Assembly (NCBI GenBank): GCA_015272395.1 | Contig: JACYLQ010000001.1 | Span: 1-64,000 of the forward strand | Reading direction: 5' to 3' | Length of the DNA stretch: 64,000 nt | Source of the DNA: Calothrix sp. C42_A2020_038 | Lineage (GTDB): Bacteria > Cyanobacteriota > Cyanobacteriia > Cyanobacteriales > Nostocaceae | Shown here: positions 1 through 64,000 of the stretch, piece by piece | Position numbering within the stretch: the first letter of the stretch is position 1 | Layout: every line of letters starts with the position of its first letter | Translations under genes and position numbers: made by a program | The notes under the pieces: model-generated | Database searches by the model: none | The model's input: the letters and a program-made list of their open reading frames with translations, nothing else | Told to the model about the DNA's origin: nothing

Positions 1-26
1 AAAGTTGGTTTCTTCTGTTTTGCAAG

Positions 27-48
27 CCCCCGACTTTAAGTCGGGGGT
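27..48. repeat. Hairpin, CCCCGACTT family
   Basis: A short perfect inverted repeat with arms CCCCGACTT and AAGTCGGGG. Relatives with an ATTCC(C/T)GACTT core lie at 30093, 38371, 45828 and 62165, so this is a dispersed hairpin type. No T-run follows on either strand, so terminator function is uncertain. It could also mark the end of an IS200/IS605-like element lying to the left; the window edge prevents a decision. Confidence 0.55.
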
Positions 49-75
49 CAGTGACACATTCTCTAAATATTTACA

Positions 76-111
76 GAGACGCTTTATTGAAAGGTTTTGA
101 TGTTGCGTCTC
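76..111. repeat. Weak GAGACGC inverted repeat
   Basis: Arms GAGACGC (76-82) and GCGTCTC (105-111) around a 22-nt loop. It resembles the GTAGAGACG hairpins at 18184, 24640, 35897 and 42729 and may be a decayed copy of that family. Confidence 0.35.
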
Positions 112-128
112 CAGATTACCTCAAAACA

Positions 129-311
129 CTATTGCAAATGGTTTACGTAAGCAGTAATCTCCATGCACAAATCAAACTCATCAAAATCTGGTTCTTCCCA
201 ATTAACAGTGGGTTTTACTGGTACTCGATGCGAATGATTTTCTCTGTTCTGTGCTGATGTTACAGAAAAACTCTGCTGAGTATTCTTTGTTCGTTTTTTG
301 TGTAAATTCAT
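129..311 (-). CDS. PqqA-like RiPP precursor peptide
   Basis: A 60-residue peptide whose C-terminal third reads W-E-E-P-D-F-D-E-F-D-L-C-M-E-I-T-A-Y followed by a six-residue tail. In PqqA, the precursor of the redox cofactor pyrroloquinoline quinone, the radical SAM enzyme PqqE cross-links Glu and Tyr of an E-x-x-x-Y motif (EVTMY or EVTSY in characterised PqqAs). Here EITAY fits that motif, and the preceding aromatic-x-x-Pro stretch also matches. Known PqqAs are only about 22-40 residues, so this one has a longer, basic leader. I chose the start at 311 because GGAAAG lies about 8 nt upstream; a Met seven codons earlier (332) lacks a ribosome site. No pqqB-E genes are visible, but the downstream side runs off the window. 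Family membership is inferred from the motif only. Confidence 0.55.
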   Translation of the reverse strand: MNLHKKRTKNTQQSFSVTSAQNRENHSHRVPVKPTVNWEEPDFDEFDLCMEITAYVNHLQ

Positions 312-574
312 ACTAAACTTTCCAAAAGTCATGAATTAGAACAGTAATATTATTAAGTGTGACAGGCGAATCTAAATTTTTTATAAAAAAATTATTAATT
401 ATTTTTCATGCAAACTATTTACGTTATGCTAGTAGTTAGCTGGCAAGGCGTAACAGCAGGTTAATTGTTGGTTAGTGTTGAAGTTTGTTGTAGCTGATTC
501 ACAAACGTTAGGGAATATCCAAATTTATTGAAACTTCCATTGAGCTTTTGCTGAATGAAGTAAACTTGGTTTGT

Positions 575-727
575 TTACTGAGAGTTCCTTTCGCGTTCAT
601 CAAAGTCTTCCACCCAGTTGGGCTTTTGTTTTTTCTTTGTTTGTGGTTTTTCTTGGGACTGAAACTGTAAGCTAATGGCTTCTGGAATTTTTTTCGTGAA
701 AAAATAAACGATGTCTTTGAACGCCAT
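575..727 (-). CDS. Small hypothetical protein (50 aa)
   Basis: An ATG-started ORF of 50 codons with a hydrophobic-basic N-terminus, a Lys/Gln-rich middle and the C-terminus K-P-N-W-V-E-D-F-D-E-R-E-R-N-S-Q. It lies upstream of, and on the same strand as, the PqqA-like peptide, and its W-x-E-x-F-D-E end resembles the acidic-aromatic stretch there, but it lacks the E-x-x-x-Y motif. No family recognised. The upstream TAGGTAT is a poor ribosome site. Support is coding-like composition and position only. Confidence 0.35.
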   Translation of the reverse strand: MAFKDIVYFFTKKIPEAISLQFQSQEKPQTKKKQKPNWVEDFDERERNSQ

Positions 728-831
728 GTTAAATACCTATAGTTTTTTAATTATTTTAGGGGCTTTTGCTAACTAGTGGTTCATGTCAGCTCGATTATTT
801 GGCGTCCATGCTAGCACTTGGCATCGGTGCG

Positions 832-879
832 GGCAGGCTACAATTTTTTTAGCTGCATTGAGGTTTTGTCGTAGCCTGC
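832..879 (+). promoter_or_regulatory. Hairpin in the kinase leader
   Basis: Arms GCAGGCTAC (832-840) and GTAGCCTGC (871-879), a 9-bp perfect stem, lie 20 nt before the start codon of the kinase at 900. An open frame runs through the hairpin from 783, but the paralogous kinase at 52598 begins at the position equivalent to 900, so this stretch is more likely untranslated leader. It could hide or expose the start site. Function is inferred. Confidence 0.4.
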
Positions 880-899
880 TCGTATCCTACGTTATTTTT

Positions 900-2141
900 A
901 TGTTTACTCGCAGTCGTCGTAATTTAGCTTATTTGTTTGCTTTGTCAATGGGGAGTATCCTTGTTGTCTTTGCTGGTGTTGCCTATTATTTGGGAGTTGA
1001 ACAACAATTAAATGCGTTTGATGATAATCTCTACAATCGAGCCAAGCTTCTGGTCAATGAAACGCTCTACAATGGCGCCGCACGGGCTAACCCAGATAAC
1101 CGTTTATCAAGTTCTAACGGTGATTTGATTTATATACGTTGGTATGATAGTCGGCGCCAGTTAATTTTGTATCGAGGTGATGAACCTGCACGTGTGTTGA
1201 GTGCGTCTCCAGGGTTTCAGACTGTACGTAATACAAATAGAACTAATCAACGAATTCGGCAAATAACCCTACCTGTTATCCGGAGTAAATATCAAAATCA
1301 ATATACAGTTGGATATATACAAATCGCTGCTTCCTTAACTCCACTGGAGTCAACGCTCAATTGGTACAGGTTGTTTTTTGCGATTGGTGTACCTATCACT
1401 TTTGTGATTATTGGCATCACAGGTTGGTTTCTCGGTGGACTGGCAATGCAACCAAGTCGTCGAGCTTACGACCAATTACAGCGCTTTACTGCTGATGCTT
1501 CTCATGAACTACGGGCGCCTATTGCTGCTGTGTTAAGCAACGCTCAAGTCGCAATGATGCCACCATATGATGAAACCGAACAACGATTTCGATTAGAGAA
1601 TATTGTCAAAACAGCCAAGTCGATGAGTTCCTTGGTCAGTAACTTACTATTTTTATCACGTCATGAAGGCCCCCTTGATTTGAAGACATTACCCAATGAA
1701 AATCTTGTTGAACTATTGAAAACTATTGCAGACGAATATCGGCAGCAAAAAAACTACCCTAATTTTACTGTCCAATTAACAGATAAGCCTGTATACATCA
1801 AAGCTGATGCTGATTTACTAAAACAAGCTGTTATTAACTTACTTGATAATGCTTTTAAATACACTCCCTCCGACAACAGCGTAGAATTAAGGTTACTAGC
1901 TCAAAAACATGGTGCCGTTATTGAAGTCAAAGATAACGGTGTTGGTATCCCTAGCGAAGATTTGTCACATGTATTCGAGCGATTTTACCGTGTAGATAAA
2001 ACACGAACTAGAAATTCTGGAGGATTTGGCTTAGGATTAGCTATTGTGAAGCAGATAGTACAAGCACATCAGGGTCATGTTAGTGTAACTAGTGTTTTGG
2101 GACAAGGGTCAACTTTTCAAATTCAATTACCGTTTGGCTGA
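900..2141 (+). CDS. Orphan sensor histidine kinase
   Basis: A 413-residue membrane kinase: transmembrane helix at about residues 10-32, a periplasmic sensor region, a second helix near 155-178, then HisKA with the phospho-acceptor His202 in DASHELRAP. The HATPase domain has the N-box LLDNAFKYTP, the G1 box DNGVGIP, the F-box FERFYR and the G2 box GFGLGLAI. The start at 900 (MFTRSRRNLA) was preferred over an in-frame start at 783 because the paralogue at 52598 begins MFHRSRCNLA and aligns from there. No response regulator is adjacent. It runs convergently into the surface-protein locus, with stops only 3 bp apart. The signal sensed is unknown. Catalytic motifs are intact. Confidence 0.9.
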   Translation: MFTRSRRNLAYLFALSMGSILVVFAGVAYYLGVEQQLNAFDDNLYNRAKLLVNETLYNGAARANPDNRLSSSNGDLIYIRWYDSRRQLILYRGDEPARVLSASPGFQTVRNTNRTNQRIRQITLPVIRSKYQNQYTVGYIQIAASLTPLESTLNWYRLFFAIGVPITFVIIGITGWFLGGLAMQPSRRAYDQLQRFTADASHELRAPIAAVLSNAQVAMMPPYDETEQRFRLENIVKTAKSMSSLVSNLLFLSRHEGPLDLKTLPNENLVELLKTIADEYRQQKNYPNFTVQLTDKPVYIKADADLLKQAVINLLDNAFKYTPSDNSVELRLLAQKHGAVIEVKDNGVGIPSEDLSHVFERFYRVDKTRTRNSGGFGLGLAIVKQIVQAHQGHVSVTSVLGQGSTFQIQLPFG

Positions 2142-2144
2142 TAA

Positions 2145-4358
2145 TTATTTGACTCTGCCTCGAAAACGAATAAAGCCATAAGAATTAAGGGGTATACCAG
2201 GTGCAGTTGCGTTAGGTAAATTTCCCAATCTTACAACTACAACACCATTGGTATTTGTACCATCGCATTTAATGCCGGGATATTTACTATTAGGTTCAAT
2301 TCCTGGGGCTAAATACTCCGCTGCATCACCATCACTGATATTACTTAAAGATTCTATTACCCCATTATACTGCCATACGATGCCTCGATCGGCGCCTTGA
2401 AGACCACTGGCATTTTTGGTTGGGAAATTATTGAATGCAGTCGGCATAAAAGTAACATTTTCGGGAACACGGTCGCATATCATAACATTGTTAGCAGTTG
2501 TATCACCCGCAGACAAGTAGTAAACAGTGTATTCGATTTCATCATTTGGTTGAACATTACCACCGTTGATACCACCAATCAAATCAGGTTTACCGTCATT
2601 ATCTACATCCATCCACTTATCAGTATCAGGTTGGTCTGAAGGTGCAAGGTTATCTAAAGTGTTGTCATCATAAAAATTCGATGCTTCGTCGATGTAAGCA
2701 GCCAAATTGTCGCCGTTTCTAGTGGTGGTAATATTATTGACTCTAGTAATGCGTTTGATGAGTAATAAATTCGGATTGCTTGCAACAGGTGGATCAAAGC
2801 CAAAATTTTTGCTTGTCACCGGACTACCCGCAACAGTTACAGCTAAGTCATTTGGAGTCCCCAGAGTATATCCACTAGGAATATCTGTATCACTCGTATC
2901 GACTTGAATTTTATAATTCCCATTACTAACACTAGTAAAGGTGTAAACTCCATTCGCGTCAGTAGTGGTAGTTTGGATGACGTTATTACTACTATCTAAT
3001 AGTTTTACGGTAATTGCAGGTAGTTTGGGTTCATTTATATCAAAAGTATCATCACCATCGCTATCTTCATAGAGAGTACCGGAGATAGTAGTTGTCACGA
3101 CTAGGGTGGCACTGGCAGCACCAGTGTTATCACCAACAAAGGTTCTCAAAGCTCCAGGTGCGATATTGTTTGTATAAGTACCTGCACTGCTAGCTGTGAC
3201 ATTCACAGAAACGGTACAACCACCAGCTGGTATTTTAAACCCATCATTTAAGCTGATGGAACTACTGCCTGTAACTGCTGTCACTGTATTTCCAGGAATT
3301 CCGATACAAGTACCACTTAACCCATTAGGGTTTCTAACTGTTAATCCGGATTGAAAGTTATCGGTTAATGTTTGTATTAGATAAATAGGAACTGAATTAC
3401 TATTACCTAGAGTCAAGGTCAAAGTACTGTTTGCTGGTATTCCTGTTACAGTGCTTGGACTAAATGACTTTGTAATGGTGGGTAAATTCGGAGTAGGTGA
3501 ACCGCAAGCAGCTAAGTCATTGGTACCAACAGAACTCGTAAGTTGAGTTGCGACTTTTGTTGTAGTGTTTAACTCATAAGTTCCACTACCAGTACTAATA
3601 TAAAATTTACCTGTAGATGGGTCTATTGCCAGACCATTGACAGATGAAGCACCTGAAATATTATTATTGCCATTAACTGGAGTTGCTGTAGCTGTAGTAC
3701 CAGAAATTGTAATTGAATAAAGCTGAGAAGTGATGGAGGCGCCACTTCCACCAGTGTCGCCAATTGCGTAAAGAATACCATCAGTTCCGATCGCGATATC
3801 CCCATTAGTCGTACCTCCACTGTTTCCTGGAATACCACTAATATTTATAGTCGAACCTATTTGATTACCTGTACTCGGATTGACTTCAATTAGTGTTTTA
3901 TTATTTCCATAGTAAATATATAACTGACCACTAGCACTAAAAGTGGCGCCGATAATGCTACCTGTAGTTCCGGGAAGAGTACCCGTTAAGGTATTGAAGC
4001 TACTTGTATTCGGATTATAAACAACTATCTTACCTGTCAAGCGATTTACAAAAAATAGATTACCTGTTGATGGTTGGGTTGCTACTGCATTAATATTTTC
4101 ACCATCTGTATAAGTAGCAATATCTACATAAGTGTTTTTTAATCGGTTATAGTAACCAATTTTACTTTGACCAGTTCCAGCAACGTTTCGTGTCGAATAA
4201 ACACCTGCACAAGCACTAGCTAGAGTTTTTTCAGGATTCCAAGTAACCCCAATGCCAACGCTAGCACCAATGGTGACTAAAGAGATGCAAAGAGAAATGC
4301 TAGTATTTTTTTTACCAGGTTTGTCAATAACTTTTAAATGTTTCAATAAGGATTTCAT
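2145..4358 (-). CDS. Exported surface protein: propeller-like + SdrB-like
   Basis: A 737-residue secreted protein. An N-terminal hydrophobic segment (about 20-45) ending near ASA acts as signal peptide. Residues about 60-280 hold repeated short blades (TGNLFFVNRLTGKIVVYN, SGQLYIYYG, DGILYAIGD, TGKFYIST) consistent with a beta-propeller. A DUF11-like beta-sandwich follows, then an SdrB/Cna-B-like domain beginning SGTLYEDSDGDDTFD and containing DANGVYTF. The C-terminal region, with KPDLIGGINGGN and a second DUF11-like stretch, ends in a basic FRGRVK tail. It is the last of six leftward genes, after a hairpin at 4413. No sortase motif and no outer-membrane-type C-terminus are seen, so surface retention is probably through partners. 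Function unknown; an adhesive or structural role is inferred. Confidence 0.75.
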   Translation of the reverse strand: MKSLLKHLKVIDKPGKKNTSISLCISLVTIGASVGIGVTWNPEKTLASACAGVYSTRNVAGTGQSKIGYYNRLKNTYVDIATYTDGENINAVATQPSTGNLFFVNRLTGKIVVYNPNTSSFNTLTGTLPGTTGSIIGATFSASGQLYIYYGNNKTLIEVNPSTGNQIGSTINISGIPGNSGGTTNGDIAIGTDGILYAIGDTGGSGASITSQLYSITISGTTATATPVNGNNNISGASSVNGLAIDPSTGKFYISTGSGTYELNTTTKVATQLTSSVGTNDLAACGSPTPNLPTITKSFSPSTVTGIPANSTLTLTLGNSNSVPIYLIQTLTDNFQSGLTVRNPNGLSGTCIGIPGNTVTAVTGSSSISLNDGFKIPAGGCTVSVNVTASSAGTYTNNIAPGALRTFVGDNTGAASATLVVTTTISGTLYEDSDGDDTFDINEPKLPAITVKLLDSSNNVIQTTTTDANGVYTFTSVSNGNYKIQVDTSDTDIPSGYTLGTPNDLAVTVAGSPVTSKNFGFDPPVASNPNLLLIKRITRVNNITTTRNGDNLAAYIDEASNFYDDNTLDNLAPSDQPDTDKWMDVDNDGKPDLIGGINGGNVQPNDEIEYTVYYLSAGDTTANNVMICDRVPENVTFMPTAFNNFPTKNASGLQGADRGIVWQYNGVIESLSNISDGDAAEYLAPGIEPNSKYPGIKCDGTNTNGVVVVRLGNLPNATAPGIPLNSYGFIRFRGRVK

Positions 4359-4412
4359 AATTTAGTACCAATAAAAATAATTAGTAATAATTAGGGTTAC
4401 AGGTGGTAAATG

Positions 4413-4439
4413 TCCCGACAGATATCACTCGTGTCGGGA
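4413..4439 (-). terminator. Intergenic hairpin in surface-protein locus
   Basis: Perfect 8-bp stem with arms TCCCGACA and TGTCGGGA, between the OmpA-domain gene and the propeller gene. On the minus strand it is followed by CATTTACC rather than a T-run. It may attenuate or process the transcript rather than end it. Confidence 0.45.
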
Positions 4440-4471
4440 ATCCGAATTGCGTTTATTTTTCTACTTGCAAG

Positions 4472-6571
4472 TCATCCGCCATGTGATTCCAAAATAATTT
4501 CTACACCTTGCAAATCAAAAAACACTACTTCAACACGACGGTTATAAGCGTGTTCAATTTGGTCTTGACCAGGTATTTTCAATTTATGCTCACCGAAAGA
4601 ACGAATTGTCATTCTCTCTGGTGCAATACCTTTTTTAATTAAGTAATTTCTCGCATTCCGCGCACGTCGCAATGCTAAATCTTGGTCATAAGTATTGCTC
4701 GTACGAGAGTCAGTATGTGCTTGTAGTTCAATAACAAAAGATGGGTATTGCTGCAATATGGCAAAGATTTGATCTAAAATTTTTTCACTTTCAATACTTA
4801 TAAAGTCTTGATCTAGCGCGGAATGGATATTATTAGGAACTCGCAGACGAATTGTTTCGGGAATGACTTTGACTGGTAAGTCAGGTTTTGCTGGTGCTTT
4901 AGGTGTTCTACAGTTGGAATTTTCCGATGGTGTTGCTAGTATTTTGCTAGCTATTTGTTCACGGTTTGTTGATGTCACCACTGCTGAGTATGCTGGTTCA
5001 GATGTTCCATATTTAGGATTGGTTGCAGTTGCGCTGATGAGTTCTCCTGGTTGCAGATTTTCTAAAATAGCGCCAAATCTACCTTTATCATCAGCTGTTA
5101 CCGAGGTAATGACTTGATTTAGCGCTCCATCAATGACTTTATATATTTCGATTTCTGAACCTGGTTCGGCAGTCCCATCAACATAAGTTTTACCATTGAT
5201 ATTGAAGAATTCATTAGCGAGAAATTCTGGTGAGTTAATCGCTGCGTTACCTGTATCTAAATGACGATTTTCACTATTGTGACGTGGGTTTTTGCCATCT
5301 CCCCTTTGAAAGTCTTGCACGTGTGCATGTCCGCGTGTGTTTAAATCAATACTAAGTCCTTCTATTTTGTCAAAACTGTTATGTTGAATCATATTGCGAA
5401 TTGATGTACCATTTGTAAATGAACCACTGGGGGGAAATGCTGTGACAACTACACCTGAACCAGCTTGATTTGTAATTTGGTTGTTGATAACTTTGTGGTC
5501 GCTGCCCATCAAATAAACCGCTGCACGTCGTAAACGGCGCCCGTTATACTTGATTTGGTTGTTTTGGATGTTAGCTGCACCTTCTGCTTTAAAAATATAT
5601 ATTGCACTAGCATCATTGGCGCAAATTAGATTCGAGCGTATTTGCGTTTGATTGATTTTACCTTCAAGACGTATTGCATCGGGCATTCCGGCTATACCAT
5701 TACCAATAATAATGTTTTCTAAAATCTGCATTCCTTCCGCGCGGAACCCAGTAATAATAGCGCTACCATTGTGATAAGAAATATAATTATTTTTAATCAC
5801 GGTATCTACAGCATTAAATATCGATATCCCAAATGCAGAGGTTGTTTCCGGAATTTTTTCATCAGGAGTAATACCCAACCAGTTGTTTTCGATAACTACA
5901 TTTTTGGGTGGGTTGGTATGGTTGTTGATATCGCTGGAAGCAATAAAAATATCAGCTGGTGGAATCGCTCTTATTTGATGACGTGAGGTAAAGCCGTATA
6001 AACTTAATCCACGAATGGTGACGTTATCTGCGAATATAGATAAACCGCGAAAAACTTCTTTGCCTGTTGCAGGGGTAATTGCCACAATTGGACGAGTTGG
6101 CAATGCTGGAAAGTAATCTTGAGCATTGGCGGGTTGTATAGTGCCGTATCCAGGTTGGCTAGTACCATCAATTATGACTCCAGGAGATACTACAGCTGGT
6201 AAGTTCTGGGTTAATTCGATGGTTGTTTGTCCCGTTGGCAAGTTAAATTGAATCTGCGAATTTTCACTTGCTGATTGAATTAGGGCTTTTTCGCTCTCGC
6301 TAAGTTCATCTATTGATAAAGTACCATTGGTGAGCGCGATTGCTTCTCGCAGTGTTAGGTTTTCATCTGGTTTAATTTCATCTTGATTGCTGTTGACTGT
6401 AATTGTGATTGGATTTGGGGTTTGGGCTGTGGCGGTGTTGGGGAAGGCTAATATGAAATAGGGAAGAATAAATAAAGTAAGTCGTTGCTTGGTGTTTTTG
6501 TTTACCTTCCTAATACAACTTTGACGCAAGTCGAAGTCAGGGAGAGGTTTCCCTTTGATTTGATACTTCAT
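4472..6571 (-). CDS. Beta-helix plus OmpA-like cell-wall anchor protein
   Basis: A 699-residue protein with signal peptide (hydrophobic to about residue 49, cleavage near TAQT). A CSLREA-like start (LTLREAIALTN, about 72-82) leads into a right-handed parallel beta-helix (about 100-420) with repeated N-N-x-I/N-x-W turns (VIENNWLGI, VIKNNYISY, VINNQIT). Then comes a carboxypeptidase-regulatory-like sandwich, and at about 575-690 an OmpA C-terminal domain with the peptidoglycan-binding pattern HTDSR...ARNARNYL. The OmpA part should bind peptidoglycan and the helix project outward. Its start overlaps the stop of the upstream barrel gene by 4 nt (ATGA), so the two are translationally coupled and probably act together. 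Domain calls are by motif; the target is unknown. Confidence 0.8.
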   Translation of the reverse strand: MKYQIKGKPLPDFDLRQSCIRKVNKNTKQRLTLFILPYFILAFPNTATAQTPNPITITVNSNQDEIKPDENLTLREAIALTNGTLSIDELSESEKALIQSASENSQIQFNLPTGQTTIELTQNLPAVVSPGVIIDGTSQPGYGTIQPANAQDYFPALPTRPIVAITPATGKEVFRGLSIFADNVTIRGLSLYGFTSRHQIRAIPPADIFIASSDINNHTNPPKNVVIENNWLGITPDEKIPETTSAFGISIFNAVDTVIKNNYISYHNGSAIITGFRAEGMQILENIIIGNGIAGMPDAIRLEGKINQTQIRSNLICANDASAIYIFKAEGAANIQNNQIKYNGRRLRRAAVYLMGSDHKVINNQITNQAGSGVVVTAFPPSGSFTNGTSIRNMIQHNSFDKIEGLSIDLNTRGHAHVQDFQRGDGKNPRHNSENRHLDTGNAAINSPEFLANEFFNINGKTYVDGTAEPGSEIEIYKVIDGALNQVITSVTADDKGRFGAILENLQPGELISATATNPKYGTSEPAYSAVVTSTNREQIASKILATPSENSNCRTPKAPAKPDLPVKVIPETIRLRVPNNIHSALDQDFISIESEKILDQIFAILQQYPSFVIELQAHTDSRTSNTYDQDLALRRARNARNYLIKKGIAPERMTIRSFGEHKLKIPGQDQIEHAYNRRVEVVFFDLQGVEIILESHGG

Positions 6572-9500
6572 ATTCCTGTACCCTCATTTGGCTGCGAACT
6601 ACGTTGATTTTTGTGTTTTATAAGAGCTTGTATCACTGATTCTTTTTGCTGGGTGGGTGGGCGTTTTTGGAGTCCAAACCCGTTAAATAGTTCGTTTAAT
6701 TTAACTGTTAACCCTAGGTAGGCGCCTCCAGCAGATCGCGTGCCTGAAAAATCACGGTCATCGACTTTACCAAAGACATAACCAGCAGCAAGTCGGAGGT
6801 TTGGAGTGAGATAATAACCTGTTTCCACAACAAATCCGGTTTCGGTGTTGTTTGACTGACCAATCCACCTTGCTTCACCAACTATATCCATGCTGTATCC
6901 TAAACGATACGTAGCTCTTAGCTGTACTAAATTTACACTACCGTTACCGATTAAATCGCTGGCTAAGTATGAAGTGCTGTTACGCAGGGCATATTTTCCG
7001 TAGAATTCCCATTGCCAGTTGGGTGCATAAATAGTTTCAGCAGCGAATGTATGGTCTTCGGAACCAGTGCCACTACCGAAGATAATTGTATCAGGAATTA
7101 CTGATGGATTTTTGCGGTATTCGTAGCGTAACAGGGCGTTAAATTTGTCGTTACTAGGGTCGCGGTATGCTAAACCAAGTCTGAGGTTAGCAGTATCACC
7201 CAGACCTGTTAATTTTTGGTTTGATGCATTTGCTTGTTGATAACGTAGCAAGGCTGTGAGTGCTGGTGAAATTTTACCTGTTACACCTGCGGTAATTACG
7301 GTATTTGCACCTGCGGAGGAAGTGCGATGTTCATATTTAGCAGAAGCTTGGAAGTTAGGATTATCTGAATATTCTAAGCCCACGCTGTAACTATCACCAC
7401 CATTAAAACCGATAGAAGAAGCAGCTTGTCCGACGGTGAAGGGTTGGGCAAATTGTTGTCCAGTGGCGTTACGTCCTAGGAAATTACCAAAGATGTGTTC
7501 GTAAGCGAGGTTTAGACGCAAACCTGGTGCTATTGTCCATTTGTTATTCAATCCTATTGCACCTTGAGTGGTAACTTCATTGGCGCCTCCCAAAATTGAA
7601 TAACGTCCGGTAATAGTGGTATCACGACCTAGTTTGTGTTCACCATTAACACTAAGGGAGGTAATCGAATTACCTTCAAACTGACCACCATTATAAAACT
7701 GTTGTGCAAGACTGACATTAATTCCTGGAAATACACCCCAGTTTAAACCAAATATGGTTCTGTCAGGGTAAATAGTATCTTTTTCGGAAGATATTGTGAG
7801 TTCGTTTTGTGCTAGAAAGGTGAGATTATTAGTAATAGGGACACTTAATCTTGATCGCAGTTGATCAGATTGGCTGGTGAGAGTATTTGCAGGAATTCGG
7901 TCTTTACGGTCGCGATGAATCCAATCAAAATCAAAAATAGTATTACCAAACCGTTGTTGAATCCCTGCTAGAACAGTTGTTAGGGAATTATCAACTTTGC
8001 TACCGGGAACTGCTTGTAAACGGGGTGCAAATAAGTCTTCAAAACTATTTAGCGGTTGTGGTGCGATACCAAAATTATCTTCATGGTCGTATTGTAGCCG
8101 TAAATTCGTACTTCTGGATAATTTACCCGTAAGTTGGGCACCGTAACGAGTTTGTCCAGGAACAAAACTAATTGTGGCATTGTTTGCAAACCCAGTATCA
8201 GCAAAACGGTAATACGCGCGTCCTTGCCAACCTGTGAGAATTTGTCCTTCAGCTTCTAAACGATATGCATCACCACTCACATCCCCCATCAGTTCTGAGT
8301 TATTACGAGAACGTGCAAATTCAGCGATAAATTTACCTTGAGAACCAAAGGAAATTAAAGTATCTGCACCAAACAACTCAAAGTCACGTACACCTTGGTC
8401 TTCTTTTAAATAAGTTGCAGCTAACCAACTTTCCTGTTTCAAACCGCGCGCAAAATTGTATTGTAGGCGCCCTGCATAGATATTACTATTAGAATCCTGA
8501 CTATCATATTGATAACTAGCCACAATTCGACGCACTAGAACTTCACCATTTTGACCAACATCAGTTCGCAAAATCGGTTCACGGAATAAAACTGTTCCTC
8601 TGTCATAATCAATATCGTAGTCAGCACCACGATTTAATTGTCTGCGCTCCAATACAGTACCGGGACGGTTGAGTTCTTCCAACTCTAAGAAAATATTTTC
8701 ACTACCAGGAACTAAAATGCGTCGTGACAGGAAGTAGAAACCACTCGTTCCATCAGGTGCAAGAGTATCGCGCTGGAATCCTTGAACGTTGTCACCATAA
8801 AAACCAGTAATTTGGAAGTTTCCTAAATTGTAATTCGCTTTGAAACCATGCAGCTGGCGGGTGACAGCAGTAAATTGCTGCGATTGACGAGCAAGTTCTT
8901 CAGTATTATAATCACCCCACATGGCATAGTCAGGTGCTGCACCGGGAATTTTTGCAGAACGTTCAAATCGTAGAAATAGACTATCAATTGAAGGTGCAAC
9001 AACATCAGTTTTAGAACTATCTCCATAAACCGGGTAATTTTGTTCACTAAATTGATAAGTTCTAAATAAACGGTTATCACAGTTACAATCCTCATTCAAA
9101 GAACGCGAAGTATTCAACGCACCTGTAAATAGCCATTCTCCAACTGCACCTGTGGCAAATATTGCGGAATTGATATCTAATCGAGTACTCCTATCTTTAT
9201 CAGGACGGAGGAAATCGCGGTAAATCCCAAAATAATCAGTTCCCCTCGCACCCAAACGCAAATCCACAACACCTGTTACAAGACTCGGACGTAAAGCAGT
9301 TTCAAATTGTAATTGTGTATATGCTTCCAAATCATTCGATGTCGCGCGAATGCGAACGGTTTGCGCTTTTAAATCTGACTTGAGCGTTGCTGTGAACTGT
9401 CCATTTCTTGCTTCAACTTGAAAACCAGGTTGGTCGGGTTTGAAATCAACTCCAACAAACTCCCCAGATGTAGTATTTAAAGTTATAATTGAATTTCGAT

Positions 9501-10632
9501 TTGAACGATTACCATTAGCATCAATTAATTCCCCTTTCAGCGTTGCAGTTGAACGACCATCTGCAGGAATACGAGCTTCAACTGTATCTAAAATTAATCG
9601 TTTCGGCGCCCCACTGACTTCGACTTTGATAGTAGTTGCGGGTTGTGTCACACCCACAATCTGTGCGGTAATAATATTTTCGCCTTCTTTGAGGGAAACA
9701 CCATACCAGGTTTGTGTTACTAAACCATTATTTGCGTCAGTTTCTGTGCGTCCAATCAAATCATGGTTAACTAACTCACCATTCACCCGCAATTCGATAC
9801 TCGTGTTGACGGGAAACTGCAAAACAACCGTCGCTGCGGGAATATCTAAAACGGAGTCTGGTGTTGGAGTCAGGATTTTAACTGTGGAGGAAGTCAAGGA
9901 AGTAGGTTGATTTGAGGTATTTTTTTGTTCTTCTACTTTCAATTCTTTGTTTTCAATTTTCCTTGCCTGCGCTAATTTTTGCAAACTTGAGGGTAACTTG
10001 ATATTCTCTGCTGGTTGAAAAGGTTGAATTGCTTGTTTTGGTTTTTGTTGATTGAGTGCTTTTTGAAGCCTGTCTGCGGTTGATAGATAATTAGAATCAG
10101 CAATGGGTGTAACTTCAACTTCCGAAGGTACGCTAAATTCTGTCATGCTCGCTGAAGTGCAGTTTGGTTGAATATGAACAGTAGCATCTTCAAGATTGTT
10201 TGTTGCGCCCAGAATCAAATTTTGATTTTGTTTACAGTCGATATCAGGAGCTAGTGATTCAGTTGTTTGAATGTTAACTGCTTCGGGTGTGGTAGAGTTC
10301 TGTGTTGGTTGTTGATTAAATTGTGAATTCAGCGGATTCTCAGTGTTTTGAGAAGATTGTGCTTTGGCAATGGTGGGAGAAAAAACTAAACTGAAAGCAC
10401 CAGTTAACGCACTCATTAATAACAGGTGCGAGCGTGTTACTTTCTTCTTCACAGGTTCAGGAACAACGTTAACAACCTGATAACGAAACAAGGGTAAGCT
10501 CAAACTCTCTTCCTTTGTCGGTTTGTGAGACTGACAAACTTTAGTAGGAATATCTTCTGGAGTTTTTTCGGTGTGAGGATTTTGTTTTGACTTTGAACTT
10601 GTTTGTGATATAATATGCAGTCTATGTATCAT
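6568..10632 (-). CDS. Large outer-membrane barrel with Ig-like domain
   Basis: A 1354-residue protein. About 70 polar residues precede the signal hydrophobic stretch (about 70-90, ending AKAQ), an unusually long N-terminal extension; internal Met 74 is an alternative start. A low-complexity periplasmic region follows, then a beta-sandwich (about 255-330) and an invasin-type Ig-like domain beginning ADGRSTATLKGELIDANGN. From about residue 450 to 1310 alternating-hydrophobicity strands with Gly/Tyr turns (QITGFYGDNV, LRLQYDHEDN, ASAKYEHRTS, LRLAAGYVFG) indicate a large outer-membrane beta-barrel. A charged tail of about 40 residues follows the last strand. Its start overlaps the preceding DUF11 gene and its stop overlaps the OmpA-domain gene, each by ATGA. 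It could be the translocator or scaffold for the neighbouring DUF11 proteins. That role is inference; no TonB plug or POTRA domain is seen. Confidence 0.75.
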   Translation of the reverse strand: MIHRLHIISQTSSKSKQNPHTEKTPEDIPTKVCQSHKPTKEESLSLPLFRYQVVNVVPEPVKKKVTRSHLLLMSALTGAFSLVFSPTIAKAQSSQNTENPLNSQFNQQPTQNSTTPEAVNIQTTESLAPDIDCKQNQNLILGATNNLEDATVHIQPNCTSASMTEFSVPSEVEVTPIADSNYLSTADRLQKALNQQKPKQAIQPFQPAENIKLPSSLQKLAQARKIENKELKVEEQKNTSNQPTSLTSSTVKILTPTPDSVLDIPAATVVLQFPVNTSIELRVNGELVNHDLIGRTETDANNGLVTQTWYGVSLKEGENIITAQIVGVTQPATTIKVEVSGAPKRLILDTVEARIPADGRSTATLKGELIDANGNRSNRNSIITLNTTSGEFVGVDFKPDQPGFQVEARNGQFTATLKSDLKAQTVRIRATSNDLEAYTQLQFETALRPSLVTGVVDLRLGARGTDYFGIYRDFLRPDKDRSTRLDINSAIFATGAVGEWLFTGALNTSRSLNEDCNCDNRLFRTYQFSEQNYPVYGDSSKTDVVAPSIDSLFLRFERSAKIPGAAPDYAMWGDYNTEELARQSQQFTAVTRQLHGFKANYNLGNFQITGFYGDNVQGFQRDTLAPDGTSGFYFLSRRILVPGSENIFLELEELNRPGTVLERRQLNRGADYDIDYDRGTVLFREPILRTDVGQNGEVLVRRIVASYQYDSQDSNSNIYAGRLQYNFARGLKQESWLAATYLKEDQGVRDFELFGADTLISFGSQGKFIAEFARSRNNSELMGDVSGDAYRLEAEGQILTGWQGRAYYRFADTGFANNATISFVPGQTRYGAQLTGKLSRSTNLRLQYDHEDNFGIAPQPLNSFEDLFAPRLQAVPGSKVDNSLTTVLAGIQQRFGNTIFDFDWIHRDRKDRIPANTLTSQSDQLRSRLSVPITNNLTFLAQNELTISSEKDTIYPDRTIFGLNWGVFPGINVSLAQQFYNGGQFEGNSITSLSVNGEHKLGRDTTITGRYSILGGANEVTTQGAIGLNNKWTIAPGLRLNLAYEHIFGNFLGRNATGQQFAQPFTVGQAASSIGFNGGDSYSVGLEYSDNPNFQASAKYEHRTSSAGANTVITAGVTGKISPALTALLRYQQANASNQKLTGLGDTANLRLGLAYRDPSNDKFNALLRYEYRKNPSVIPDTIIFGSGTGSEDHTFAAETIYAPNWQWEFYGKYALRNSTSYLASDLIGNGSVNLVQLRATYRLGYSMDIVGEARWIGQSNNTETGFVVETGYYLTPNLRLAAGYVFGKVDDRDFSGTRSAGGAYLGLTVKLNELFNGFGLQKRPPTQQKESVIQALIKHKNQRSSQPNEGTGI

Positions 10633-12161
10633 TGCTTAACTTCCTCCTGGAAGGTGGGGGTGACTGCAAAATTCATGCGTACCGTTCCACCTGGTTCTAA
10701 GCGCACGAGACGCGATTGGCTGTTGCGTTCTTTAAATTTGGTATTAGGTGCAAGGGTATAACCGGGAAGACTACTTAAATCTAAAACTCCTGTGTGATTT
10801 CCAGGTTTGACATTGACAACAGAGTACAAACCATTTGGATCTGTAGTAATACGGTTGCCATTTTCCATAAAAATTACGGCATTTGGTACGCCTGGTTCTC
10901 CTGGTTGTTGTTCACCATCGAAGTTTTTATCGATAAATACCCGACCGATGATAGTACCGCAATCTGAGGTAATACCTGGTCTAATTTTCAATTGATGTAT
11001 GGCTGGACCATCTTTGGCAGCAAAACCATTATCCGCGCGTTGCACATTGACAATTGCTGTATTGCGACCGTCACCGCGTACAGCATCACTAGTTAGTTGG
11101 ACTGCATAAGCAATATTTAATACTAGTCCCCTTGGAATTGTGGCATTAGTACGGAATGTGACAGTTGAACCTTGACGTTCTGCCGTAACGTTGACAAGTT
11201 GACCGTTAATTTCACCGCGTACTGACTTTTGTAGGAAGTTGAATCCCAAAGGTAAGTTATCAGTGACAACAATGCCATTTAAACCAACATCTGATAGATT
11301 TTTGATAGAGAGACGGTAAATTGCACTATCCCCAGGTTCTGCGGTGGCTCTATCTCCCGATTTGATAATTTGTACTTGATTAGGTTGACACATTCCTGTT
11401 GTAAACCGGAATGCTAATAAATCAAGTCCGACAGTTTCAGCATTGGGAACAAAAGCCACAGTGTCGGTAAAGCTTGTACCACCTGTAGTAGTAATTGGTT
11501 GCCCATCCAGGGAAATAGCTGTGTAGCGAACGATGTTATTTCCAATCCCACCCGTACTATCCTGGATTTGGAGTTTGATGCGTCGTTGAGTGTAAATAGA
11601 GTTTTGTGGTGGATTTACTACTAGAATGTAACTTTTACCTGGAGCGATTTGACCTTTGTTGGGGTCGAATAAAAAGTTATAAGTACCGCGCGGTTCTTGA
11701 TTCGTTAAAAAATAAGGATTACTATTCTCAATATTCGGTGCAAGTCCAGCAGGAACACCATTATTTTGAATATCAGGTAACTCAGTTCGTGTGAGCGAAA
11801 CTAACTTACCTAATTCAGTTCCAGTTGGGTCATTAGGGTTGGGTTCGTATATTCCTACAGAAAATCCAGTGTAATCAGGTAAAATTTCGCCACCACATCC
11901 TAAAATTCTTCCCAACGGGTCAACTAATGGTTTTTTAGTTGCATTCAACTGGCTGGATGTACCTTGAAATTTAAATTTACTAGCAGGGTCTGTGTAAGTA
12001 TAACTTGCTTGGTTATTAATTGCTGGACGCGCGGTTTTCTCTTCTGCTTGTTGGGCATTTGTGATACCTGTAGAACTATGTAAAACACTTCCAATTAATA
12101 CCGTTGTAGTTATCCTTCGCAACCATTTTATACTTAGATATTGGTGTTGCGGATGGTTCAC
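10629..12161 (-). CDS. Exported DUF11 + SdrB-like protein
   Basis: A 510-residue secreted protein with signal peptide (about 18-37, cleavage after TNAQ). An N-terminal region of about 240 residues holds two cysteines, in CGGEIL and the later MCQPN. A DUF11 / conserved-repeat domain (about 270-390) begins IKSGDRATAEPGDSAIYRLS and contains VVTDNLPLGF. The C-terminal SdrB-like domain begins GTIIGRVFIDKNFDGEQQ, with the DPNGLYSV turn. DUF11 domains build stacked beta-sandwich fibres in bacterial surface proteins. The stop overlaps the start of the barrel gene by 4 nt, so stoichiometric production with the barrel is likely. The hairpin at 12254 separates it from the preceding gene. Confidence 0.8.
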   Translation of the reverse strand: MNHPQHQYLSIKWLRRITTTVLIGSVLHSSTGITNAQQAEEKTARPAINNQASYTYTDPASKFKFQGTSSQLNATKKPLVDPLGRILGCGGEILPDYTGFSVGIYEPNPNDPTGTELGKLVSLTRTELPDIQNNGVPAGLAPNIENSNPYFLTNQEPRGTYNFLFDPNKGQIAPGKSYILVVNPPQNSIYTQRRIKLQIQDSTGGIGNNIVRYTAISLDGQPITTTGGTSFTDTVAFVPNAETVGLDLLAFRFTTGMCQPNQVQIIKSGDRATAEPGDSAIYRLSIKNLSDVGLNGIVVTDNLPLGFNFLQKSVRGEINGQLVNVTAERQGSTVTFRTNATIPRGLVLNIAYAVQLTSDAVRGDGRNTAIVNVQRADNGFAAKDGPAIHQLKIRPGITSDCGTIIGRVFIDKNFDGEQQPGEPGVPNAVIFMENGNRITTDPNGLYSVVNVKPGNHTGVLDLSSLPGYTLAPNTKFKERNSQSRLVRLEPGGTVRMNFAVTPTFQEEVKQ

Positions 12162-12253
12162 TGAATATTTCTCCTCTCAAATGCCAGATACATTTAGATA
12201 CATAAAATACTGTTGTTAAATAACCTCTAATCTTGATCGATTATCAATTCCTT

Positions 12254-12280
12254 GGTTGGGTTACACTCTGTAACCCAACC
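12254..12280. repeat. Perfect hairpin GGTTGGGTTACA
   Basis: Arms GGTTGGGTTACA and TGTAACCCAACC with a 3-nt loop, a 12-bp perfect stem in the 146-bp gap between two surface-protein genes. GGTTGGGTT...AACCCAACC hairpins are a dispersed repeat type in filamentous cyanobacteria (general knowledge). It may stabilise or attenuate the locus transcript; no strong T-run follows. Confidence 0.6.
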
Positions 12281-12307
12281 TACAAAAGTATTGAGGAAAT
12301 ATATAAG

Positions 12308-12892
12308 CTACTTCACTTGTACCTGATAACTACCTTTAACAACACTCTTAGCTTCTACTAACGGGACTTGCATACGAATGTGTGTATAAACACTTGCAGG
12401 TGCTGGTCTGGTTTCCACTTTACCGTTAGGGAGGGTTACTTTGATTGTTGGGTTTTCCACAAAGCTGCGTCCACCATCGATACTATAGGTAATTTTAGAA
12501 TTACTCTTAATATCAGCAATTGCGGACTTCAAGATAAACTCCATACCTTTAGGAATAGGTTGATTAATAGTTAAGTTTTTCACTTGTTTATCACTAATAT
12601 TTTCGCCGCTAATTGTGTAACGTAATATATCACCAGGTTGTACAGTTGCTTTACCTTGAAGTGACTGCCAGGTTTGACGTTGCTTACCTTGTTGGTCTTG
12701 GGTAATGACTTGTTTTTCTGCATCCAGTTGTAATTTAACTTTCTGTTGTTTTTGTACATTTTGTGCATTTACACTAGACACAAAAAAGTTCTGAGTTGCG
12801 GACATCTGTACAACAACAGCGACACTAGCAATAACAGCAACTGCTCCTAATCCAAATAAGTAACTTCGTTTCATTGATGAAAACCTTTTCAA
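12308..12892 (-). CDS. Small exported DUF11-domain protein
   Basis: A 194-residue protein. An N-terminal signal or anchor helix (about 11-31) is followed by a Gln/Lys-rich linker and a single DUF11-like beta-sandwich (about 75-190) with VQPGDILRYTISGENISDK and the PIPKGMEF turn. The Met at residue 7 is an alternative start. It is the second gene of the leftward surface-protein locus, 69 bp after the large DUF11 protein. A single-domain DUF11 protein beside multi-domain ones could serve as a periplasmic subunit or cap, but nothing in the sequence proves this. Confidence 0.75.
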   Translation of the reverse strand: MKRFSSMKRSYLFGLGAVAVIASVAVVVQMSATQNFFVSSVNAQNVQKQQKVKLQLDAEKQVITQDQQGKQRQTWQSLQGKATVQPGDILRYTISGENISDKQVKNLTINQPIPKGMEFILKSAIADIKSNSKITYSIDGGRSFVENPTIKVTLPNGKVETRPAPASVYTHIRMQVPLVEAKSVVKGSYQVQVK

Positions 12893-12961
12893 TGTGGTTA
12901 ATACTTAACGTGATTCCAGATATACTCCTCTCCTTGTCAAGAAGAGGAGATGGGAGTGAGG

Positions 12962-15508
12962 TCAATTGACTTTGCGTTGGAAGATAAATTCGCGTTTCTC
13001 ACCAGGTTGAACAATACCAGTTACAGTGTTCACATATTTGGTAACATCTGTATCTGCTGTTGTACCAGTTTGGTCAATTGCAGAGTTGGCGCCGTTTGCA
13101 CCACTATAGAATTGAATTGTGGAAGCACCTGTATCTTTTGCTGAACCGACAATGTTGCTAGTATCGATTTGACCGTTAACATCATTATCTTTCGCCCAGT
13201 TATTCTTACCATCACCAGTTATGGTGCTAAGGGTTCCATCTTCCACAATTACCACTTTGTCTGCTCTTAGCGTGACGTTACCTGTACCAGATTGGGCTTC
13301 AGAAATATTTGTATAGGTGATACGGTACTCAATAATATTTCCAGGTGCGGGATTTTTCTTATCTACACTAAATGTACCTTCGTTACCTTGAACAGCTGGA
13401 CCAGTTCCTGGAAGTACGCGAGATTCTTTCAGCAGCTTCAAGAAACCTGTATATACACGGTCGATAGTGACATTCTTCGCGGTTTCAGAACCAAGACCTG
13501 GTGTCGCATCATCAATAAACGCTGTTATCGGTACGGGATAACCTTTTCCTGTATCAGTGGATAATGGTGTATCTGCTGGTAGATTTACTTCTACACCGTA
13601 GTTCGTACTGGCGCCTGGTGCGACATTTGGAATCGTAATGTATTTAGCTTTATCATCAATGGGGGATTGGTCATTAGTTGTGGCAGGATTACCATCCGTA
13701 TCAAATTTAAAGGTTGTTCCATCCCACACATATTTCTTAGATTCAGAACCATAAGTAATTGTGACTACGGTATCTTTCGGTAAATCAGCAGGTATTGCAG
13801 GTGCGCTTGGTACAAGCGAAATACTACTTGGGTCAGTACCACTATTTCTGACCGTGTTGGTAAATGCTACTGGTGATGGGTCAATTTTGTCGCCTGGTTT
13901 CTTATCGGAAGGTACAAACGAAGATTTGTTAGTAAAATCATCATTGTTATTGTTAGGACCAATTGCATCGGGTGCATTTTGAGGCCCGTTCAATACCGCA
14001 GATGGAACTGGTTGTTCTATGACAAAGCTATTAGCTTCACCTCCTGGACCTGTAGCACTATTATTGTTACCTGTATCTACACCTGTGTTGCTTAAGTCAG
14101 CAGGATTATCAATAAAGCCATCAGTAATTGTCGAAGGTGTATCTGGAATACCATCATTGTTGGTATCGGTTGAACCAGGAGGAATATTCTTACCATCGTA
14201 GTTACTGGGGTTTTGGTCACCGGATTCATCATAAACTAGGTTATCAGGGATACCATCGTTATTATTATCAATAGGTGGAATTCCAGAGGTTTGACCAAAT
14301 AATTGAGCAATATTGTTAACTGTCAACGGGGCTGTGGTTCCAGCCTTGACTTTGACTTGAACATTAAACCCACTCACTGTTTGTCCGGGTGCAACTGCGT
14401 TAACAATGTTCGGGTCATTTACAAAACCAACACGGGTAACGCTGCTGAGAGTTGCAGGTGGCGTCAGACTCCAAGTTGCAGCATTGGCGTTGATTGTAAC
14501 TGGATCAGTTGTGTATACGGCTTGCCACCCAGGAGGAGGGGTAGGGATTATCGCAAGTTCTGTACCCGCAGGAATTGCATCGGATACTAGGATACGCGCA
14601 CCTGTTAACCCTTTGATTGTTGTACCTGCTAGTGGCGCCGGAGTAATACCATTTCCGGTGGGGTCGTTTAATTCAACTCGCATTCCCAAGCTATAGGTTA
14701 ACTTATCGTCGTCAATGGCTGGGGTTCCAGCATTGTTGTAGTCGCTTCGTACTTTGAGAACAGTTGCTAGTGCATAAGTTTTTAGTGACTGGTTAACTGT
14801 TGCTTTTTGGGTGGCACTTGCTTCCCGAACTCCATTTACAGGGGCGCCGATAACATCACCTGGTGTAACATCGGGGTTATCAACAGTGTAAACGTCACCA
14901 CCATCAGGACTGCGGAGTTGGTTTTGCGCGTCACCTGGGGTATCACCCAATGTAACGTTGATAATGTCGTTAGTTTGGGCGCCAGGTTGTACAGTGACAG
15001 GAACGCGAACTTGAATCGAACCACCAGCAGGAATTGAATCGGTAATTAATTCACTACCACTAATTGGTATCCAAGTTGCACCGCCATCTTTGCTATATTC
15101 CAAATTACCAGCAGTACCAGGTCCAGTGACTCGTGCCAAGTTAGGAATACGAAATCTAGTCGGGTCGTTACCAACGTTGGTAACTGTGTAAGTGTAGTTG
15201 ATTGTATCGCCGACTGCAACAGGAGTTGTTGGAGTTGAATCTGTAACCCCTGATGCCGTTACTGTAATACCTGCTACTTCTGCTACTGTCACCACAACGG
15301 TGTTTGAAGTAGTATTTATTTTTGTACCTGGGTCTAAAGGGTCTTCGTAAGTACCAGTTGCAGTGTTACTAATAGACTCACCTGCTTTTGTACCCTCAGC
15401 CAACACAGGAGCAATGAACTGAAATATTCCATTAGCAATCAATGCAGCGGCAACCACTGAGTGGTAAAGCGTCGATGGCTTTTTGACAAATTTCTGATGT
15501 TGTGGCAT
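12962..15508 (-). CDS. Large exported multi-DUF11 surface protein
   Basis: An 848-residue protein, first gene of the leftward surface locus. The start at 15508 (MPQHQKF) was chosen because it gives a normal signal peptide (about 14-37, cleavage near VLAEG); an upstream in-frame start at 15610 would run through a leader hairpin. Mature regions repeat the DUF11 theme (GDTINYTYTVTNVGNDPTRF, NTVRNSGTDPSSI, NIIEYRITYTNISEAQSG). A long Asp/Asn-rich central linker with DTNNDGIPDTPS and NNNDGIPDN resembles calcium-binding thrombospondin type-3-like repeats. It ends EKREFIFQRKVN without sortase or SLH signals. It is probably a calcium-stiffened extracellular fibre protein anchored by partners in the locus; calcium binding is inferred from the Asp-rich repeats. 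Confidence 0.75.
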   Translation of the reverse strand: MPQHQKFVKKPSTLYHSVVAAALIANGIFQFIAPVLAEGTKAGESISNTATGTYEDPLDPGTKINTTSNTVVVTVAEVAGITVTASGVTDSTPTTPVAVGDTINYTYTVTNVGNDPTRFRIPNLARVTGPGTAGNLEYSKDGGATWIPISGSELITDSIPAGGSIQVRVPVTVQPGAQTNDIINVTLGDTPGDAQNQLRSPDGGDVYTVDNPDVTPGDVIGAPVNGVREASATQKATVNQSLKTYALATVLKVRSDYNNAGTPAIDDDKLTYSLGMRVELNDPTGNGITPAPLAGTTIKGLTGARILVSDAIPAGTELAIIPTPPPGWQAVYTTDPVTINANAATWSLTPPATLSSVTRVGFVNDPNIVNAVAPGQTVSGFNVQVKVKAGTTAPLTVNNIAQLFGQTSGIPPIDNNNDGIPDNLVYDESGDQNPSNYDGKNIPPGSTDTNNDGIPDTPSTITDGFIDNPADLSNTGVDTGNNNSATGPGGEANSFVIEQPVPSAVLNGPQNAPDAIGPNNNNDDFTNKSSFVPSDKKPGDKIDPSPVAFTNTVRNSGTDPSSISLVPSAPAIPADLPKDTVVTITYGSESKKYVWDGTTFKFDTDGNPATTNDQSPIDDKAKYITIPNVAPGASTNYGVEVNLPADTPLSTDTGKGYPVPITAFIDDATPGLGSETAKNVTIDRVYTGFLKLLKESRVLPGTGPAVQGNEGTFSVDKKNPAPGNIIEYRITYTNISEAQSGTGNVTLRADKVVIVEDGTLSTITGDGKNNWAKDNDVNGQIDTSNIVGSAKDTGASTIQFYSGANGANSAIDQTGTTADTDVTKYVNTVTGIVQPGEKREFIFQRKVN

Positions 15509-15534
15509 AAAGAATCTAAACAATAAGACAATTA

Positions 15535-15562
15535 AAATCCTGTAAAAACAGGATTTTTTTTT
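15535..15562. promoter_or_regulatory. Leader hairpin of the surface-protein locus
   Basis: Arms AAATCCTGT (15535-15543) and ACAGGATTT lie 27 nt before the start of the first surface-protein gene. On the plus strand a run of T follows and would make an intrinsic terminator, but no rightward gene ends here. On the minus strand the hairpin ends in TTTAATTG, so it could attenuate the leftward transcript or form a 5-prime stabilising stem. Confidence 0.5.
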
Positions 15563-15610
15563 GCAAGAATTGGGATGAGAATGGGCAATCACTTTTATCG
15601 TATAAATCAA

Positions 15611-15960
15611 GTGATTAATACTGATTGCGTCAATTCTTCATAATTTTTTACTCCGTCAATTATTACACATCGATTAGATATATTTATCAACTCTGTTGTA
15701 ATTATTCGGAATTAAATTTCAATACAAATGTAAATCTTACTACTTGAAACTCCATCTGTATAAATACTTAAAAATCAAAGTTTTTCATCGTAGATGTTGT
15801 TCATTTTGTTTTATTTAAACCAAAAAAATCAATAATTGTAAACATCAAACTCGTGAATATTGCCTTTGACACAGAGTTTGTTTTTAGCTCTCTGTAAAAA
15901 AATCTACAGAAGTTAAAGCTTTCATCAGTACAGATATTTAGAAAAATTAGCATAGTTAAT
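15611..15960. other. AT-rich non-coding stretch, probable promoter
   Basis: Nothing coding was recognised. This AT-rich stretch separates the divergent surface-protein locus and the M28 peptidase gene and presumably holds both promoters. No clear operator was identified. Confidence 0.4.
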
Positions 15961-15961
15961 T

Positions 15962-16000
15962 CCCGCATTCCGTACTTCAATTTGAAGTCTGGAATGCGGG
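15962..16000. repeat. Long hairpin upstream of M28 peptidase
   Basis: Outer arms CCCGCATTCC and GGAATGCGGG (10 bp), with the inner pair ACTTCAA / TTGAAGT, give an almost continuous stem. There is no T-run on either side. It resembles the ATTCC-type dispersed hairpins of this window; a regulatory role is unknown. Confidence 0.6.
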
Positions 16001-16102
16001 TTGTAACCGTAAATAAATCAGGGTAGTCTAACCGTTGGTGCTGACATTTTTTTGTCATATTTAACTTACACACTATATATATCAGCACTTATCCACCCTC
16101 TT

Positions 16103-17362
16103 ATGTCCGTAAGACCACAAACAAAATCATGGCTAAAGGTTGTACTGACAACGATATTATTACTCACACCCACAGCTTGTGCTGTTCAAAATATCACAAC
16201 AGCGCAACAACCGACAGTTAAACAAAGAACTCAAAATCAAACAGATAATCAAGCTTATACAGATGTACAAAATTTAGTAAATATGGGGCCGCGCGTTGCT
16301 GGCACTCCAACTAACGAGAAAGCCAGTACTTATATTGAACAACAATATCGCCAAGCTGGTTACAGAACCAGAATCCAAACTTTTACTTATTCCAAATTTA
16401 GAGATGCAGGTTCAAGTCTAGCATTAGATGGGACAACAATCAAAGCTAATGCCTTTAGAGGTTCGGCGCCTGGTAAGCTATCAGGTAAATTAGTTGCTGT
16501 GCCTAATTTTGGACGTGCAAATGATTTTACCAAGGTTAACGTTGAAGGAGCAATTGCAATAGTTAAACGCGGGGAAATTCGGTTTACGGAAAAAGTCCAG
16601 AATGCGACTAATGCTGGCGCCATTGGGGTAGTTATATTCAACAATAAACCTGATAGCCTATCTTCTGGTACCTTAACTCAAACATTTAAAATACCTGTTG
16701 TTGGAATATCGGGTGATGATGGTGATACATTAATTACCCGCACTCAAATAGCGCCACTCAATATTGATCTCAACGCTAATGGTAGAAATGTTGATGTGAC
16801 AGGACGTAATGTCATAGCCTATCAAGAAGGTGTCACGCAACCTCAAGTCATAATAGGTGGTCATTATGACTCAGTGGAAGGTTCTCCGGGAGCGAATGAC
16901 AATGCGTCGGGTACAGCAGTAGTGCTTGATATTGCTCGGAAAGTTTCCCAAACACCGCTAGCACGTCAAGCATGGTTTATTGCCTTCGACGCAGAAGAAG
17001 ATGGGTTGCATGGTTCGCGCGCATTTGTGAATGCTGCAACTCCACAGTTCCTTAGCGAACTAAAAGGGATGATGAATTTTGATATGGTTGGAGTTAACAA
17101 CAAATTGCTAATTGGTGGTAGTTCCGAGTTAACCAAACTAGCTAAAGTTGTTCAACCCCAAGCTCAGTTATATGGTGCCAACTGTGCAAACGGCGCCAGT
17201 GACCACGCTCCTTTTGCTGCTAAGGGTGTACCTATCCTGTTTTTCTATCGAGGTATGGAGGCAAACTACCATACACCGAACGATAAAACCGTTGACCCAA
17301 AATTGCTTAATGAAACTATCCAAACTGGTTTGGATATCTTCAAGCGCTTAGTTAATAATTAA
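16103..17362 (+). CDS. Secreted M28 family Zn aminopeptidase with PA domain
   Basis: A 419-residue exported peptidase. The N-terminal hydrophobic segment ends [12 protein letters not shown], a near-lipobox, so it may be a lipoprotein. A PA (protease-associated) domain spans about 120-215. The M28 catalytic domain carries the two-zinc ligands in order: His254 (GGHYDS), Asp266 (GANDNASG), Glu298/Glu299 (DAEEDG), Asp in NFDMVG and His368 (ASDHAPF). The family removes N-terminal residues from peptides outside the cytoplasm. The ATG at 16103 was chosen over an upstream in-frame TTG (16052), which would put a hydrophobic stretch before the signal. It is followed 35 bp later by the trypsin-like protease gene, so the two are probably co-expressed for extracytoplasmic protein turnover. 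Confidence 0.88.
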
Positions 17363-17397
17363 TAGTTTACTTACTTCTCACAACTAGGATATCTGCA

Positions 17398-18174
17398 ATG
17401 TCTTTTACTGCAAATAGAAATACAATAGCTACCTTATCTTTATTGGCATTCGGAACAATGACTGCTTTTTTACGACCACAAGTTGTTCCAGCATCAACAA
17501 ATGTTCCGCTTACAGAACCTTCAGCGCTAGTAGCTACGGGTGATAGTAATTTTATTGCTGCGGCAGTTGAACGCACCGGGCCTGCGGTCGTGCGGATTGA
17601 TTCCGCGCGTTCTATCCAAAGTCCATCTAGCTTTAATGGTAGGCGAGTTGCGCGCGGTACAGGTTCAGGGTTTATATTTAGACGCGATGGTTTAATTCTT
17701 ACTAATGCTCATGTTGTTGGTGGTGCCGACCGAGTTACAGTCACACTTAAAGATGGGCGCCGATACCCAGGTCGAGTCTTAGGGGAAGACCGAAGTATGG
17801 ATGTAGCAGTTGTCCAAATTCAAGCTTCAAATTTACCTACTGTCAACATGGGTAACTCCGACCAACTCAGACCGGGTGAATGGGCTATTGCAATCGGCAA
17901 CCCTCTTGGTTTAGACAATACTGTTACAGTTGGTATTATTAGTGGTACTGGTAGAAACAGTCGTAATATTGGCGCCCGTGGCCGTGATATCAATTTTATC
18001 CAGACTGATGCAGCTATTAACCCAGGTAATTCTGGTGGACCTCTTCTCAACCAACGCGGACAAGTTATCGGTATCAATACTGCTATCATTCAAGGCGCCC
18101 AAGGTTTAGGTTTTGCTATCCCTATTAACCAAGCACAGCAAATAGCTAACCAGCTTATCGCAAGAGCAAGTTAA
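17398..18174 (+). CDS. HtrA-like serine protease lacking PDZ
   Basis: A 258-residue S1C (DegP/HtrA-type) protease with an N-terminal signal or anchor segment (about 10-35). The catalytic triad is His105 (TNAHVV), Asp135 (MDVAVV) and Ser212 (GNSGGPL). The protein stops after [18 protein letters not shown], exactly where HhoA/HhoB/HtrA relatives (about 390-420 residues) enter their PDZ domain. No PDZ coding remains downstream; the gene is closed by the hairpin at 18184. Without PDZ, substrate selection and oligomer control should differ from canonical HtrA. It lies behind the M28 peptidase gene, same strand. Active-site motifs are intact, so it is probably a functional short form rather than a pseudogene. 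Confidence 0.88.
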
Positions 18175-18183
18175 TGCCATGTG

Positions 18184-18206
18184 GAGACGTAGCAATGCTA
18201 CGTCTC
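18184..18206. repeat. GAGACGTAGC hairpin repeat
   Basis: Arms GAGACGTAGC and GCTACGTCTC around AAT, one of at least four GTAGAGACG-type hairpins in the window. It separates the convergent HtrA and DUF1003 genes and is followed by TATTTCTT on the plus strand, so it can act as terminator for HtrA. Its left part supplies the last codons and stop of the DUF1003 gene. Confidence 0.7.
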
Positions 18207-18794
18207 TATTTCTTCGATTGTCACTTGTTTCAGGTTTTCTTGTAGAATATCGAGAACAACTTTTGGGTCTGTTCTTTGTTGCATTACCTTAGCTTCTGGG
18301 TCGTAGCGATTTTTTACATTGGGTAAGTCTGCTCGTAATTCTTCTACTAATGATATTAACTTCGCAACTTTTTGCTCGGTGAGCAGGTTGAGTTGTAACA
18401 TTAAATGCGAATGTTTACTACCTAGTTCTTCTTGACGGGTTTGATATATTAACACTCCTGTGGAAATTAGTAAAGAAGCAACATCAATGCCTTGTTCGTG
18501 TAAATCAAATCTGGGAAAATCTCCAGGTATAGCCCCAATATTTGCTAAGTGACTACAAATACCCCAAGTCATGAAGAAAATTAATTCAGTGTAAAGAAAC
18601 CAAGGTTTACCAAAAACAGCAGCTATTTTTTCTAGAATACGTTGGTGGACTGGAACATTTCTTTGATGTTGACTATGAAGACTGATAATTATTTCAATGT
18701 TCTTCAAGACATTTTCAGGCAATTGATCTATATCTGAATCGGATACAATATACGAGGTATTAGTCTTTTTACTAACATTATTTGCAGTTGTCAT
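18198..18794 (-). CDS. DUF1003 family membrane protein
   Basis: A 198-residue protein of the DUF1003 type. It has an amphipathic N-terminal region with HQRILEKIAAVFGKPWF, two transmembrane helices (WFLYTELIFFMTWGI at about 75-92 and a second at about 112-130), the family-typical FPRFDLHEQGIDVASLLIS stretch, then a cytoplasmic coiled segment (QNRQ-like TRQEELGSKHSHL). Biochemical function is unknown. The final codons, Glu-Ile-Glu-Thr-stop, come from the GAGACG hairpin repeat at 18184, so the C-terminus seems to have been set by repeat insertion. The SDR gene ends just upstream (26-bp gap), so co-transcription from the SDR promoter is possible. Confidence 0.82.
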   Translation of the reverse strand: MTTANNVSKKTNTSYIVSDSDIDQLPENVLKNIEIIISLHSQHQRNVPVHQRILEKIAAVFGKPWFLYTELIFFMTWGICSHLANIGAIPGDFPRFDLHEQGIDVASLLISTGVLIYQTRQEELGSKHSHLMLQLNLLTEQKVAKLISLVEELRADLPNVKNRYDPEAKVMQQRTDPKVVLDILQENLKQVTIEEIET

Positions 18795-18820
18795 GACTTT
18801 CTTCTTGTAGATAATGTTAA

Positions 18821-19597
18821 TTATATTAAAGAACCACCTCCATCAATCCATACTTCAGTACCGGTGATGAAGCTGGATGTATCTGAAACTAAAAATAATA
18901 CAAGTTCGGCGACATTTTCACTACCCAAAGCAGTATTTCTAGTTAGGGGAATATCATCCGCGAGTAATTCATCTGGAATTGGTATAGAATTGAGATGGCG
19001 TTTGGTTACACTTTCTTCAATCGCTGTCATAACCCCGCCTGGACAGATAACATTAACTCGAATGCGATTATCCGCAAGTTCTAGTGCAAGCATTTTTGCA
19101 AAAGTGACTTGGGCTGCTTTTGAACACGCATATGCAGTGGCACCGACTTTGCGGAAACTTCTAGTACCATTAATAGAGGATGTAATCACAATTGAGCCTC
19201 CATTTTTCTTCAGATAAGGTACTCCATATTTCGTTGTCATAAATGTTCCTCGTAAATTAATGTTAATTGTTTTATCCCATTCTGATACTTCAATTTCTTC
19301 CACAGGCGCCCATACACCATTAACACCAGCATTTACAAACAAAATATCAATTTTGTGGTATACATCAACAATTTGTTGAAATGCATTTTGCATTTGTTCT
19401 TGGTTGGCAATATCAGCAATAACTGCTAAAGCGCAACCCCCAGAATTAATAATCTGATTAACTATTTCCTCACTGCTTTCCAATACTCGGTCAATAATTG
19501 CGACTTTCGCTCCTTCTTTCGCAAATAAAAGTGCTGTGGCACGACCAATTCCTGAAGCACCACCAGTAATAACAGCTACTTTATCGAAAAGTTTCAT
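18821..19597 (-). CDS. SDR family NAD(P)-dependent oxidoreductase
   Basis: A 258-residue classical short-chain dehydrogenase/reductase. The Rossmann motif TGGASGIG is at about residues 11-18, acidic Asp36 (AIIDR) suggests NAD preference, and NAG is near 88-90. The catalytic Ser in ITSSINGTRS, Tyr in AYACSK and Lys four residues on are present. The C-terminal GTEVWIDGGGSLI is typical of FabG-like enzymes. Substrate cannot be told from sequence. It is followed by the DUF1003 gene on the same strand. Confidence 0.88.
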   Translation of the reverse strand: MKLFDKVAVITGGASGIGRATALLFAKEGAKVAIIDRVLESSEEIVNQIINSGGCALAVIADIANQEQMQNAFQQIVDVYHKIDILFVNAGVNGVWAPVEEIEVSEWDKTININLRGTFMTTKYGVPYLKKNGGSIVITSSINGTRSFRKVGATAYACSKAAQVTFAKMLALELADNRIRVNVICPGGVMTAIEESVTKRHLNSIPIPDELLADDIPLTRNTALGSENVAELVLFLVSDTSSFITGTEVWIDGGGSLI

Positions 19598-19747
19598 CGT
19601 TTTTACGGTAAGTAAATAACTGTGAATTTTAGTTTACTCACAAAAATCTTATAGCTTATCAATATCTCATAAACAATAAGGCTTAAAATTACACTAGAGA
19701 TAGATTCATGAGCCTACCCCGGATTTCTCACAAAGAATGAGAAAATA

Positions 19748-19809
19748 GGGGTCAAAAACTGCCAAAATCTATATTGCACAAGTATCCTAGCAGTTTGAAG
19801 TACGACCCC
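19748..19809. repeat. Imperfect inverted repeat, possible MITE remnant
   Basis: GGGGTC...AAACTG on the left and CAGTTT...GACCCC on the right enclose about 30 nt in the otherwise empty 332-bp gap between the SDR and amylase genes. This could be the remains of a small mobile element or a simple hairpin; no transposase is present. Confidence 0.3.
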
Positions 19810-19929
19810 AAATAAAAACAATTGTATCCCGGAACAGTTCAGATTTGAACAAGTAAAGTCATGTCCTGCTCCCCCTACCCACCAAAACGACACAGACCAC
19901 TGCTGGTTTGTGTCATTAGTGTTGTGGTT

Positions 19930-21408
19930 TTATTGCTGAGGAACCCAAACAGAGACAGAACCACCATTGCAGCGGAACTCAGCCCAACCTTGATCATTGG
20001 TTGTAATAGGTTCATTGATGTGTTCAGTTATATCAATATAGGTACAGTTAGGTTGTCCAACTTCCATGAACTTGCTACCGTCGCTACCATTACTGAGTAC
20101 AACTGCCATTCCTCCGGGATGTTCTTCATCTCCCAATCTTGTCCAACCAATCGTATTTGCATGGTCAAAGTAATCATACTGGTCTCCGTATGCATAAGTT
20201 TGACGTGCAAATAAGAACTTATCTATCAACCATTTATGGCTTTCCAACCAAATTTCGTACTCGTTGCCATCATTTGCAGTATCTTTGTAATGGGCGCCGT
20301 AATAATCTGCATAAAAAATACAGGGATATCCTTCACGTCGTAACAAAATCAATGCATAAGCAAGGGGTTTAAACCAAGCTTCAACAACAGATTCTAAAGA
20401 TTGTAAAGGTTGAGAATCATGATTATCTACTAAAGTGACAGCAAGTGCAGGTTGATGCTGAACTAAAGTATTATCAAAAATCTGCCGCATGTCGTAGTTA
20501 TTACCAGACTTGCTAGCCACATGAAAATTATAATGAAGAGGTGCGTCAAACAAAGTCACTTTACCATTTGTGGCGGTGATGAAATAGTGCAATGCTTCAA
20601 CATCATAAGACCAATATTCACCAACAGCAAATACCTCACGTTTTGTATAGTTGCGAACATGCTCTAACCATTCAAGAAAAAAGTCTGCTGATACATGTTT
20701 AACAGCATCAAAACGAAAACCATCAACACCAGTTGTATCTATGTACCACTCACCCCAGTATTTTAACTCTGCTGTAACTTCTGGGTTGTCCATATCCAAA
20801 TCGCAACCCATCAAGTAATCAAAATTACCTTTTTCTAAATCAACGTTATTGTCAAAACCTTTTCCTTTCAACAAATAGACTGCATTTTCGCCATCGTTAT
20901 ATGCATTGTAATCAATCGCATCGAAGTGCCACCAATGCCATTTCATTTGGGAATACTTACCATTACGCCCAGGAAAGGTAAAATGTGTCCAAGCCTTAAT
21001 TTTCTGGTATTCACCGATAGGTGCATTGCGGTCTTCAGGATGAAAAGGTGTTGCTTCTGCTTCTTCTTCCTCATCGGCGCCCATTTTATGATTAAAAACC
21101 GCATCAGCATAGATTCTGATACCTGCCTCTTGTGCAACTTTAATCGCGCGTAGATACTCTTCCTTCGTTCCGTATTTTGTGCGTACAGAGTCTTTTTGGT
21201 CAAATTCACCTAAATCAAATAAATCATAGACTCCATATCCAACATCCATACCACCACCAGTACCTTTATATGCCGGAGGTAGCCAAAGGGACGTAACACC
21301 AACTTTTGCTAAATCTGCAACTGAGTCAGCCAATTGATTCCATAAACTGCCATCCTCTGGATTATACCAGTGGAAGTACTGCATCATTACACCATTTACT
21401 GTGGTCAT
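19930..21408 (-). CDS. Cytoplasmic alpha-amylase (GH13)
   Basis: A 492-residue glycoside hydrolase family 13 enzyme with a complete TIM-barrel motif set: DAVFNHK, the nucleophile Asp234 in GFRFDAVKH, the acid/base Glu264 in VGEYWSYD and Asp331 in VDNHDS. There is no signal peptide (it begins MTTVNGVMMQYFHWY), so it should act in the cytoplasm on glycogen or maltodextrins. Length and the VMMQYFHWY start match the cytoplasmic subgroup typified by AmyA of enteric bacteria. The C-terminal beta-sandwich ends VSVWVPQQ. It stands alone, with 378 bp of non-coding DNA upstream. Confidence 0.92.
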   Translation of the reverse strand: MTTVNGVMMQYFHWYNPEDGSLWNQLADSVADLAKVGVTSLWLPPAYKGTGGGMDVGYGVYDLFDLGEFDQKDSVRTKYGTKEEYLRAIKVAQEAGIRIYADAVFNHKMGADEEEEAEATPFHPEDRNAPIGEYQKIKAWTHFTFPGRNGKYSQMKWHWWHFDAIDYNAYNDGENAVYLLKGKGFDNNVDLEKGNFDYLMGCDLDMDNPEVTAELKYWGEWYIDTTGVDGFRFDAVKHVSADFFLEWLEHVRNYTKREVFAVGEYWSYDVEALHYFITATNGKVTLFDAPLHYNFHVASKSGNNYDMRQIFDNTLVQHQPALAVTLVDNHDSQPLQSLESVVEAWFKPLAYALILLRREGYPCIFYADYYGAHYKDTANDGNEYEIWLESHKWLIDKFLFARQTYAYGDQYDYFDHANTIGWTRLGDEEHPGGMAVVLSNGSDGSKFMEVGQPNCTYIDITEHINEPITTNDQGWAEFRCNGGSVSVWVPQQ

Positions 21409-21786
21409 AATTTGATTAATGAGTGGTAGCTATTTTGTCAGTGTATAGTATTGATGAATTGACATATCGTTTCATCTAGGTAAATTATGTGATTTTTTAT
21501 TTCTTGAAGCAATTCGTCTTTAGTTATTAGGATTGATATCTTGGGGATTATTTAGTATATATGCTCAATATCTTAAGAGTTAGTTTTTTGGAGAAATTTT
21601 ACATCCGAGGTAGGGTCTGACTTTTCACGTTATGTGGAAAACGCCAGGTAAAACCTAACCTTCTAAAAGAGTTTCCTAAAACTTTTATCTTTTTGTACTA
21701 GTACTCCATGTCATTAATTTTTGGGTATTGTAGAACATGTGTTCGATTTGAGTACATTTTGCCAAAACTGGATGCTCCCCGAACTA
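21409..21786. other. Intergenic stretch, presumed amylase promoter
   Basis: No convincing gene, tRNA or strong hairpin seen. The right part lies downstream of the dihydrouridine synthase gene and contains a GCTAGGGCTAGGG tandem. A short rightward open frame here is not credible because it reads into the Dus gene antisense. Confidence 0.35.
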
Positions 21787-22797
21787 CTAGCCATATGGTG
21801 CTAGGGCTAGGGTTCTTGTGTTGTCTACAAGGAAAATGCGGTCGCAAAGGTTTAATAGTTCTGAGTCGGTTTTTGTTTGCCTCATCATTCGCAGGAAATG
21901 ACCTTCTGCATCAACTAGAAGAGCAATGTAGTTGAGGAACATTTTAAGGTACCCTACGCGCGATTGCATGGGAAAGTTTGCAGAGTTAGGGGTTTGCCAT
22001 AAACGATCGATGTACTTGCGTACTTCTACGAAGGGAATGGGTGTTATTGGTTCTGATCGCAAAGCTTGCCGAATTTGATTAAAAATCCAAGGATTTCCTA
22101 TTGCCCAACGTCCTATCATTACTCCTGCCGCGCGGGTTTGAGAAAGTACTTCTAGGGCTGTTGCGGCAGAGTTGATGTTACCATTGGCAAGTACTGGGCA
22201 ATTTACAAGTTTTACGGCATCTGCTATTAAATCATATCTTACTGTTCCGTGGTACATATCTTTGACGGTGCGACCGTGCAAGCTTAACAGGTCAATACTG
22301 TGGCGATTGATAATATCTAAAATTTCGTAAAAGGTGTCCGTGTTTTCAAAGCCCACACGCATTTTGACGGTTAAAGGTCGATCCTTTACTGCCTGTCGCA
22401 GTTCTCCTAAAATCCGATTTACTTTTTCTGGCTCTCGCAGCAGTCCACCCCCGACATTTTTCCGATAAATTCTGGGTGCCGGACAACCCATATTGAGGTC
22501 AACTCCCGCGATATTATAGTTACATAGTTCTTTTGCCGTTCTTACCAGGTCTGGAATGCTTTCGCCAATCATTTGAGCAAAAACGGGGCGACCAGTATCG
22601 TTTTCTGTAATTGATGCTAAAATATTACGATTGAGTCGTGAAGTTTCATTGACACGGAAATATTCAGTAAAGAAGTAGTCAGGACTGCCGTAATCGGCTA
22701 TCACCTTCATAAACCACAGGTTTGTCACGTCCTGCATGGGAGCAAGAGCGGTGAGCGGTGGGTTTTCGACAAGGGATTTGAGATATGTCTGGGGCAT
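21787..22797 (-). CDS. tRNA-dihydrouridine synthase
   Basis: A 336-residue flavin-dependent tRNA-dihydrouridine synthase, which reduces uridine in tRNA D-loops. Visible motifs: APMQDVTN near the start, the catalytic-cysteine motif LNMGCPAP, the substrate/FMN stretch KMRVGF, LHGRT and VLANGNINS, and GRWAIGNPW near the C-terminus of the barrel. The order and spacing match the COG0042 family; the MQDVTNLWF start is closer to the DusC-like branch than to DusA, but subtype is uncertain. It is followed leftwards by non-coding DNA. Confidence 0.88.
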   Translation of the reverse strand: MPQTYLKSLVENPPLTALAPMQDVTNLWFMKVIADYGSPDYFFTEYFRVNETSRLNRNILASITENDTGRPVFAQMIGESIPDLVRTAKELCNYNIAGVDLNMGCPAPRIYRKNVGGGLLREPEKVNRILGELRQAVKDRPLTVKMRVGFENTDTFYEILDIINRHSIDLLSLHGRTVKDMYHGTVRYDLIADAVKLVNCPVLANGNINSAATALEVLSQTRAAGVMIGRWAIGNPWIFNQIRQALRSEPITPIPFVEVRKYIDRLWQTPNSANFPMQSRVGYLKMFLNYIALLVDAEGHFLRMMRQTKTDSELLNLCDRIFLVDNTRTLALAPYG

Positions 22798-22951
22798 AGA
22801 TATATGGATATCATGTTAAGCAAATTGGCGCCAGTAGCCAATAATAATTTAGTAAGGATTAATGTTTTCTTTTGGATGATGCAACTATAGAACAAATTTG
22901 TCAAAATAGTTAGAGATAAAAGTGAGATAAGGGTGAGTTTGATTCTCAGAC

Positions 22952-23185
22952 ATGGAAAATATTGGTAAGCTTATCGTTAGTCTGGGCGTGTTGCTAGTTG
23001 TTGTCGGTCTTATTATCTGGCTGTTTGCAGATAAGTTAGGTTGGTTGGGTAATTTACCAGGAGATATTAAAATTGAGCGTCCTGGATTTACTTTTTACTT
23101 CCCTGTTGTCACTATGATACTTATTAGTACTGCATTGAGTGCTGTTATGTACTTAGTTGGAATGATTGCTAGGCTGGCTCGCTAG
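22952..23185 (+). CDS. DUF2905 family small membrane protein
   Basis: A 77-residue protein with two transmembrane helices (about 5-25 and 48-72) and the family signature LGWLGNLPGDIKIERPGFTF between them. This DUF2905 pattern is common in bacteria and of unknown function. GGGTGAG about 20 nt upstream is a loose ribosome site. It stands alone, divergent from the dihydrouridine synthase gene. Confidence 0.85.
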   Translation: MENIGKLIVSLGVLLVVVGLIIWLFADKLGWLGNLPGDIKIERPGFTFYFPVVTMILISTALSAVMYLVGMIARLAR

Positions 23186-23357
23186 GGTGGAACAGACTTC
23201 TCGTAAAAAATTATGTATTGCCTAAAATTATTGTAGAGACACAATTACAGAGATAACTATCAAAACATAGCGGGAGCGTGAGAACCCCTACCTTTTAAGG
23301 AGGGTGCGACCCGTTCGCCAGAAATGAGTAATATGACTCAAGGATTGGCGGCAAGTA

Positions 23358-23395
23358 GTACAGATTTGGAATGTCAAAACATTCCAAATCTGTAC
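23358..23395. repeat. Perfect 17-bp hairpin
   Basis: Left arm GTACAGATTTGGAATGT, loop CAAA, and right arm exactly complementary. It lies between the convergent DUF2905 and pstS genes. Both arms are perfect yet no T-run follows on either strand. It could be a bidirectional transcript end, a processed RNA or a tiny mobile-element remnant. Confidence 0.7.
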
Positions 23396-23470
23396 CTTGA
23401 CAACCTTACTAGATGAGAAATGGGATAGAAAAGTGGCTTAGTCTTGAAAGATAGCTAATTAGATAATTAG

Positions 23471-24562
23471 CTAATTAGCTGATGCAATACGTTCATTAAT
23501 TGTTGTTTGTACCCTTTGGGCAATTTCTTGGGATACAGGTACATATCCAAGCTGGACTACATATTGTTCGCCTTCACTCAATGCCCAGTTGACAAAGTTT
23601 TTAATTGCAGTAGCTTTTGCTGGGTTATCATACTGGTGGTATAGTAACAGCCAGGTTAAACCCACGATTGGATATGCTTCTTGACCTTCTGGGTCTGGAA
23701 TTTCTAGCGCAAAGTTTTGTGGAATTGTTTGTCCTTCCAATACTCTCGCAGCGGTTTCTGGCGATGGCTGTACAAATTGACCAGCTCTGTTTTGCATTGT
23801 TGCCATGTTCAAATTATTTTGTCTGGCATAAACATACTCAACATAACCAATAGACCCTGGAGTTTGCTGAACTTGAGCTGTCACACCTTCATTTCCTCTG
23901 GCGCCAACACCAACGGGGAAGCTAATTGATTTTCCAGAACCTGCTGTCCAGTTTGGACATGCAGTGGCAATATGATTAGTGAAAAGGAACGTTGTACCAC
24001 TACCATCAGAACGGTGAACAAAAGATATGGGAGTATTAGGTAAGTTCACATTTGGGTTCTGTTGAGTAATGCGTGGGTCATTCCAAGTTTTGATATCTCC
24101 TTGAACGATACCACAGTAAGCTTCGCGCGAAAGTCTTAGATTGGTAACATCCCCTCCTAAGTTGTAAGCAAAAACAATGGCGCCACCTGTCATAGGTACT
24201 TGAATTGGTTCACCGTTAAATCTCCCTTGATATCTTTTACGTTCATCCTCAGTTAATGGTTCATCAGTTGCCCCAAAATCTACAGTCCCCTCAAGGTACT
24301 GATTAACACCTGCACCACTACCTATTGATTGGTAGTTAAATTGAACATCAGGGTTTTGCTGATTGTAAGTAGTAATCCAAGTTTGATATAAGGGTGCAGG
24401 AAAACTTGCCCCAGCACCGTTAACCAGCAGTCTTCCTCCTTGAGGAGCAGCACCTGTAGTTTGGTCTGTAGTTTGAGGTTGACAAGATGCTAAACCAGTT
24501 GCAAATACAACACCAAAAATGAATGCTGCTATCCATCGATAACGCTTGCGGAAACTAAGCAT
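23471..24562 (-). CDS. pstS: Phosphate ABC transporter binding lipoprotein PstS
   Basis: A 363-residue periplasmic phosphate-binding protein. Signal helix with lipobox GLASC (Cys about residue 27), so membrane-anchored. Phosphate-binding loops are visible: GAGASFPAPLYQTW, SIGSGAGVNQY, FGATDEPLTEDE and HRSDGSGTTFLFTNH. Length is normal. Unlike canonical loci, no pstCAB genes follow; the gene stands alone, ending near the hairpin at 23358. A solitary PstS is common in cyanobacteria, which often carry several copies. Phosphate-starvation control is likely from family knowledge, but I did not recognise a Pho box upstream. Confidence 0.93.
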   Translation of the reverse strand: MLSFRKRYRWIAAFIFGVVFATGLASCQPQTTDQTTGAAPQGGRLLVNGAGASFPAPLYQTWITTYNQQNPDVQFNYQSIGSGAGVNQYLEGTVDFGATDEPLTEDERKRYQGRFNGEPIQVPMTGGAIVFAYNLGGDVTNLRLSREAYCGIVQGDIKTWNDPRITQQNPNVNLPNTPISFVHRSDGSGTTFLFTNHIATACPNWTAGSGKSISFPVGVGARGNEGVTAQVQQTPGSIGYVEYVYARQNNLNMATMQNRAGQFVQPSPETAARVLEGQTIPQNFALEIPDPEGQEAYPIVGLTWLLLYHQYDNPAKATAIKNFVNWALSEGEQYVVQLGYVPVSQEIAQRVQTTINERIASAN

Positions 24563-24639
24563 AATTAAGCACCATTTTTTCTAAATAGTTTGCTGTCATA
24601 TCGCAGTCCTAGATGAGTTGTCAAAAATCATATCTTGTA

Positions 24640-24664
24640 GAGACGCTTCAGTTTTAAGCGTCTC
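24640..24664. repeat. GAGACGCTT hairpin repeat
   Basis: Arms GAGACGCTT and AAGCGTCTC with a 7-nt loop, preceded by GTA. It is a member of the GTAGAGACG dispersed hairpin family, about 80 bp upstream of pstS. Confidence 0.65.
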
Positions 24665-25077
24665 AGAGCGCGTGTGGATTTTACAAATGATTTAGGATTG
24701 CTATATACCATTTTAAATAAATCAATATATGATTACTTCATACTTATGATGGAGATAAAATTAATACTTGGTTAAAAATTATTTCTTAATATTTTAGATG
24801 TATAAAATTTATGCTGATGACAATAATTTAAACATAAAATATATAGTAATATCTTCGACGATATACAAAAATTGTTGGGAACATAAGCTCCAAAGCTGAC
24901 AGTTTAAAGCCAGGTGTGTGAAAACTTTTTAGTTTTATCGGTAGATTGTAATTATACCAATTTGAAAAATAAATGCGACAGATAGATTTTGAAACGTATT
25001 ACTGTTTAAGCCGCGATAAATCCAAAATCTATTTATTGTCGCCCGACAAATCCAAAATGGTATTACTTTCACGCACC
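24665..25077. other. Non-coding stretch with a short direct repeat
   Basis: AT-rich DNA between pstS and the rhomboid gene. The only structure noticed is a near-perfect 15-nt direct repeat, CGATAAATCCAAAAT at 25014 and CGACAAATCCAAAAT at 25044, 30 bp apart. No convincing gene. Confidence 0.35.
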
Positions 25078-25794
25078 TTACGAACGTTTATATATGCCGA
25101 AGAAAGGAGCAAGAATTGCTCCGAACACAAATCCTCCTGCATGGGCCCAATATGCTATACCACCACTTTCCATCCCGATATTACTACGAGCTTGTAAACT
25201 GGCAACACCATAGAATGCTTGTTGAAAAAACCAAAATCCTAGAAAGAAGTATGCAGGAAGTCGTACTGTAGTTATAAAAAATCCTAAAGGAACCAAGGTC
25301 AATATTTGCGCGCGGGGAAACCTAAGTATATATGCTCCCAACACTCCTGCAATTGCACCACTGGCGCCTAATGATGGAATATTTGAATTTTGTGAAAAGA
25401 ACCACTGACTTAATCCTGCTAAAACACCACATGTTAGATAAAATATTAAATATTTAATATGTCCTAAACGGTCTTCTATATTATTACCGAAAATAGATAA
25501 AAATAACATGTTACCACCTAAATGTAGGTAGCCTCCATGTAAAAATTGGGAAGTAATTAAAGTTAGCCATTCTGGAATTAGCTGACTATCAACTCCTACA
25601 GGGCAGGTATTGGAAAGTTGACAAGGTACTAACGCTGCTGTGCGAAATAAGTTTTGCAATCCTTGAGGTGATAAGCTTAATTGATAGATAAAGACAAGAA
25701 CATTAACTGCTATTAGTAGATAGTTAATATATGGCGTTGTTGTTGTTGGATTATTATCACGTAATGGAACCACTGGTTTTTCCTGTTTAATCAA
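25078..25794 (-). CDS. Rhomboid family intramembrane serine protease
   Basis: A 238-residue six-helix rhomboid. Loop-1 QFLHGGYLHLGGNMLFL, the catalytic Ser in GASGAIAGVLGAY and the catalytic His in WAHAGGFVFG give a complete Ser-His dyad. Rhomboids cleave transmembrane segments of membrane proteins. It starts 13 bp after the holin-like gene, so the two form an operon driven by the promoter carrying the 11-bp repeat at 26245. Substrate unknown. Confidence 0.9.
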   Translation of the reverse strand: MIKQEKPVVPLRDNNPTTTTPYINYLLIAVNVLVFIYQLSLSPQGLQNLFRTAALVPCQLSNTCPVGVDSQLIPEWLTLITSQFLHGGYLHLGGNMLFLSIFGNNIEDRLGHIKYLIFYLTCGVLAGLSQWFFSQNSNIPSLGASGAIAGVLGAYILRFPRAQILTLVPLGFFITTVRLPAYFFLGFWFFQQAFYGVASLQARSNIGMESGGIAYWAHAGGFVFGAILAPFFGIYKRS

Positions 25795-25807
25795 GTTAAT
25801 ATCAGCA

Positions 25808-26164
25808 TTAAAGAGCGGGGTTTCTAACTAATAATCCTAAGATAGTAGAAACAATTGTCAATATAATCGAAGCTAATAATGCAGGAATGAAACCAGTAAT
25901 TATAAAACCAGGTGTCAAAATTCCTACAAACCACAGCATAAATGCATTGATCACAAATAGGAATAAGCCAAGAGTCACAATTGTGAGAGGCAATGTAAAA
26001 ATAAATATCACAGGTCGTACAAATGCATTGACTAAACCTAAAATCAACGCAGCAACAGCAGCTGTTCCAAAAGAATCAAACTGAAATCCTGGAACAATAT
26101 AAGCTGTTATTAACAGCGAAATCGCTGCAATCAGCCAAGTCAGTAAAAAGTTAACTATTAACAT
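25808..26164 (-). CDS. Four-TM phage-holin-family (YvlD-like) protein
   Basis: A 118-residue protein of four transmembrane helices, with the family pattern IVPGFQFDSFGTAAVAALILGLVNAFVRP and a second PGF after helix three. Such proteins are annotated phage holin family / YvlD and are ordinary chromosomal envelope-stress proteins in many bacteria; no phage genes are nearby. A close paralogue is at 31610. First gene of an operon with the rhomboid protease; the GTGA direct repeat lies 81 bp upstream. Confidence 0.85.
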   Translation of the reverse strand: MLIVNFLLTWLIAAISLLITAYIVPGFQFDSFGTAAVAALILGLVNAFVRPVIFIFTLPLTIVTLGLFLFVINAFMLWFVGILTPGFIITGFIPALLASIILTIVSTILGLLVRNPAL

Positions 26165-26244
26165 ATTTTACTTTAGGAAAATACGCCTGTAATACACCTT
26201 AAAAACTCGTAACGTCAGGTATGTACATAGTATGATAGTGAAAT

Positions 26245-26260
26245 GTGATTTAAAAGTGAT
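26245..26260 (-). promoter_or_regulatory. GTGATT-NAAAA-GTGA direct repeat (site 1)
   Basis: GTGATTTAAAAGTGAT: two GTGAT half-sites 11 bp apart, 81 bp upstream of the holin-rhomboid operon. The spacing of one helical turn is typical of OmpR/PhoB-type regulators. Five more copies occur in this window, all in the same orientation relative to the downstream gene. Confidence 0.6.
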
Positions 26261-26272
26261 GGTGAATCAAAA

Positions 26273-27667
26273 TTATAATCTCAAAATCCAACGAGCGAAA
26301 TTCAGATAAATTAATACGCCTAAGACATCCACCGCAGTGGTGATAAATGGAGCAGACATTAACGCTGGGTCTAGCCCAAAAGAACGAAATAAAAACGGTA
26401 AAGCAGCCCCTGCAAATGAAGCTATGAGTGAAATAGCACATAAACTAGTACCAACTGCAAGCGCGACAGGAAAATTTCCCTGAATAATATAAGCCCATAC
26501 AGTTACTACTACACCCAGCATGACTCCAAGCAGCGCACCAGCAATTAACTCTCGTCGAACCACATTGACTGCTTTTCCCATGACGACTTCTTGAGTATTT
26601 AAACCTCTAATCACTACAGTGGAAGATTGCGCTCCTACATTTCCACCTGTATCAATTAACAAAGGAATAAAAGCTGCTAAAGCAACTACTTTATCTAAAA
26701 CATCTTCTTGGCTACTAATAACTGCGTGTGTAGCAGTGTTCGTAATCAAAAGTACAAGTAACCATACAACTCGTCTGCGAGCAACAGTAAATAAATTTGT
26801 TTGGAAGTAATCATCATCACCAGATTCTAATCCCCCTAGGGTATAAATATCTTCAGTGACTTCCCGCTCTATAACATCAATCGCATCATCTACAGTAATA
26901 ATTCCTACTAATCTTTGTTCGGAATCCACTACTGGTAATGCGAGAAAATCATATCGCTTGATAGTATTTGCTACTTGTTCTTGGTCAGTATCGGTATGAA
27001 CAAATACAAAATCACGGGTCATGATATTTTCGATTTTCTCATCTGGAGGCGCCAGTACTAGTTCCCGTAATGAAAGCACACCAGTGAGACGACGAGCATC
27101 ATCAGTTACATAAAGATAGTAGATTGTTTCACTGCCACCAGCATAAGTACGAATTCGCTCTAAAGCTTGAGCTGATGTCATGTTTTGCTTCAATGATACA
27201 TACTCTGGGGTCATGATACGCCCAGCAGTATCAGGTTTATAACCCAAAAGTAAATTTGTTGCATCGCGCTCTGTTGGACTTAGTTGTCGCAACAGTTTTT
27301 GGACGACTTTTGCTGGTAGCTCGTCGAACAGTCGCGCGCGGTCATCAGGTGACATGCTTTCAACGATTTCTAATACATCCTGACGATGAAAGTCTGTCAA
27401 TATTTCCTGCTGGAGGTTAGGGGGAAGGTATTCGTATACCTCAATTGCTTCTTCTTTGGAAAGTAAGCGAAAAGCAATTGCCTGCATCGACTCAGGTAAA
27501 TCCTCAATCGCTTCAGCAATATCCACTGCCTGAACGGGAACTAACAAAGACTTGGCGCCTTCGTAATTTCGCTGTCTAAGCAATGATTCAAGTTGCGCTC
27601 GAACTAGCTCCCGTATTTCTTGTCGGGATGTATTTTGCAAGCGTGAAGCAGAAAAATCCTGATTCAT
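26273..27667 (-). CDS. mgtE: MgtE family magnesium transporter
   Basis: A 464-residue protein with MgtE layout: cytoplasmic N domain of helical repeats (about 35-135, YEYLPPNLQQEIL, SPDDRARLFDELP), two CBS domains (about 140-270, IMTPEYVSL, IMTRDFVFV, GIITVDDAIDVIE), a connecting helix and five transmembrane helices (about 290-460). The pore signature is in the GGNVGAQSSTVVIRGL stretch. Family members are Mg2+ channels gated by Mg2+ binding to N and CBS domains. The 11-bp repeat at 27744 lies 77 bp upstream, suggesting co-regulation with the neighbouring holin genes. I saw no convincing Mg2+ riboswitch in the leader. Confidence 0.93.
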   Translation of the reverse strand: MNQDFSASRLQNTSRQEIRELVRAQLESLLRQRNYEGAKSLLVPVQAVDIAEAIEDLPESMQAIAFRLLSKEEAIEVYEYLPPNLQQEILTDFHRQDVLEIVESMSPDDRARLFDELPAKVVQKLLRQLSPTERDATNLLLGYKPDTAGRIMTPEYVSLKQNMTSAQALERIRTYAGGSETIYYLYVTDDARRLTGVLSLRELVLAPPDEKIENIMTRDFVFVHTDTDQEQVANTIKRYDFLALPVVDSEQRLVGIITVDDAIDVIEREVTEDIYTLGGLESGDDDYFQTNLFTVARRRVVWLLVLLITNTATHAVISSQEDVLDKVVALAAFIPLLIDTGGNVGAQSSTVVIRGLNTQEVVMGKAVNVVRRELIAGALLGVMLGVVVTVWAYIIQGNFPVALAVGTSLCAISLIASFAGAALPFLFRSFGLDPALMSAPFITTAVDVLGVLIYLNFARWILRL

Positions 27668-27743
27668 AATAATATCCCTAAATTCACGCAGACAGTTCTT
27701 TTTTAATATATTTTTGTAACATATAGGATTTTAAAATAGAAAT

Positions 27744-27759
27744 GTGATCAAAAAGTGAG
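27744..27759 (-). promoter_or_regulatory. GTGATT-NAAAA-GTGA direct repeat (site 2)
   Basis: GTGATCAAAAAGTGAG: half-sites 11 bp apart, 77 bp upstream of mgtE. Same spacing, orientation and distance class as site 1. Confidence 0.6.
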
Positions 27760-27882
27760 ATTAACAATATTTCACAAATTGACAATTGACGAAATTTGGG
27801 TAAAATTTTTAGATCAAATTTAGGAAAGAAAGAAGGCTTGAGAGCAACGTGGGTATTTTGAATGTGCTGTCAAGCTCTTTAA

Positions 27883-29988
27883 TTATGTGTCAAATTCATC
27901 CTCTATAAGTGATACTCGAGGTGGAAAGTGGAATACAATTAAAGAAATTCCTTTGGAATTACGAGCAATCTCTTCGGTCGCAATCCCTAAAGTGGGTAAG
28001 CCTGGAATAGTAGAATCACTATTATGAGTGAGTATCAATAAATCATCAGGTTGCAAGATTTTTAACACACTAGTGGCAAATTTTCCTTGTACATGTTGTA
28101 CCGGAATATCCAAAGTAACTTCAGGAAGTTGTAAATTTTGTGATGAATGTCGGTAAGATGATACTTGCAGTAGATGCAAAGATGCTTTGAGTTCGTTTGC
28201 CAAAATGCGCGTAAGTGCTAAGGTGCGTAGAAATGTTACTGAAGTCAGATCTGTTTCTACAATTGGTAAGAATACTCGTTTGGTTGTTTGAATCGGATGG
28301 GTAAAGCGTGTAAGTAATATTGGAATTGTTGTACGTTTTACTACGTTATCTATCACGCTGCCAAAAAAGTTATCTCGGTATGTGGCAAAACCTTTCCAAC
28401 CACAAATAATCAGATTCGCGTTACGCTCAAAGGCAGTTCGCAAAATCCCTTTATCGATTGAGTCATCTAATCGACCGATAGATTCAACACTGGCCACCGC
28501 AGCATGGGCAATTGTTTCTGCTGTTGCCAGCAATTGTTCCTGTTGGGTTTTCGCTTCTGTTAAAAGCTTCTTTTGATTATCTACTATAATGTGCAGCGGT
28601 AAAAGAGTACCGTCAGTAGCTTTACTCAAAATCAATGCCAGTTGCAATAAATTTGCTTCTGTGTTCGGGTTTGCAACCGGAACTAAGATACGATAACGAG
28701 GTAGCTTGTTGCCTCCAATCGTCATTGATTCTTGTTTGCTACTTTTAACAATATTCTTGCTATCCTTTGAACTTACACCCCAACGGTTAGTTACCCAAGG
28801 AGAGGTAATACAGGTAACTAAAATCATAGCGATTGTACCATTAACCGTAAGTTCGTCTACCAATTTAATATTATATGCCACAGTAATTGCAGCTAAAGTT
28901 GAGGCCGCCTGAGCTACAGACAGCCCAAAAATGACCATAATATTGGCAAAGCTAAATCCAAATAGTTTTCCTGAACCCCAAGCAGGTACAAATTTGGCAA
29001 TTATTGCTACGACTACCATTACTATAGATACTAGTAGTGAACGTGGTTGTTGAAATAAAATCCAAGGATTAACTAGCATTCCTACAGAAATTAGGAAAAA
29101 AGGTATGAACAGAGTATTACCAATAAATTGAATTCTGTTCATCAAGGGGCTAAGTTGCGGAATAAGTTGGGTAATTGCAATACCCGCCAAAAATGCACCA
29201 ATAATTGGTTCAATCTCAATTAACTGGGCTGCGTAAGATACTACAAACAGTGTAGCAACAACAAAACTAAATTCTGCCCCCTCATCGTGTCCAAATTTAC
29301 TAAAAAACCAACGACCAAGTTTTGGAACTCCCCACAACGTCGCAAAGGTGTAGATACTTAAAGAAGGTATCAAAAATAGCCAGAAGTTAAGAGTTAGATT
29401 ACCTTGGTGAGCTTTGACGACAACCGCTAATACTAACAAGGCTAATACGTTAGTAATCAGCGTTCCTCCCAGAGTTACAGTTACTGCTTGGGTTCGCATA
29501 ATACCTAGCTTACTGGCAACTGGCAATGCGAGCAAAGTGTGTGAGGCAAAGCAAGATGCAACCAAAATCGCTGATAAAAAACCGTAACCCAACAAAGTCA
29601 TTGCTACAGTACCCAATATCATTGGCACTAAGAAAGTTGCTAGCCCAAAAATCACGGCTTTATTGGCATTATATTTCAAGTCATCTAGGCTTGTTTCCAA
29701 CCCTGCCATAAACATAAGGAACAGTAGACCTACTGTTCCTAGCAAAATAATTGTGCTGTCTCTTGCTAAAAGACCCAATCCATTTGGCCCAATAATTACC
29801 CCCGCAATAATTAACCCAACAATACCAGGGAGACGAAACCGTTCAAACAGTAGCGGGGCAACTAACATAATTGCCATGATAATCAAGAATACTGCTACTG
29901 GGTCTTTTATCGGCGCCGATAAGCCTGGGAGTGTCAGTATCTGCATAAGCGAAGGCAAGGTGCTTGCTAGATTTGTCAGATGTTCCAT
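27883..29988 (-). CDS. CPA2 cation:proton antiporter with USP domains
   Basis: A 701-residue protein. Residues about 25-400 form 11-12 transmembrane helices of the KefB/NapA-type CPA2 exchanger, with GIVGLIIAGVIIGPNGLG, FMAGLETSLDDLK and the FLAGIAITQLIPQL helix. Residues about 430-700 hold two universal-stress-protein-like domains (YRILVPVANPNTEANLLQLA and RVFLPIVETDLTSVTFLRTL), with LIICGWKG resembling the GxxG nucleotide loop. It exchanges Na+ or K+ for H+ at the membrane; the USP tail may sense nucleotide or stress. No KTN (RCK) domain is present, so control differs from KefB. It lies after the 476-residue membrane protein and is separated from it by the palindrome at 30093. Confidence 0.88.
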   Translation of the reverse strand: MEHLTNLASTLPSLMQILTLPGLSAPIKDPVAVFLIIMAIMLVAPLLFERFRLPGIVGLIIAGVIIGPNGLGLLARDSTIILLGTVGLLFLMFMAGLETSLDDLKYNANKAVIFGLATFLVPMILGTVAMTLLGYGFLSAILVASCFASHTLLALPVASKLGIMRTQAVTVTLGGTLITNVLALLVLAVVVKAHQGNLTLNFWLFLIPSLSIYTFATLWGVPKLGRWFFSKFGHDEGAEFSFVVATLFVVSYAAQLIEIEPIIGAFLAGIAITQLIPQLSPLMNRIQFIGNTLFIPFFLISVGMLVNPWILFQQPRSLLVSIVMVVVAIIAKFVPAWGSGKLFGFSFANIMVIFGLSVAQAASTLAAITVAYNIKLVDELTVNGTIAMILVTCITSPWVTNRWGVSSKDSKNIVKSSKQESMTIGGNKLPRYRILVPVANPNTEANLLQLALILSKATDGTLLPLHIIVDNQKKLLTEAKTQQEQLLATAETIAHAAVASVESIGRLDDSIDKGILRTAFERNANLIICGWKGFATYRDNFFGSVIDNVVKRTTIPILLTRFTHPIQTTKRVFLPIVETDLTSVTFLRTLALTRILANELKASLHLLQVSSYRHSSQNLQLPEVTLDIPVQHVQGKFATSVLKILQPDDLLILTHNSDSTIPGLPTLGIATEEIARNSKGISLIVFHFPPRVSLIEDEFDT

Positions 29989-30092
29989 ACTGATAACTAA
30001 AAGTATTTTTTCCTAGTATCCCATCACTCTCTAATTTTGGCTGATAAAATCACAACGGTAGGGTGTATAGTGTTACACATTTGAGACTGACA

Positions 30093-30126
30093 AGATTCCT
30101 GACTTCTTGCAAGAAGTCAGGAATCT
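30093..30126. repeat. Perfect 34-nt palindrome
   Basis: Two 17-nt arms, left arm AGATTCCTGACTTCTTG, meet with no loop (centre TTGCAA). It belongs to the ATTCC(C/T)GACTT hairpin type and lies just downstream of the gene at 30146. It probably ends or protects that transcript; no clear T-run. Confidence 0.7.
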
Positions 30127-30145
30127 CAACATTTTATCTTTTGAG

Positions 30146-31576
30146 TTAGTTTGTGAAGTTACGCGACCTAGCGTAAGATTCTATTTTATAATGCAGGTTG
30201 TCTGTTTCTTCCAGAAGTTGTTCTATTCCTACTTCTTGAATACCTTTGACATAATTTATTTTGATTTCTTCCAAAAAATCTATCAGTAATGTTTCGATTT
30301 CTTCGACATTATGCTGTTTTCTTAATTCCTCTTCTAACGAATCTCGAAAGTTCTTAATTAGACGATTGGTATTTTCTGCTGCTATCGGATCTTCTAAGGA
30401 ATTAATTAAGCTACTATAGGTTATACTCGATAGAGATTTTGCTAAATTTTCCGCAAGTTGAGAAGGTAAGTTATTTAATCCAGGAATATTCTGTAATTTT
30501 TGCCAGATAGGCATTTGATTAAGAGAGCTATGTATACTATAATGCAATAAAGTTTCTATATCAGGTTTGATTTTAGGAATTACATCGTAAACACTAACAT
30601 CTAATAAACGATTGGCTAATACTTCGAGTTCATTTCTACCGCCGACTTGTACATATGGTTGCCTACTTTCGGGATGAAGTAACCAACGAGTAAAATCTCC
30701 TTTTTCAATCGATTTTTGTAACTGGTCAATTATCTGAATACCAACCATTTCTGTTATTTCTGCGGCAAACCCGATCAAAAAGTCTCGTTGAGCTTCTACT
30801 CGCACTGGTTCTAAATTTAACAATCCTGTGTGGTGAAGACGAATTGTCACAGGTATGACTCGTAACAGGCGCCAAAAAGGTAGTAGCAGAAATATATCAT
30901 ACCAACGACGTAAACAAGATTTCAGCCATGTTATTTTTGGATGGCGCCGTTTAGTAAAGACAATTCTAGCTAGAATATCACAGGTAAATATAATTACAAA
31001 TGGTAAGTCAATCAACCAAAAATAGTCAACAAATATACCGAATCTGTTGACATCACGATAATAGTTTTTTTGAATCAAAGGACGTATTTGTGTATTCCAA
31101 AAGTTGATTTCCTGTTGCCACCCAGCTTCATTCAGGTAATTTTGACTCCAGAATGTATTAAAAGCATCATAAGTATAAGTTTCACCAGTTCTTCGACGAA
31201 CCTTCTGTTTAATCTTTGCTAAATATTTAGTTTTGTTTGCTGTTGTAAAATAGTTGCCTTCAATAATTTGTAGACTACGTTGGCGAAGCTGTTCTAACTC
31301 GGTTTCAACAACAGCAGGTTCTAAGCGATTTTCTAGAACTTGCGTTGATAAATTATCTACTTGCCGAATATAAGTTTCAATTTCTGGATGAGCTTGAACC
31401 CCTTTGACTGGATCGTAAAGCTGGGTAAGGTTAGGTACAACTTCTAAGTAAAAATCGCGCGCATATAAATAAGTAACGTCAAAAAATACTAACAGTAGAT
31501 TAATGAACGCTATAATAGCTATAATACGTTCTCGCCACAAGTTAATATGGTCATAATGTGGTAAATTTTTTGCCAT
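30146..31576 (-). CDS. Channel-like membrane protein, unknown function
   Basis: A 476-residue protein. Helix one is at about residues 17-38 (IIAIIAFINLLLVFFDVTYL), followed by a long extracytoplasmic helical domain (about 40-185). A second membrane segment (about 190-210, FWLIDLPFVIIFTCDILARIVF) leads into an Arg-rich segment RRWYDIFLLLPFWRLLRVIP. This arrangement resembles S3-S4 of voltage-sensor or ion-channel families, but no pore signature is seen. The C-terminal 240 residues are soluble and helical. I know it only as a cyanobacterial hypothetical type. It starts 33 bp after the second holin-like gene, so the pair likely forms an operon under site 3 of the GTGA repeat. Confidence 0.7.
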   Translation of the reverse strand: MAKNLPHYDHINLWRERIIAIIAFINLLLVFFDVTYLYARDFYLEVVPNLTQLYDPVKGVQAHPEIETYIRQVDNLSTQVLENRLEPAVVETELEQLRQRSLQIIEGNYFTTANKTKYLAKIKQKVRRRTGETYTYDAFNTFWSQNYLNEAGWQQEINFWNTQIRPLIQKNYYRDVNRFGIFVDYFWLIDLPFVIIFTCDILARIVFTKRRHPKITWLKSCLRRWYDIFLLLPFWRLLRVIPVTIRLHHTGLLNLEPVRVEAQRDFLIGFAAEITEMVGIQIIDQLQKSIEKGDFTRWLLHPESRQPYVQVGGRNELEVLANRLLDVSVYDVIPKIKPDIETLLHYSIHSSLNQMPIWQKLQNIPGLNNLPSQLAENLAKSLSSITYSSLINSLEDPIAAENTNRLIKNFRDSLEEELRKQHNVEEIETLLIDFLEEIKINYVKGIQEVGIEQLLEETDNLHYKIESYARSRNFTN

Positions 31577-31609
31577 TTTGAGTCAAAAAATACTTAACTA
31601 TATCTATAC

Positions 31610-31963
31610 TCAAGTTATAGATCCAACTAATCTTAACAGGGTTGAATTAATAATTGACAAGCAAATAGAGCCTAGCAATGCGCTCCAAAAGCCATAGCGC
31701 AAGCTAAAACCAGGAACTATTGCAGCAGCTAACCCAAAGGTAATTGCATTCAAAATAAATAAAAATAAACCAAAGGTTATAAGAATAAAGGGAAAGGTAA
31801 AAAATGTCAAAATTGGTAGTAGAACCGCATTTAAGATTCCAAAAACTGCCGCTGATATGGCAGCCTTCCCAAAACCATCAATATCAATTCCCAAAAAAGG
31901 TAATCTGGAGATAATTAAAAAACTGACGGCAGTAATTAACCAAGTCATGATGATTCCCTGCAT
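31610..31963 (-). CDS. Four-TM phage-holin-family protein (paralogue)
   Basis: A 117-residue four-helix protein, paralogous to the one at 25808 (shared LITAVSFLI, FGKAAISAAVFGILNAVLLP, VPGF). The start at 31963 has AGGGG upstream; an earlier in-frame Met (32011) would add a polar N-terminal tail. First gene of an operon with the channel-like protein. Both holin paralogues lead two-gene operons and both carry the 11-bp repeat upstream. Confidence 0.82.
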   Translation of the reverse strand: MQGIIMTWLITAVSFLIISRLPFLGIDIDGFGKAAISAAVFGILNAVLLPILTFFTFPFILITFGLFLFILNAITFGLAAAIVPGFSLRYGFWSALLGSICLSIINSTLLRLVGSIT

Positions 31964-32034
31964 GGTGCTACCCCTTTGCTTTGTTGTGTATAAATAAAAT
32001 TGTGATATCAATTTAATATGAAGCCGTAACTAAT

Positions 32035-32065
32035 TAGACCCCTCAACCCCCCTTATAAAGAGGGT
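32035..32065. repeat. AGACCC(C)CTC hairpin
   Basis: Inverted repeat AGACCCCTC and GAGGGTCT around an AACCCCCC-containing loop, between the holin leader and the repeat at 32136. It resembles common cyanobacterial intergenic hairpins; function unknown. Confidence 0.4.
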
Positions 32066-32135
32066 CTAAGAGTAATAGTAAAGCGTATCTTCATATAGAA
32101 ATGGTATAAGTTATTCTTCACTATACGACAAAAAT

Positions 32136-32150
32136 GTGATTCAAAAGTGA
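32136..32150 (-). promoter_or_regulatory. GTGATT-NAAAA-GTGA direct repeat (site 3)
   Basis: GTGATTCAAAAGTGA: half-sites 11 bp apart, about 170 bp upstream of the second holin-channel operon. Same orientation as sites 1 and 2. Confidence 0.6.
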
Positions 32151-32285
32151 ATCTATCTCGCATTGTGAAAAACACAATATATTTATATCAGCATAAGGCT
32201 GATTAATTACGTGGCGCCATTTACAATTTGCAAGATGAAGATTCACAGGATGCGTGACACTACTTGTAATCTACAAAACAGAAAG

Positions 32286-32879
32286 TTAAGTATCATACAC
32301 GCGAAAATTAGACCACATAACAAAACCCGTAACTTGACACTCTAAGTCTTCTAGCCAAGAAACTAACTCATGGTTACTATTATGAAACAAAGTATACTCT
32401 CGCTCATCTTGAACTAGAGTTAGCCCTGTAGAAGGATTTTTTACTTGTGTATCAATGTTCCGCTGAAAACGTTGTTCTAAAGATTTCCCCAAACTTAACG
32501 CTTTTGATTGAGCTACTTCAAAACTTAATAAATTAATATTGTCTTGCTTGACTAATCCTTGAATTTGAGATTGATTTTTGAAAATTTGGCGCCCAAGAGC
32601 AGCTTGAGTTTTAGTGAACAAAGCAGCCAAACCGTAACTTATACTTTGCTTGTTTAGAGCAAAATAATTCCAGTCACCGTAAGCATATTCTATAAATTTA
32701 CCGTCCTCGACAGGTAAAATTAATCTCGAATGCAGACCACGGTCAGTAACGTAGACAGTCACTGGTTTAATTGGGTCAACCGGGGGTATGATATTTGCCG
32801 GAGACAATATCCACAATAACAGTAAAGAACTAGCTGAAATTAGAGTGTATATAATAATACGACGAAATATCATACTCAT
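32286..32879 (-). CDS. DUF2459-like exported protein
   Basis: A 197-residue protein with one N-terminal membrane helix (about 7-27) and a globular part starting VTVYVTDRGLHSRLILP, which matches the start pattern of the DUF2459 / TIGR02117 family, and containing EYAYGDWNYFALNK. Function of the family is not known to me; the conserved His and the YGDW stretch suggest an enzyme-like fold. The C-terminus CQVTGFVMWSNFRV recurs in a decayed copy at 37970, so the family was once duplicated here. It follows the Na/Pi transporter gene by 73 bp on the same strand. Confidence 0.65.
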   Translation of the reverse strand: MSMIFRRIIIYTLISASSLLLLWILSPANIIPPVDPIKPVTVYVTDRGLHSRLILPVEDGKFIEYAYGDWNYFALNKQSISYGLAALFTKTQAALGRQIFKNQSQIQGLVKQDNINLLSFEVAQSKALSLGKSLEQRFQRNIDTQVKNPSTGLTLVQDEREYTLFHNSNHELVSWLEDLECQVTGFVMWSNFRVYDT

Positions 32880-32952
32880 TCTTGAGTTTAACCACTACTC
32901 TTGAGAATAACTTACGAACTGAGTTTGATGGCTTAGATGAAACCTAAATTTA

Positions 32953-34230
32953 TTACTTTTGGTTGTTAGATTGTGAACCTGAGTTATTTGTATTTTGAGT
33001 GTTTCCATCATTAGCAGAAGCTTCTTGACGCAACTGTTCAACTTCTTGAGGAAGAGTAGGTTCATAAAAAGTTGCTATATCCAAGTCTCTCGTTAACCAA
33101 ATTCCAGCGAAAGGAAGAGCATAGAAAATAATTGCAATATAAGCAATCGCAACAGCACGACTTTTCGTGACGAATTCACCTGATTTTTCTGCTAACCAAA
33201 TCGGAATTTCTCGAATTTTCTTGATTGGGAACAGCAAAATAATGGCATAAATGTCAAAAATCATGTGTACCAATGCCACCATTAATGAGGCAGTTCCTTC
33301 TGCATCACCATTGCTTGCCAATGAAAGTGCAGCTAAAAGAGCAGTAGTTGAAGTACCAATATTTGCACCCAAAAAATAAGGAAGTGCTTGTATAGCTGCT
33401 ACCACACCAAGAGCAATAATTGGTACAATTACGGATGTTGTAATACTAGAACTTTGCACCGCAATAGTTATCATTAACCCAAAAAGCATCGCTTGCCACC
33501 ACGAGCCAAACAGATATTTTTTGACCTTCTCTTCTAAATCTTCATTAAGTATCGCTTTGAGTGATTTCACTAACCCTTGCAAAGATAAATACAACAATCC
33601 AAAGGCAATAATTAAAACAATCCATCCTGTTTCTTGAGTCAAACCAACGATGAAGTTGGCTATTGGCTCAACTATGTAATCTAGGGGACTGAATAAATCA
33701 ACGGCGCCTGCACCTGTAAGTAAATTTGTTAACTGTGTTGCCGACCAAGACAGGATACGAGTGAATATTTCCAAAGGTAGAAACAATAAAGCAGCAATGA
33801 TATTAAAGAAATCCAAAACCATTGAACCTTTAAATGCCCGTTTGAACTCTTCTATGTTCCTGAAGTGACCTAGAGCAACAATGGTATTAGTAACGCTGGT
33901 ACCAATATTGGCGCCTAGCATGATTGGAATCGCAGCTACTGCTGTCAGCGTTCCTGATGCAACCAGAGCAACAGTGAGTGATGTTGTTGTTGATGAACTT
34001 TGAACTAGTGTTGTAGCTAATATTCCTACTAAAAATCCAGTGATAGGATTAGCTGTAGTTGCTAATAATGTTTCTGCTGCACCTTCTCCCATCAATTCAA
34101 AAGCTTCGCCTAATAAGTCTAAACTGGTGAAGAATAGTACAAGTGATATTATAAGACCCAAAACATTCCATAAACCGCCTTTAGGTAAGGCTTGTGTCAA
34201 GCGTTTCATAACCTTGATTTGTATTTTCAA
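32953..34230 (-). CDS. Na/Pi cotransporter family protein
   Basis: A 425-residue membrane protein with the duplicated signature of the NptA / PF02690 Na+-dependent phosphate transporter family: QSSSTTTSLTVALVASG in the first half and QSSSITTSVIVPIIALG in the second, each in a re-entrant loop. Both halves carry GANIGTS. The C-terminal tail is Gln/Asn-rich (about 395-425). There is no PhoU-like domain after the transporter, unlike YjbB-type proteins. It likely moves phosphate with sodium, complementing PstS; direction is not predictable from sequence. Confidence 0.9.
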   Translation of the reverse strand: MKIQIKVMKRLTQALPKGGLWNVLGLIISLVLFFTSLDLLGEAFELMGEGAAETLLATTANPITGFLVGILATTLVQSSSTTTSLTVALVASGTLTAVAAIPIMLGANIGTSVTNTIVALGHFRNIEEFKRAFKGSMVLDFFNIIAALLFLPLEIFTRILSWSATQLTNLLTGAGAVDLFSPLDYIVEPIANFIVGLTQETGWIVLIIAFGLLYLSLQGLVKSLKAILNEDLEEKVKKYLFGSWWQAMLFGLMITIAVQSSSITTSVIVPIIALGVVAAIQALPYFLGANIGTSTTALLAALSLASNGDAEGTASLMVALVHMIFDIYAIILLFPIKKIREIPIWLAEKSGEFVTKSRAVAIAYIAIIFYALPFAGIWLTRDLDIATFYEPTLPQEVEQLRQEASANDGNTQNTNNSGSQSNNQK

Positions 34231-34447
34231 AATGTGTTACTTATAACACTAATTAAAAATAAATTCTTCAAGGTTAATTTCTTATTAAAATTAAATTATA
34301 TTGTTATTAATTATGACTTTGTTTACTACTCTAATATAAATTTATAAACCATCATCAGTTATATATTTAGATACTAACCTAAGACGTATTAATAATTATC
34401 TAGTTAAGTTTATTATGTCTATGACAATTAATTTGTATGTTAAAAAT

Positions 34448-34464
34448 CTCTCCTACAAGGAGAG
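34448..34464 (-). terminator. Probable terminator downstream of BrkB gene
   Basis: Arms CTCTCC and GGAGAG with a 5-nt loop; on the minus strand the stem is followed by ATTTTTAAC. It lies about 115 bp beyond the stop of the BrkB-type gene. The rest of this 348-bp gap holds nothing recognisable. Confidence 0.5.
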
Positions 34465-34578
34465 GAGAAAAGCTTTTCCTTCCCTTGCATGATACTGCTG
34501 GCCGGGGTAACATCCCACACTGTGGTTTTTCAGTCACTTCTGCTAGTTTCTCTTTCCAGAATAACGCTTTTAATTCAT

Positions 34579-35520
34579 CTATCTACGGTTATGATTACGT
34601 TTTGATGAACGAGATTTTCTTTTGCCTTCTTGATTTCGAGGCACTGCATACTCTGATGGGACAATAGGAGAACCACGTTTTTGGGCATAAACTTTAGTAA
34701 ACTCTGCTCCTAGAAGAAGAACTTGAGCAGCATAATAAACCCAGGTAATTAGAATTACAAAAGAACCTGCAACTCCATAGGCAGAGCCAAAGTTGGTTTG
34801 TCTTAGAAATAGTCCAAAAAATGATTGACCAATCAGAAATAAAATCGCTGTAATCGCCGCTCCTACGATCGTGTCTCGCCATGCAATTTCTGCATCGGGT
34901 AGAATGGTGAACATGGCGCCGAAAATAAATGTTGTTACTCCAAAACTGAGTAGTAAACTTAAAATTTGCCACCAGAAACCGGCACCAGGAACTATAGTGT
35001 TTAAAACATCAACTAAAGCTGCTAAAATAGTATTACTAACAAAAGATACTAGTAACAAAAATGCAATTACAAGTATCATTGCAAACGATAATAAACGTTT
35101 ACGTAAGAAATGAAATATTTGTTGTCTAGGAGCAGCTTCGACTTGCCAAATTCTATCTAATGCGTCTTGAATTTGAGCAAAAATTCCAGAGGCGCCAAAC
35201 AGTAGAAAACTAAGACTGAAAATTAACTGGAATGGACCTCCAGTCGCATCAGCCCTCATGTTAGCAATAGCAGTAGCTATTACTTCTGCCCCTTGTTCTC
35301 CTACCAATTCCGTCATGCGAGTAACAATCTGCTCTTTCGCTGCTTGTTCTCCAAAAATAGCTCCAACAATCATCATTACAATAATGAGGAGTGGTGCTAG
35401 AGAAAATACTGTGTAGTAAGCGAGTGAAGCTGCTAAAAGAGATACTTCATTGAACTGCCATTCCGAAATTGTATCTCTTAGCAACTCCCAAATCTTTCTT
35501 AAACCCGCCTTTATCCGCAT
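34579..35520 (-). CDS. YihY/BrkB family membrane protein
   Basis: A 313-residue inner-membrane protein with six helices and family hallmarks: LAASLAYYTVFSLAPLLII in helix one, the GASGIFAQIQDALDRIW loop, FGAMFTILPDAEIAWRDTIVGA and the conserved YGVAGSFVILITWVYYAAQVLLLGAEF. It ends in a basic Arg/Lys/Ser tail. Despite its historical name it is not an RNase; its function is unknown, with envelope or osmotic roles suggested. It follows the baeRF remnant on the same strand and may now use that gene's promoter (GTGA site 4). Confidence 0.9.
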   Translation of the reverse strand: MRIKAGLRKIWELLRDTISEWQFNEVSLLAASLAYYTVFSLAPLLIIVMMIVGAIFGEQAAKEQIVTRMTELVGEQGAEVIATAIANMRADATGGPFQLIFSLSFLLFGASGIFAQIQDALDRIWQVEAAPRQQIFHFLRKRLLSFAMILVIAFLLLVSFVSNTILAALVDVLNTIVPGAGFWWQILSLLLSFGVTTFIFGAMFTILPDAEIAWRDTIVGAAITAILFLIGQSFFGLFLRQTNFGSAYGVAGSFVILITWVYYAAQVLLLGAEFTKVYAQKRGSPIVPSEYAVPRNQEGKRKSRSSKRNHNRR

Positions 35521-35554
35521 ATTATTAATTAGTTTTGTTCATCGTAATTTGATT

Positions 35555-35743
35555 TCAATAACGCAAAACAGCGGCTATTTGAACAATTAATTTTTCTTCT
35601 GCCTCCCGGATAATATTTTTAAAGCGAATGGGATTTTGTCATGTTTCGGTACTCATTTTATAAGTTGCCATATAAACCGAAACGCAGTCTGTATTTACTT
35701 GCGCAGTTAAAATTCCTAATTCTTCAATCGAAAATAATTTTAT
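35555..35743 (-). pseudogene. Decayed baeRF-type (release-factor-like) gene fragment
   Basis: Reading leftwards, AGGAGG is followed 5 nt later by ATA instead of ATG. The frame then encodes KLFSIEELGILTAQ, VSVYMATYKMSTET, an in-frame TGA, QNPIRFKNIIREAEEKL and a stop. The pattern matches the N-terminus of the bacterial archaeo-eukaryotic release factor (baeRF) family, in which the residue before QNPIRFKN is often Arg; CGA to TGA explains the stop. The other roughly 300 residues are missing. Start loss, nonsense mutation and truncation make it a pseudogene. It lies 34 bp before the BrkB gene and about 100 bp after GTGA site 4, the likely original promoter. Confidence 0.7.
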
Positions 35744-35841
35744 AGTAACCTCCTACTATTAAAACTACCTTAATATTACGTAGGCGTATTGATTTTATAG
35801 TTTCTAATTATTTGCTCTATCTTTCATTTAATTATCCAAAT

Positions 35842-35857
35842 GTGATTGAAAAATGAT
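35842..35857 (-). promoter_or_regulatory. GTGATT-NAAAA-GTGA direct repeat (site 4)
   Basis: GTGATTGAAAAATGAT: half-sites 11 bp apart, the second degenerate. It lies about 100 bp upstream of the baeRF remnant and 322 bp upstream of the BrkB gene. Confidence 0.55.
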
Positions 35858-35896
35858 TGTGAGTGTTTTGTACGTCATGCTGAATCCAAAAGCCAT

Positions 35897-35925
35897 GTAG
35901 AGACTTAGCATCTCTAAGTCTTTAC
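35897..35925. repeat. GTAGAGACTTAG hairpin repeat
   Basis: Arms GTAGAGACTTAG and CTAAGTCTTTAC with one G-T pair; a GTAGAGAC family copy. It lies just downstream of the peptidylarginine deiminase gene stop and could end its transcript. Confidence 0.65.
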
Positions 35926-35931
35926 CTGGGT

Positions 35932-37938
35932 TTAGCAACACTTAAGGAATGTTGGTTCAATCTCCCACCATTTTTGAGTAAAAGGTTGTCGGGATGTATT
36001 TGTACCACAATGAATTTCCCCTCCTCCACGAAAATAAGGGTCCCAATCATCGATGAAGTTACATTTTTTATCCAAAGGTTCTAAAACTTCTTTGACATAT
36101 GCTTCAAATTGGCATTGACCATTAATTTTGGGTCCAAATGGTTTGGGAATAGCCAGATGTTGCTTGAGAACAATCATATTGACCATGTTGGGGAAAAAAG
36201 TTTTTGCTCGACCTTCACCATCATCCTGAAACAGAGCAGGTAATTCAATAATATCTTCTTCACTTAAATCTAATTCTTCTTTTAATACCTTTCGATTCCA
36301 GTTAATATGTTCTTGAAAGTCTTGGTTGTGACGAGTTAATTCTTCATTACTGAGAACATCTGCTACACTAATATCAGCAGGTTTGTCATCAATTTGTTTA
36401 CCTTGCCGTAATAACACCTGAGAATGCCCTTCATCTCGTAAACGTTTGAGAAGGTGATAACATTTTTCAGGACTCGCTAAAAGTAGTTTAAATCCTTTGG
36501 GACTAGCGGCGCCAATAAAGGTCATAAATTCGTCTATATGTCCGACACTAAGCCAGTCAGAAAAAATTTCAAAAGGGGCTTGAATTTTTTGGGCAAAGAA
36601 AAAGTCTCGTAAGACTTTTAACTTTCGACGCGGATTTTGAATAATTTCTGGGCGTGTTCCACCGAATATAATACGTCCAAAGGGATAGTGAACACCTTTT
36701 ACTGTTACAGGTGGAGAAACTTCTAAATTACCAAAAGAGTCTAGTTTTGTAGCTGAGTCAGAACTTTTACGAATCACATAACCAAAGTCAGTTCCCATTA
36801 ATTGGCGTTTGGCGAAGTGGTCTAACCCACGGTCGCGCGGTGAGTCGAGAATTACGTGTATAAAGCGTCCCGGTGCTTGAGTGTAACCAACTTCAATCTC
36901 GTCTCGCATCCAAATGTCATCTTGATGAAACTCAAATGGAACAGGGTCTAATTGCGCATTGGCTTTTCCAACAACTTTTCTAAGTTCTTCTATAAATTCT
37001 TCGTTATTTCCGTTCGACAAACGAGAAACAAACACGTTGATTGGAGATAAAGTATTGGGAGTCATCATCCAGGGAGCAACTCGAAAAAGCACGCGGTCAC
37101 TATAGATTTCTTCTCCATCTTTCATGAGATTTAAACTAATCTCAACAATTCCATCGAAATCAGCATCAGGATAACTTAATCCCTCTATTGCCAAAAGAAT
37201 ATCCCGATCAGTGTCTTTGATTTTTGCTGTTGTCCTATTTTTGCCAATTAACTCACAACCATTTTTATCTAACTCGTCATAAATACGAATTCTTTTAGCT
37301 ATATCTTTGTTAACTGATAAGTAAACTTCGCATCCAGAAGGTAAGCTTTTTATACCGACTCTGCGAATAACCATGAAACTTAGTTCTTTTAAATCTATTA
37401 GCCCTTTCAAACCGTCATTATTCTTGATGTTATCTTCTTGGTCATTAAAATTAACAACATCGCAATCTTTGTTAACTAATATAATTGCGCCATGACCGTT
37501 AGCTCCCCATTGCCAATCTGCTTTATAAGGATTATTTTCTTCAATAATTCCATCTCGATCTGCATCTACATCGAGACAAATACGTAGACAAGTTAGATGA
37601 ATTAGAGTTTGACTCAGTTGTTCACCTGTATCATTTTGAAACGTTATTTCAAGAGAACGGTCTTTTAATCTATCACTAAAGGTTCTAGCTAGAAGAGTAA
37701 TTTCTGAAACTTGTTGTAAAGGAAGCGAAGTTTGTTCGGTAATTAGTTGATTAGTAATAGAGTATATTTCTATTTCTCCTCGTGTTTTGAAACTAACAAA
37801 TGTATCAGGAGGCGCCAGATTTTTTAAGCAGATTTGCAGTGGTTGTCCAACGACTATAACATCTTCACAGTTCCTATTTTCGTTTTTAGAACCGGAGTGC
37901 AGGTGGTTAATTTTTTCAAATTGTGATAAAGCTCTCAT
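35932..37938 (-). CDS. Peptidylarginine deiminase (animal PAD type)
   Basis: A 668-residue protein resembling vertebrate PADs along most of its length; human PAD4 is 663 residues. The Ca2+-binding stretch DVDADRDGIIEENNP and WGANGHGAI are in the middle domain. The catalytic set is complete: Asp346 in WMRDEIEVGY, His467 and Asp469 in VGHIDEF, Cys644 in GEIHCGTN, matching PAD4 Asp350/His471/Asp473/Cys645, and the substrate-Arg loop DSPRDRGL is present. It should convert peptidyl-arginine to citrulline in a Ca2+-dependent way. No signal peptide is seen. AGGAGT lies upstream of the ATG. Animal PADs are thought to derive from cyanobacteria by horizontal transfer (published work). Its substrate in the bacterium is unknown. 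Stands alone, next to two gene remnants. Confidence 0.95.
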   Translation of the reverse strand: MRALSQFEKINHLHSGSKNENRNCEDVIVVGQPLQICLKNLAPPDTFVSFKTRGEIEIYSITNQLITEQTSLPLQQVSEITLLARTFSDRLKDRSLEITFQNDTGEQLSQTLIHLTCLRICLDVDADRDGIIEENNPYKADWQWGANGHGAIILVNKDCDVVNFNDQEDNIKNNDGLKGLIDLKELSFMVIRRVGIKSLPSGCEVYLSVNKDIAKRIRIYDELDKNGCELIGKNRTTAKIKDTDRDILLAIEGLSYPDADFDGIVEISLNLMKDGEEIYSDRVLFRVAPWMMTPNTLSPINVFVSRLSNGNNEEFIEELRKVVGKANAQLDPVPFEFHQDDIWMRDEIEVGYTQAPGRFIHVILDSPRDRGLDHFAKRQLMGTDFGYVIRKSSDSATKLDSFGNLEVSPPVTVKGVHYPFGRIIFGGTRPEIIQNPRRKLKVLRDFFFAQKIQAPFEIFSDWLSVGHIDEFMTFIGAASPKGFKLLLASPEKCYHLLKRLRDEGHSQVLLRQGKQIDDKPADISVADVLSNEELTRHNQDFQEHINWNRKVLKEELDLSEEDIIELPALFQDDGEGRAKTFFPNMVNMIVLKQHLAIPKPFGPKINGQCQFEAYVKEVLEPLDKKCNFIDDWDPYFRGGGEIHCGTNTSRQPFTQKWWEIEPTFLKCC

Positions 37939-37969
37939 GAATTTATTCTAACTCCTATATTAGATGCAA

Positions 37970-38137
37970 TTAAAAGTACATTAAAATCAAGTTATATTGC
38001 ATACGAAAGTTTAACCACATGACAAAACCTTTAACTTGACATTTTAAGTAAATATGAGGATGCGGTGCATAATCAATGCAGTCATCTAGGTTGTAATTTA
38101 GGAACCATTCAAGCGTTTTAACCAAATAGAAACGTTG
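37970..38137 (-). pseudogene. DUF2459-like C-terminal remnant
   Basis: Reading leftwards, an open stretch encodes LVKTLEWFLNYNLDD and, after a short insertion, CQVKGFVMWLNFRM, matching the C-terminus CQVTGFVMWSNFRV of the DUF2459-like protein at 32286. There is no start codon and the N-terminal 150 residues are missing. It follows the peptidoglycan-binding remnant in the same frame after a stop. A truncated gene copy. Confidence 0.6.
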
Positions 38138-38152
38138 AAAGTGAGTTGAAAA

Positions 38153-38332
38153 TTAACTCATAGTATTAAGAATTACCCTCCAAGTATTTCGCCCAACTCC
38201 GCCATCATTATTCAAACTGGCATAACGCTGTTGAAATGCTCGTACAGCAGCGGCTGTTTGACGCCCATATATTCTATCAATAGCACCTCTATAAAGACCT
38301 TGTTGTTGTAAGAAAGTTTGAACAATGAAGAG
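38153..38332 (-). pseudogene. Peptidoglycan-binding domain remnant
   Basis: The leftward frame encodes VQTFLQQQGLYRGAIDRIYG then RQTAAAVRAFQQRY, GVGRNTW and the C-terminus VILNTMS-stop. This is a PG_binding_1 domain: helix, G-x-D/Y-G turn and T-x-x-A-V-x-x-F-Q signature. A TAA precedes it directly and no start codon is available, so the gene has lost its 5-prime part. It likely descends from a secreted wall-binding protein. Confidence 0.65.
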
Positions 38333-38370
38333 TTAGATATTGATTTCCAAAGGTGTTCCATTGAGTCATA

Positions 38371-38404
38371 AGATACCCGACTTTACAGCAGAAGTTGGGT
38401 ATCT
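38371..38404. terminator. Hairpin downstream of SLH gene
   Basis: Arms AGATACCCGACTT and AAGTTGGGTATCT, a 13-bp stem with one G-T pair. It lies 8 bp past the stop of the SLH-domain gene and probably terminates it. Same CCCGACTT hairpin type as at 27 and 45828. Confidence 0.6.
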
Positions 38405-38412
38405 AAGATATA

Positions 38413-39279
38413 CTAATTATTACCATTTATCCGGACAACATACTGTTTAGCAGGTGAATTTTCAGGTAGTGGTTCCATTCTTCCTTGAGTAACCAATGTT
38501 TGATGAACCAAGGCTGCAACTTCCGCGCGCGTAGCTGGTTGGGTGGGGTTAAGTACTTTACGATTAGGATGGTTGACAACTATATTTTGTTTTGTTGCCG
38601 CTGCAACATGAGGAATAGCTTGTTCTGGAATATTTTGAGCATCATTGTAATATTTATTAACAATTGTTGAATCTGAAGCAATAGTTTGAGGTCTTGTAGG
38701 TGCTGGAGCAGCTTGAGCTTGAGCAATTACTAAAGGTTGCATTAAAGATGTAATTGCCATTGGAGCAAATACTGGTCTTCTTGCTGTTCTTTTTCTCCTC
38801 GGTTGTTGAGCAACCGGAGTAGTAGCTAAATTCAGACCATTATTTAAAGCGGTTATCGCTTCAACTCTCGTAACAGGTTGATTTGGTCTAAAATTACCAT
38901 TGTTAGCAGACATAAATCCTTGTTGATATGCTTCCTCAATCGGACGTTCTGCCCAATATCCTTCTTCAACATCGTTGAATGCAGACCCACTTTCGATTTG
39001 ACGTACTTGTGGTTCGTTAAAAGCTTGACGAATTATTGCTGCCATTTCGTCCCGTTGCACTGCTTGCTCTGGTCGAAATGTGCCATCAGGATATCCAGCT
39101 AAAATATTTCTTTGTGCCAAGCGTTCAATAAATGGATGTGCCCAATAATTAGCTGGAACATCGCGAAAGGTTGTTTGTGCAGTATTTTGAGCTTTACTTG
39201 ATAAAGGTACTAATGCACTTACTGTCAAACATAAAGCTGATAATGCTACAACTGAAGATGGCCTTAATAAATTAATCAT
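38413..39279 (-). CDS. Three-repeat SLH-domain protein
   Basis: A 288-residue exported protein with signal peptide (about 8-30, cleavage near SKAQ). SLH repeats: one at about 36-85 (FRDVPANYWAHPFIERL, FRPEQAVQRDEM), one at about 95-150 (FNDVEEGYWAERPIEEA, FRPNQPVTRVEA) and a degenerate third at about 215-270 (IPEQAIPHVAAATKQN, LNPTQPATRAEV). A basic linker with RRKRTARR lies between the second and third. SLH domains bind peptidoglycan-linked polymer. It lacks the outer-membrane porin barrel that cyanobacterial SLH porins carry, so it may be a periplasmic wall-binding or tethering protein. Ends at a terminator hairpin. Confidence 0.88.
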   Translation of the reverse strand: MINLLRPSSVVALSALCLTVSALVPLSSKAQNTAQTTFRDVPANYWAHPFIERLAQRNILAGYPDGTFRPEQAVQRDEMAAIIRQAFNEPQVRQIESGSAFNDVEEGYWAERPIEEAYQQGFMSANNGNFRPNQPVTRVEAITALNNGLNLATTPVAQQPRRKRTARRPVFAPMAITSLMQPLVIAQAQAAPAPTRPQTIASDSTIVNKYYNDAQNIPEQAIPHVAAATKQNIVVNHPNRKVLNPTQPATRAEVAALVHQTLVTQGRMEPLPENSPAKQYVVRINGNN

Positions 39280-39351
39280 GATAGTGCCTCATAATGATTA
39301 CACTTTGATTTTACGAACTTTTAAATGCAGGGATTTATTCATTAGGATAGA

Positions 39352-42108
39352 TTAATCTAGAGGGTCAAATAGATTAACTAAAGCCGCGAATAAAATCATT
39401 GGTGCCCCTGCAATTATACAAATAAGCCATTGGTTTAAATTTAGAGGCGCCGTAGAAAACAAAATATTCATCACACCCCACTGGCTAAAAAGTATCTGTA
39501 AAAATATTGTGCCAACAATACCGATAATAATTGCAGACACATCACTAATATCGGACTTGATGCCACGTATTCTTTTAATCAAGAATCTACCTAATTGAGT
39601 AATACTTAAAAGATAAAAAACTCTTCCAGCAACTAAAGCTTGAATTGCCATCGTTCTTGCTAAATTGATATTACCTGTAGCTTTGACTACGAATTCAAAA
39701 ACACCAAAAATTAAAATCCAGTTAAATATTGAAATCGCAAATATACGCTTGACTAAGCTACCAGAAAGTAAAGGTTGATTTGGGTTACGTGGAGGTTGTT
39801 GCATAACCCTGTCAGACTTTGGCTCAAAAGCTAAAGGTACAGTCATGGCAATGGAATTAACCATATTCAACCATAAAACTTGCAAAGACAAAATCGGTAA
39901 AACCCTTGCCAGCAAAACACTAATCAAAATTGTCATAGATTCTCCACCGTTGACTGGGAGAATAAATGCAATTGCTTTGAGCAAATTTCGATAAACTGTC
40001 CGTCCTTCTTCAACCGCAGCTTCTATGGAAGCAAAATTATCATCTGTCAATATCATATCTGAAGCTTCTTTGGCTACCTCAGTACCGGCACCTCCCATCG
40101 CGATACCGATATCCGCTTGCTTAAGAGCGGGTGCATCATTAACACCATCACCCGTCATCGCAACAACTTCGCCTTTCGACTGTAGTGCTTCGACGATACG
40201 TAGCTTCTGTTCTGGAGCAACACGAGCAAACACTACTCCGTCCTCAACTGCTGTCGAGAGTTCGTTTGTACCCATTTCAGCTAACTGTTGTCCTGTGAAA
40301 GCAATCACTTCTCCTTTTTTATTTAGCGACATACTTTGAGCGATTGCTTGGGCTGTGATTGCATGGTCTCCTGTAATCATTTTTACTTGGATCCCAGCAT
40401 CTTGGCAAGCTTTGACGGCTCTAATGGCTTCAACTCGCGGTGGGTCAATCATTCCTTGCAAACCAAGAAAAATCAAATCTTTTTCAATATCTGTATGGTT
40501 AAGAGAAGTTTGATTGTCAGGGACATATTTTTTGGCAAAAGCTAAGACTCGTAGACCTTTACGAGCCATTGCATTAACTTGTTGATGTATGGCATCTGGT
40601 TGTAAGGGGGTATTGTTTCCCGGAGCATCGAAGCGAAGTTGACAGCGTTTGAGAATTGCTTCTACTGAACCTTTAACGAAGATAATATTTGATTTTGACT
40701 CTTCTAAACTGAGTAAAGATTCTCTGGCGTTCGCTCCCTGATGTAAAGTGGCCATATACTGATACTCGGACTCAAACGGAATTACATCCAGCCTTGGTAT
40801 CTCCTGTTCTAATGAGGCGCCACTAAGTCCAACTTTGTTACCAACAACTATTAATGCTCCTTCTGTTGGGTCACCAATAACTTGCCATTGTCCTTCTTTT
40901 TGTTCAAGATGAGAATCGTTACACAAAAGTCCGGCAATTAAACATTCAATTAGTGCTGGAGAATTATTAAGGTGTATCGGTTGTTCATCCAGTAAAATCT
41001 CACCTTCTGGGGTGTAACCTGCACCTGTAACTATATATTTTTTTTCACCCGCATAGATAGCTTGTACAGTCATCTGATTTTCCGTCAGAGTACCTGTTTT
41101 ATCTGAACAGATAACTGTGGCACCACCTAGTGTTTCTACTGCTGGTAACTTACGAACTATTGCATGGCGCCGAGCCATGCGAGAAACACCGATAGCTAAA
41201 GTGACTGTAACTACCGCTGGTAATCCTTCGGGAATTGCGCTGACAGCAAAAGCAACGGCAGCTTCAAACATTGCTGGCCAAGAATTACCGTATCCTAGCC
41301 CAACTGCAAACGTAAGTGCTGCGATACCAAGAATAATATACAGCAGTGTACGGCTAAATTTATCAAACTTGCGAGTTAATGGAGTTGAGAGATTTGTGCC
41401 TTGCTCGATTAACTGAGAAATACGTCCTGTTTCTGTGGCATTTGCAATTGCAACAACGATACCGCGACCAGTACCAAACGTTACAAAACTACCTGCATAA
41501 GCCATGTTAGCACGTTCTGCCAGTGGTGTATCTGGACTTAAGGGTTGAGTATTTTTTTCGGTTGCTACTGATTCTCCTGTCAGAGCAGATTCATTGACTT
41601 GCAGATTTTGCACTTGCAGTAAACGTAAATCTGCTGGTACTTTATCTCCAGAAGCGAGTAATACTATATCTCCTGGTACTAACTCTGTGGAAGGAACTTG
41701 TTTCTTTTGACCGTTTCTGATTACAGTTGCGTTGGTTTGTACTGATGCTGCTAGGGCCGCAATCGCACTCTCTGCTTTCGATTCTTGTACAAAGCCAATG
41801 ATTGCATTAATCAAGGTAACACCCCAAATTACCCAAGCATTTACCCACTGCCCAAGTATTGCTTTGATGGCGCCTGCAATTAGTAAAATGTACAATAGCG
41901 GTTGATTAAATTGCAAAAGAAATCTGACTATTGGACTTTTCCCTGGTTTGCCTTTGAGTTCATTCGCTCCAAAGTGTGAATGTCTTTTTGCTGCTTCTGC
42001 TGAAGTTAAACCTGTTTCGACACTCGTATCCAAATGCCGAGTTACTTCTCGTGCGGTTAGATGATGCCACTGACTTGATTGAATTATCTCTGTTTCTGCT
42101 GCTGCCAT
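39352..42108 (-). CDS. P2-type cation-transporting ATPase, intact
   Basis: A 918-residue P-type ATPase with an N-terminal cation-ATPase domain. All catalytic motifs are present: TGES in [11 protein letters not shown] (actuator), PEGLP in helix M4, phosphorylation loop [14 protein letters not shown] in the nucleotide domain, DPPR, MITGDH and [14 protein letters not shown]5 has NGGESM and M6 [12 protein letters not shown], not the NLVTD of SERCA, so calcium specificity is uncertain; Ca2+, Na+ or Mn2+ are possible. GTGA site 5 lies 246 bp upstream. It is the functional counterpart of the degenerate ATPase at 58292. Confidence 0.92.
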
Positions 42109-42728
42109 CTTTCTACCTTAAAAGTTTATTTTTACTGTGATGGTAAATTCAGGGTATTAAGTTTATCTTTAAGAGTATCCCAATAAATAAAATATCTTAA
42201 AATATCGTTCTAAGTTTAAGGTTTTTTAGTTAGTCGCTTTACAACACATTCGATATTCCGGAATTACACGTATAATACCGTAAATCCCGTTTTCTGAATA
42301 CCCAACCTGCTGTAATGTAAAGTAATATGTAAATTATATTATTAAGAATAAATGTGATTGAAAAGTGACTGCTACTGATTTAGAATGATTAAAATACTAA
42401 ACTTTTGATAGATGTTAAAATTGACTCAATAAGTTGTGCAATATTTTGAATAACTCTTTTATGTATAAACTAGGTTTATGCAAATAGAGTTATAGGCATA
42501 ATACCCCTCTGCAAACCTCAGAAGCTTTGAAACCAATATTTCCTTCCGTTAAGAGACTCTTAAAGAGTTAAGTTAGGTTATTAGTTGAAATTGATACTTT
42601 CAAAACATCCTCTAACGTGTGTAACAATATTTCAACAAAGTCACTCACTACCATAGAGTAGTGGTAGGCGCCGAGGTACGTAACGCACGTAATATTATAT
42701 GTGGTTGCGTAACCGTAATAAAAACCTC
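42109..42728. other. Long non-coding stretch between divergent genes
   Basis: AT-rich DNA between the divergent P-type ATPase and invertase genes. Apart from the GTGA repeat at 42354, I see no gene, tRNA or strong hairpin; it probably carries the ATPase promoter. Confidence 0.4.
42354..42369 (-). promoter_or_regulatory. GTGATT-NAAAA-GTGA direct repeat (site 5)
   Basis: GTGATTGAAAAGTGAC: half-sites 11 bp apart, oriented toward the P-type ATPase gene 246 bp away. The distance is longer than at most other sites. Confidence 0.55.
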
Positions 42729-42756
42729 GTAGAGACGTTACATGTAACGTCTCTAC
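42729..42756. repeat. Perfect GTAGAGACG palindrome
   Basis: A 28-nt perfect palindrome with arms GTAGAGACGTTACA and its complement. It is the best copy of the GTAGAGACG hairpin family, directly upstream of GTGA site 6 and the invertase operon. Confidence 0.75.
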
Positions 42757-42773
42757 TATATTCAAAAATTAAA

Positions 42774-42789
42774 TCACTTTTGAATCATA
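42774..42789 (+). promoter_or_regulatory. GTGATT-NAAAA-GTGA direct repeat (site 6)
   Basis: On the plus strand TCACTTTTGAATCATA; its complement is TATGATTCAAAAGTGA. The half-sites are 11 bp apart, 74-89 bp upstream of the rightward invertase gene. The orientation is flipped with the gene, so all six sites keep the same polarity relative to their target. Confidence 0.6.
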
Positions 42790-42862
42790 TTTGTCAGTCA
42801 AATAAAAATGTAGTAATCTGAGAGAACATTCTGTAAGTACTGTTTAAAAGTTGAGTCATAAA

Positions 42863-44224
42863 ATGGAAGACAAAGATAATTTAATGACAGAAGCTTGGCA
42901 ACTACTTAAGAAATCAGTGCTTTATTATCGTGGTCATCCGATAGGAACAGTCGCAGCTATAGAACCTGGATTCAATGCAATTAATTATGACCAGTGTTTT
43001 ATTCGTGATTTTGTTTCGTCCGCACTCGCTTTTTTAGTGGTTGGAGAATTTGAGATTGTTCGCAACTTTTTGGTAGAAACTCTTAAATTTCAAAGTCACG
43101 AACCTCAAATGGATTCTTTTGCAGCTGGTCCAGGATTAATGCCAGCAAGTTTTAAAGTCGTATGTCAAGAAGATCAAGAGTATTTAACTGCTGACTTTGG
43201 AGAACATGCAATTGCCAGAGTACCACCCGTTGATTCTTGTTTGTGGTGGTTGCTCTTACTTCGAGCTTATGTCAAATCAACAGATGATATTTCTTTAGCG
43301 CATACAGCCGAATTTCAAGAAGGTATCAAATTAATTTTAGAAATGTGTCTTGTGCATAGATTTGCTATGTATCCAACAATGTTGGTTCCCGATGGCTCTT
43401 TTATGATAGACCGTCGCATGGGTGTTTATGAACATCCTTTAGAAATTCAGGTTTTGTTTTATGCAGCTTTATGTGCAGCCAAAGAACTGTTATTATCATC
43501 TGAGAATAACGCGAATTGTTTGTGCCGTATCAATCAACGTTTGGAACCTTTAACATATCATCTCCGAGAATATTACTGGATTAATTTGAACCGTTTAAAT
43601 GAAATTTATCGGTTTGAGGGTGAGGAATTTGGTAAGGAAGTTGCTAATAAATTTAATATCTATGCTGACTCTATACCTGCTTGGTTAACTGAATGGTTGC
43701 CTGATGATGGTGGTTATTTGGCTGGGAATCTTGGACCGGGACGTATGGATTTTCGGTTTTTTGCTCAGGGAAATTTACTTGCGATTATCACTGATTTAGC
43801 TACTAAGAATGAATCTCAACAAATCATGAATTTAATCGAGAGTCGCTGGAATGATTTAATTGGATATATGCCAATGAAAATTTGTTTCCCTGCGTTAGAA
43901 GGTGTAGAATGGCGCCTGATTACTGGATGTGACCCTAAAAATACCCCTTGGTCATATCATAATGGTGGAAATTGGCCTGTTTTACTTTGGTTATTAGCAG
44001 CAGCAGCACAGAAAACAAATCGTCTAGATATTGCCCACAGAGCTATTACAATTGCCGAAAAGGGCTTAAAACATGATAAATTTCCCGAATATTATGATGG
44101 CAAAAATGGTAGATTAATAGGGAAAAAATCTAGAAAGTATCAAACATGGACAATTGCAGGTTACATCGTAGCAAAAGAAATAATATCGAATCCGACGCAT
44201 TTAAAGTTATTTAGTTTTCGCTAA
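42863..44224 (+). CDS. Alkaline/neutral invertase (GH100)
   Basis: A 453-residue cytoplasmic enzyme that hydrolyses sucrose to glucose and fructose. GH100 features: [19 protein letters not shown] near the N-terminus, containing the catalytic Asp, then [26 protein letters not shown], and [16 protein letters not shown] with the Trp-rich end [11 protein letters not shown]. Length fits the alkaline/neutral invertases of cyanobacteria such as InvA of Nostoc. The ATG at 42863 was chosen over an in-frame TTG 12 nt earlier. It is co-transcribed with the CPA1 antiporter 12 bp downstream; GTGA site 6 lies just upstream. The pairing suggests sucrose turnover during salt or osmotic adjustment, which is inference. 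Confidence 0.92.
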
Positions 44225-44236
44225 GAGGTCAAGAGT

Positions 44237-45817
44237 ATGGAAGATGGAATCTTAATGATGCTTAATTCTGGAATAGATGAAGCAGCAATTCAAAATAATT
44301 TGAAACAATTTTTACTTGTGCTATCAGTATCATTGAGTGTGGCAACACTACCACAAGTTTTTAGTTGGTTCCGTCAAATTCCATACACACTGCTATTAGT
44401 AATTGTTGGGTTGTGTTTAGCATTTGTTGATGTTCGATTAGCAGATCTATCGCCAGAATTAATATTATCTATTTTTCTACCACCTTTATTATTCGAGGCA
44501 GGGTGGAACTTTAAATGGTTGGATTTAAAGCGGGATATACTCCCTATTTCTTTATATGCAATTATTGGAGTTGTTATTTCAATCATAGGTATAGCTTTCG
44601 GTTTAAATCAGGTTAATGGACTTTCTTTAACTACAGCTTTACTCATTGGAGCAAGTTTATCTGCAACAGACCCAGTTTCTGTAACAGCACTATTTCGAGA
44701 ATTGGGTGTCGGGAGTCGTTTAACCACCTTAATGGAAGGAGAAAGTCTTTTTAATGACGGTATGGCGGTAGTCGCTTTTAGTTTTTTAGTGGGACTACCT
44801 TTGGGCACTTCTCAATTAGGTATCCAGCCTATTTTACTGCAATTCTTTTCAGTTGTTGGTATTGGCATTGCTGTTGGTGGGTTAATTGGCTTCGGAATTT
44901 CTTATTTAACTCAGCGTTTCGACTTACCACTAGTCGAACAATCATTAACTTTAGTTTCTGCCTATGGTACTTACTTAATTACCGAAGATTTAGGTGGTTC
45001 GGGGGTAATTGGAGTGGTGACAACTGCCTTAATTCTGGGTAACTTTGGTTCTCGTATTGGTATGAATCCTAGGACAAGAATTATTGTCAGCGAGTTCTGG
45101 GAATTTTTAGCTTTCTTTGTCAACTCGATTGTCTTTTTATTGATTGGCGACCAAATTCATTTTGCAATTTTGGGAGAAAATTTAGGAATTATTGCAGTAA
45201 CTTTAGCAGCAATGATTCTAATGCGCGCTTTGGGTATATATGGTTTAGGTTATTTTTGTAACAGTGTTGCTAATTCGGAAATTTCTTCACAGCAACAAAC
45301 TATACTTTGGTGGGGAGGATTACGTGGTTCGGTTTCGATTGCTTTGGCTTTAAGCATACCAGTAAATCTACCGGAACGAGAAAAAATTATCGCTACAGTT
45401 TTTGGTGTAGTTTTGTTTACTTTGTTAGTGCAGGGATTAACAGTTAAACCTTTATTGGACAAACTCAAACTTTTAAATAATGAACCTTTACGTCAGGAAT
45501 ATTCAGAAATACTTGCTCGTTTAACAGCTTTGAATCGTGTTTTAGGATACCTAGCTCAAGTTGAAACACGTCCAGGTGTTGACCTAGAGTATCACCGCTA
45601 TCAACAGACATTGATTAAAGGGGAAATTAATCGTTTGCAAGAAGAGATTGATCAACTACAAAAGCAATATCCTAATTTAATGGGATTTACTAATGAACAA
45701 CTACGCTCAGAACTATTGGCTGTTGAAGCTGATACTTATGCTGAATTTGTCAAGAAGGGTAGGTTAAATCGAGAATTGGCGCCATTTCTTGAAGCTGATG
45801 AACCTCACTCCAGCTAA
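44237..45817 (+). CDS. CPA1 Na+/H+ antiporter (NhaP type)
   Basis: A 526-residue cation:proton antiporter with about 12 helices: FLPPLLFEAGWNF, the ion-binding ATDPVSVTALFRELGV stretch with TDP and ESLFNDGMAVVAF with the essential ND pair, and GGLRGSVSIALAL late in the membrane domain. The C-terminal 100 residues are soluble and coiled. AGAGG precedes the start. It is the second gene after the invertase; the transcript ends at the hairpin at 45828. It should extrude Na+ under salt stress, as known for NhaP relatives. Confidence 0.92.
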   Translation: MEDGILMMLNSGIDEAAIQNNLKQFLLVLSVSLSVATLPQVFSWFRQIPYTLLLVIVGLCLAFVDVRLADLSPELILSIFLPPLLFEAGWNFKWLDLKRDILPISLYAIIGVVISIIGIAFGLNQVNGLSLTTALLIGASLSATDPVSVTALFRELGVGSRLTTLMEGESLFNDGMAVVAFSFLVGLPLGTSQLGIQPILLQFFSVVGIGIAVGGLIGFGISYLTQRFDLPLVEQSLTLVSAYGTYLITEDLGGSGVIGVVTTALILGNFGSRIGMNPRTRIIVSEFWEFLAFFVNSIVFLLIGDQIHFAILGENLGIIAVTLAAMILMRALGIYGLGYFCNSVANSEISSQQQTILWWGGLRGSVSIALALSIPVNLPEREKIIATVFGVVLFTLLVQGLTVKPLLDKLKLLNNEPLRQEYSEILARLTALNRVLGYLAQVETRPGVDLEYHRYQQTLIKGEINRLQEEIDQLQKQYPNLMGFTNEQLRSELLAVEADTYAEFVKKGRLNRELAPFLEADEPHSS

Positions 45818-45827
45818 CATGATGTTT

Positions 45828-45860
45828 AAATTCCCGACTTTGTAGAAGTTGGGAATTTTT
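45828..45860 (+). terminator. Intrinsic terminator of invertase-antiporter operon
   Basis: Arms AAATTCCCGACTT and AAGTTGGGAATTT with loop TGTAG, ending in a run of five T. A classical intrinsic terminator 11 bp after the antiporter stop. Confidence 0.85.
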
Positions 45861-46121
45861 CCAACCGACATAGACCATTGGTTGTAGTGAAATTGAATAA
45901 TTAATCTGACTTTAGATATTGATATTTTTGTTTATATTTTCCAGCTTCAATTTATATATATTTAAAGCTAGAGATTATGCCTTGAATACAATTTGTCATA
46001 TTATATTCACATTTACTTTTAACTATGGAAATAAAGTAATTAGTCAGTCAATCCAAGTAAGTTTTTGTGTATCAATCTGACTAAGCTTCTACTTTAGTCC
46101 CATAGTTTTTGATATCAAGTC

Positions 46122-46850
46122 ATGAATAATACTCATTTCAAAAAAGTAGCTACTGTATTAGGTATCGCTACTACAGTTTTTTCTTTTGGTCATCTTGGCG
46201 CTCATGCTTCAGAACGGCAAAACACTAACAAAGCTTCTTTAATTAACGATGCAATAGTTCGTAATCAGTCTACATCAACAGTAGTCGCAAGTACTCAGAT
46301 TAGTCAGAAAGCTGCTGATTTACAAGCACAAATAACTCCTCAAGCTCCAATAGAACCTCAACAACAACTACCTCCTCAAACACCAGACCCAGCTTTACAA
46401 CAACAAGTACCGGCGCCAACTTTATCACCTGGTAGAGCAACCCGTGGTGGAGCTAGCTATATCGGTGTTGGTGGTAACATTGGATTAGGTGGCGCCACAA
46501 CAATAAGTGAAGGTTCTTTTGCTGTGATTAGCAAAATTGGTTTGACTAACAACTTTTCCGCGCGTCCTGCGGCTTTAATAAGTGATAATACTGTTTTTCT
46601 GCTGCCATTGACACTTGATTTTCCAGTAGAATCAGTTACAGATACGGGAGTTCAACAAATAAATGTAGCTCCTTACATTGGTGCAGGTGCAGCAATTTCT
46701 ACAGGTCGTGATAGTACAGTTGGCTTCCTTCTCACTGGTGGTGTTGATGTACCACTGTCGCCTCAATTTACAGCCAACGCAGGTGTAAATGTTGGTTTTA
46801 TAGATGAAACAGATGTCGGCTTATTATTAGGTGTTGGTTACAACTTCTAA
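46122..46850 (+). CDS. Small outer-membrane beta-barrel-like protein
   Basis: A 242-residue exported protein: signal peptide (about 8-28, cleavage after AHAS), a Gln/Pro-rich linker (about 70-105, APIEPQQQLPPQTPDP) and a Gly-rich region of about eight amphipathic strands (YIGVGGNIGLGG, FAVISKIGLTNNFSARPA, IGAGAAIS, FTANAGVNVGFI) ending LLLGVGYNF. The terminal aromatic residue fits an outer-membrane barrel insertion signal. No named family recognised. It may be a porin-like or adhesion protein; the long linker would span the periplasm. Confidence 0.75.
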   Translation: MNNTHFKKVATVLGIATTVFSFGHLGAHASERQNTNKASLINDAIVRNQSTSTVVASTQISQKAADLQAQITPQAPIEPQQQLPPQTPDPALQQQVPAPTLSPGRATRGGASYIGVGGNIGLGGATTISEGSFAVISKIGLTNNFSARPAALISDNTVFLLPLTLDFPVESVTDTGVQQINVAPYIGAGAAISTGRDSTVGFLLTGGVDVPLSPQFTANAGVNVGFIDETDVGLLLGVGYNF

Positions 46851-47099
46851 CCAAAAACATGTAGTGGGGTGCGATCAGGTACGAAAAAATTCAACGTATT
46901 TAACGTATTTATTAATAATTGTATCCTGATCGTACTGACTTGCTACGTGTATTCTCAATCAAATTGGACTCACATAGTAAATAAAACGAATTTTGATTCT
47001 AAAGTTCGATATGGGAATACTACTGGCGACAGAACTAAAAGAGGCTCGGCGCCTTTATGATCAAAATGGTATTTCTAGTTATGTTGGCTCAAATCTTTT
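46851..47099. other. Non-coding stretch before response regulator
   Basis: An imperfect inverted repeat (CGATCAGGTAC near 46873, GTATCCTGATCG near 46920) lies downstream of the barrel gene and may end its transcript. A 39-codon ORF from 46993 overlaps the regulator start out of frame and has no family match. Confidence 0.4.
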
Positions 47100-47780
47100 A
47101 TGCGGATATTGCTGGTTGAAGATGACCTAGAACAACTGGAGCCGTTACAGGGTGTGCTTTCAGAAGCAGGGTACATTGTTGATGGTGTTGAAGACGGGGA
47201 AATTGCACAGTGGCTTTTGTCCAAGAAGCAATATGACCTTCTAATTTTAGATTGGATGTTACCCAATGTTAGTGGATTGAGTCTGTGTCGTCATTACCGT
47301 ATTTTAGGAAAAACGGCACCTATCCTTATGCTTACTGCAAAAGATAGTACTCTAGATAAAGTCGAAGGTTTAGATGCAGGAGCAGACGATTATTTAGTAA
47401 AACCAGCCGACTTAATTGAATTACTTGCACGGGTACGTGCTTTGGGAAGACGCTCTCCAAATTGGCAAGGAGACATTCTTCGTGTGGCAGATTTACAACT
47501 ACACTTAAGTAATTTAACTGTTGAGCGAAACCAAGTAACTATTGAACTCTCACCGCGCGAAGCTCAACTATTAGAATATATGATGCGTCATCAAAATCAA
47601 ATTCTAACGCGCGAGCAAATTGAAGAAGCATTATGGGAATGGGGTTCAGAACCAGAGAGCAATGCTTTGACTGTGTTAGTACGTAAGTTACGAAATCGGC
47701 TACAATCAATTGGCATCGCAGATTGGATTAAAACTATCTACGGTATGGGTTACTGCCTCAAGCCTTCAGACTCTATATAA
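47100..47780 (+). CDS. OmpR/PhoB-type response regulator, orphan
   Basis: A 226-residue regulator. The receiver domain has the acidic pocket EDD (8-10), phospho-acceptor Asp51 in LLILDWMLP, Thr in MLTAKD and Lys in YLVKP. The C-terminal winged helix (about 130-222) holds LSPREAQLLEYMMRHQNQIL and NALTVLVRKLRNRL. No kinase gene adjoins it; the orphan kinases at 900 and 52598 are candidate partners. Members of this family bind 11-bp direct repeats, so it is one of two regulators in the window that could read the repeats described here. Confidence 0.92.
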   Translation: MRILLVEDDLEQLEPLQGVLSEAGYIVDGVEDGEIAQWLLSKKQYDLLILDWMLPNVSGLSLCRHYRILGKTAPILMLTAKDSTLDKVEGLDAGADDYLVKPADLIELLARVRALGRRSPNWQGDILRVADLQLHLSNLTVERNQVTIELSPREAQLLEYMMRHQNQILTREQIEEALWEWGSEPESNALTVLVRKLRNRLQSIGIADWIKTIYGMGYCLKPSDSI

Positions 47781-47950
47781 ATATGACATAAATATGACAC
47801 TCCCGGTTCGCTTATTTTTTAGGGAGTTAGATAAAAGGTAAGAAACTGCATCAGTTTAATAAAGGTTGGGGGTCTGTACCTGTTAATTGGGGCAAATTTT
47901 AGGTTTAGATTCACAAAAATCAATTCCCCTTGGGAAGGGGAATAACGATT

Positions 47951-48319
47951 TTATTGATTTTCAGATGATGTCGCTGGTTCAGTTGGTTGTACTAAACTAA
48001 TTAAATGTCCATCGGGTGTACGAACTGCTGCGACTTTACCAAAGAAAGGTTCACGAATTCTTCCTTCTAATTTTGCTCCCATTTCTTCTAACTTTTCGAC
48101 TATTCCATAAACATCTTCGACACGAAAACTCAAAATTGGCGAGCTTCCGGGACTGGGATTTTCTGCATGATGTAAAACTATAGTTGTTCCATCTGCATCT
48201 AATTCTGCCATTCCGTTACTCGTTGCTTTGATTGTAATTCCCAATCCCTCATTGTAAAACTTTGCTGCTTCTACAGCATTTTTAACCATGAGTAAAACTT
48301 GTGTAAATTGAGGTTTCAT
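47951..48319 (-). CDS. VOC (glyoxalase/dioxygenase) superfamily protein
   Basis: A 122-residue protein of the vicinal-oxygen-chelate fold. Two beta-alpha-beta-beta-beta modules are visible, starting QVLLMVKNAVEAAKFYNEGL and SPILSFRVEDVYGIVEKLEE. Possible metal ligands include Glu in AELDADGT and the terminal GHLISLVQP. Substrate cannot be assigned; glyoxalase or antibiotic-binding roles exist in the family. It lies in the stretch that lacks GGCGCC and CGCGCG, next to the TonB receptor gene, and may have arrived with it. Confidence 0.82.
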   Translation of the reverse strand: MKPQFTQVLLMVKNAVEAAKFYNEGLGITIKATSNGMAELDADGTTIVLHHAENPSPGSSPILSFRVEDVYGIVEKLEEMGAKLEGRIREPFFGKVAAVRTPDGHLISLVQPTEPATSSENQ

Positions 48320-48575
48320 CTGCTATCTCCTGATTGTGATTTTTTCCGAACAAAATACTGTTAATCGGATGTACTGATGCTACATATTTACTGTTTGAAA
48401 ACGTGATAACCTCCGGGAAAAAGAGGTCAAACCTAAATTTTGCTTAGGGTGAGAAGTCGGGTTTTTATGACATCTCTCCAGTATTATAGATATCTATTCT
48501 AAAAACTCGATTTCTGGAATTTCCTCCTGTTTTCTGTATCCTGTGTTCTTGTATTCTGGTGTAGATGTTTTTACA

Positions 48576-51287
48576 TCAAAACCTAACTGTTAAACTAGCT
48601 GCAACATTTAAACCTGGTTGGGTGTAAAGTTCCAAGTCTGGACTGGTTGTAGTTAATCCTCGAACATCAGACCATTCCCAATATTTTTGATTGAACAGGT
48701 TAAATACACCAATATTTAAAGTTGTATTGGGATTAAAGTTGTAATACCCAGTCAAATCCACACTAGTGTATCCAGATGGTTTAAATTGGGTTGCTGATGT
48801 AACTTGGTCTTTTCTCCCTACCAAGGTGGTGAATAGTTGTGTACCCCAACGGTTTTCCGGTGAACGATACCCAATTCCAATAATCGCTTTGAGGGGGTTA
48901 ACCGAATCTAAGGGTTGGTTGGTTCGTAAATCGGTTCCCTCTGCATATGCAAGACTTGAAAATAAATTCAATCCTTCCGGTTTCCCACTGAAGCGGTATT
49001 CTACTTTTGCTTCTACACCATAAATTTCTGCTCCTTCAGTGTTTTGGGATTGAAATCTTTGGAATGTTCTTCCTCCAATTACAGTTTCATCGACAAACAC
49101 TGTTTGAATAAAGTTTTTGTAACGGTTGTAAAATCCTGTTACCCCAGCATTTAAATAGGAAGAGTTGTACCGTAATCCCAACTCATAGCTATCACTGGTT
49201 TCCGGTTTTAGATCCGCGTTGGGTAATACCGTGTAAAAAGAAGCAAAGTTTGTAAAGGCGATCGCAGCATCATCGTAGGGAGGACTGCGGAAACCACGGA
49301 CATATTGTCCGTATAATGATACTTCTGGTGTGAGTTTGGCGATGATTCCTAATTTTGGTGAAATTGCCGAAGCAGATATTCCCTCGACTCGATAATTCTC
49401 AGTGTTAATACGAGCAAAATCCGCATCGTTATTGTAGGGTTTGAGTTGGTAATAATCGTAACGGATACCAGGTATAATCGTGATTTTATTATCCGCTAGG
49501 GATATTTCATCTTGTATGTATAGACCGATACGGAGAGTGTCGGTATCAGGGAAGGTTTTATTGGGGAAGAGTTCACCACCAACATTTTTAGTAGAAGTTC
49601 TCGCAGTGAGGTTAAATTCCGTGTTATCACGGGGACGAGATGTGTTGGTGTTAAGAATATCTGAACCGTAAACTAAGCGGTGATTCAGACTACCTGTTTG
49701 GAAATTACTTTCTAGTTGGATATCACCACCAATCATGTTCTGCAAAAAGCGGTTTTGGGAAACCCGACGACGGAGGGTGTTTCCAATTTGACGCAATTCC
49801 TGAACATTCTCTGTGGTTTCTGCGTCTTGATAGTAAAATTGCGATCGCGCTTTTTGGACAAAGCCACCGTCGGGGTTATTATACTCGTAGGCAATACTTC
49901 CCCTACCTCGACGGGTATAGTCCTCAGCATTTTGACTCAAACGTCGTGAACCAGGGGGCCCAGGAAGGGAAACAGCAGCACTTTTAACATCCGTATCGGT
50001 TTGTTGTTCAAAAAATTCCCCTGTGAGTTTAAAAGTGTTACGACTATCGGGTTGTAAGACGACTTTCCCGAGAAAGTTGTTACCACCAATAGTCTGGGGA
50101 TTGGGATTACGACCACCAAAGTTTTTGCTTTCCTGACCGTCCCGACGGGTATAAACAAAGGAGGTGGAAAGTTGCTCATCTCCAGCTGCAACGGTGAAGG
50201 TTTCTGCAAAGCTTGAATCAACACTGTTATAAGTAACTTTCCCACTCACAAACCCTTCTTTACCAAAGATATCTAAATAATCTAGAGGGTCTTTAGTAAT
50301 GTAGGAAACCACCCCCCCAATTGCATCACTCCCATATAAACTAGAACCCGGTCCCCGGATAATTTCAACTCGTTTGAGACTATCAAAATCAACTAAATCA
50401 CGACTGGTATTGAAGTAAATATCCGGAACTCTCACACCATCAACCTGAATCAATACCCGATTTCCTTCAATTCCCCGAATATTGATACTAGAATTTCCAG
50501 AACGGGTAGGACGATTGCGTACTGATACACCTGGTTCATATCTCGCTAAATCTTTAATATCCTGGACAAAGTTCGTTTCTAATTCTTCAGAACGAATTAC
50601 AGAAATTGTTCCGGGAGTATCTTGAACTGCTCGTTCTGTTCTTGTTCCGGTGACGGTGATTTCAATATCACTTTCATTCCTAGAATTTTCGTTTCTAGTA
50701 TTTGCAGATGAAGGTTGAGCTTCTACTGCTGGTGTTGCTTCCGGTTTTGCGGATGCTGTTGACTCGTCTATGGGTTTTTCCGCTGCTGGAGGTTGGGATG
50801 CTTGGTTATTTTTGATGGAATTAACTTGAAATATTAGACCTTTTTGCTCATCAAATAATTCAACTTGGGGTTTACCTGTTTCTCCCACTACGGTGACTCG
50901 AATTGTATTCTCATCTTTTTGATTAACAATTATTTCCGCAATTCCCTCTGTGGGTTTTGTAAAACTAACCCTATCCCCAGATGTTAAACGCAACTTGGCA
51001 TTGGGTATGTCTATTATCAGTAATTTTTCAGCTTCTTGGGGAATTGTTTGTAACTTATCAGATGCAGGTGTTTCTAGAAGTATCTCTACACCATTTTCAT
51101 TTTTCTCTAATTTAACTCCTGTAATTTCTACCGACAATTTAGCGATTTGAAAGTTAGTTTGAATAGACTTCGTTTGCTGTTTATCAATAGCTTCACGGTT
51201 ACGTGTTGCTAAAGCTTGTGTAGATGACAAAGACAACAAATACAGATTAAATAACGTTGCGCTGAAAAATAATAAACGTAATTTCAT
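48576..51287 (-). CDS. TonB-dependent receptor with AMIN domain
   Basis: A 903-residue outer-membrane receptor. Signal peptide (about 1-26), AMIN domain (about 50-155, VEITGVKLEKNENGVEILLE to GLIFQV), a Pro/Ala/Glu-rich linker (about 160-205), then a TonB box-like ITVTGTRTER and the plug (SINIRGIEGNRVLIQVDG, VEIIRGPGSSLYGSDAIGGV). A 22-strand barrel follows, ending LNVAASLTVRF with the terminal Phe. The plug wording resembles the heme/haemoglobin receptor branch, so heme or siderophore iron uptake is likely. GGTGAGGA precedes the start. Only this gene in the window contains HIP1 octamers (49258 and 49841), and it lacks GGCGCC, suggesting acquisition from another cyanobacterium. No TonB or ExbBD genes are nearby. 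Confidence 0.92.
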   Translation of the reverse strand: MKLRLLFFSATLFNLYLLSLSSTQALATRNREAIDKQQTKSIQTNFQIAKLSVEITGVKLEKNENGVEILLETPASDKLQTIPQEAEKLLIIDIPNAKLRLTSGDRVSFTKPTEGIAEIIVNQKDENTIRVTVVGETGKPQVELFDEQKGLIFQVNSIKNNQASQPPAAEKPIDESTASAKPEATPAVEAQPSSANTRNENSRNESDIEITVTGTRTERAVQDTPGTISVIRSEELETNFVQDIKDLARYEPGVSVRNRPTRSGNSSINIRGIEGNRVLIQVDGVRVPDIYFNTSRDLVDFDSLKRVEIIRGPGSSLYGSDAIGGVVSYITKDPLDYLDIFGKEGFVSGKVTYNSVDSSFAETFTVAAGDEQLSTSFVYTRRDGQESKNFGGRNPNPQTIGGNNFLGKVVLQPDSRNTFKLTGEFFEQQTDTDVKSAAVSLPGPPGSRRLSQNAEDYTRRGRGSIAYEYNNPDGGFVQKARSQFYYQDAETTENVQELRQIGNTLRRRVSQNRFLQNMIGGDIQLESNFQTGSLNHRLVYGSDILNTNTSRPRDNTEFNLTARTSTKNVGGELFPNKTFPDTDTLRIGLYIQDEISLADNKITIIPGIRYDYYQLKPYNNDADFARINTENYRVEGISASAISPKLGIIAKLTPEVSLYGQYVRGFRSPPYDDAAIAFTNFASFYTVLPNADLKPETSDSYELGLRYNSSYLNAGVTGFYNRYKNFIQTVFVDETVIGGRTFQRFQSQNTEGAEIYGVEAKVEYRFSGKPEGLNLFSSLAYAEGTDLRTNQPLDSVNPLKAIIGIGYRSPENRWGTQLFTTLVGRKDQVTSATQFKPSGYTSVDLTGYYNFNPNTTLNIGVFNLFNQKYWEWSDVRGLTTTSPDLELYTQPGLNVAASLTVRF

Positions 51288-51485
51288 AAATCCTCACCAC
51301 ATCTTTTTGGCAAATTCGACTTACACGTCCCCCCATCCAGTCCACGCAGAATTCATCTGATATTTTTGTTGACTATCACCTGAACTTTTCCACCGCAAAG
51401 TAGTTATTAGTCATCAACCAATAACACATCACCAATATTCGCTACAGATGGTCATCAGAACAAGACATAAATATCAAGCTAATAA

Positions 51486-51767
51486 ATGCATATACTCCTC
51501 GATTGCTTTCACCCTGAGTCGAATAATTTGATAATTCAGAAAATTTTAGTCAGACAAAATACTCAAACTCTGCATCAGGAACAGTTGAATGAACTGGAAA
51601 CTAGAATCTGTAATTTTGTTGATTTGCATTTACTTGCAGATACTTACTGCCCTGTAATCATTGGAACACTAATAATATTTATTGTCAACTATCTAGGTTC
51701 GCTTTTGCCCACAATTCTCTACATAGCCATCACTGAGGCTTTAATATCTGATAATAAGTTTGATTAG
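51486..51767 (+). CDS. Possible small membrane protein (93 aa)
   Basis: An ATG-started ORF whose second half contains one strongly hydrophobic helix (about 55-80, CPVIIGTLIIFIVNYLGS) after a polar, Gln-rich N-terminus. No family recognised and no good ribosome site seen. It lies in the promoter region of the TonB receptor, on the opposite strand. Could be real or chance. Confidence 0.3.
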   Translation: MHILLDCFHPESNNLIIQKILVRQNTQTLHQEQLNELETRICNFVDLHLLADTYCPVIIGTLIIFIVNYLGSLLPTILYIAITEALISDNKFD

Positions 51768-51884
51768 CTTTAGTTGTGAAAAAGAATTAATTAATAAAAA
51801 TATTGAATAGATTATAAGATTGTTTTCTATATTACCGTGCGAACAATAATTTTCAGTATATAATCAATTTAGGGTAATTTTTGG

Positions 51885-52469
51885 TCATTGTTTAATTCGA
51901 TAACTTACAAACATTCTGGCATCCTCACGAGACATACCGAGTTGTTTACTAATTAAAGTTTTAACTTGATTGAGTTCTGTAACAGGAAACTCAAACTCTA
52001 ATCTTTTAAGCATATAATTACCACTTTTGACTGTGACTGTTGTGATTCCTTTATCTTTATCAATCTCAGCTAGTATCCCTAATACTTTCACCTCTGGTTT
52101 TATCTGGTTGATAACATTAGGTTGTAGAGATTCTACTACCGGAGATAATCCTAACTCTTGAGTAATTTCTCGTTTGACAGAATCTAAATCTGTAGATGAA
52201 ACTTCAAATTCTAATCTTTTGAGTGGAGAATCAGTAGTTATAATTCTAACATTGGTATATTCTTTATCATTAATAACTTCAGTTTTGATTTCAGATATAA
52301 AAACATTAAGTATAAATTGTATTTTTAACGTATATGTATCAGCTTGCAACTTATATTTTGTATGATAGGGACAAGACAAAAGCGAGTTTGTAAGAGATTC
52401 TCCGCCAAATCCAAAAACAATTACAATCAGCGGTAAAGGCAACAAGTATCTTAATTCTATGAAATTCAT
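51885..52469 (-). CDS. Hypothetical exported protein with internal duplication
   Basis: A 194-residue protein. A hydrophobic N-terminus (about 8-30) suggests a signal or anchor. The rest holds two copies of a unit of about 60 residues, recognisable by PLKRLEFEVSSTDLDSVK...QELGLS and MLKRLEFEFPVTELNQVK...KQLGMS. Each unit has beta-strand then alpha-helix character. I do not recognise a family. It lies between the TonB receptor and the second orphan kinase and is divergent from the kinase. Confidence 0.6.
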   Translation of the reverse strand: MNFIELRYLLPLPLIVIVFGFGGESLTNSLLSCPYHTKYKLQADTYTLKIQFILNVFISEIKTEVINDKEYTNVRIITTDSPLKRLEFEVSSTDLDSVKREITQELGLSPVVESLQPNVINQIKPEVKVLGILAEIDKDKGITTVTVKSGNYMLKRLEFEFPVTELNQVKTLISKQLGMSREDARMFVSYRIKQ

Positions 52470-52597
52470 ATGTTATGGTAAGGTGCGACTAGACCACGAC
52501 AAAACTGCAACAGATTTACATCGTGGTAGTGTAAATTCAGCGTGCTAAGTATAGTATAATAATTAAATTAAATGTACTTGTCCCTAGCAAAAGTAAC

Positions 52598-53875
52598 ATG
52601 TTTCACCGTAGCCGTTGTAATTTGGCTCAATGGTTCACCTTGACAATGGGAACTATATTAGTCACTTTTGCGGGGGTGGTTTATTATCAAGCAGTATTTG
52701 ATGAGTTAAAAAGTTTAGATGAACTACTCTATAAAAAATCTAGAGTTATAGCGCTGAACGCAAGGTACGATTTTCGTCAGCAAAAGCTAGACTTGGAAAA
52801 TGTACCGCTAATCGGAAGTAATGTTCCCCCTTTAGGCAGTGAAGTTGTATACGCGCGTTGGTACGATGCCAAAAACCAGATAGTACAGTTCTTTGGTACT
52901 ATTCCCAAAGCTCAACTAACAAGTAATCCCGGATTCAAGACTATCAAAACCACGCTTCCCGAATCAAGAATCTTGTCAAATCAGATTTGGTTACGTGAGT
53001 TAACATTGCCCGTCTACCAGGATAATTTGCTAATTGGTTATCTTCAAATAGCAGTACCATTAACATCAGTACAAAAAAATTTGGCTGAGTTACGTTGGGT
53101 TTTACTTTTGATAGTACCAGCAACTTTGGCTGTCATAGCTTTAGCTGGTTGGTGTTTGGGAGGGGTTGCAATGCAACCAATTCGTGATAGTTATAATCAG
53201 TTACAACGCTTCACATCTGATGCTTCTCACGAACTCAGATCACCTTTAGCGGCAATTATTAGTAATGCTCAGTACGGTTCAATATCTCAAACAAATGACG
53301 TGGAAATCCAACGTCAGCGTTTTGGGAAGATTGTTGATATTGCTAAGTCAATGAGTATTTTGGTTAATAATCTACTGTTATTAGCACGTCATCAAGGTAG
53401 ATTACCTCCCGAATCTTTACGTCAAGTTGACTTAAGAACTTTACTTGCGCAGCTTGCAGATGAATTTACCACACAAGAAATCACACAACACCTTAATTTG
53501 ACTTATGCTTTACCAACTGACAGTGTGAATGTAATGGGGGATGCAGACCTGTTGCGTCAAGCAGTAGTCAACTTATTGAGTAATGCTTGTAAATACACAC
53601 CTTCGGGTGGTCAAGTTCAATTGCAACTATTAGTACAATCATATTGGGCTGTAATTCAAGTTACAGATAATGGCATTGGCATTCCTGAAGCTGACTTACC
53701 CCATATTTTTGAGCGATTTTATCGTGTAGATAGAAAACGGGAACGCAAAACAGGTGGATACGGTTTAGGATTAGCGATTGCTCAACAAATAATATTTGCA
53801 CATGGTGGCAATATTAGCGTTAAAAGTGTAATTCAAAAAGGATCTACTTTTCAAATATTTTTGCCAGTCAATTAG
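52598..53875 (+). CDS. Orphan sensor histidine kinase (paralogue)
   Basis: A 425-residue membrane kinase, paralogous to the one at 900 from the first residues (MFHRSRCNLAQWFTLTMG). Helices at about 10-32 and 168-190 enclose a periplasmic sensor. HisKA carries His211 in DASHELRSP; HATPase has LLSNACKYTP, DNGIGIP, FERFYR and GYGLGLAI. All catalytic boxes are intact. No regulator adjoins it. The sensor regions differ clearly between the two paralogues (for example SNPGFKTIKT here, ASPGFQTVRN there), so they may feed different signals to a shared regulator. Confidence 0.9.
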   Translation: MFHRSRCNLAQWFTLTMGTILVTFAGVVYYQAVFDELKSLDELLYKKSRVIALNARYDFRQQKLDLENVPLIGSNVPPLGSEVVYARWYDAKNQIVQFFGTIPKAQLTSNPGFKTIKTTLPESRILSNQIWLRELTLPVYQDNLLIGYLQIAVPLTSVQKNLAELRWVLLLIVPATLAVIALAGWCLGGVAMQPIRDSYNQLQRFTSDASHELRSPLAAIISNAQYGSISQTNDVEIQRQRFGKIVDIAKSMSILVNNLLLLARHQGRLPPESLRQVDLRTLLAQLADEFTTQEITQHLNLTYALPTDSVNVMGDADLLRQAVVNLLSNACKYTPSGGQVQLQLLVQSYWAVIQVTDNGIGIPEADLPHIFERFYRVDRKRERKTGGYGLGLAIAQQIIFAHGGNISVKSVIQKGSTFQIFLPVN

Positions 53876-53943
53876 TATTAATATTAATCAGAACATTAAT
53901 CATGTTTATAATTTTGATGCTTATTCTTTTTTAATCCTATCCT

Positions 53944-55239
53944 TTAAATTTGTGCGATTAGAACTTTATCGACGCGTGTACCGTCCATGTCCATGACCTC
54001 AAACCGTAGTCCATTCCACTCGAAATAATCACCAGCTTTGGGTATATACTTTAAGGAAGTAATTACAAATCCAGCCAGGGTGTGGTAATCCTCTGTATCC
54101 TCTTCAGGCAGTGATTCTTGATCTAGTAATTCTTTAAGTTCATCTGTTGAAAGTAAACCGTCTACTAATAAAGAGCCATCTTCACGTTTAACCACCATTG
54201 GTTGCTCTAAATCTTCTTTTGCCGTAATATCGCCAACTATTGCTTCCATCAAATCATTGAGCGTTACTAGCCCTTGAATACTACCATATTCGTCAGTAAT
54301 TAGGGCCATATGTATGCCTGTTCGCTTGAATTCTTCCAAGACCTTTAAAGCTGTCATATTTTCGGGAACATATAGCGGTGGTTGAACCATAGTTGCGACG
54401 TTAATTTCCTCCCCACTTAAACGCGCGGATAGAAAATGTTTACCACGCAAGATTCCTAAGCATTCATCTAAATTTTCTCTAGCAACAGGAAAGCGTGAAT
54501 GGTTGCTTGCTCTAATCAAACTTTCTAGTTCTTCTAATGGTGCATCAATATCGAGCCAGGTAATATCAAATTTAGGTGTCATCAGAGTTTTGATGCGGCG
54601 ATCCCCGAAACTAAATACTCGTTCCAGCATTTCCTGTTCAGATTCCTCAAATGTTCCTAACTCTGTAGCTTGTTCGATTAGCAATTTAATTTCTTCTTCG
54701 GTCATTTTTTCTTCTTCAGTCACTCTAATGCCTAAAATATTCAGCAAGGCATCAGTAGAAAAACTTAGGACATTTACAAACGGACCTGTAATAAACGAAA
54801 GGGAACGCATCGGTTTTGCAACCGCGCAAACTATTTTCTCGGGGTTATTCAATGCCATCCGTTTAGGTACCAATTCTCCTACGACTAAAGACAAGTAGGT
54901 AATAATAGTTACTATAATTCCAACGCTAATACCTTCGCTGTAAGGTTGAAGAAGTGGAATTGTATCGAATGCTGGTTTTATCCTTTGAGCTAGGGTTGCC
55001 CCACCCACGGCGCCGCTCAGAATACCAATTAATGTAATACCAATCTGAACAGTAGAAAGAAAATCATTGGGAGAAGTAGCTAGTCTTAATGCAGCTCTAG
55101 CTTGAGAATTTCCTCGACTTGCCATTTGCTCAAGGCGAAATTTGCGAGCCGACACAACGGCAATTTCCGAGCCTGAAAATATACCATTGGCAATAATCAG
55201 AACAAGAATAAAGAAAATTTCCGTGGCTATGGCAGACAT
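53944..55239 (-). CDS. HlyC/CorC (DUF21-CBS) family protein
   Basis: A 431-residue protein with a DUF21/CNNM transmembrane domain (about 1-195, IIANGIFSGSEIAVVSARK and the ELVPKRMALNNPEKI motif), two CBS domains (about 215-335, LMTPKFDITWL, VYVPEN-like LYVPENMTALKVLEEF) and a CorC/HlyC C-terminal domain (about 350-431, DYHTLAGFVI). Relatives act in Mg2+ or Co2+ efflux and are not haemolysins. Convergent with the orphan kinase upstream. Confidence 0.9.
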   Translation of the reverse strand: MSAIATEIFFILVLIIANGIFSGSEIAVVSARKFRLEQMASRGNSQARAALRLATSPNDFLSTVQIGITLIGILSGAVGGATLAQRIKPAFDTIPLLQPYSEGISVGIIVTIITYLSLVVGELVPKRMALNNPEKIVCAVAKPMRSLSFITGPFVNVLSFSTDALLNILGIRVTEEEKMTEEEIKLLIEQATELGTFEESEQEMLERVFSFGDRRIKTLMTPKFDITWLDIDAPLEELESLIRASNHSRFPVARENLDECLGILRGKHFLSARLSGEEINVATMVQPPLYVPENMTALKVLEEFKRTGIHMALITDEYGSIQGLVTLNDLMEAIVGDITAKEDLEQPMVVKREDGSLLVDGLLSTDELKELLDQESLPEEDTEDYHTLAGFVITSLKYIPKAGDYFEWNGLRFEVMDMDGTRVDKVLIAQI

Positions 55240-55406
55240 TTATAGTACCTAAATAAAATAAATATTACTTGGGGTTGATATTCTATCTTAATTACTTCTG
55301 GCGATAAAATATACTAATAAAATAATATATTATTATATCTCATTTTATACCATCAATATTATTTATACTTGGCTGTAATACCCTTGAATCTTATTATTCT
55401 TGTTAA

Positions 55407-56795
55407 TTATCCATTGCTGTGTTTTTTCCTGGTTTGTGGAATAGTGACAGTAAAAGTAGTACCAAGTCCCTCTTGACTTTCTACATCAATTTGTCCTTGA
55501 TGTAAATCTATACATTTTTTAACAACAGCTAACCCTAAACCTGTACCAAGAATTCCCTTGACGTTTTCACCTCGTCGAAAAGGTTCGTACATTTCCTGTT
55601 GAGTCGCGCGGGAAATACCAATTCCTTGGTCTTGAATTTGAAATACTACAGCTTGGTCTTGACATATTAATTTGAAATAAATATCTCGATTTCGCGGTGA
55701 ATACTTAATTGCGTTATAAAGTAAATTACTCAAAATAGAATACAATAATTTTTCATCTACCCATGCATCAGTTGTACTACCTTGCATCTCAAATTTAATC
55801 ACATGACTTGATTCACTTAATGTTTGCATATCTTCAATTAAATTCAAGCAAAAACTTTGCATTTCTAATAGCTGTGGTCTATACTCTAACTTTCCTGCTT
55901 CGGCTCTGGCTAAAGTCAGGATATCTGACAGTAGTTGGGTCATTAATCTGGCATTAGACTGAATGCGATAAAGGTTTTTGAGTTTCTTTTTTTCTACTAT
56001 GTTTTCCAAACTTTCTTCTAAGAGTTGGGAGGAACCTAAGATAATACTTAAAGGTGTACGAAATTCATGAGAAGCCATTGAAAAAAAGTGAAGCTTGAGT
56101 TCACCTAATTCTTTTTCTTTTGCAAGTTGAAGTTGTTTAGCTTCTGCTTGTTGACGTTTTATTAGCTGCCGATAAAGTTGAGCATAAACACCTAGTAATA
56201 AAGAAAAGGTTAACAAGGTGCCAAGAATTTCAATTAACATTCTCGACTGAATATTAGATTGAGATTGCTTTACCCATATATCTAATGCTTGTCGCTCTTG
56301 GCTTTGCATTTGTTCAATTATACGTTGAATTTCACTACGATTTTGGTTATTTTGAGCAACAAAATCAGTTTCAAGAATTTTTAGAGAAGGAGTCTTTCTA
56401 TATGATTCAATACTTTTTTCAAATAAAATCAGTCTCTTCTCAAGTAATGATTTTAATGTAGTTAATCTTTGTTTTTGATCAGAATTATCTATAAATAAAT
56501 TTTCTAATCTTTTGATTTTGGGATTAATTTTCTTAACAGCTTGATTATACCGCTCTAGTTCTAACCTCTCTCCTAAAAGGATATACCCACGTCGTCCTGA
56601 TTCTGCTTCGTTTAAATTGGCAACAATGCCAATTAACATTTCAATGACTTCATGAGTTTCTTTAACTTTTTCACTTGTTTCGGCTAATCTAGTGGCATTT
56701 TGGTAGGAAATCAGACTAATATAACCAATAACTGTCATTACTAGACCGAAGCCTGTTACAATCCACTTTCCTTCTTCTGACCATTTCATATTCAT
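55407..56795 (-). CDS. CHASE3-domain sensor histidine kinase
   Basis: A 462-residue kinase with a membrane helix at about 11-31, a CHASE3-type extracytoplasmic four-helix sensor (about 35-185, NLNEAESGRRGYILLGE), a second helix (about 190-212), a coiled linker rich in Gln/Lys/Glu, HisKA with His243 in ASHEFRTPL, and HATPase with LLYNAIKYSP, DQGIGI and GTGLGLAVVKK. There are alternative Met starts at residues 1 and 3. It is divergent from the OmpR-type regulator gene 69 bp away; the pair should form one two-component system. Its signal is unknown. The small-RNA array beyond the regulator suggests what the system controls. Confidence 0.92.
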   Translation of the reverse strand: MNMKWSEEGKWIVTGFGLVMTVIGYISLISYQNATRLAETSEKVKETHEVIEMLIGIVANLNEAESGRRGYILLGERLELERYNQAVKKINPKIKRLENLFIDNSDQKQRLTTLKSLLEKRLILFEKSIESYRKTPSLKILETDFVAQNNQNRSEIQRIIEQMQSQERQALDIWVKQSQSNIQSRMLIEILGTLLTFSLLLGVYAQLYRQLIKRQQAEAKQLQLAKEKELGELKLHFFSMASHEFRTPLSIILGSSQLLEESLENIVEKKKLKNLYRIQSNARLMTQLLSDILTLARAEAGKLEYRPQLLEMQSFCLNLIEDMQTLSESSHVIKFEMQGSTTDAWVDEKLLYSILSNLLYNAIKYSPRNRDIYFKLICQDQAVVFQIQDQGIGISRATQQEMYEPFRRGENVKGILGTGLGLAVVKKCIDLHQGQIDVESQEGLGTTFTVTIPQTRKKHSNG

Positions 56796-56864
56796 ACTAT
56801 TTTATGATGCTGTAATCTATAAATAAATATAAATTAAACTTCACACTCGATATTTTGAGTTAAA

Positions 56865-57539
56865 ATGCGTATTTTAGTTGTTGAAGACGATGTGCAAATC
56901 GCTGATATGCTAGCGGAAGCCCTGACAAACCGACAGTACATGGTGGATGTTGTCCAAGATGGCGAAGCTGCATTAAATTATGTGGAGACATTAAATTATA
57001 ACTTAATCGTGCTAGATATTACTTTACCCAAACTAGATGGAATTAAGTTTTGTCAAAAATTACGCTCGCGTAACTTACCCATTCCCATTCTAATGCTCAC
57101 TGCCCGCGACACCATCGCTGATAAAATCATTGGATTAGATGCTGGCGCCGATGACTATATGGTCAAACCTTTTGACTTGGGAGAACTAATGGCGCGCGTT
57201 AGAGCGCTTTCACGTCGCGGCAACTCCCAACCAGGGGTCAACTTGTCTTGGGGGTGCTTGTGTATAAACCAAAGTACTTATGAAGTTTTTTACGAAGAGC
57301 AACTTTTAAACCTAACACCCAAAGAATACTCAATTTTGGAGCTATTGGTTTCTAACGGTCGTCGGGTTTTAAGTAGACCGGGTATCATCCAGCAAGTTTG
57401 GTCTATGGAAGACCCTCCCACCGAAGACACCGTTAAATCCCATATCAAAAGTTTACGCCAAAAACTCAGAGAAGCAGGGGCGCCTGACGAGTTTATTGAA
57501 ACTGTTCATGGGTTAGGTTATCGTTTGAAGCAACTTTAG
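56865..57539 (+). CDS. OmpR/PhoB-type response regulator
   Basis: A 224-residue regulator with receiver pocket EDD (8-10), phospho-acceptor Asp51 in LIVLDITLP, Thr in MLTARD and Lys in YMVKPFD. The winged helix (about 130-222) holds LTPKEYSILELLVSNGRRVL and DTVKSHIKSLRQKLREAG. It pairs with the divergent CHASE3 kinase. Directly downstream, from 57550, begin four modules with 11-bp direct repeats of the kind such regulators bind. Its own start region contains GAGTTAAAATG (56857-56867), also found in the second module's -10 region, so autoregulation by the same sites is conceivable. Confidence 0.93.
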   Translation: MRILVVEDDVQIADMLAEALTNRQYMVDVVQDGEAALNYVETLNYNLIVLDITLPKLDGIKFCQKLRSRNLPIPILMLTARDTIADKIIGLDAGADDYMVKPFDLGELMARVRALSRRGNSQPGVNLSWGCLCINQSTYEVFYEEQLLNLTPKEYSILELLVSNGRRVLSRPGIIQQVWSMEDPPTEDTVKSHIKSLRQKLREAGAPDEFIETVHGLGYRLKQL

Positions 57540-57549
57540 ACACTCTACC

Positions 57550-57593
57550 CAATTTTTACACGCTTTTTTCCTCATTTCTCAACTTTTTGAGCC
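57550..57593 (+). promoter_or_regulatory. Module A: four 11-bp repeats
   Basis: Consecutive 11-mers CAATTTTTACA, CGCTTTTTTCC, TCATTTCTCAA and CTTTTTGAGCC, followed by the -10-like TTATAAAT at 57598-57605. The 11-bp phase and the position just before a -10 box fit activation by an OmpR-type regulator. Confidence 0.55.
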
Positions 57594-57611
57594 TAAGTTA
57601 TAAATACAACT

Positions 57612-57686
57612 AAATCATACCTTGACAACATACAGATCACAAGTTGGTTATCTCTGAAAAGTGACAGCCAACTTTTATTTTTATTT
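57612..57686 (+). ncRNA. Putative small RNA A
   Basis: Predicted transcript of about 75 nt from just after the -10 box to the T-run following the hairpin AAGTTGG...CCAACTT (57641-57674). No start codon with ribosome site. Transcription start is inferred. Confidence 0.5.
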
Positions 57687-57696
57687 AAAAATTACT

Positions 57697-57740
57697 CGAT
57701 TTCTACTCAATTTTAACCTGATATTTTAACTTCGTTAGAG
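57697..57740 (+). promoter_or_regulatory. Module B: four 11-bp repeats
   Basis: 11-mers CGATTTCTACT, CAATTTTAACC, TGATATTTTAA and CTTCGTTAGAG, followed by the -10-like TTAAAAT at 57741-57747. Same layout as module A. Confidence 0.6.
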
Positions 57741-57754
57741 TTAAAATGAAAATC

Positions 57755-57828
57755 TAAGTGGCTTAGTCACCTATTAAATGGGAACATACATAATAGATTC
57801 CTGTTATGGGCGGGAATCTATTTTTATT
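57755..57828 (+). ncRNA. Putative small RNA B
   Basis: Predicted transcript of about 75 nt ending at the hairpin AATAGATTCC...GGAATCTATT (57792-57822) plus TTTATT. Loop TGTTATGGGCG is similar to that of RNA D. Transcription start inferred. Confidence 0.55.
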
Positions 57829-57841
57829 GTGATTTCATCTA

Positions 57842-57885
57842 CTCATTATCTACCCGATTTGCTTCTCTTTTTTTTACCGTTATGG
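57842..57885 (+). promoter_or_regulatory. Module C: 11-bp repeats, more degenerate
   Basis: 11-mers CTCATTATCTA, CCCGATTTGCT, TCTCTTTTTTT and TACCGTTATGG, followed by the -10-like TATAGTGTAAAT region near 57888. More degenerate than B and D. Confidence 0.5.
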
Positions 57886-57899
57886 CATATAGTGTAAAT

Positions 57900-57980
57900 A
57901 TGTAAGTTGTATGTCTCCATAACTCCTATTCCACACTATTAAATCGATTCTTGGAAGAATATCAAGAGTCGATTTTTATA
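57900..57980 (+). ncRNA. Putative small RNA C
   Basis: Predicted transcript of about 80 nt ending at the hairpin AAATCGATTCTTG...CAAGAGTCGATTT (57941-57975) with a following T-rich run. It shares CATAACTC and the terminator stem sequence with RNA D. Confidence 0.55.
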
Positions 57981-58015
57981 ATTTTTAATTTCTATTTATA
58001 ATTAATATCTATACT

Positions 58016-58059
58016 CGATTTCTACCCGATTTTTACCAAATTTCTCAACTTGATGGCAC
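58016..58059 (+). promoter_or_regulatory. Module D: 11-bp repeats, best match
   Basis: 11-mers CGATTTCTACC, CGATTTTTACC, AAATTTCTCAA and CTTGATGGCAC, followed by the -10-like TTAGACT region at 58066. The first two differ at one base; the third is nearly the same as in module A. Confidence 0.6.
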
Positions 58060-58079
58060 TAAGATTTAGACTGTAGCTA

Positions 58080-58140
58080 ATTATTCATAACTCGTTTACA
58101 CCAAGAATCGATTCTTGTCTTGGGCAGGAATCGATTTTTT
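58080..58140 (+). ncRNA. Putative small RNA D
   Basis: Predicted transcript of about 60 nt ending at the hairpin AATCGATTC...GAATCGATT (58106-58136) followed by TTTT. The best terminator of the four. Transcription start inferred. Confidence 0.6.
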
Positions 58141-58291
58141 ATGTGTTTCTCCTACACATCTCTTGCATCTTGATAATAGCAAGGATTTTCACGTCATGTA
58201 TCTAAGCATACGAATTTATTTGGGCTTTTGTTAGCTATGAATCTATAAACTTGCCTGGTAAAAACAATTTTTGCTTCAGAGAAAAGAAAAC

Positions 58292-61198
58292 ATGGATATT
58301 TTAAATTCTTACTATTATGGACGTGACATGACAGCAATAAATATTGATAAGCCTGTAACTGATGTTCATCCACTTGCTGATACAGAATGGCATAATCTTG
58401 ATATAAGCGAAGTAGTGTCTATCTTAGGAACTGATTTACACAATGGATTGAATCATACAGAAGTGAATCCCCGACAAGCGTTATATGGAGTCAATGAATT
58501 AACTGTAAACTCTTCTAAATCCTGGTCACGCTTGATTCAACAATTTCAGCAACCTCAACCGTTTATATATATATTGTTACTTCTAGGATTCGTCGAAGCT
58601 GTAATCGGTTCTTGGAGAAATGCAGCAGCAATTTTGGGTGTAATCGTTCTGAATGTGATCATTAATTATGTGGAAGAATTAAAAGCAGAAGAGGTGATAT
58701 CAGCTTTAGCAAAAGCTGGAACTACACAAGTAACAGTGGTGCGTGACGGGAAAAAACATCGTATCAGAGCAAATGAATTAGTACCTGGTGATTTGGTACT
58801 TTTGACCTACGGCAGTAAAGTCCCAGCTGATTTACGTTTAATTAGTGCAAATAACTTACAAGTAGATGAATCTTTCTTTGCTAGCTTTGCTAGGAATTGT
58901 ACACTAGTTCGTAAAAACACAAGATTGTTAAGTAAAGATACCCCATTAGCAGAAAGAGATAATATTGCTTATACGGGAAGCTTTGTGAAATGCGGGCAAG
59001 GTAGTGGTATTGTCATAGCGACTGGTAATAACACACAAATTAGTCTGCTTTCTCAGCCGATGTCAGCGCGTTTCGGCTTTAATACGTCTTTAACTCGTAA
59101 ATTTACTAAATTTAGTCAGAACCTAACTTATATTATTTTATTTTTGGCTAGCTTTACTTTTATTCTAGGAATCGGGTTTGGAAAACCTTGGCGCCAGATG
59201 TTTGATGGAGTGGTCGCGTTAGCTGTAAGTGCCATCCCTCAAGGGTTGTCTGCTGTAACAACTATTATCTTAGTAACTGGAATTGAACGCATGGCGCGGC
59301 GCCATGTTCTAATTCGTAACCTATCAGTATTGGAAACACTGGGTAGTACTACGGTGATATGTTCTGATAAAACAGGTACATTAACAGAAAATCAAATCAC
59401 CGTACAGTTAATCTATGCAGATGGACAGTATACTCTTGGTGGAATCGGATATAATCCCAAGGGAACAATTTGGTATTCAGATAATCTGCAACCAGTACAT
59501 TTTGGCGGAAGATTTTTACCTACAAGTGCAGTTAATACCAAAACTTCTGGTGGAGATTCATATACAACTAATAACAAATATATCTCGCACATGGCTTTGA
59601 AAGAATGCTTAGTTGCAGGTTTGTTATGTAATAACTCTCATTTAGAGCCAAGGGGAAATCAATGGGTTGTTGTGGGAGACTCGACCGAAGGAGCTTTTAT
59701 TGTTTCTGCCCGTAAAGCTGGTTTGAGTCAGTCAAAACATAGAGAAGCAATGCCCAGACTAGATATCATCCCCTTTGATTCAAAGTATCAATACATGGCT
59801 ACTTTGCATAAAAGTGGGAATGAAAATTTACTCACTAATAACTCAGAATTAAATCAAAAATCATTCAATACTATTTATATTAAAGGCTCCGTTGAGGCAA
59901 TTCTTAGCCGTAGTCAACAAGCTATAGACAAGTACGGAAATTTGACTCCTCTAAACCATAACTTTATTGAACAAGAAGCAGAGACATTAGCAAAACAAGG
60001 TTTGCGAGTATTTGCTTTTGCCAAGAAAATTGTAGCTGGTAACTGTAACATCATAACTCACGATAGCATCGCCTCTGACCTAATTTTTCTGGGACTACAA
60101 GCAATGATTGATCCTGGCAGACAAGATGTGGCTGCTGCGATTAAATCCTGCCATTCTGCGGGAATTAAGGTTAAGATGATTACCGGAGAGCATGTGACTA
60201 CAGCAGTGGCTATAGGTTACAAGTTGGGTTTAAGTAAAAATGCTGAAATTACTGCGTTCCAAGGTGAACATCTCGCAGTGATGAATGATACCGAAATTAA
60301 AGAGGCTGTAGAAACTGGGGTAGTCTTTGCGAGAGTTACACCAGATCAAAAATTGCATCTTGTTCAGGCATTACAGAATAATGGTGAAATTGTTGCAGTG
60401 ACAGGAAATGGGGTGAATGATACTCCAGCTTTGAAAAAGGCAGACATTGGTATTGCAATGGGGAAAGCGGGAACAGATGTTGCCAAAGAAAGCGCTGATA
60501 TATTATTGACCAATGATAACTTTGTTGCGATTAAAGCTGCTATTGAGGAAGGACGAAGCATTTATCAAAATTTGCACAAAGTAATTGCCTTCATATTACC
60601 TGTAAACTTTAGCGAGTCGATGACAGTATTAATTGCTGCATTAATAGGATTACAATTACCTATTTTGCCAATACATATTCTCTGGCTAAATATTATTAAT
60701 ATGATTATGACTGTTTCATTGGCATTTGAACCAAAATCGAACTATTTAATGAAACGCTCTCAGGCTCATCAAAATAAATCTTTTCTGTCAAAAAGATTAC
60801 TCTGGAGGATTTTGTTAATCTCTGCATTAAACTGGATAATAATATTCGGAATATTTGAATGGTCATATCGTACATTTTTGGATGTTGCTATTGCTCAGAC
60901 AATGGCAATACAAGCTCTAATGATTGCGAGAATCGTTTATTTACTAAGTATTAGCCACTGGAAAAATATTATTGTTAATTTTCAAGACCAAATGGTGCCG
61001 GATGAAGATGCTCCTGCAATTGCACTAGCTGCTGTTACCTCTATAATCCTACAATTTATGTTTAGCCAATGGAGCGTCATGAACACTTTGTTGGCAACTA
61101 CTTCTTTAAACCTTAATCAGTGGTTAATTTGTTTAATTCCAGCTTTAATTATGATTCCAGTCGCAATTGTTACAAATCAATTTAATTGCCAAGAATAG
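58292..61198 (+). CDS. Degenerate P2-type ATPase (probable pseudo-pump)
   Basis: A 968-residue relative of the P-type ATPase at 39352, full length, with the phosphorylation loop intact (Asp359 in [11 protein letters not shown]) and the nucleotide-domain KGS present. Motifs needed for the cycle are altered: actuator TGES is replaced by Ala-Ser-Phe-Ala at about 197-200 (ESFFASFAR); M4 PEGLP is PQGLS (Gln317); TGDH is TGEH (Glu633); TGDGVND is TGNGVND (Asn706); DPPR is DPGR. M6 lacks one residue. Loss of TGES should block dephosphorylation and loss of the TGDG Asp should impair Mg2+-dependent phosphorylation. The frame is open throughout, so it is kept under selection or decayed recently; a regulatory or sensor role is possible. 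The ATG at 58292 has GAGAAAAG upstream. The small-RNA array ends 150 bp before it. Confidence 0.88.
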   Translation: MDILNSYYYGRDMTAINIDKPVTDVHPLADTEWHNLDISEVVSILGTDLHNGLNHTEVNPRQALYGVNELTVNSSKSWSRLIQQFQQPQPFIYILLLLGFVEAVIGSWRNAAAILGVIVLNVIINYVEELKAEEVISALAKAGTTQVTVVRDGKKHRIRANELVPGDLVLLTYGSKVPADLRLISANNLQVDESFFASFARNCTLVRKNTRLLSKDTPLAERDNIAYTGSFVKCGQGSGIVIATGNNTQISLLSQPMSARFGFNTSLTRKFTKFSQNLTYIILFLASFTFILGIGFGKPWRQMFDGVVALAVSAIPQGLSAVTTIILVTGIERMARRHVLIRNLSVLETLGSTTVICSDKTGTLTENQITVQLIYADGQYTLGGIGYNPKGTIWYSDNLQPVHFGGRFLPTSAVNTKTSGGDSYTTNNKYISHMALKECLVAGLLCNNSHLEPRGNQWVVVGDSTEGAFIVSARKAGLSQSKHREAMPRLDIIPFDSKYQYMATLHKSGNENLLTNNSELNQKSFNTIYIKGSVEAILSRSQQAIDKYGNLTPLNHNFIEQEAETLAKQGLRVFAFAKKIVAGNCNIITHDSIASDLIFLGLQAMIDPGRQDVAAAIKSCHSAGIKVKMITGEHVTTAVAIGYKLGLSKNAEITAFQGEHLAVMNDTEIKEAVETGVVFARVTPDQKLHLVQALQNNGEIVAVTGNGVNDTPALKKADIGIAMGKAGTDVAKESADILLTNDNFVAIKAAIEEGRSIYQNLHKVIAFILPVNFSESMTVLIAALIGLQLPILPIHILWLNIINMIMTVSLAFEPKSNYLMKRSQAHQNKSFLSKRLLWRILLISALNWIIIFGIFEWSYRTFLDVAIAQTMAIQALMIARIVYLLSISHWKNIIVNFQDQMVPDEDAPAIALAAVTSIILQFMFSQWSVMNTLLATTSLNLNQWLICLIPALIMIPVAIVTNQFNCQE

Positions 61199-61323
61199 AG
61201 CGATATTATCGATTGTTTAATCACGCCCATCGTCTTACTCACGCATAAAACAAGATTCAACCTTGCTAAAGTCTAAATCATCTAAATCAGTAGCCTCAAT
61301 GAAAAAGTAAAAAAATCATCAAT

Positions 61324-61494
61324 ATGATCCGGGTAGTTAAGTTCCAGGAGCAATTATCCTTTCGTATCTCCTACCGTTTCACTGACATAGAAGTGAACCT
61401 CTACTTCTCCACCGAAAAAACAATTAACTTTAAAGTGGCGCCGATAAAAACTGATTTTCAGTACAAGATTACTATTGACGCAAACCGTTTTTGA
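61324..61494 (+). CDS. Small hypothetical protein (56 aa)
   Basis: An ATG-started ORF of 57 codons including stop: MIRVVKFQEQLSFRISYRF to YKITIDANRF. Beta-strand-rich with alternating aromatic residues. A GGCGCC site lies inside, as in genuine genes here. No ribosome site and no family match; it may be a fragment of a larger lost gene. Confidence 0.35.
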   Translation: MIRVVKFQEQLSFRISYRFTDIEVNLYFSTEKTINFKVAPIKTDFQYKITIDANRF

Positions 61495-61556
61495 TTAAAT
61501 CATTTAACTATATAACTAAAAAATGAACGAAAGCAAAGGATAAATGGTACTTATGT

Positions 61557-61667
61557 ATGTTCGCGAAGAAACTTGCTGCATTAGCAATCGCACTGGTTCC
61601 TCATTATGAAAGTATCGTAAGTCCTAATAAATACGCTATCGGCGTAGCAAAATATCTGGTAGATTGA
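61557..61667 (+). CDS. Possible short ORF or gene fragment (36 aa)
   Basis: A short frame with the start MFAKKLAALAIALVPHYESI and end AKYLVD. After the stop, another frame reads VVDKLIANYW, which looks like a continuation and suggests a frameshifted remnant rather than an intact peptide. No family recognised. Confidence 0.25.
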   Translation: MFAKKLAALAIALVPHYESIVSPNKYAIGVAKYLVD

Positions 61668-61721
61668 GAATGTCGTGGATAAGCTGATTGCTAATTATTG
61701 GCAAGTACAAAGAATCTCATC

Positions 61722-62165
61722 ATGATGACAATCTTATTGAAACTGAGCAAACAGGTGAGTTTTCTAAACCTAGTTGTTGATATCAAGCGACTTTTTACTA
61801 AGATTTTATCAATAACGATGGTAATAGTAATTATAGTTGCTGTTATTCATCTGGTAGTCTTTTTGATTAGTGACTTAATTTCTCGTCCTTTTGGTCATTT
61901 CTCTTTGACATTATTGAATTTACTAGGTATTTTCCTAAATATACTAATTGCTTTAGAGATACTGAGGAATATTACAGCTTACTTACATCAAAAAAATTCT
62001 CAGTTAAAGTTAGTTCTGACAACTTCTTTGATAGCGATAACTAGAAAATTTATCATTTATGATTTAGAAAAGCTCTCTGGGTTAAATCTAATTGGCTTGT
62101 CTATAATAGTTCTCGCTCTTTCGGCCAGTTACAGAATTATTCGACACATTAATGCTAAAATTTGA
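61722..62165 (+). CDS. PsiE-like (phosphate-starvation-inducible) membrane protein
   Basis: A 147-residue four-helix protein matching the PsiE family pattern: a first helix with VIVIIVAVIHLVVFLISDL, then LLNLLGIFLNILIALEILRNITAYL, AITRKFIIYDLEK and LGLSASYRIIR-like LALSASYRIIRHI. Start taken at the ATG ATG pair (61722); an in-frame TTG upstream is unlikely. PsiE is phosphate-regulated in enteric bacteria, but its biochemical role is unknown. Ends at the terminator hairpin at 62165, convergent with the xylanase. Confidence 0.8.
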   Translation: MMTILLKLSKQVSFLNLVVDIKRLFTKILSITMVIVIIVAVIHLVVFLISDLISRPFGHFSLTLLNLLGIFLNILIALEILRNITAYLHQKNSQLKLVLTTSLIAITRKFIIYDLEKLSGLNLIGLSIIVLALSASYRIIRHINAKI

Positions 62166-62195
62166 GATTCCCAACGCTTAGTCTGTCGGGAATCT
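62165..62195. terminator. Shared hairpin terminator
   Basis: Arms AGATTCCC and GGGAATCT between the convergent PsiE-like and xylanase genes. It ends in AGTAAATTTTG on the plus strand. Same ATTCCC hairpin type as at 45828. Confidence 0.6.
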
Positions 62196-62207
62196 AGTAA
62201 ATTTTGT

Positions 62208-63362
62208 TTAAGATTTTACATTACGAAAAGCTTTCAAAATCGCATTTCTCGCGGGTTTCGGTTGTAAATCAGTATCGTAAGGTAATGGTCTGATAAAATC
62301 TTTATAATCTATAAGTTTTTTAGGTAAGTAATCAGGGTGACGAAGCCAAGAGTATTTGTCGCTCAATCCCCAGGTAATAATTGTCTCAACTCCTTCTGCA
62401 AAACAAGCATTTAAATATTTTTGATAGCCATCAGCAACCATTTGATCTAATTCCGCTAATGTACTGGGTAATGGAGTGTCAACAATTACATCAAGCTCCG
62501 TGACAATTGGTCTTACTCCTGTACTTTTTAGCTGTTTGAGAAAATTTCTAAATCCATTTTCGTTCCATCCATAATTTTTGGAAAACCACATATGCGATTG
62601 CAGACCAACCGCGTCTAATTTGGCGCCACTATTTTTAAGATACCTAACCAGATTTAAAAACTTGTCTTGCTTCCAACCAGTATCTTCACATCCATAGTCG
62701 TTAATGACAAATTCTTTACTATTATCAATTGATGCAGCGATTTGAAAAACGTCGCGGACATATTCTGGTTTTACACCTTTACGCAGTCCATATACTTGAT
62801 CTTCAGCATCCGAGGGACTGTCAGCAATCACTTCGTTAATAATATCCCATGAGTAAAGCGTTTGATTATGACGATAACGTCCCATGATTTCAGTAAAGTG
62901 ACGTTCGACATCGGATAGTGATGGTGGGTAACTTAACCAGTCGGGTTTAGCCATGTGCCATACAAGTGTGTGTCCCCGCAATTTCAGATTATTCGCTGAA
63001 CAAAAGTTAATGGTTTGATCAGCGGGTGCAAAATTAAATTGTCCAGGTAAAGGTTCAATAACAATCCATTTAAACGCACCTTCGGTAACTGCAATACTTG
63101 CTTCACTAGCAACTAACTGAGCATAATCTTTATCTTGCTGAATATCTGCTTCAGATATCGCAGTTCCATAGAATTTTTTGACTTTATGTGCAGCAGCTTT
63201 GAGGCTAGTGTTCTTATCCTGTGTTAAAAGATTATTATTATTTACCAGTGAAGAACTCAATAATGCTTTATTGTCATTTAAGCTAGATTTTAAACAGCTA
63301 GAACTAAAAAACGAGGTTAACCCAGCACCAATTGCAGTTGTGAAAAACTGTCGTCTATCCAT
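62208..63362 (-). CDS. GH10 endo-beta-1,4-xylanase, exported
   Basis: A 384-residue glycoside hydrolase family 10 enzyme. Motifs: HTLVWHMAKPDWL, acid/base Glu177 in DIINEVIAD, nucleophile Glu289 in IVTELDV, and the final WGLSDKYSWL. The N-terminus MDRRQFFTTAIGAGL is a twin-arginine signal, and the later SSSC could be a lipobox, so it is folded before export and may be lipidated. The start at 63362 places the RR pair at residues 3-4; an upstream Met adds six residues. It cleaves xylan, a plant polymer not made by cyanobacteria, so plant contact or litter use is likely. Stands alone. Confidence 0.92.
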   Translation of the reverse strand: MDRRQFFTTAIGAGLTSFFSSSCLKSSLNDNKALLSSSLVNNNNLLTQDKNTSLKAAAHKVKKFYGTAISEADIQQDKDYAQLVASEASIAVTEGAFKWIVIEPLPGQFNFAPADQTINFCSANNLKLRGHTLVWHMAKPDWLSYPPSLSDVERHFTEIMGRYRHNQTLYSWDIINEVIADSPSDAEDQVYGLRKGVKPEYVRDVFQIAASIDNSKEFVINDYGCEDTGWKQDKFLNLVRYLKNSGAKLDAVGLQSHMWFSKNYGWNENGFRNFLKQLKSTGVRPIVTELDVIVDTPLPSTLAELDQMVADGYQKYLNACFAEGVETIITWGLSDKYSWLRHPDYLPKKLIDYKDFIRPLPYDTDLQPKPARNAILKAFRNVKS

Positions 63363-63552
63363 ACAAGCATCTCCATTCATTATTTTTTACAAACAAAAAA
63401 TCAAGTCAACTGCTCAGGCGCTTACTTAGAATTGATTTCAGTGATGGTAGATGCGTGTTAATGTATAGTATACAGGCTTTAAAGATTAATTACGTGAATT
63501 TATTGAAGTTGACTCAATCAATAAGCAATTTAATATACATTAAAATGAAAAT

Positions 63553-63999
63553 TTATTTTTGAGTCAGAGGTACTATATACAAAACTTGGTAGCCATAACC
63601 TTGAGGTTTACATAAACCATTTATATCCCGAGGACAAGCACTATTAGTTTGAGGTGAGGGACGAGTTCCTTCAGTGTGTACTGCCTTAATTTCCACAAGT
63701 TGATTATGAAAAGCTTGTAAAACTACACGAGAAATTCTTTGGGAAGGACGTAGTACTAATCGTTTCTCTGAACCAGAATTAGTCATTAGAAAAAACTCTT
63801 CCCCTTGATAAGCTCTCACAGACCTGACAGGGGGAATTTCCTCGTAAATTAGCTTTCCGCGTAAGGAATGTATTTTTGATTGATTCCAGAGTCCCAAACG
63901 TTTGTTTTGAGCAGTAGCTTCCGCAATCAAAAATTTTGTTTCATCATTACAACTTTCGAGGGTCTCTCGCTCAACGATAGCATTACCAGACTCTACCAT
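63553..63999 (-). CDS. Thermonuclease-like protein, truncated by window end
   Basis: The last 148 residues of a leftward gene whose start lies beyond the window. The visible first part, VESGNAIVERETLESCNDET and AEATAQNKRLGLWNQ, matches the C-terminal strands and helix of staphylococcal-nuclease-like domains. A C-terminal extension of about 105 residues follows, with RGKLIYEEIPPVRSVRAYQG and two cysteines in SACPRDINGLC; it matches nothing I recognise. Catalytic Arg/Asp/Glu residues would be in the unseen part. Moderate confidence in the family. Confidence 0.55.
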   Translation of the reverse strand: MVESGNAIVERETLESCNDETKFLIAEATAQNKRLGLWNQSKIHSLRGKLIYEEIPPVRSVRAYQGEEFFLMTNSGSEKRLVLRPSQRISRVVLQAFHNQLVEIKAVHTEGTRPSPQTNSACPRDINGLCKPQGYGYQVLYIVPLTQK

Positions 64000-64000
64000 T

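Follow-up and report, generated by a model that had tools for sequence, protein, structure and literature searches.

The window, a 64,000-nt stretch of DNA (contig 24 of the 6.5-Mb genome that we label G000, its six congeners being G001–G006), carries a run of four modules, A to D, between a gene for an OmpR-type response regulator and a gene for a P-type ATPase, at 57546–57680, 57693–57828, 57840–57984 and 58012–58146. All four follow one plan, which consists of 11-bp phased repeats of the TACCCGATTTC type, a TANNNT box 48–49 nt from the start of the repeats, a leader, and a hairpin followed by a T-rich tail, with a predicted RNA of about 70–85 nt that ends in an intrinsic terminator. The repeat blocks start at 57546, 57693, 57840 and 58012 (spacing 147, 147 and 172), and the first of them begins 7 nt past the regulator stop codon. 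The features of the locus are listed here with their scores from the box matrix and the covariance model R1, both described below.

55407–56795, minus strand: histidine kinase with a CHASE3 sensor domain, divergent from the regulator (Pfam CHASE3, HisKA, HATPase_c)
56865–57539, plus strand: OmpR-type response regulator, RppA-like, the putative activator of the modules (Pfam Response_reg and Trans_reg_C)
57546–57589, plus strand: module A, putative 11-bp phased regulator box (matrix score 26.8; repeat family D1)
57594–57599, plus strand: module A, -10-like TAAGTT
57605–57680, plus strand: module A, predicted sRNA with hairpin at 57641–57674 (R1 42.8 bits for the whole module)
57693–57736, plus strand: module B, putative regulator box (matrix score 28.8)
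57742–57747, plus strand: module B, -10-like TAAAAT, one base farther from its box than in A, C and D
57752–57828, plus strand: module B, predicted sRNA with terminator at 57792–57822 (R1 35.3 bits)
57840–57883, plus strand: module C, putative regulator box, the weakest of the four (matrix score 14.8)
57888–57893, plus strand: module C, -10-like TATAGT
57899–57982, plus strand: module C, predicted sRNA with terminator at 57941–57975 (R1 26.2 bits)
57918–57934, plus strand: module C, predicted seed of CAU, anti-Shine-Dalgarno stretch and CAC, with complementarity to the start region of the lipoprotein gene (ranked 3 of 356, with a duplex of -23.5 kcal/mol)
58012–58055, plus strand: module D, putative regulator box, the best of the four (matrix score 35.6)
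58060–58065, plus strand: module D, -10-like TAAGAT
58071–58141, plus strand: module D, predicted sRNA with terminator at 58103–58139 (R1 49.0 bits)
58086–58104, plus strand: module D, predicted seed with complementarity to the start region of the lipoprotein gene (ranked 1 of 356, with a duplex of -28.2 kcal/mol)
58292–61198, plus strand: P-type cation ATPase of about 970 aa, downstream of the array (Pfam)

The original prediction, made from the letters of the sequence, had placed repeats, -10-like boxes and hairpins in each of the four modules, and all of these were recovered in place, the hairpins of B, C and D by a terminator scan and that of A, which is imperfect, on folding. Its claim that the modules hold no credible open reading frame also stands: in the stretch checked, no ATG frame of A, C or D exceeds 10 codons, and the ATG frame of B passes through the terminator. 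Module A has a GTG frame of 22 codons and D a TTG frame of 30 codons that stays open, and an ATG frame of at least 6 codons is found in 9 of 29 homologues from other genera, where most such frames run off the end.

We scored the boxes with a 33-nt position matrix trained on 29 boxes, all from other genera. Once the one-repeat-shifted copies of A, B and D are set aside, the boxes of D, B, A and C, in that order, are the top four sites on both strands of the 64 kb, the best score outside the cluster being 9.7; maxima in 100 first-order Markov sequences of 64 kb, scored on one strand each, averaged 10.1 and reached 18.9. Because its score of 14.8 falls within these simulated maxima, box C is not significant alone, and we count it as a putative box by its position, register and conservation. 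R1, a covariance model built from 29 modules of other genera with no sequence of the window's genus in it, has the four modules as its top four matches in the 64 kb (49.0 to 26.2 bits, E 1.3e-7 to 0.0035, the box contributing part of the score), followed by a next-best match of 15.1 bits; three of the four, A, B and D, pass E 0.01 in a stricter scan of the whole genome. The terminator scan, run over 3 kb, found three terminators where shuffled sequence averaged 1.4 (sd 1.2). Fold z-scores of the predicted RNAs are -2.66 for A, -2.84 for B, -2.79 for C and -4.87 for D, with none of 200 shuffles as stable as D, and D folds with the terminator hairpin only, the other three with at most a weak second hairpin. 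Searching the window against Rfam 15 gave no match at the gathering score and, at a relaxed threshold, a single snoRNA match on the opposite strand (E 0.94); locus L226, which carries a related module, was likewise without an Rfam match, and a plasmid BLAST with the array as query returned none.

Conservation of the array is complete within the genus, as all six other genomes searched carry three or four modules at the same place; the genus model R2 finds four in G000, G001, G003, G004, G005 and G006 and three in G002. G003 has an additional module about 3 kb upstream of its regulator gene, away from the array. This module (L376, G003:C8:312022-312154) is C-like and adjoins an apparent second response-regulator gene, and a weaker, partial R2 match lies at G003:C22:180714. 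A three-repeat pattern gave 15 matches in the seven genus genomes, 13 of them in the array and two that overlap within a single low-complexity stretch of G000, against one match for its control, and a two-repeat pattern occurs outside the arrays at one site in G006 and one in G002. Strong boxes are nearly exclusive to the array within the genus, and weak boxes may occur elsewhere in these genomes. Across 217 family genomes the two-repeat box, with up to two mismatches, is present in 54 and gave 97 sites against 12 for the reversed control, the 97 including register-shifted copies and promoters of protein genes. R1 at E 0.01 matched 47 of 208 genomes and 16 of 56 genera, and these counts include some box-driven promoters of protein genes. 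A regulator scan of named genomes gave, among the 80 loci listed, mostly unrelated bacteria, and of these loci only L031 (Calothrix brevissima NIES-22) was used. The original prediction was open to refutation by a lack of this layout beside orthologous regulators, and had proposed a covariance search of related genomes; the comparison did not refute it: repeats, -10 box and hairpin are kept in seven of seven genus genomes, modules were recovered in all six congeners and in other genera, and in 28 genomes of other genera, which come from loci retrieved through a regulator or box match, the box begins 7–48 nt after the end of the regulator match. Among 40 aligned modules the A and the last T of the -10 box are invariant and the first T nearly so (the L178 module was omitted from alignment A2). 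The terminator stems of 13 genus-type modules share one stem, with changes on both sides at 6 of its 11 pairs; stems differ in sequence between genera, and most leaders outside the genus contain a core such as AAUAACUCCUUUGGAACACCAC ahead of the terminator. From these sequences we read A–D as tandem duplicates of one ancestral sRNA that probably resembled the single copy of G024 and G080; where related species have the arrangement, the number of copies is usually lower.

The regulator scores 229.9 bits against the NCBIfam model of RppA (NF041734), its best NCBIfam match, which is below the cut-off of 250 and leaves it outside RppA by that model. Its probable partner is the CHASE3 histidine kinase; a kinase of this family is encoded on the opposite strand in 20 of the 21 island maps, the window counted. 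An RppB-like second histidine kinase (52598–53875; 301.7 bits, under a cut-off of 400) ends 3 kb upstream of the regulator. A relative of the ATPase follows the array in G001, G003, G004, G005 and G006 as well as in G024, G220 and G080, and is not adjacent in G002. P-type ATPases usually carry the motifs GDGVND, TGES and DKTGT. By eye, these catalytic motifs are altered here (window, L008, L003, L239 and L240), for example with GNGVND for GDGVND and no clear TGES, and the ATPase of G024 has DMRTLT where DKTGT is usual; despite this, six of the seven genus genomes and the three others named retain a related ATPase behind the array.

The start region of a gene for a small lipoprotein was among the inspected contexts of matches to the complement of the D core, a pattern with at least 417 matches against at least 273 for its control (six genomes, among the matches listed), and since the lipoprotein was first noticed among these hundreds, its ranks within the genus are partly post hoc. 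The gene is near-universal in the family (matched in 193 of 208 genomes), and its start region was located in 67 of the 68 genomes retrieved, the exception being G233. All 67 regions end in GAGGAGTTATG, with GGTG 2–6 nt before it, and the reverse complement of the commonest form, CATAACTCCTCTTTCACCAA, matches both conserved blocks in the leaders of C and D; what the genus conserves in these leaders is the set of bases complementary to a start region. These regions are equally conserved in the 42 genomes with R1 matches and in the 25 others, and therefore the sRNA alone does not maintain them. Many lipoprotein mRNAs (L306–L375) have a further element, of the GGTATCGTATTCAACAGGC type and possibly also regulatory, about 40–60 nt upstream of the ATG.

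To rank the lipoprotein, the predicted duplex of each genus module with the lipoprotein start of its own genome was compared with duplexes to 355 other start regions (356 in total), using energies that ignore target structure. D ranked the lipoprotein 1, 2, 1, 1, 1 and 1 in six genomes and C ranked it 3, 1, 4, 3, 2, 10 and 1 in seven, whereas its rank was 67–251 for A across the genus and, for B, 2 in G000 and 156–265 in the other genomes. Among shuffles that preserve AACUC, 0 of 300 equaled D in each of the five genomes where this control was applied, and fractions of 0.000 to 0.073 equaled C, the core of which is partly paired in its own fold. The pattern GGTGN{0,9}GGAGTTATGA has 13 matches in the genus, comprising the lipoprotein in seven of seven genomes, two sites antisense to C-type modules and four single sites. 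Judged by predicted duplexes, then, A has no support for a lipoprotein target and B has it in G000 only, and the four modules are not interchangeable, with only C and D matching the predicted target consistently. Target searches with A and B in five genomes gave multi-genome matches that, where inspected, proved to be the modules themselves or fell within coding sequence or antisense to it, and a search with the g5 core gave 57 matches against 88 for its control. One B match (L466, L467 and L473) covers a possible ATG of a short frame.

The 29 sRNAs of other genera are a cleaner test of the target, but give weaker support than the genus ranks. Their median rank for the lipoprotein is 10 of 356, and it falls in the top 12 for 55% of them; the figure is 0% among 58 shuffles, and 22% among 58 in which the anti-Shine-Dalgarno stretch is retained. 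The sRNAs of G140, G142 and G202, which lack a lipoprotein region of their own, were scored here against that of G181. By mean z the lipoprotein comes fourth of 356, the best region being murC of G010, which had entered the set via an sRNA-derived pattern, and for 13 of 24 non-genus sRNAs the match to the lipoprotein is better than that of 95% of shuffles of the same sRNA.

We consider it probable that the modules are four regulator-activated genes for trans-acting sRNAs, and that C and D repress the small lipoprotein mRNA. This reading builds on the computed layout and its conservation, the kinship of the modules, their in-register promoters and terminators, and the complementarity of C and D, from which we infer regulator binding and activation, transcription, repression and an envelope or osmotic stress signal. 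The region would be a tandem array of four paralogous sRNA genes, each with its own promoter, in which the phosphorylated OmpR-type regulator would bind the 11-bp repeats covering the -35 region and activate transcription from the TANNNT box. The RNAs would accumulate under stress, each transcript being a mostly unstructured leader plus the intrinsic terminator. The bipartite seed of C and D, CAUAACUC(C) followed by CAC(CAA), would pair with the Shine-Dalgarno region and start codon of the lipoprotein mRNA, blocking ribosome access and repressing translation, and A and B, having diverged, would probably act on other mRNAs.

If the sRNAs are real but the lipoprotein is not their main target, their C-rich seeds might act broadly on Shine-Dalgarno-rich mRNAs, murC and others of the Yfr1 regulon included, an alternative that we regard as unlikely but still deserving of weight. 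All 48 genomes searched have a murC gene, and its start region, located for 46 of them, contains GGTGTGGTGT in most cases; its median rank is 1 for 24 non-genus sRNAs (the start region being missing for the other five of the 29, those of G024, G140, G142, G202 and G220), and with module A as the sRNA it ranks 1–15 across the seven genomes of the genus. According to the parts of PMC6974561 used here, reporter tests show that Yfr1 represses several Nostoc envelope genes, among them murC, and a Nostoc strain with reduced Yfr1 has more murC mRNA. However, shuffled sRNAs of the non-genus set also rank murC high (median 4.5), which marks it as a sticky sequence, and only 10 of these 24 sRNAs beat 95% of their own shuffles on it, against the 13 that do so on the lipoprotein. 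For the 27 genus modules the median rank is 7 against 47 for shuffles, but only five beat 95% of their own shuffles (A in two genomes, C in two and D in one). murC had at first been top-ranked as the strongest target and was demoted on account of the shuffles; we keep it as a weak second candidate.

Repression of the lipoprotein mRNA by separate small RNAs also has to be set against readings in which the modules do something else. They could be no separate RNA genes at all, serving as regulator-controlled promoters or attenuators of the ATPase mRNA or being remnants of operator duplication whose hairpins terminate the regulator gene, as their place between the regulator and a same-strand gene might suggest. 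The same box does drive protein genes in other genera, but here each box is followed by its own terminator, and stand-alone copies with 100–121 bits to R1 lie directly behind the divergent kinase gene and not after a same-strand gene (L226, L245, L233, L228 and L242). With the further G003 copy away from the array and with G002 keeping three modules without an adjacent ATPase, we find this reading improbable, and the simpler idea that the hairpins are mere regulator terminators was set aside because the stand-alone copies exist. It is just as hard to credit that the hairpin RNAs act through protein binding or as sponges for another RNA instead of pairing with mRNAs, which would fit the lack of any target found for A, and for B outside G000, and a conserved non-coding site complementary to the D seed in three genus loci, but not the conserved C and D leader bases that complement a start region, nor terminator stems that vary between genera. 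At those three loci (L282, L290 and L305; G003:C19:145630 and two others) the conserved non-coding stretch has complementary flanking arms, and its TTGGTG[T/C]TAGAGGAGTT[A/G] complements the D seed; this stretch may serve as a second target or as an RNA sponge.

For trans-acting sRNAs of the kind we favor here, the closest known mode of action is, by analogy, that of the CiaR csRNAs. In the parts of PMC3091779 used here, these are paralogous streptococcal sRNAs under one response regulator, with a direct-repeat box of 11-bp period, an anti-Shine-Dalgarno and CAU anti-start sequence in an unpaired region, two stem-loops and a terminal terminator. The array likewise has a direct-repeat box of 11-bp period before the -10 box, and its modules, known here by sequence only, are intergenic, have an intrinsic terminator and occur in several copies per genome. 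The original prediction had drawn this likeness from the layout, and it extends further: C and D carry CAU and then an anti-Shine-Dalgarno stretch, as the csRNAs do (PMC3091779, same parts), CAU+AACUC(C) being partly paired in C of the window and unpaired in D, with A and B lacking the core. Unlike the csRNAs, the array belongs to a different phylum and has a different box, seed and predicted target; its boxes have four repeats instead of two, its modules stand in tandem directly beside the regulator gene, and where the csRNAs have two stem-loops, D forms just its terminator hairpin and A, B and C add no more than a weak second one. Membership of the csRNA family was ruled out, as the TACCCGATTTC box is not the CiaR box TTTAAG-N5-TTTAAG.

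NsiR1 of Nostoc, as described in the parts of PMC9045159 used here, is an sRNA about 60 nt long whose tandem copies each have a promoter of their own, and copies that differ regulate different targets. The array resembles it as a cyanobacterial tandem set whose copies may differ in target, whereas NsiR1 is HetR-dependent, has DIF1 promoters and lies upstream of hetF, and the array has OmpR-type boxes beside a two-component system. Yfr1 has a conserved CCUC-containing region, acts on envelope-gene start regions in Nostoc and is present in all cyanobacterial genomes analyzed (PMC6974561, in the parts used here). The array RNAs share with it a CCUC-type conserved region that would be directed at envelope-gene start regions, murC included, but unlike Yfr1 they are regulator-boxed, patchily distributed, often multi-copy and without an Rfam family. 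MicL of enterobacteria, which belongs to the Sigma-E and Hfq system, is a stress-regulated sRNA that represses the abundant small lipoprotein Lpp; the likeness, of a stress-linked sRNA set against a small lipoprotein, is one of analogy only, with unrelated sequences and with abundance stated for Lpp only. By a term search, the main text of a study of conserved sRNAs of heterocystous cyanobacteria (PMC4734099) mentions no response regulator, two-component system, lipoprotein or Calothrix. Since the literature searched, which left most subscription journals outside it, showed no such system, the array may be the first of its kind in cyanobacteria.

The same box in other genera also precedes a gene for a 73–78-aa protein, followed by genes for a GT4 glycosyltransferase, which resembles sucrose-phosphate synthase below threshold, and for a sucrose-6-phosphate phosphatase. 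Some sRNA copies lie near a gene for a penicillin-binding-type transpeptidase and a second gene that by eye resembles one. These sucrose-type genes behind the box and transpeptidase genes near sRNA copies suggest an osmotic or envelope signal for the regulator, and the box regulon recalls that of OrrA, the Anabaena osmotic regulator (alr3768). We speculate, as a possibility that we would not yet favor, that in filamentous cyanobacteria a csRNA-like set arose independently under an envelope or osmotic stress two-component system, in which tandem duplication of one regulator-adjacent sRNA was followed by specialization of C and D as dedicated lipoprotein repressors and of A and B for other envelope targets such as murC; overlap with the Yfr1 network is possible because Yfr1 acts on murC. 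If the proposed function is true, the array would be a two-component-controlled tandem sRNA set in cyanobacteria whose mRNA target is concrete, conserved and easy to test, would offer a natural series of one to five copies across the family for watching duplicated sRNAs gain different targets, and would link a little-known kinase and regulator pair to cell-envelope control in multicellular cyanobacteria.

The conserved 73–78-aa protein (MSxFSVNIxNIVLT...), which has no Pfam or NCBIfam family at 0.001, is encoded immediately after a second regulator box in 10 of the 21 island maps (L228 9071–9292, L226 11507–11737, L230, L231 and others). Related regulators at L012, L015, L018 and L025 are followed by a variant repeat of the TGCACAATTTC type and a small protein (HGWLIE...), which suggests a sister system with a different box.
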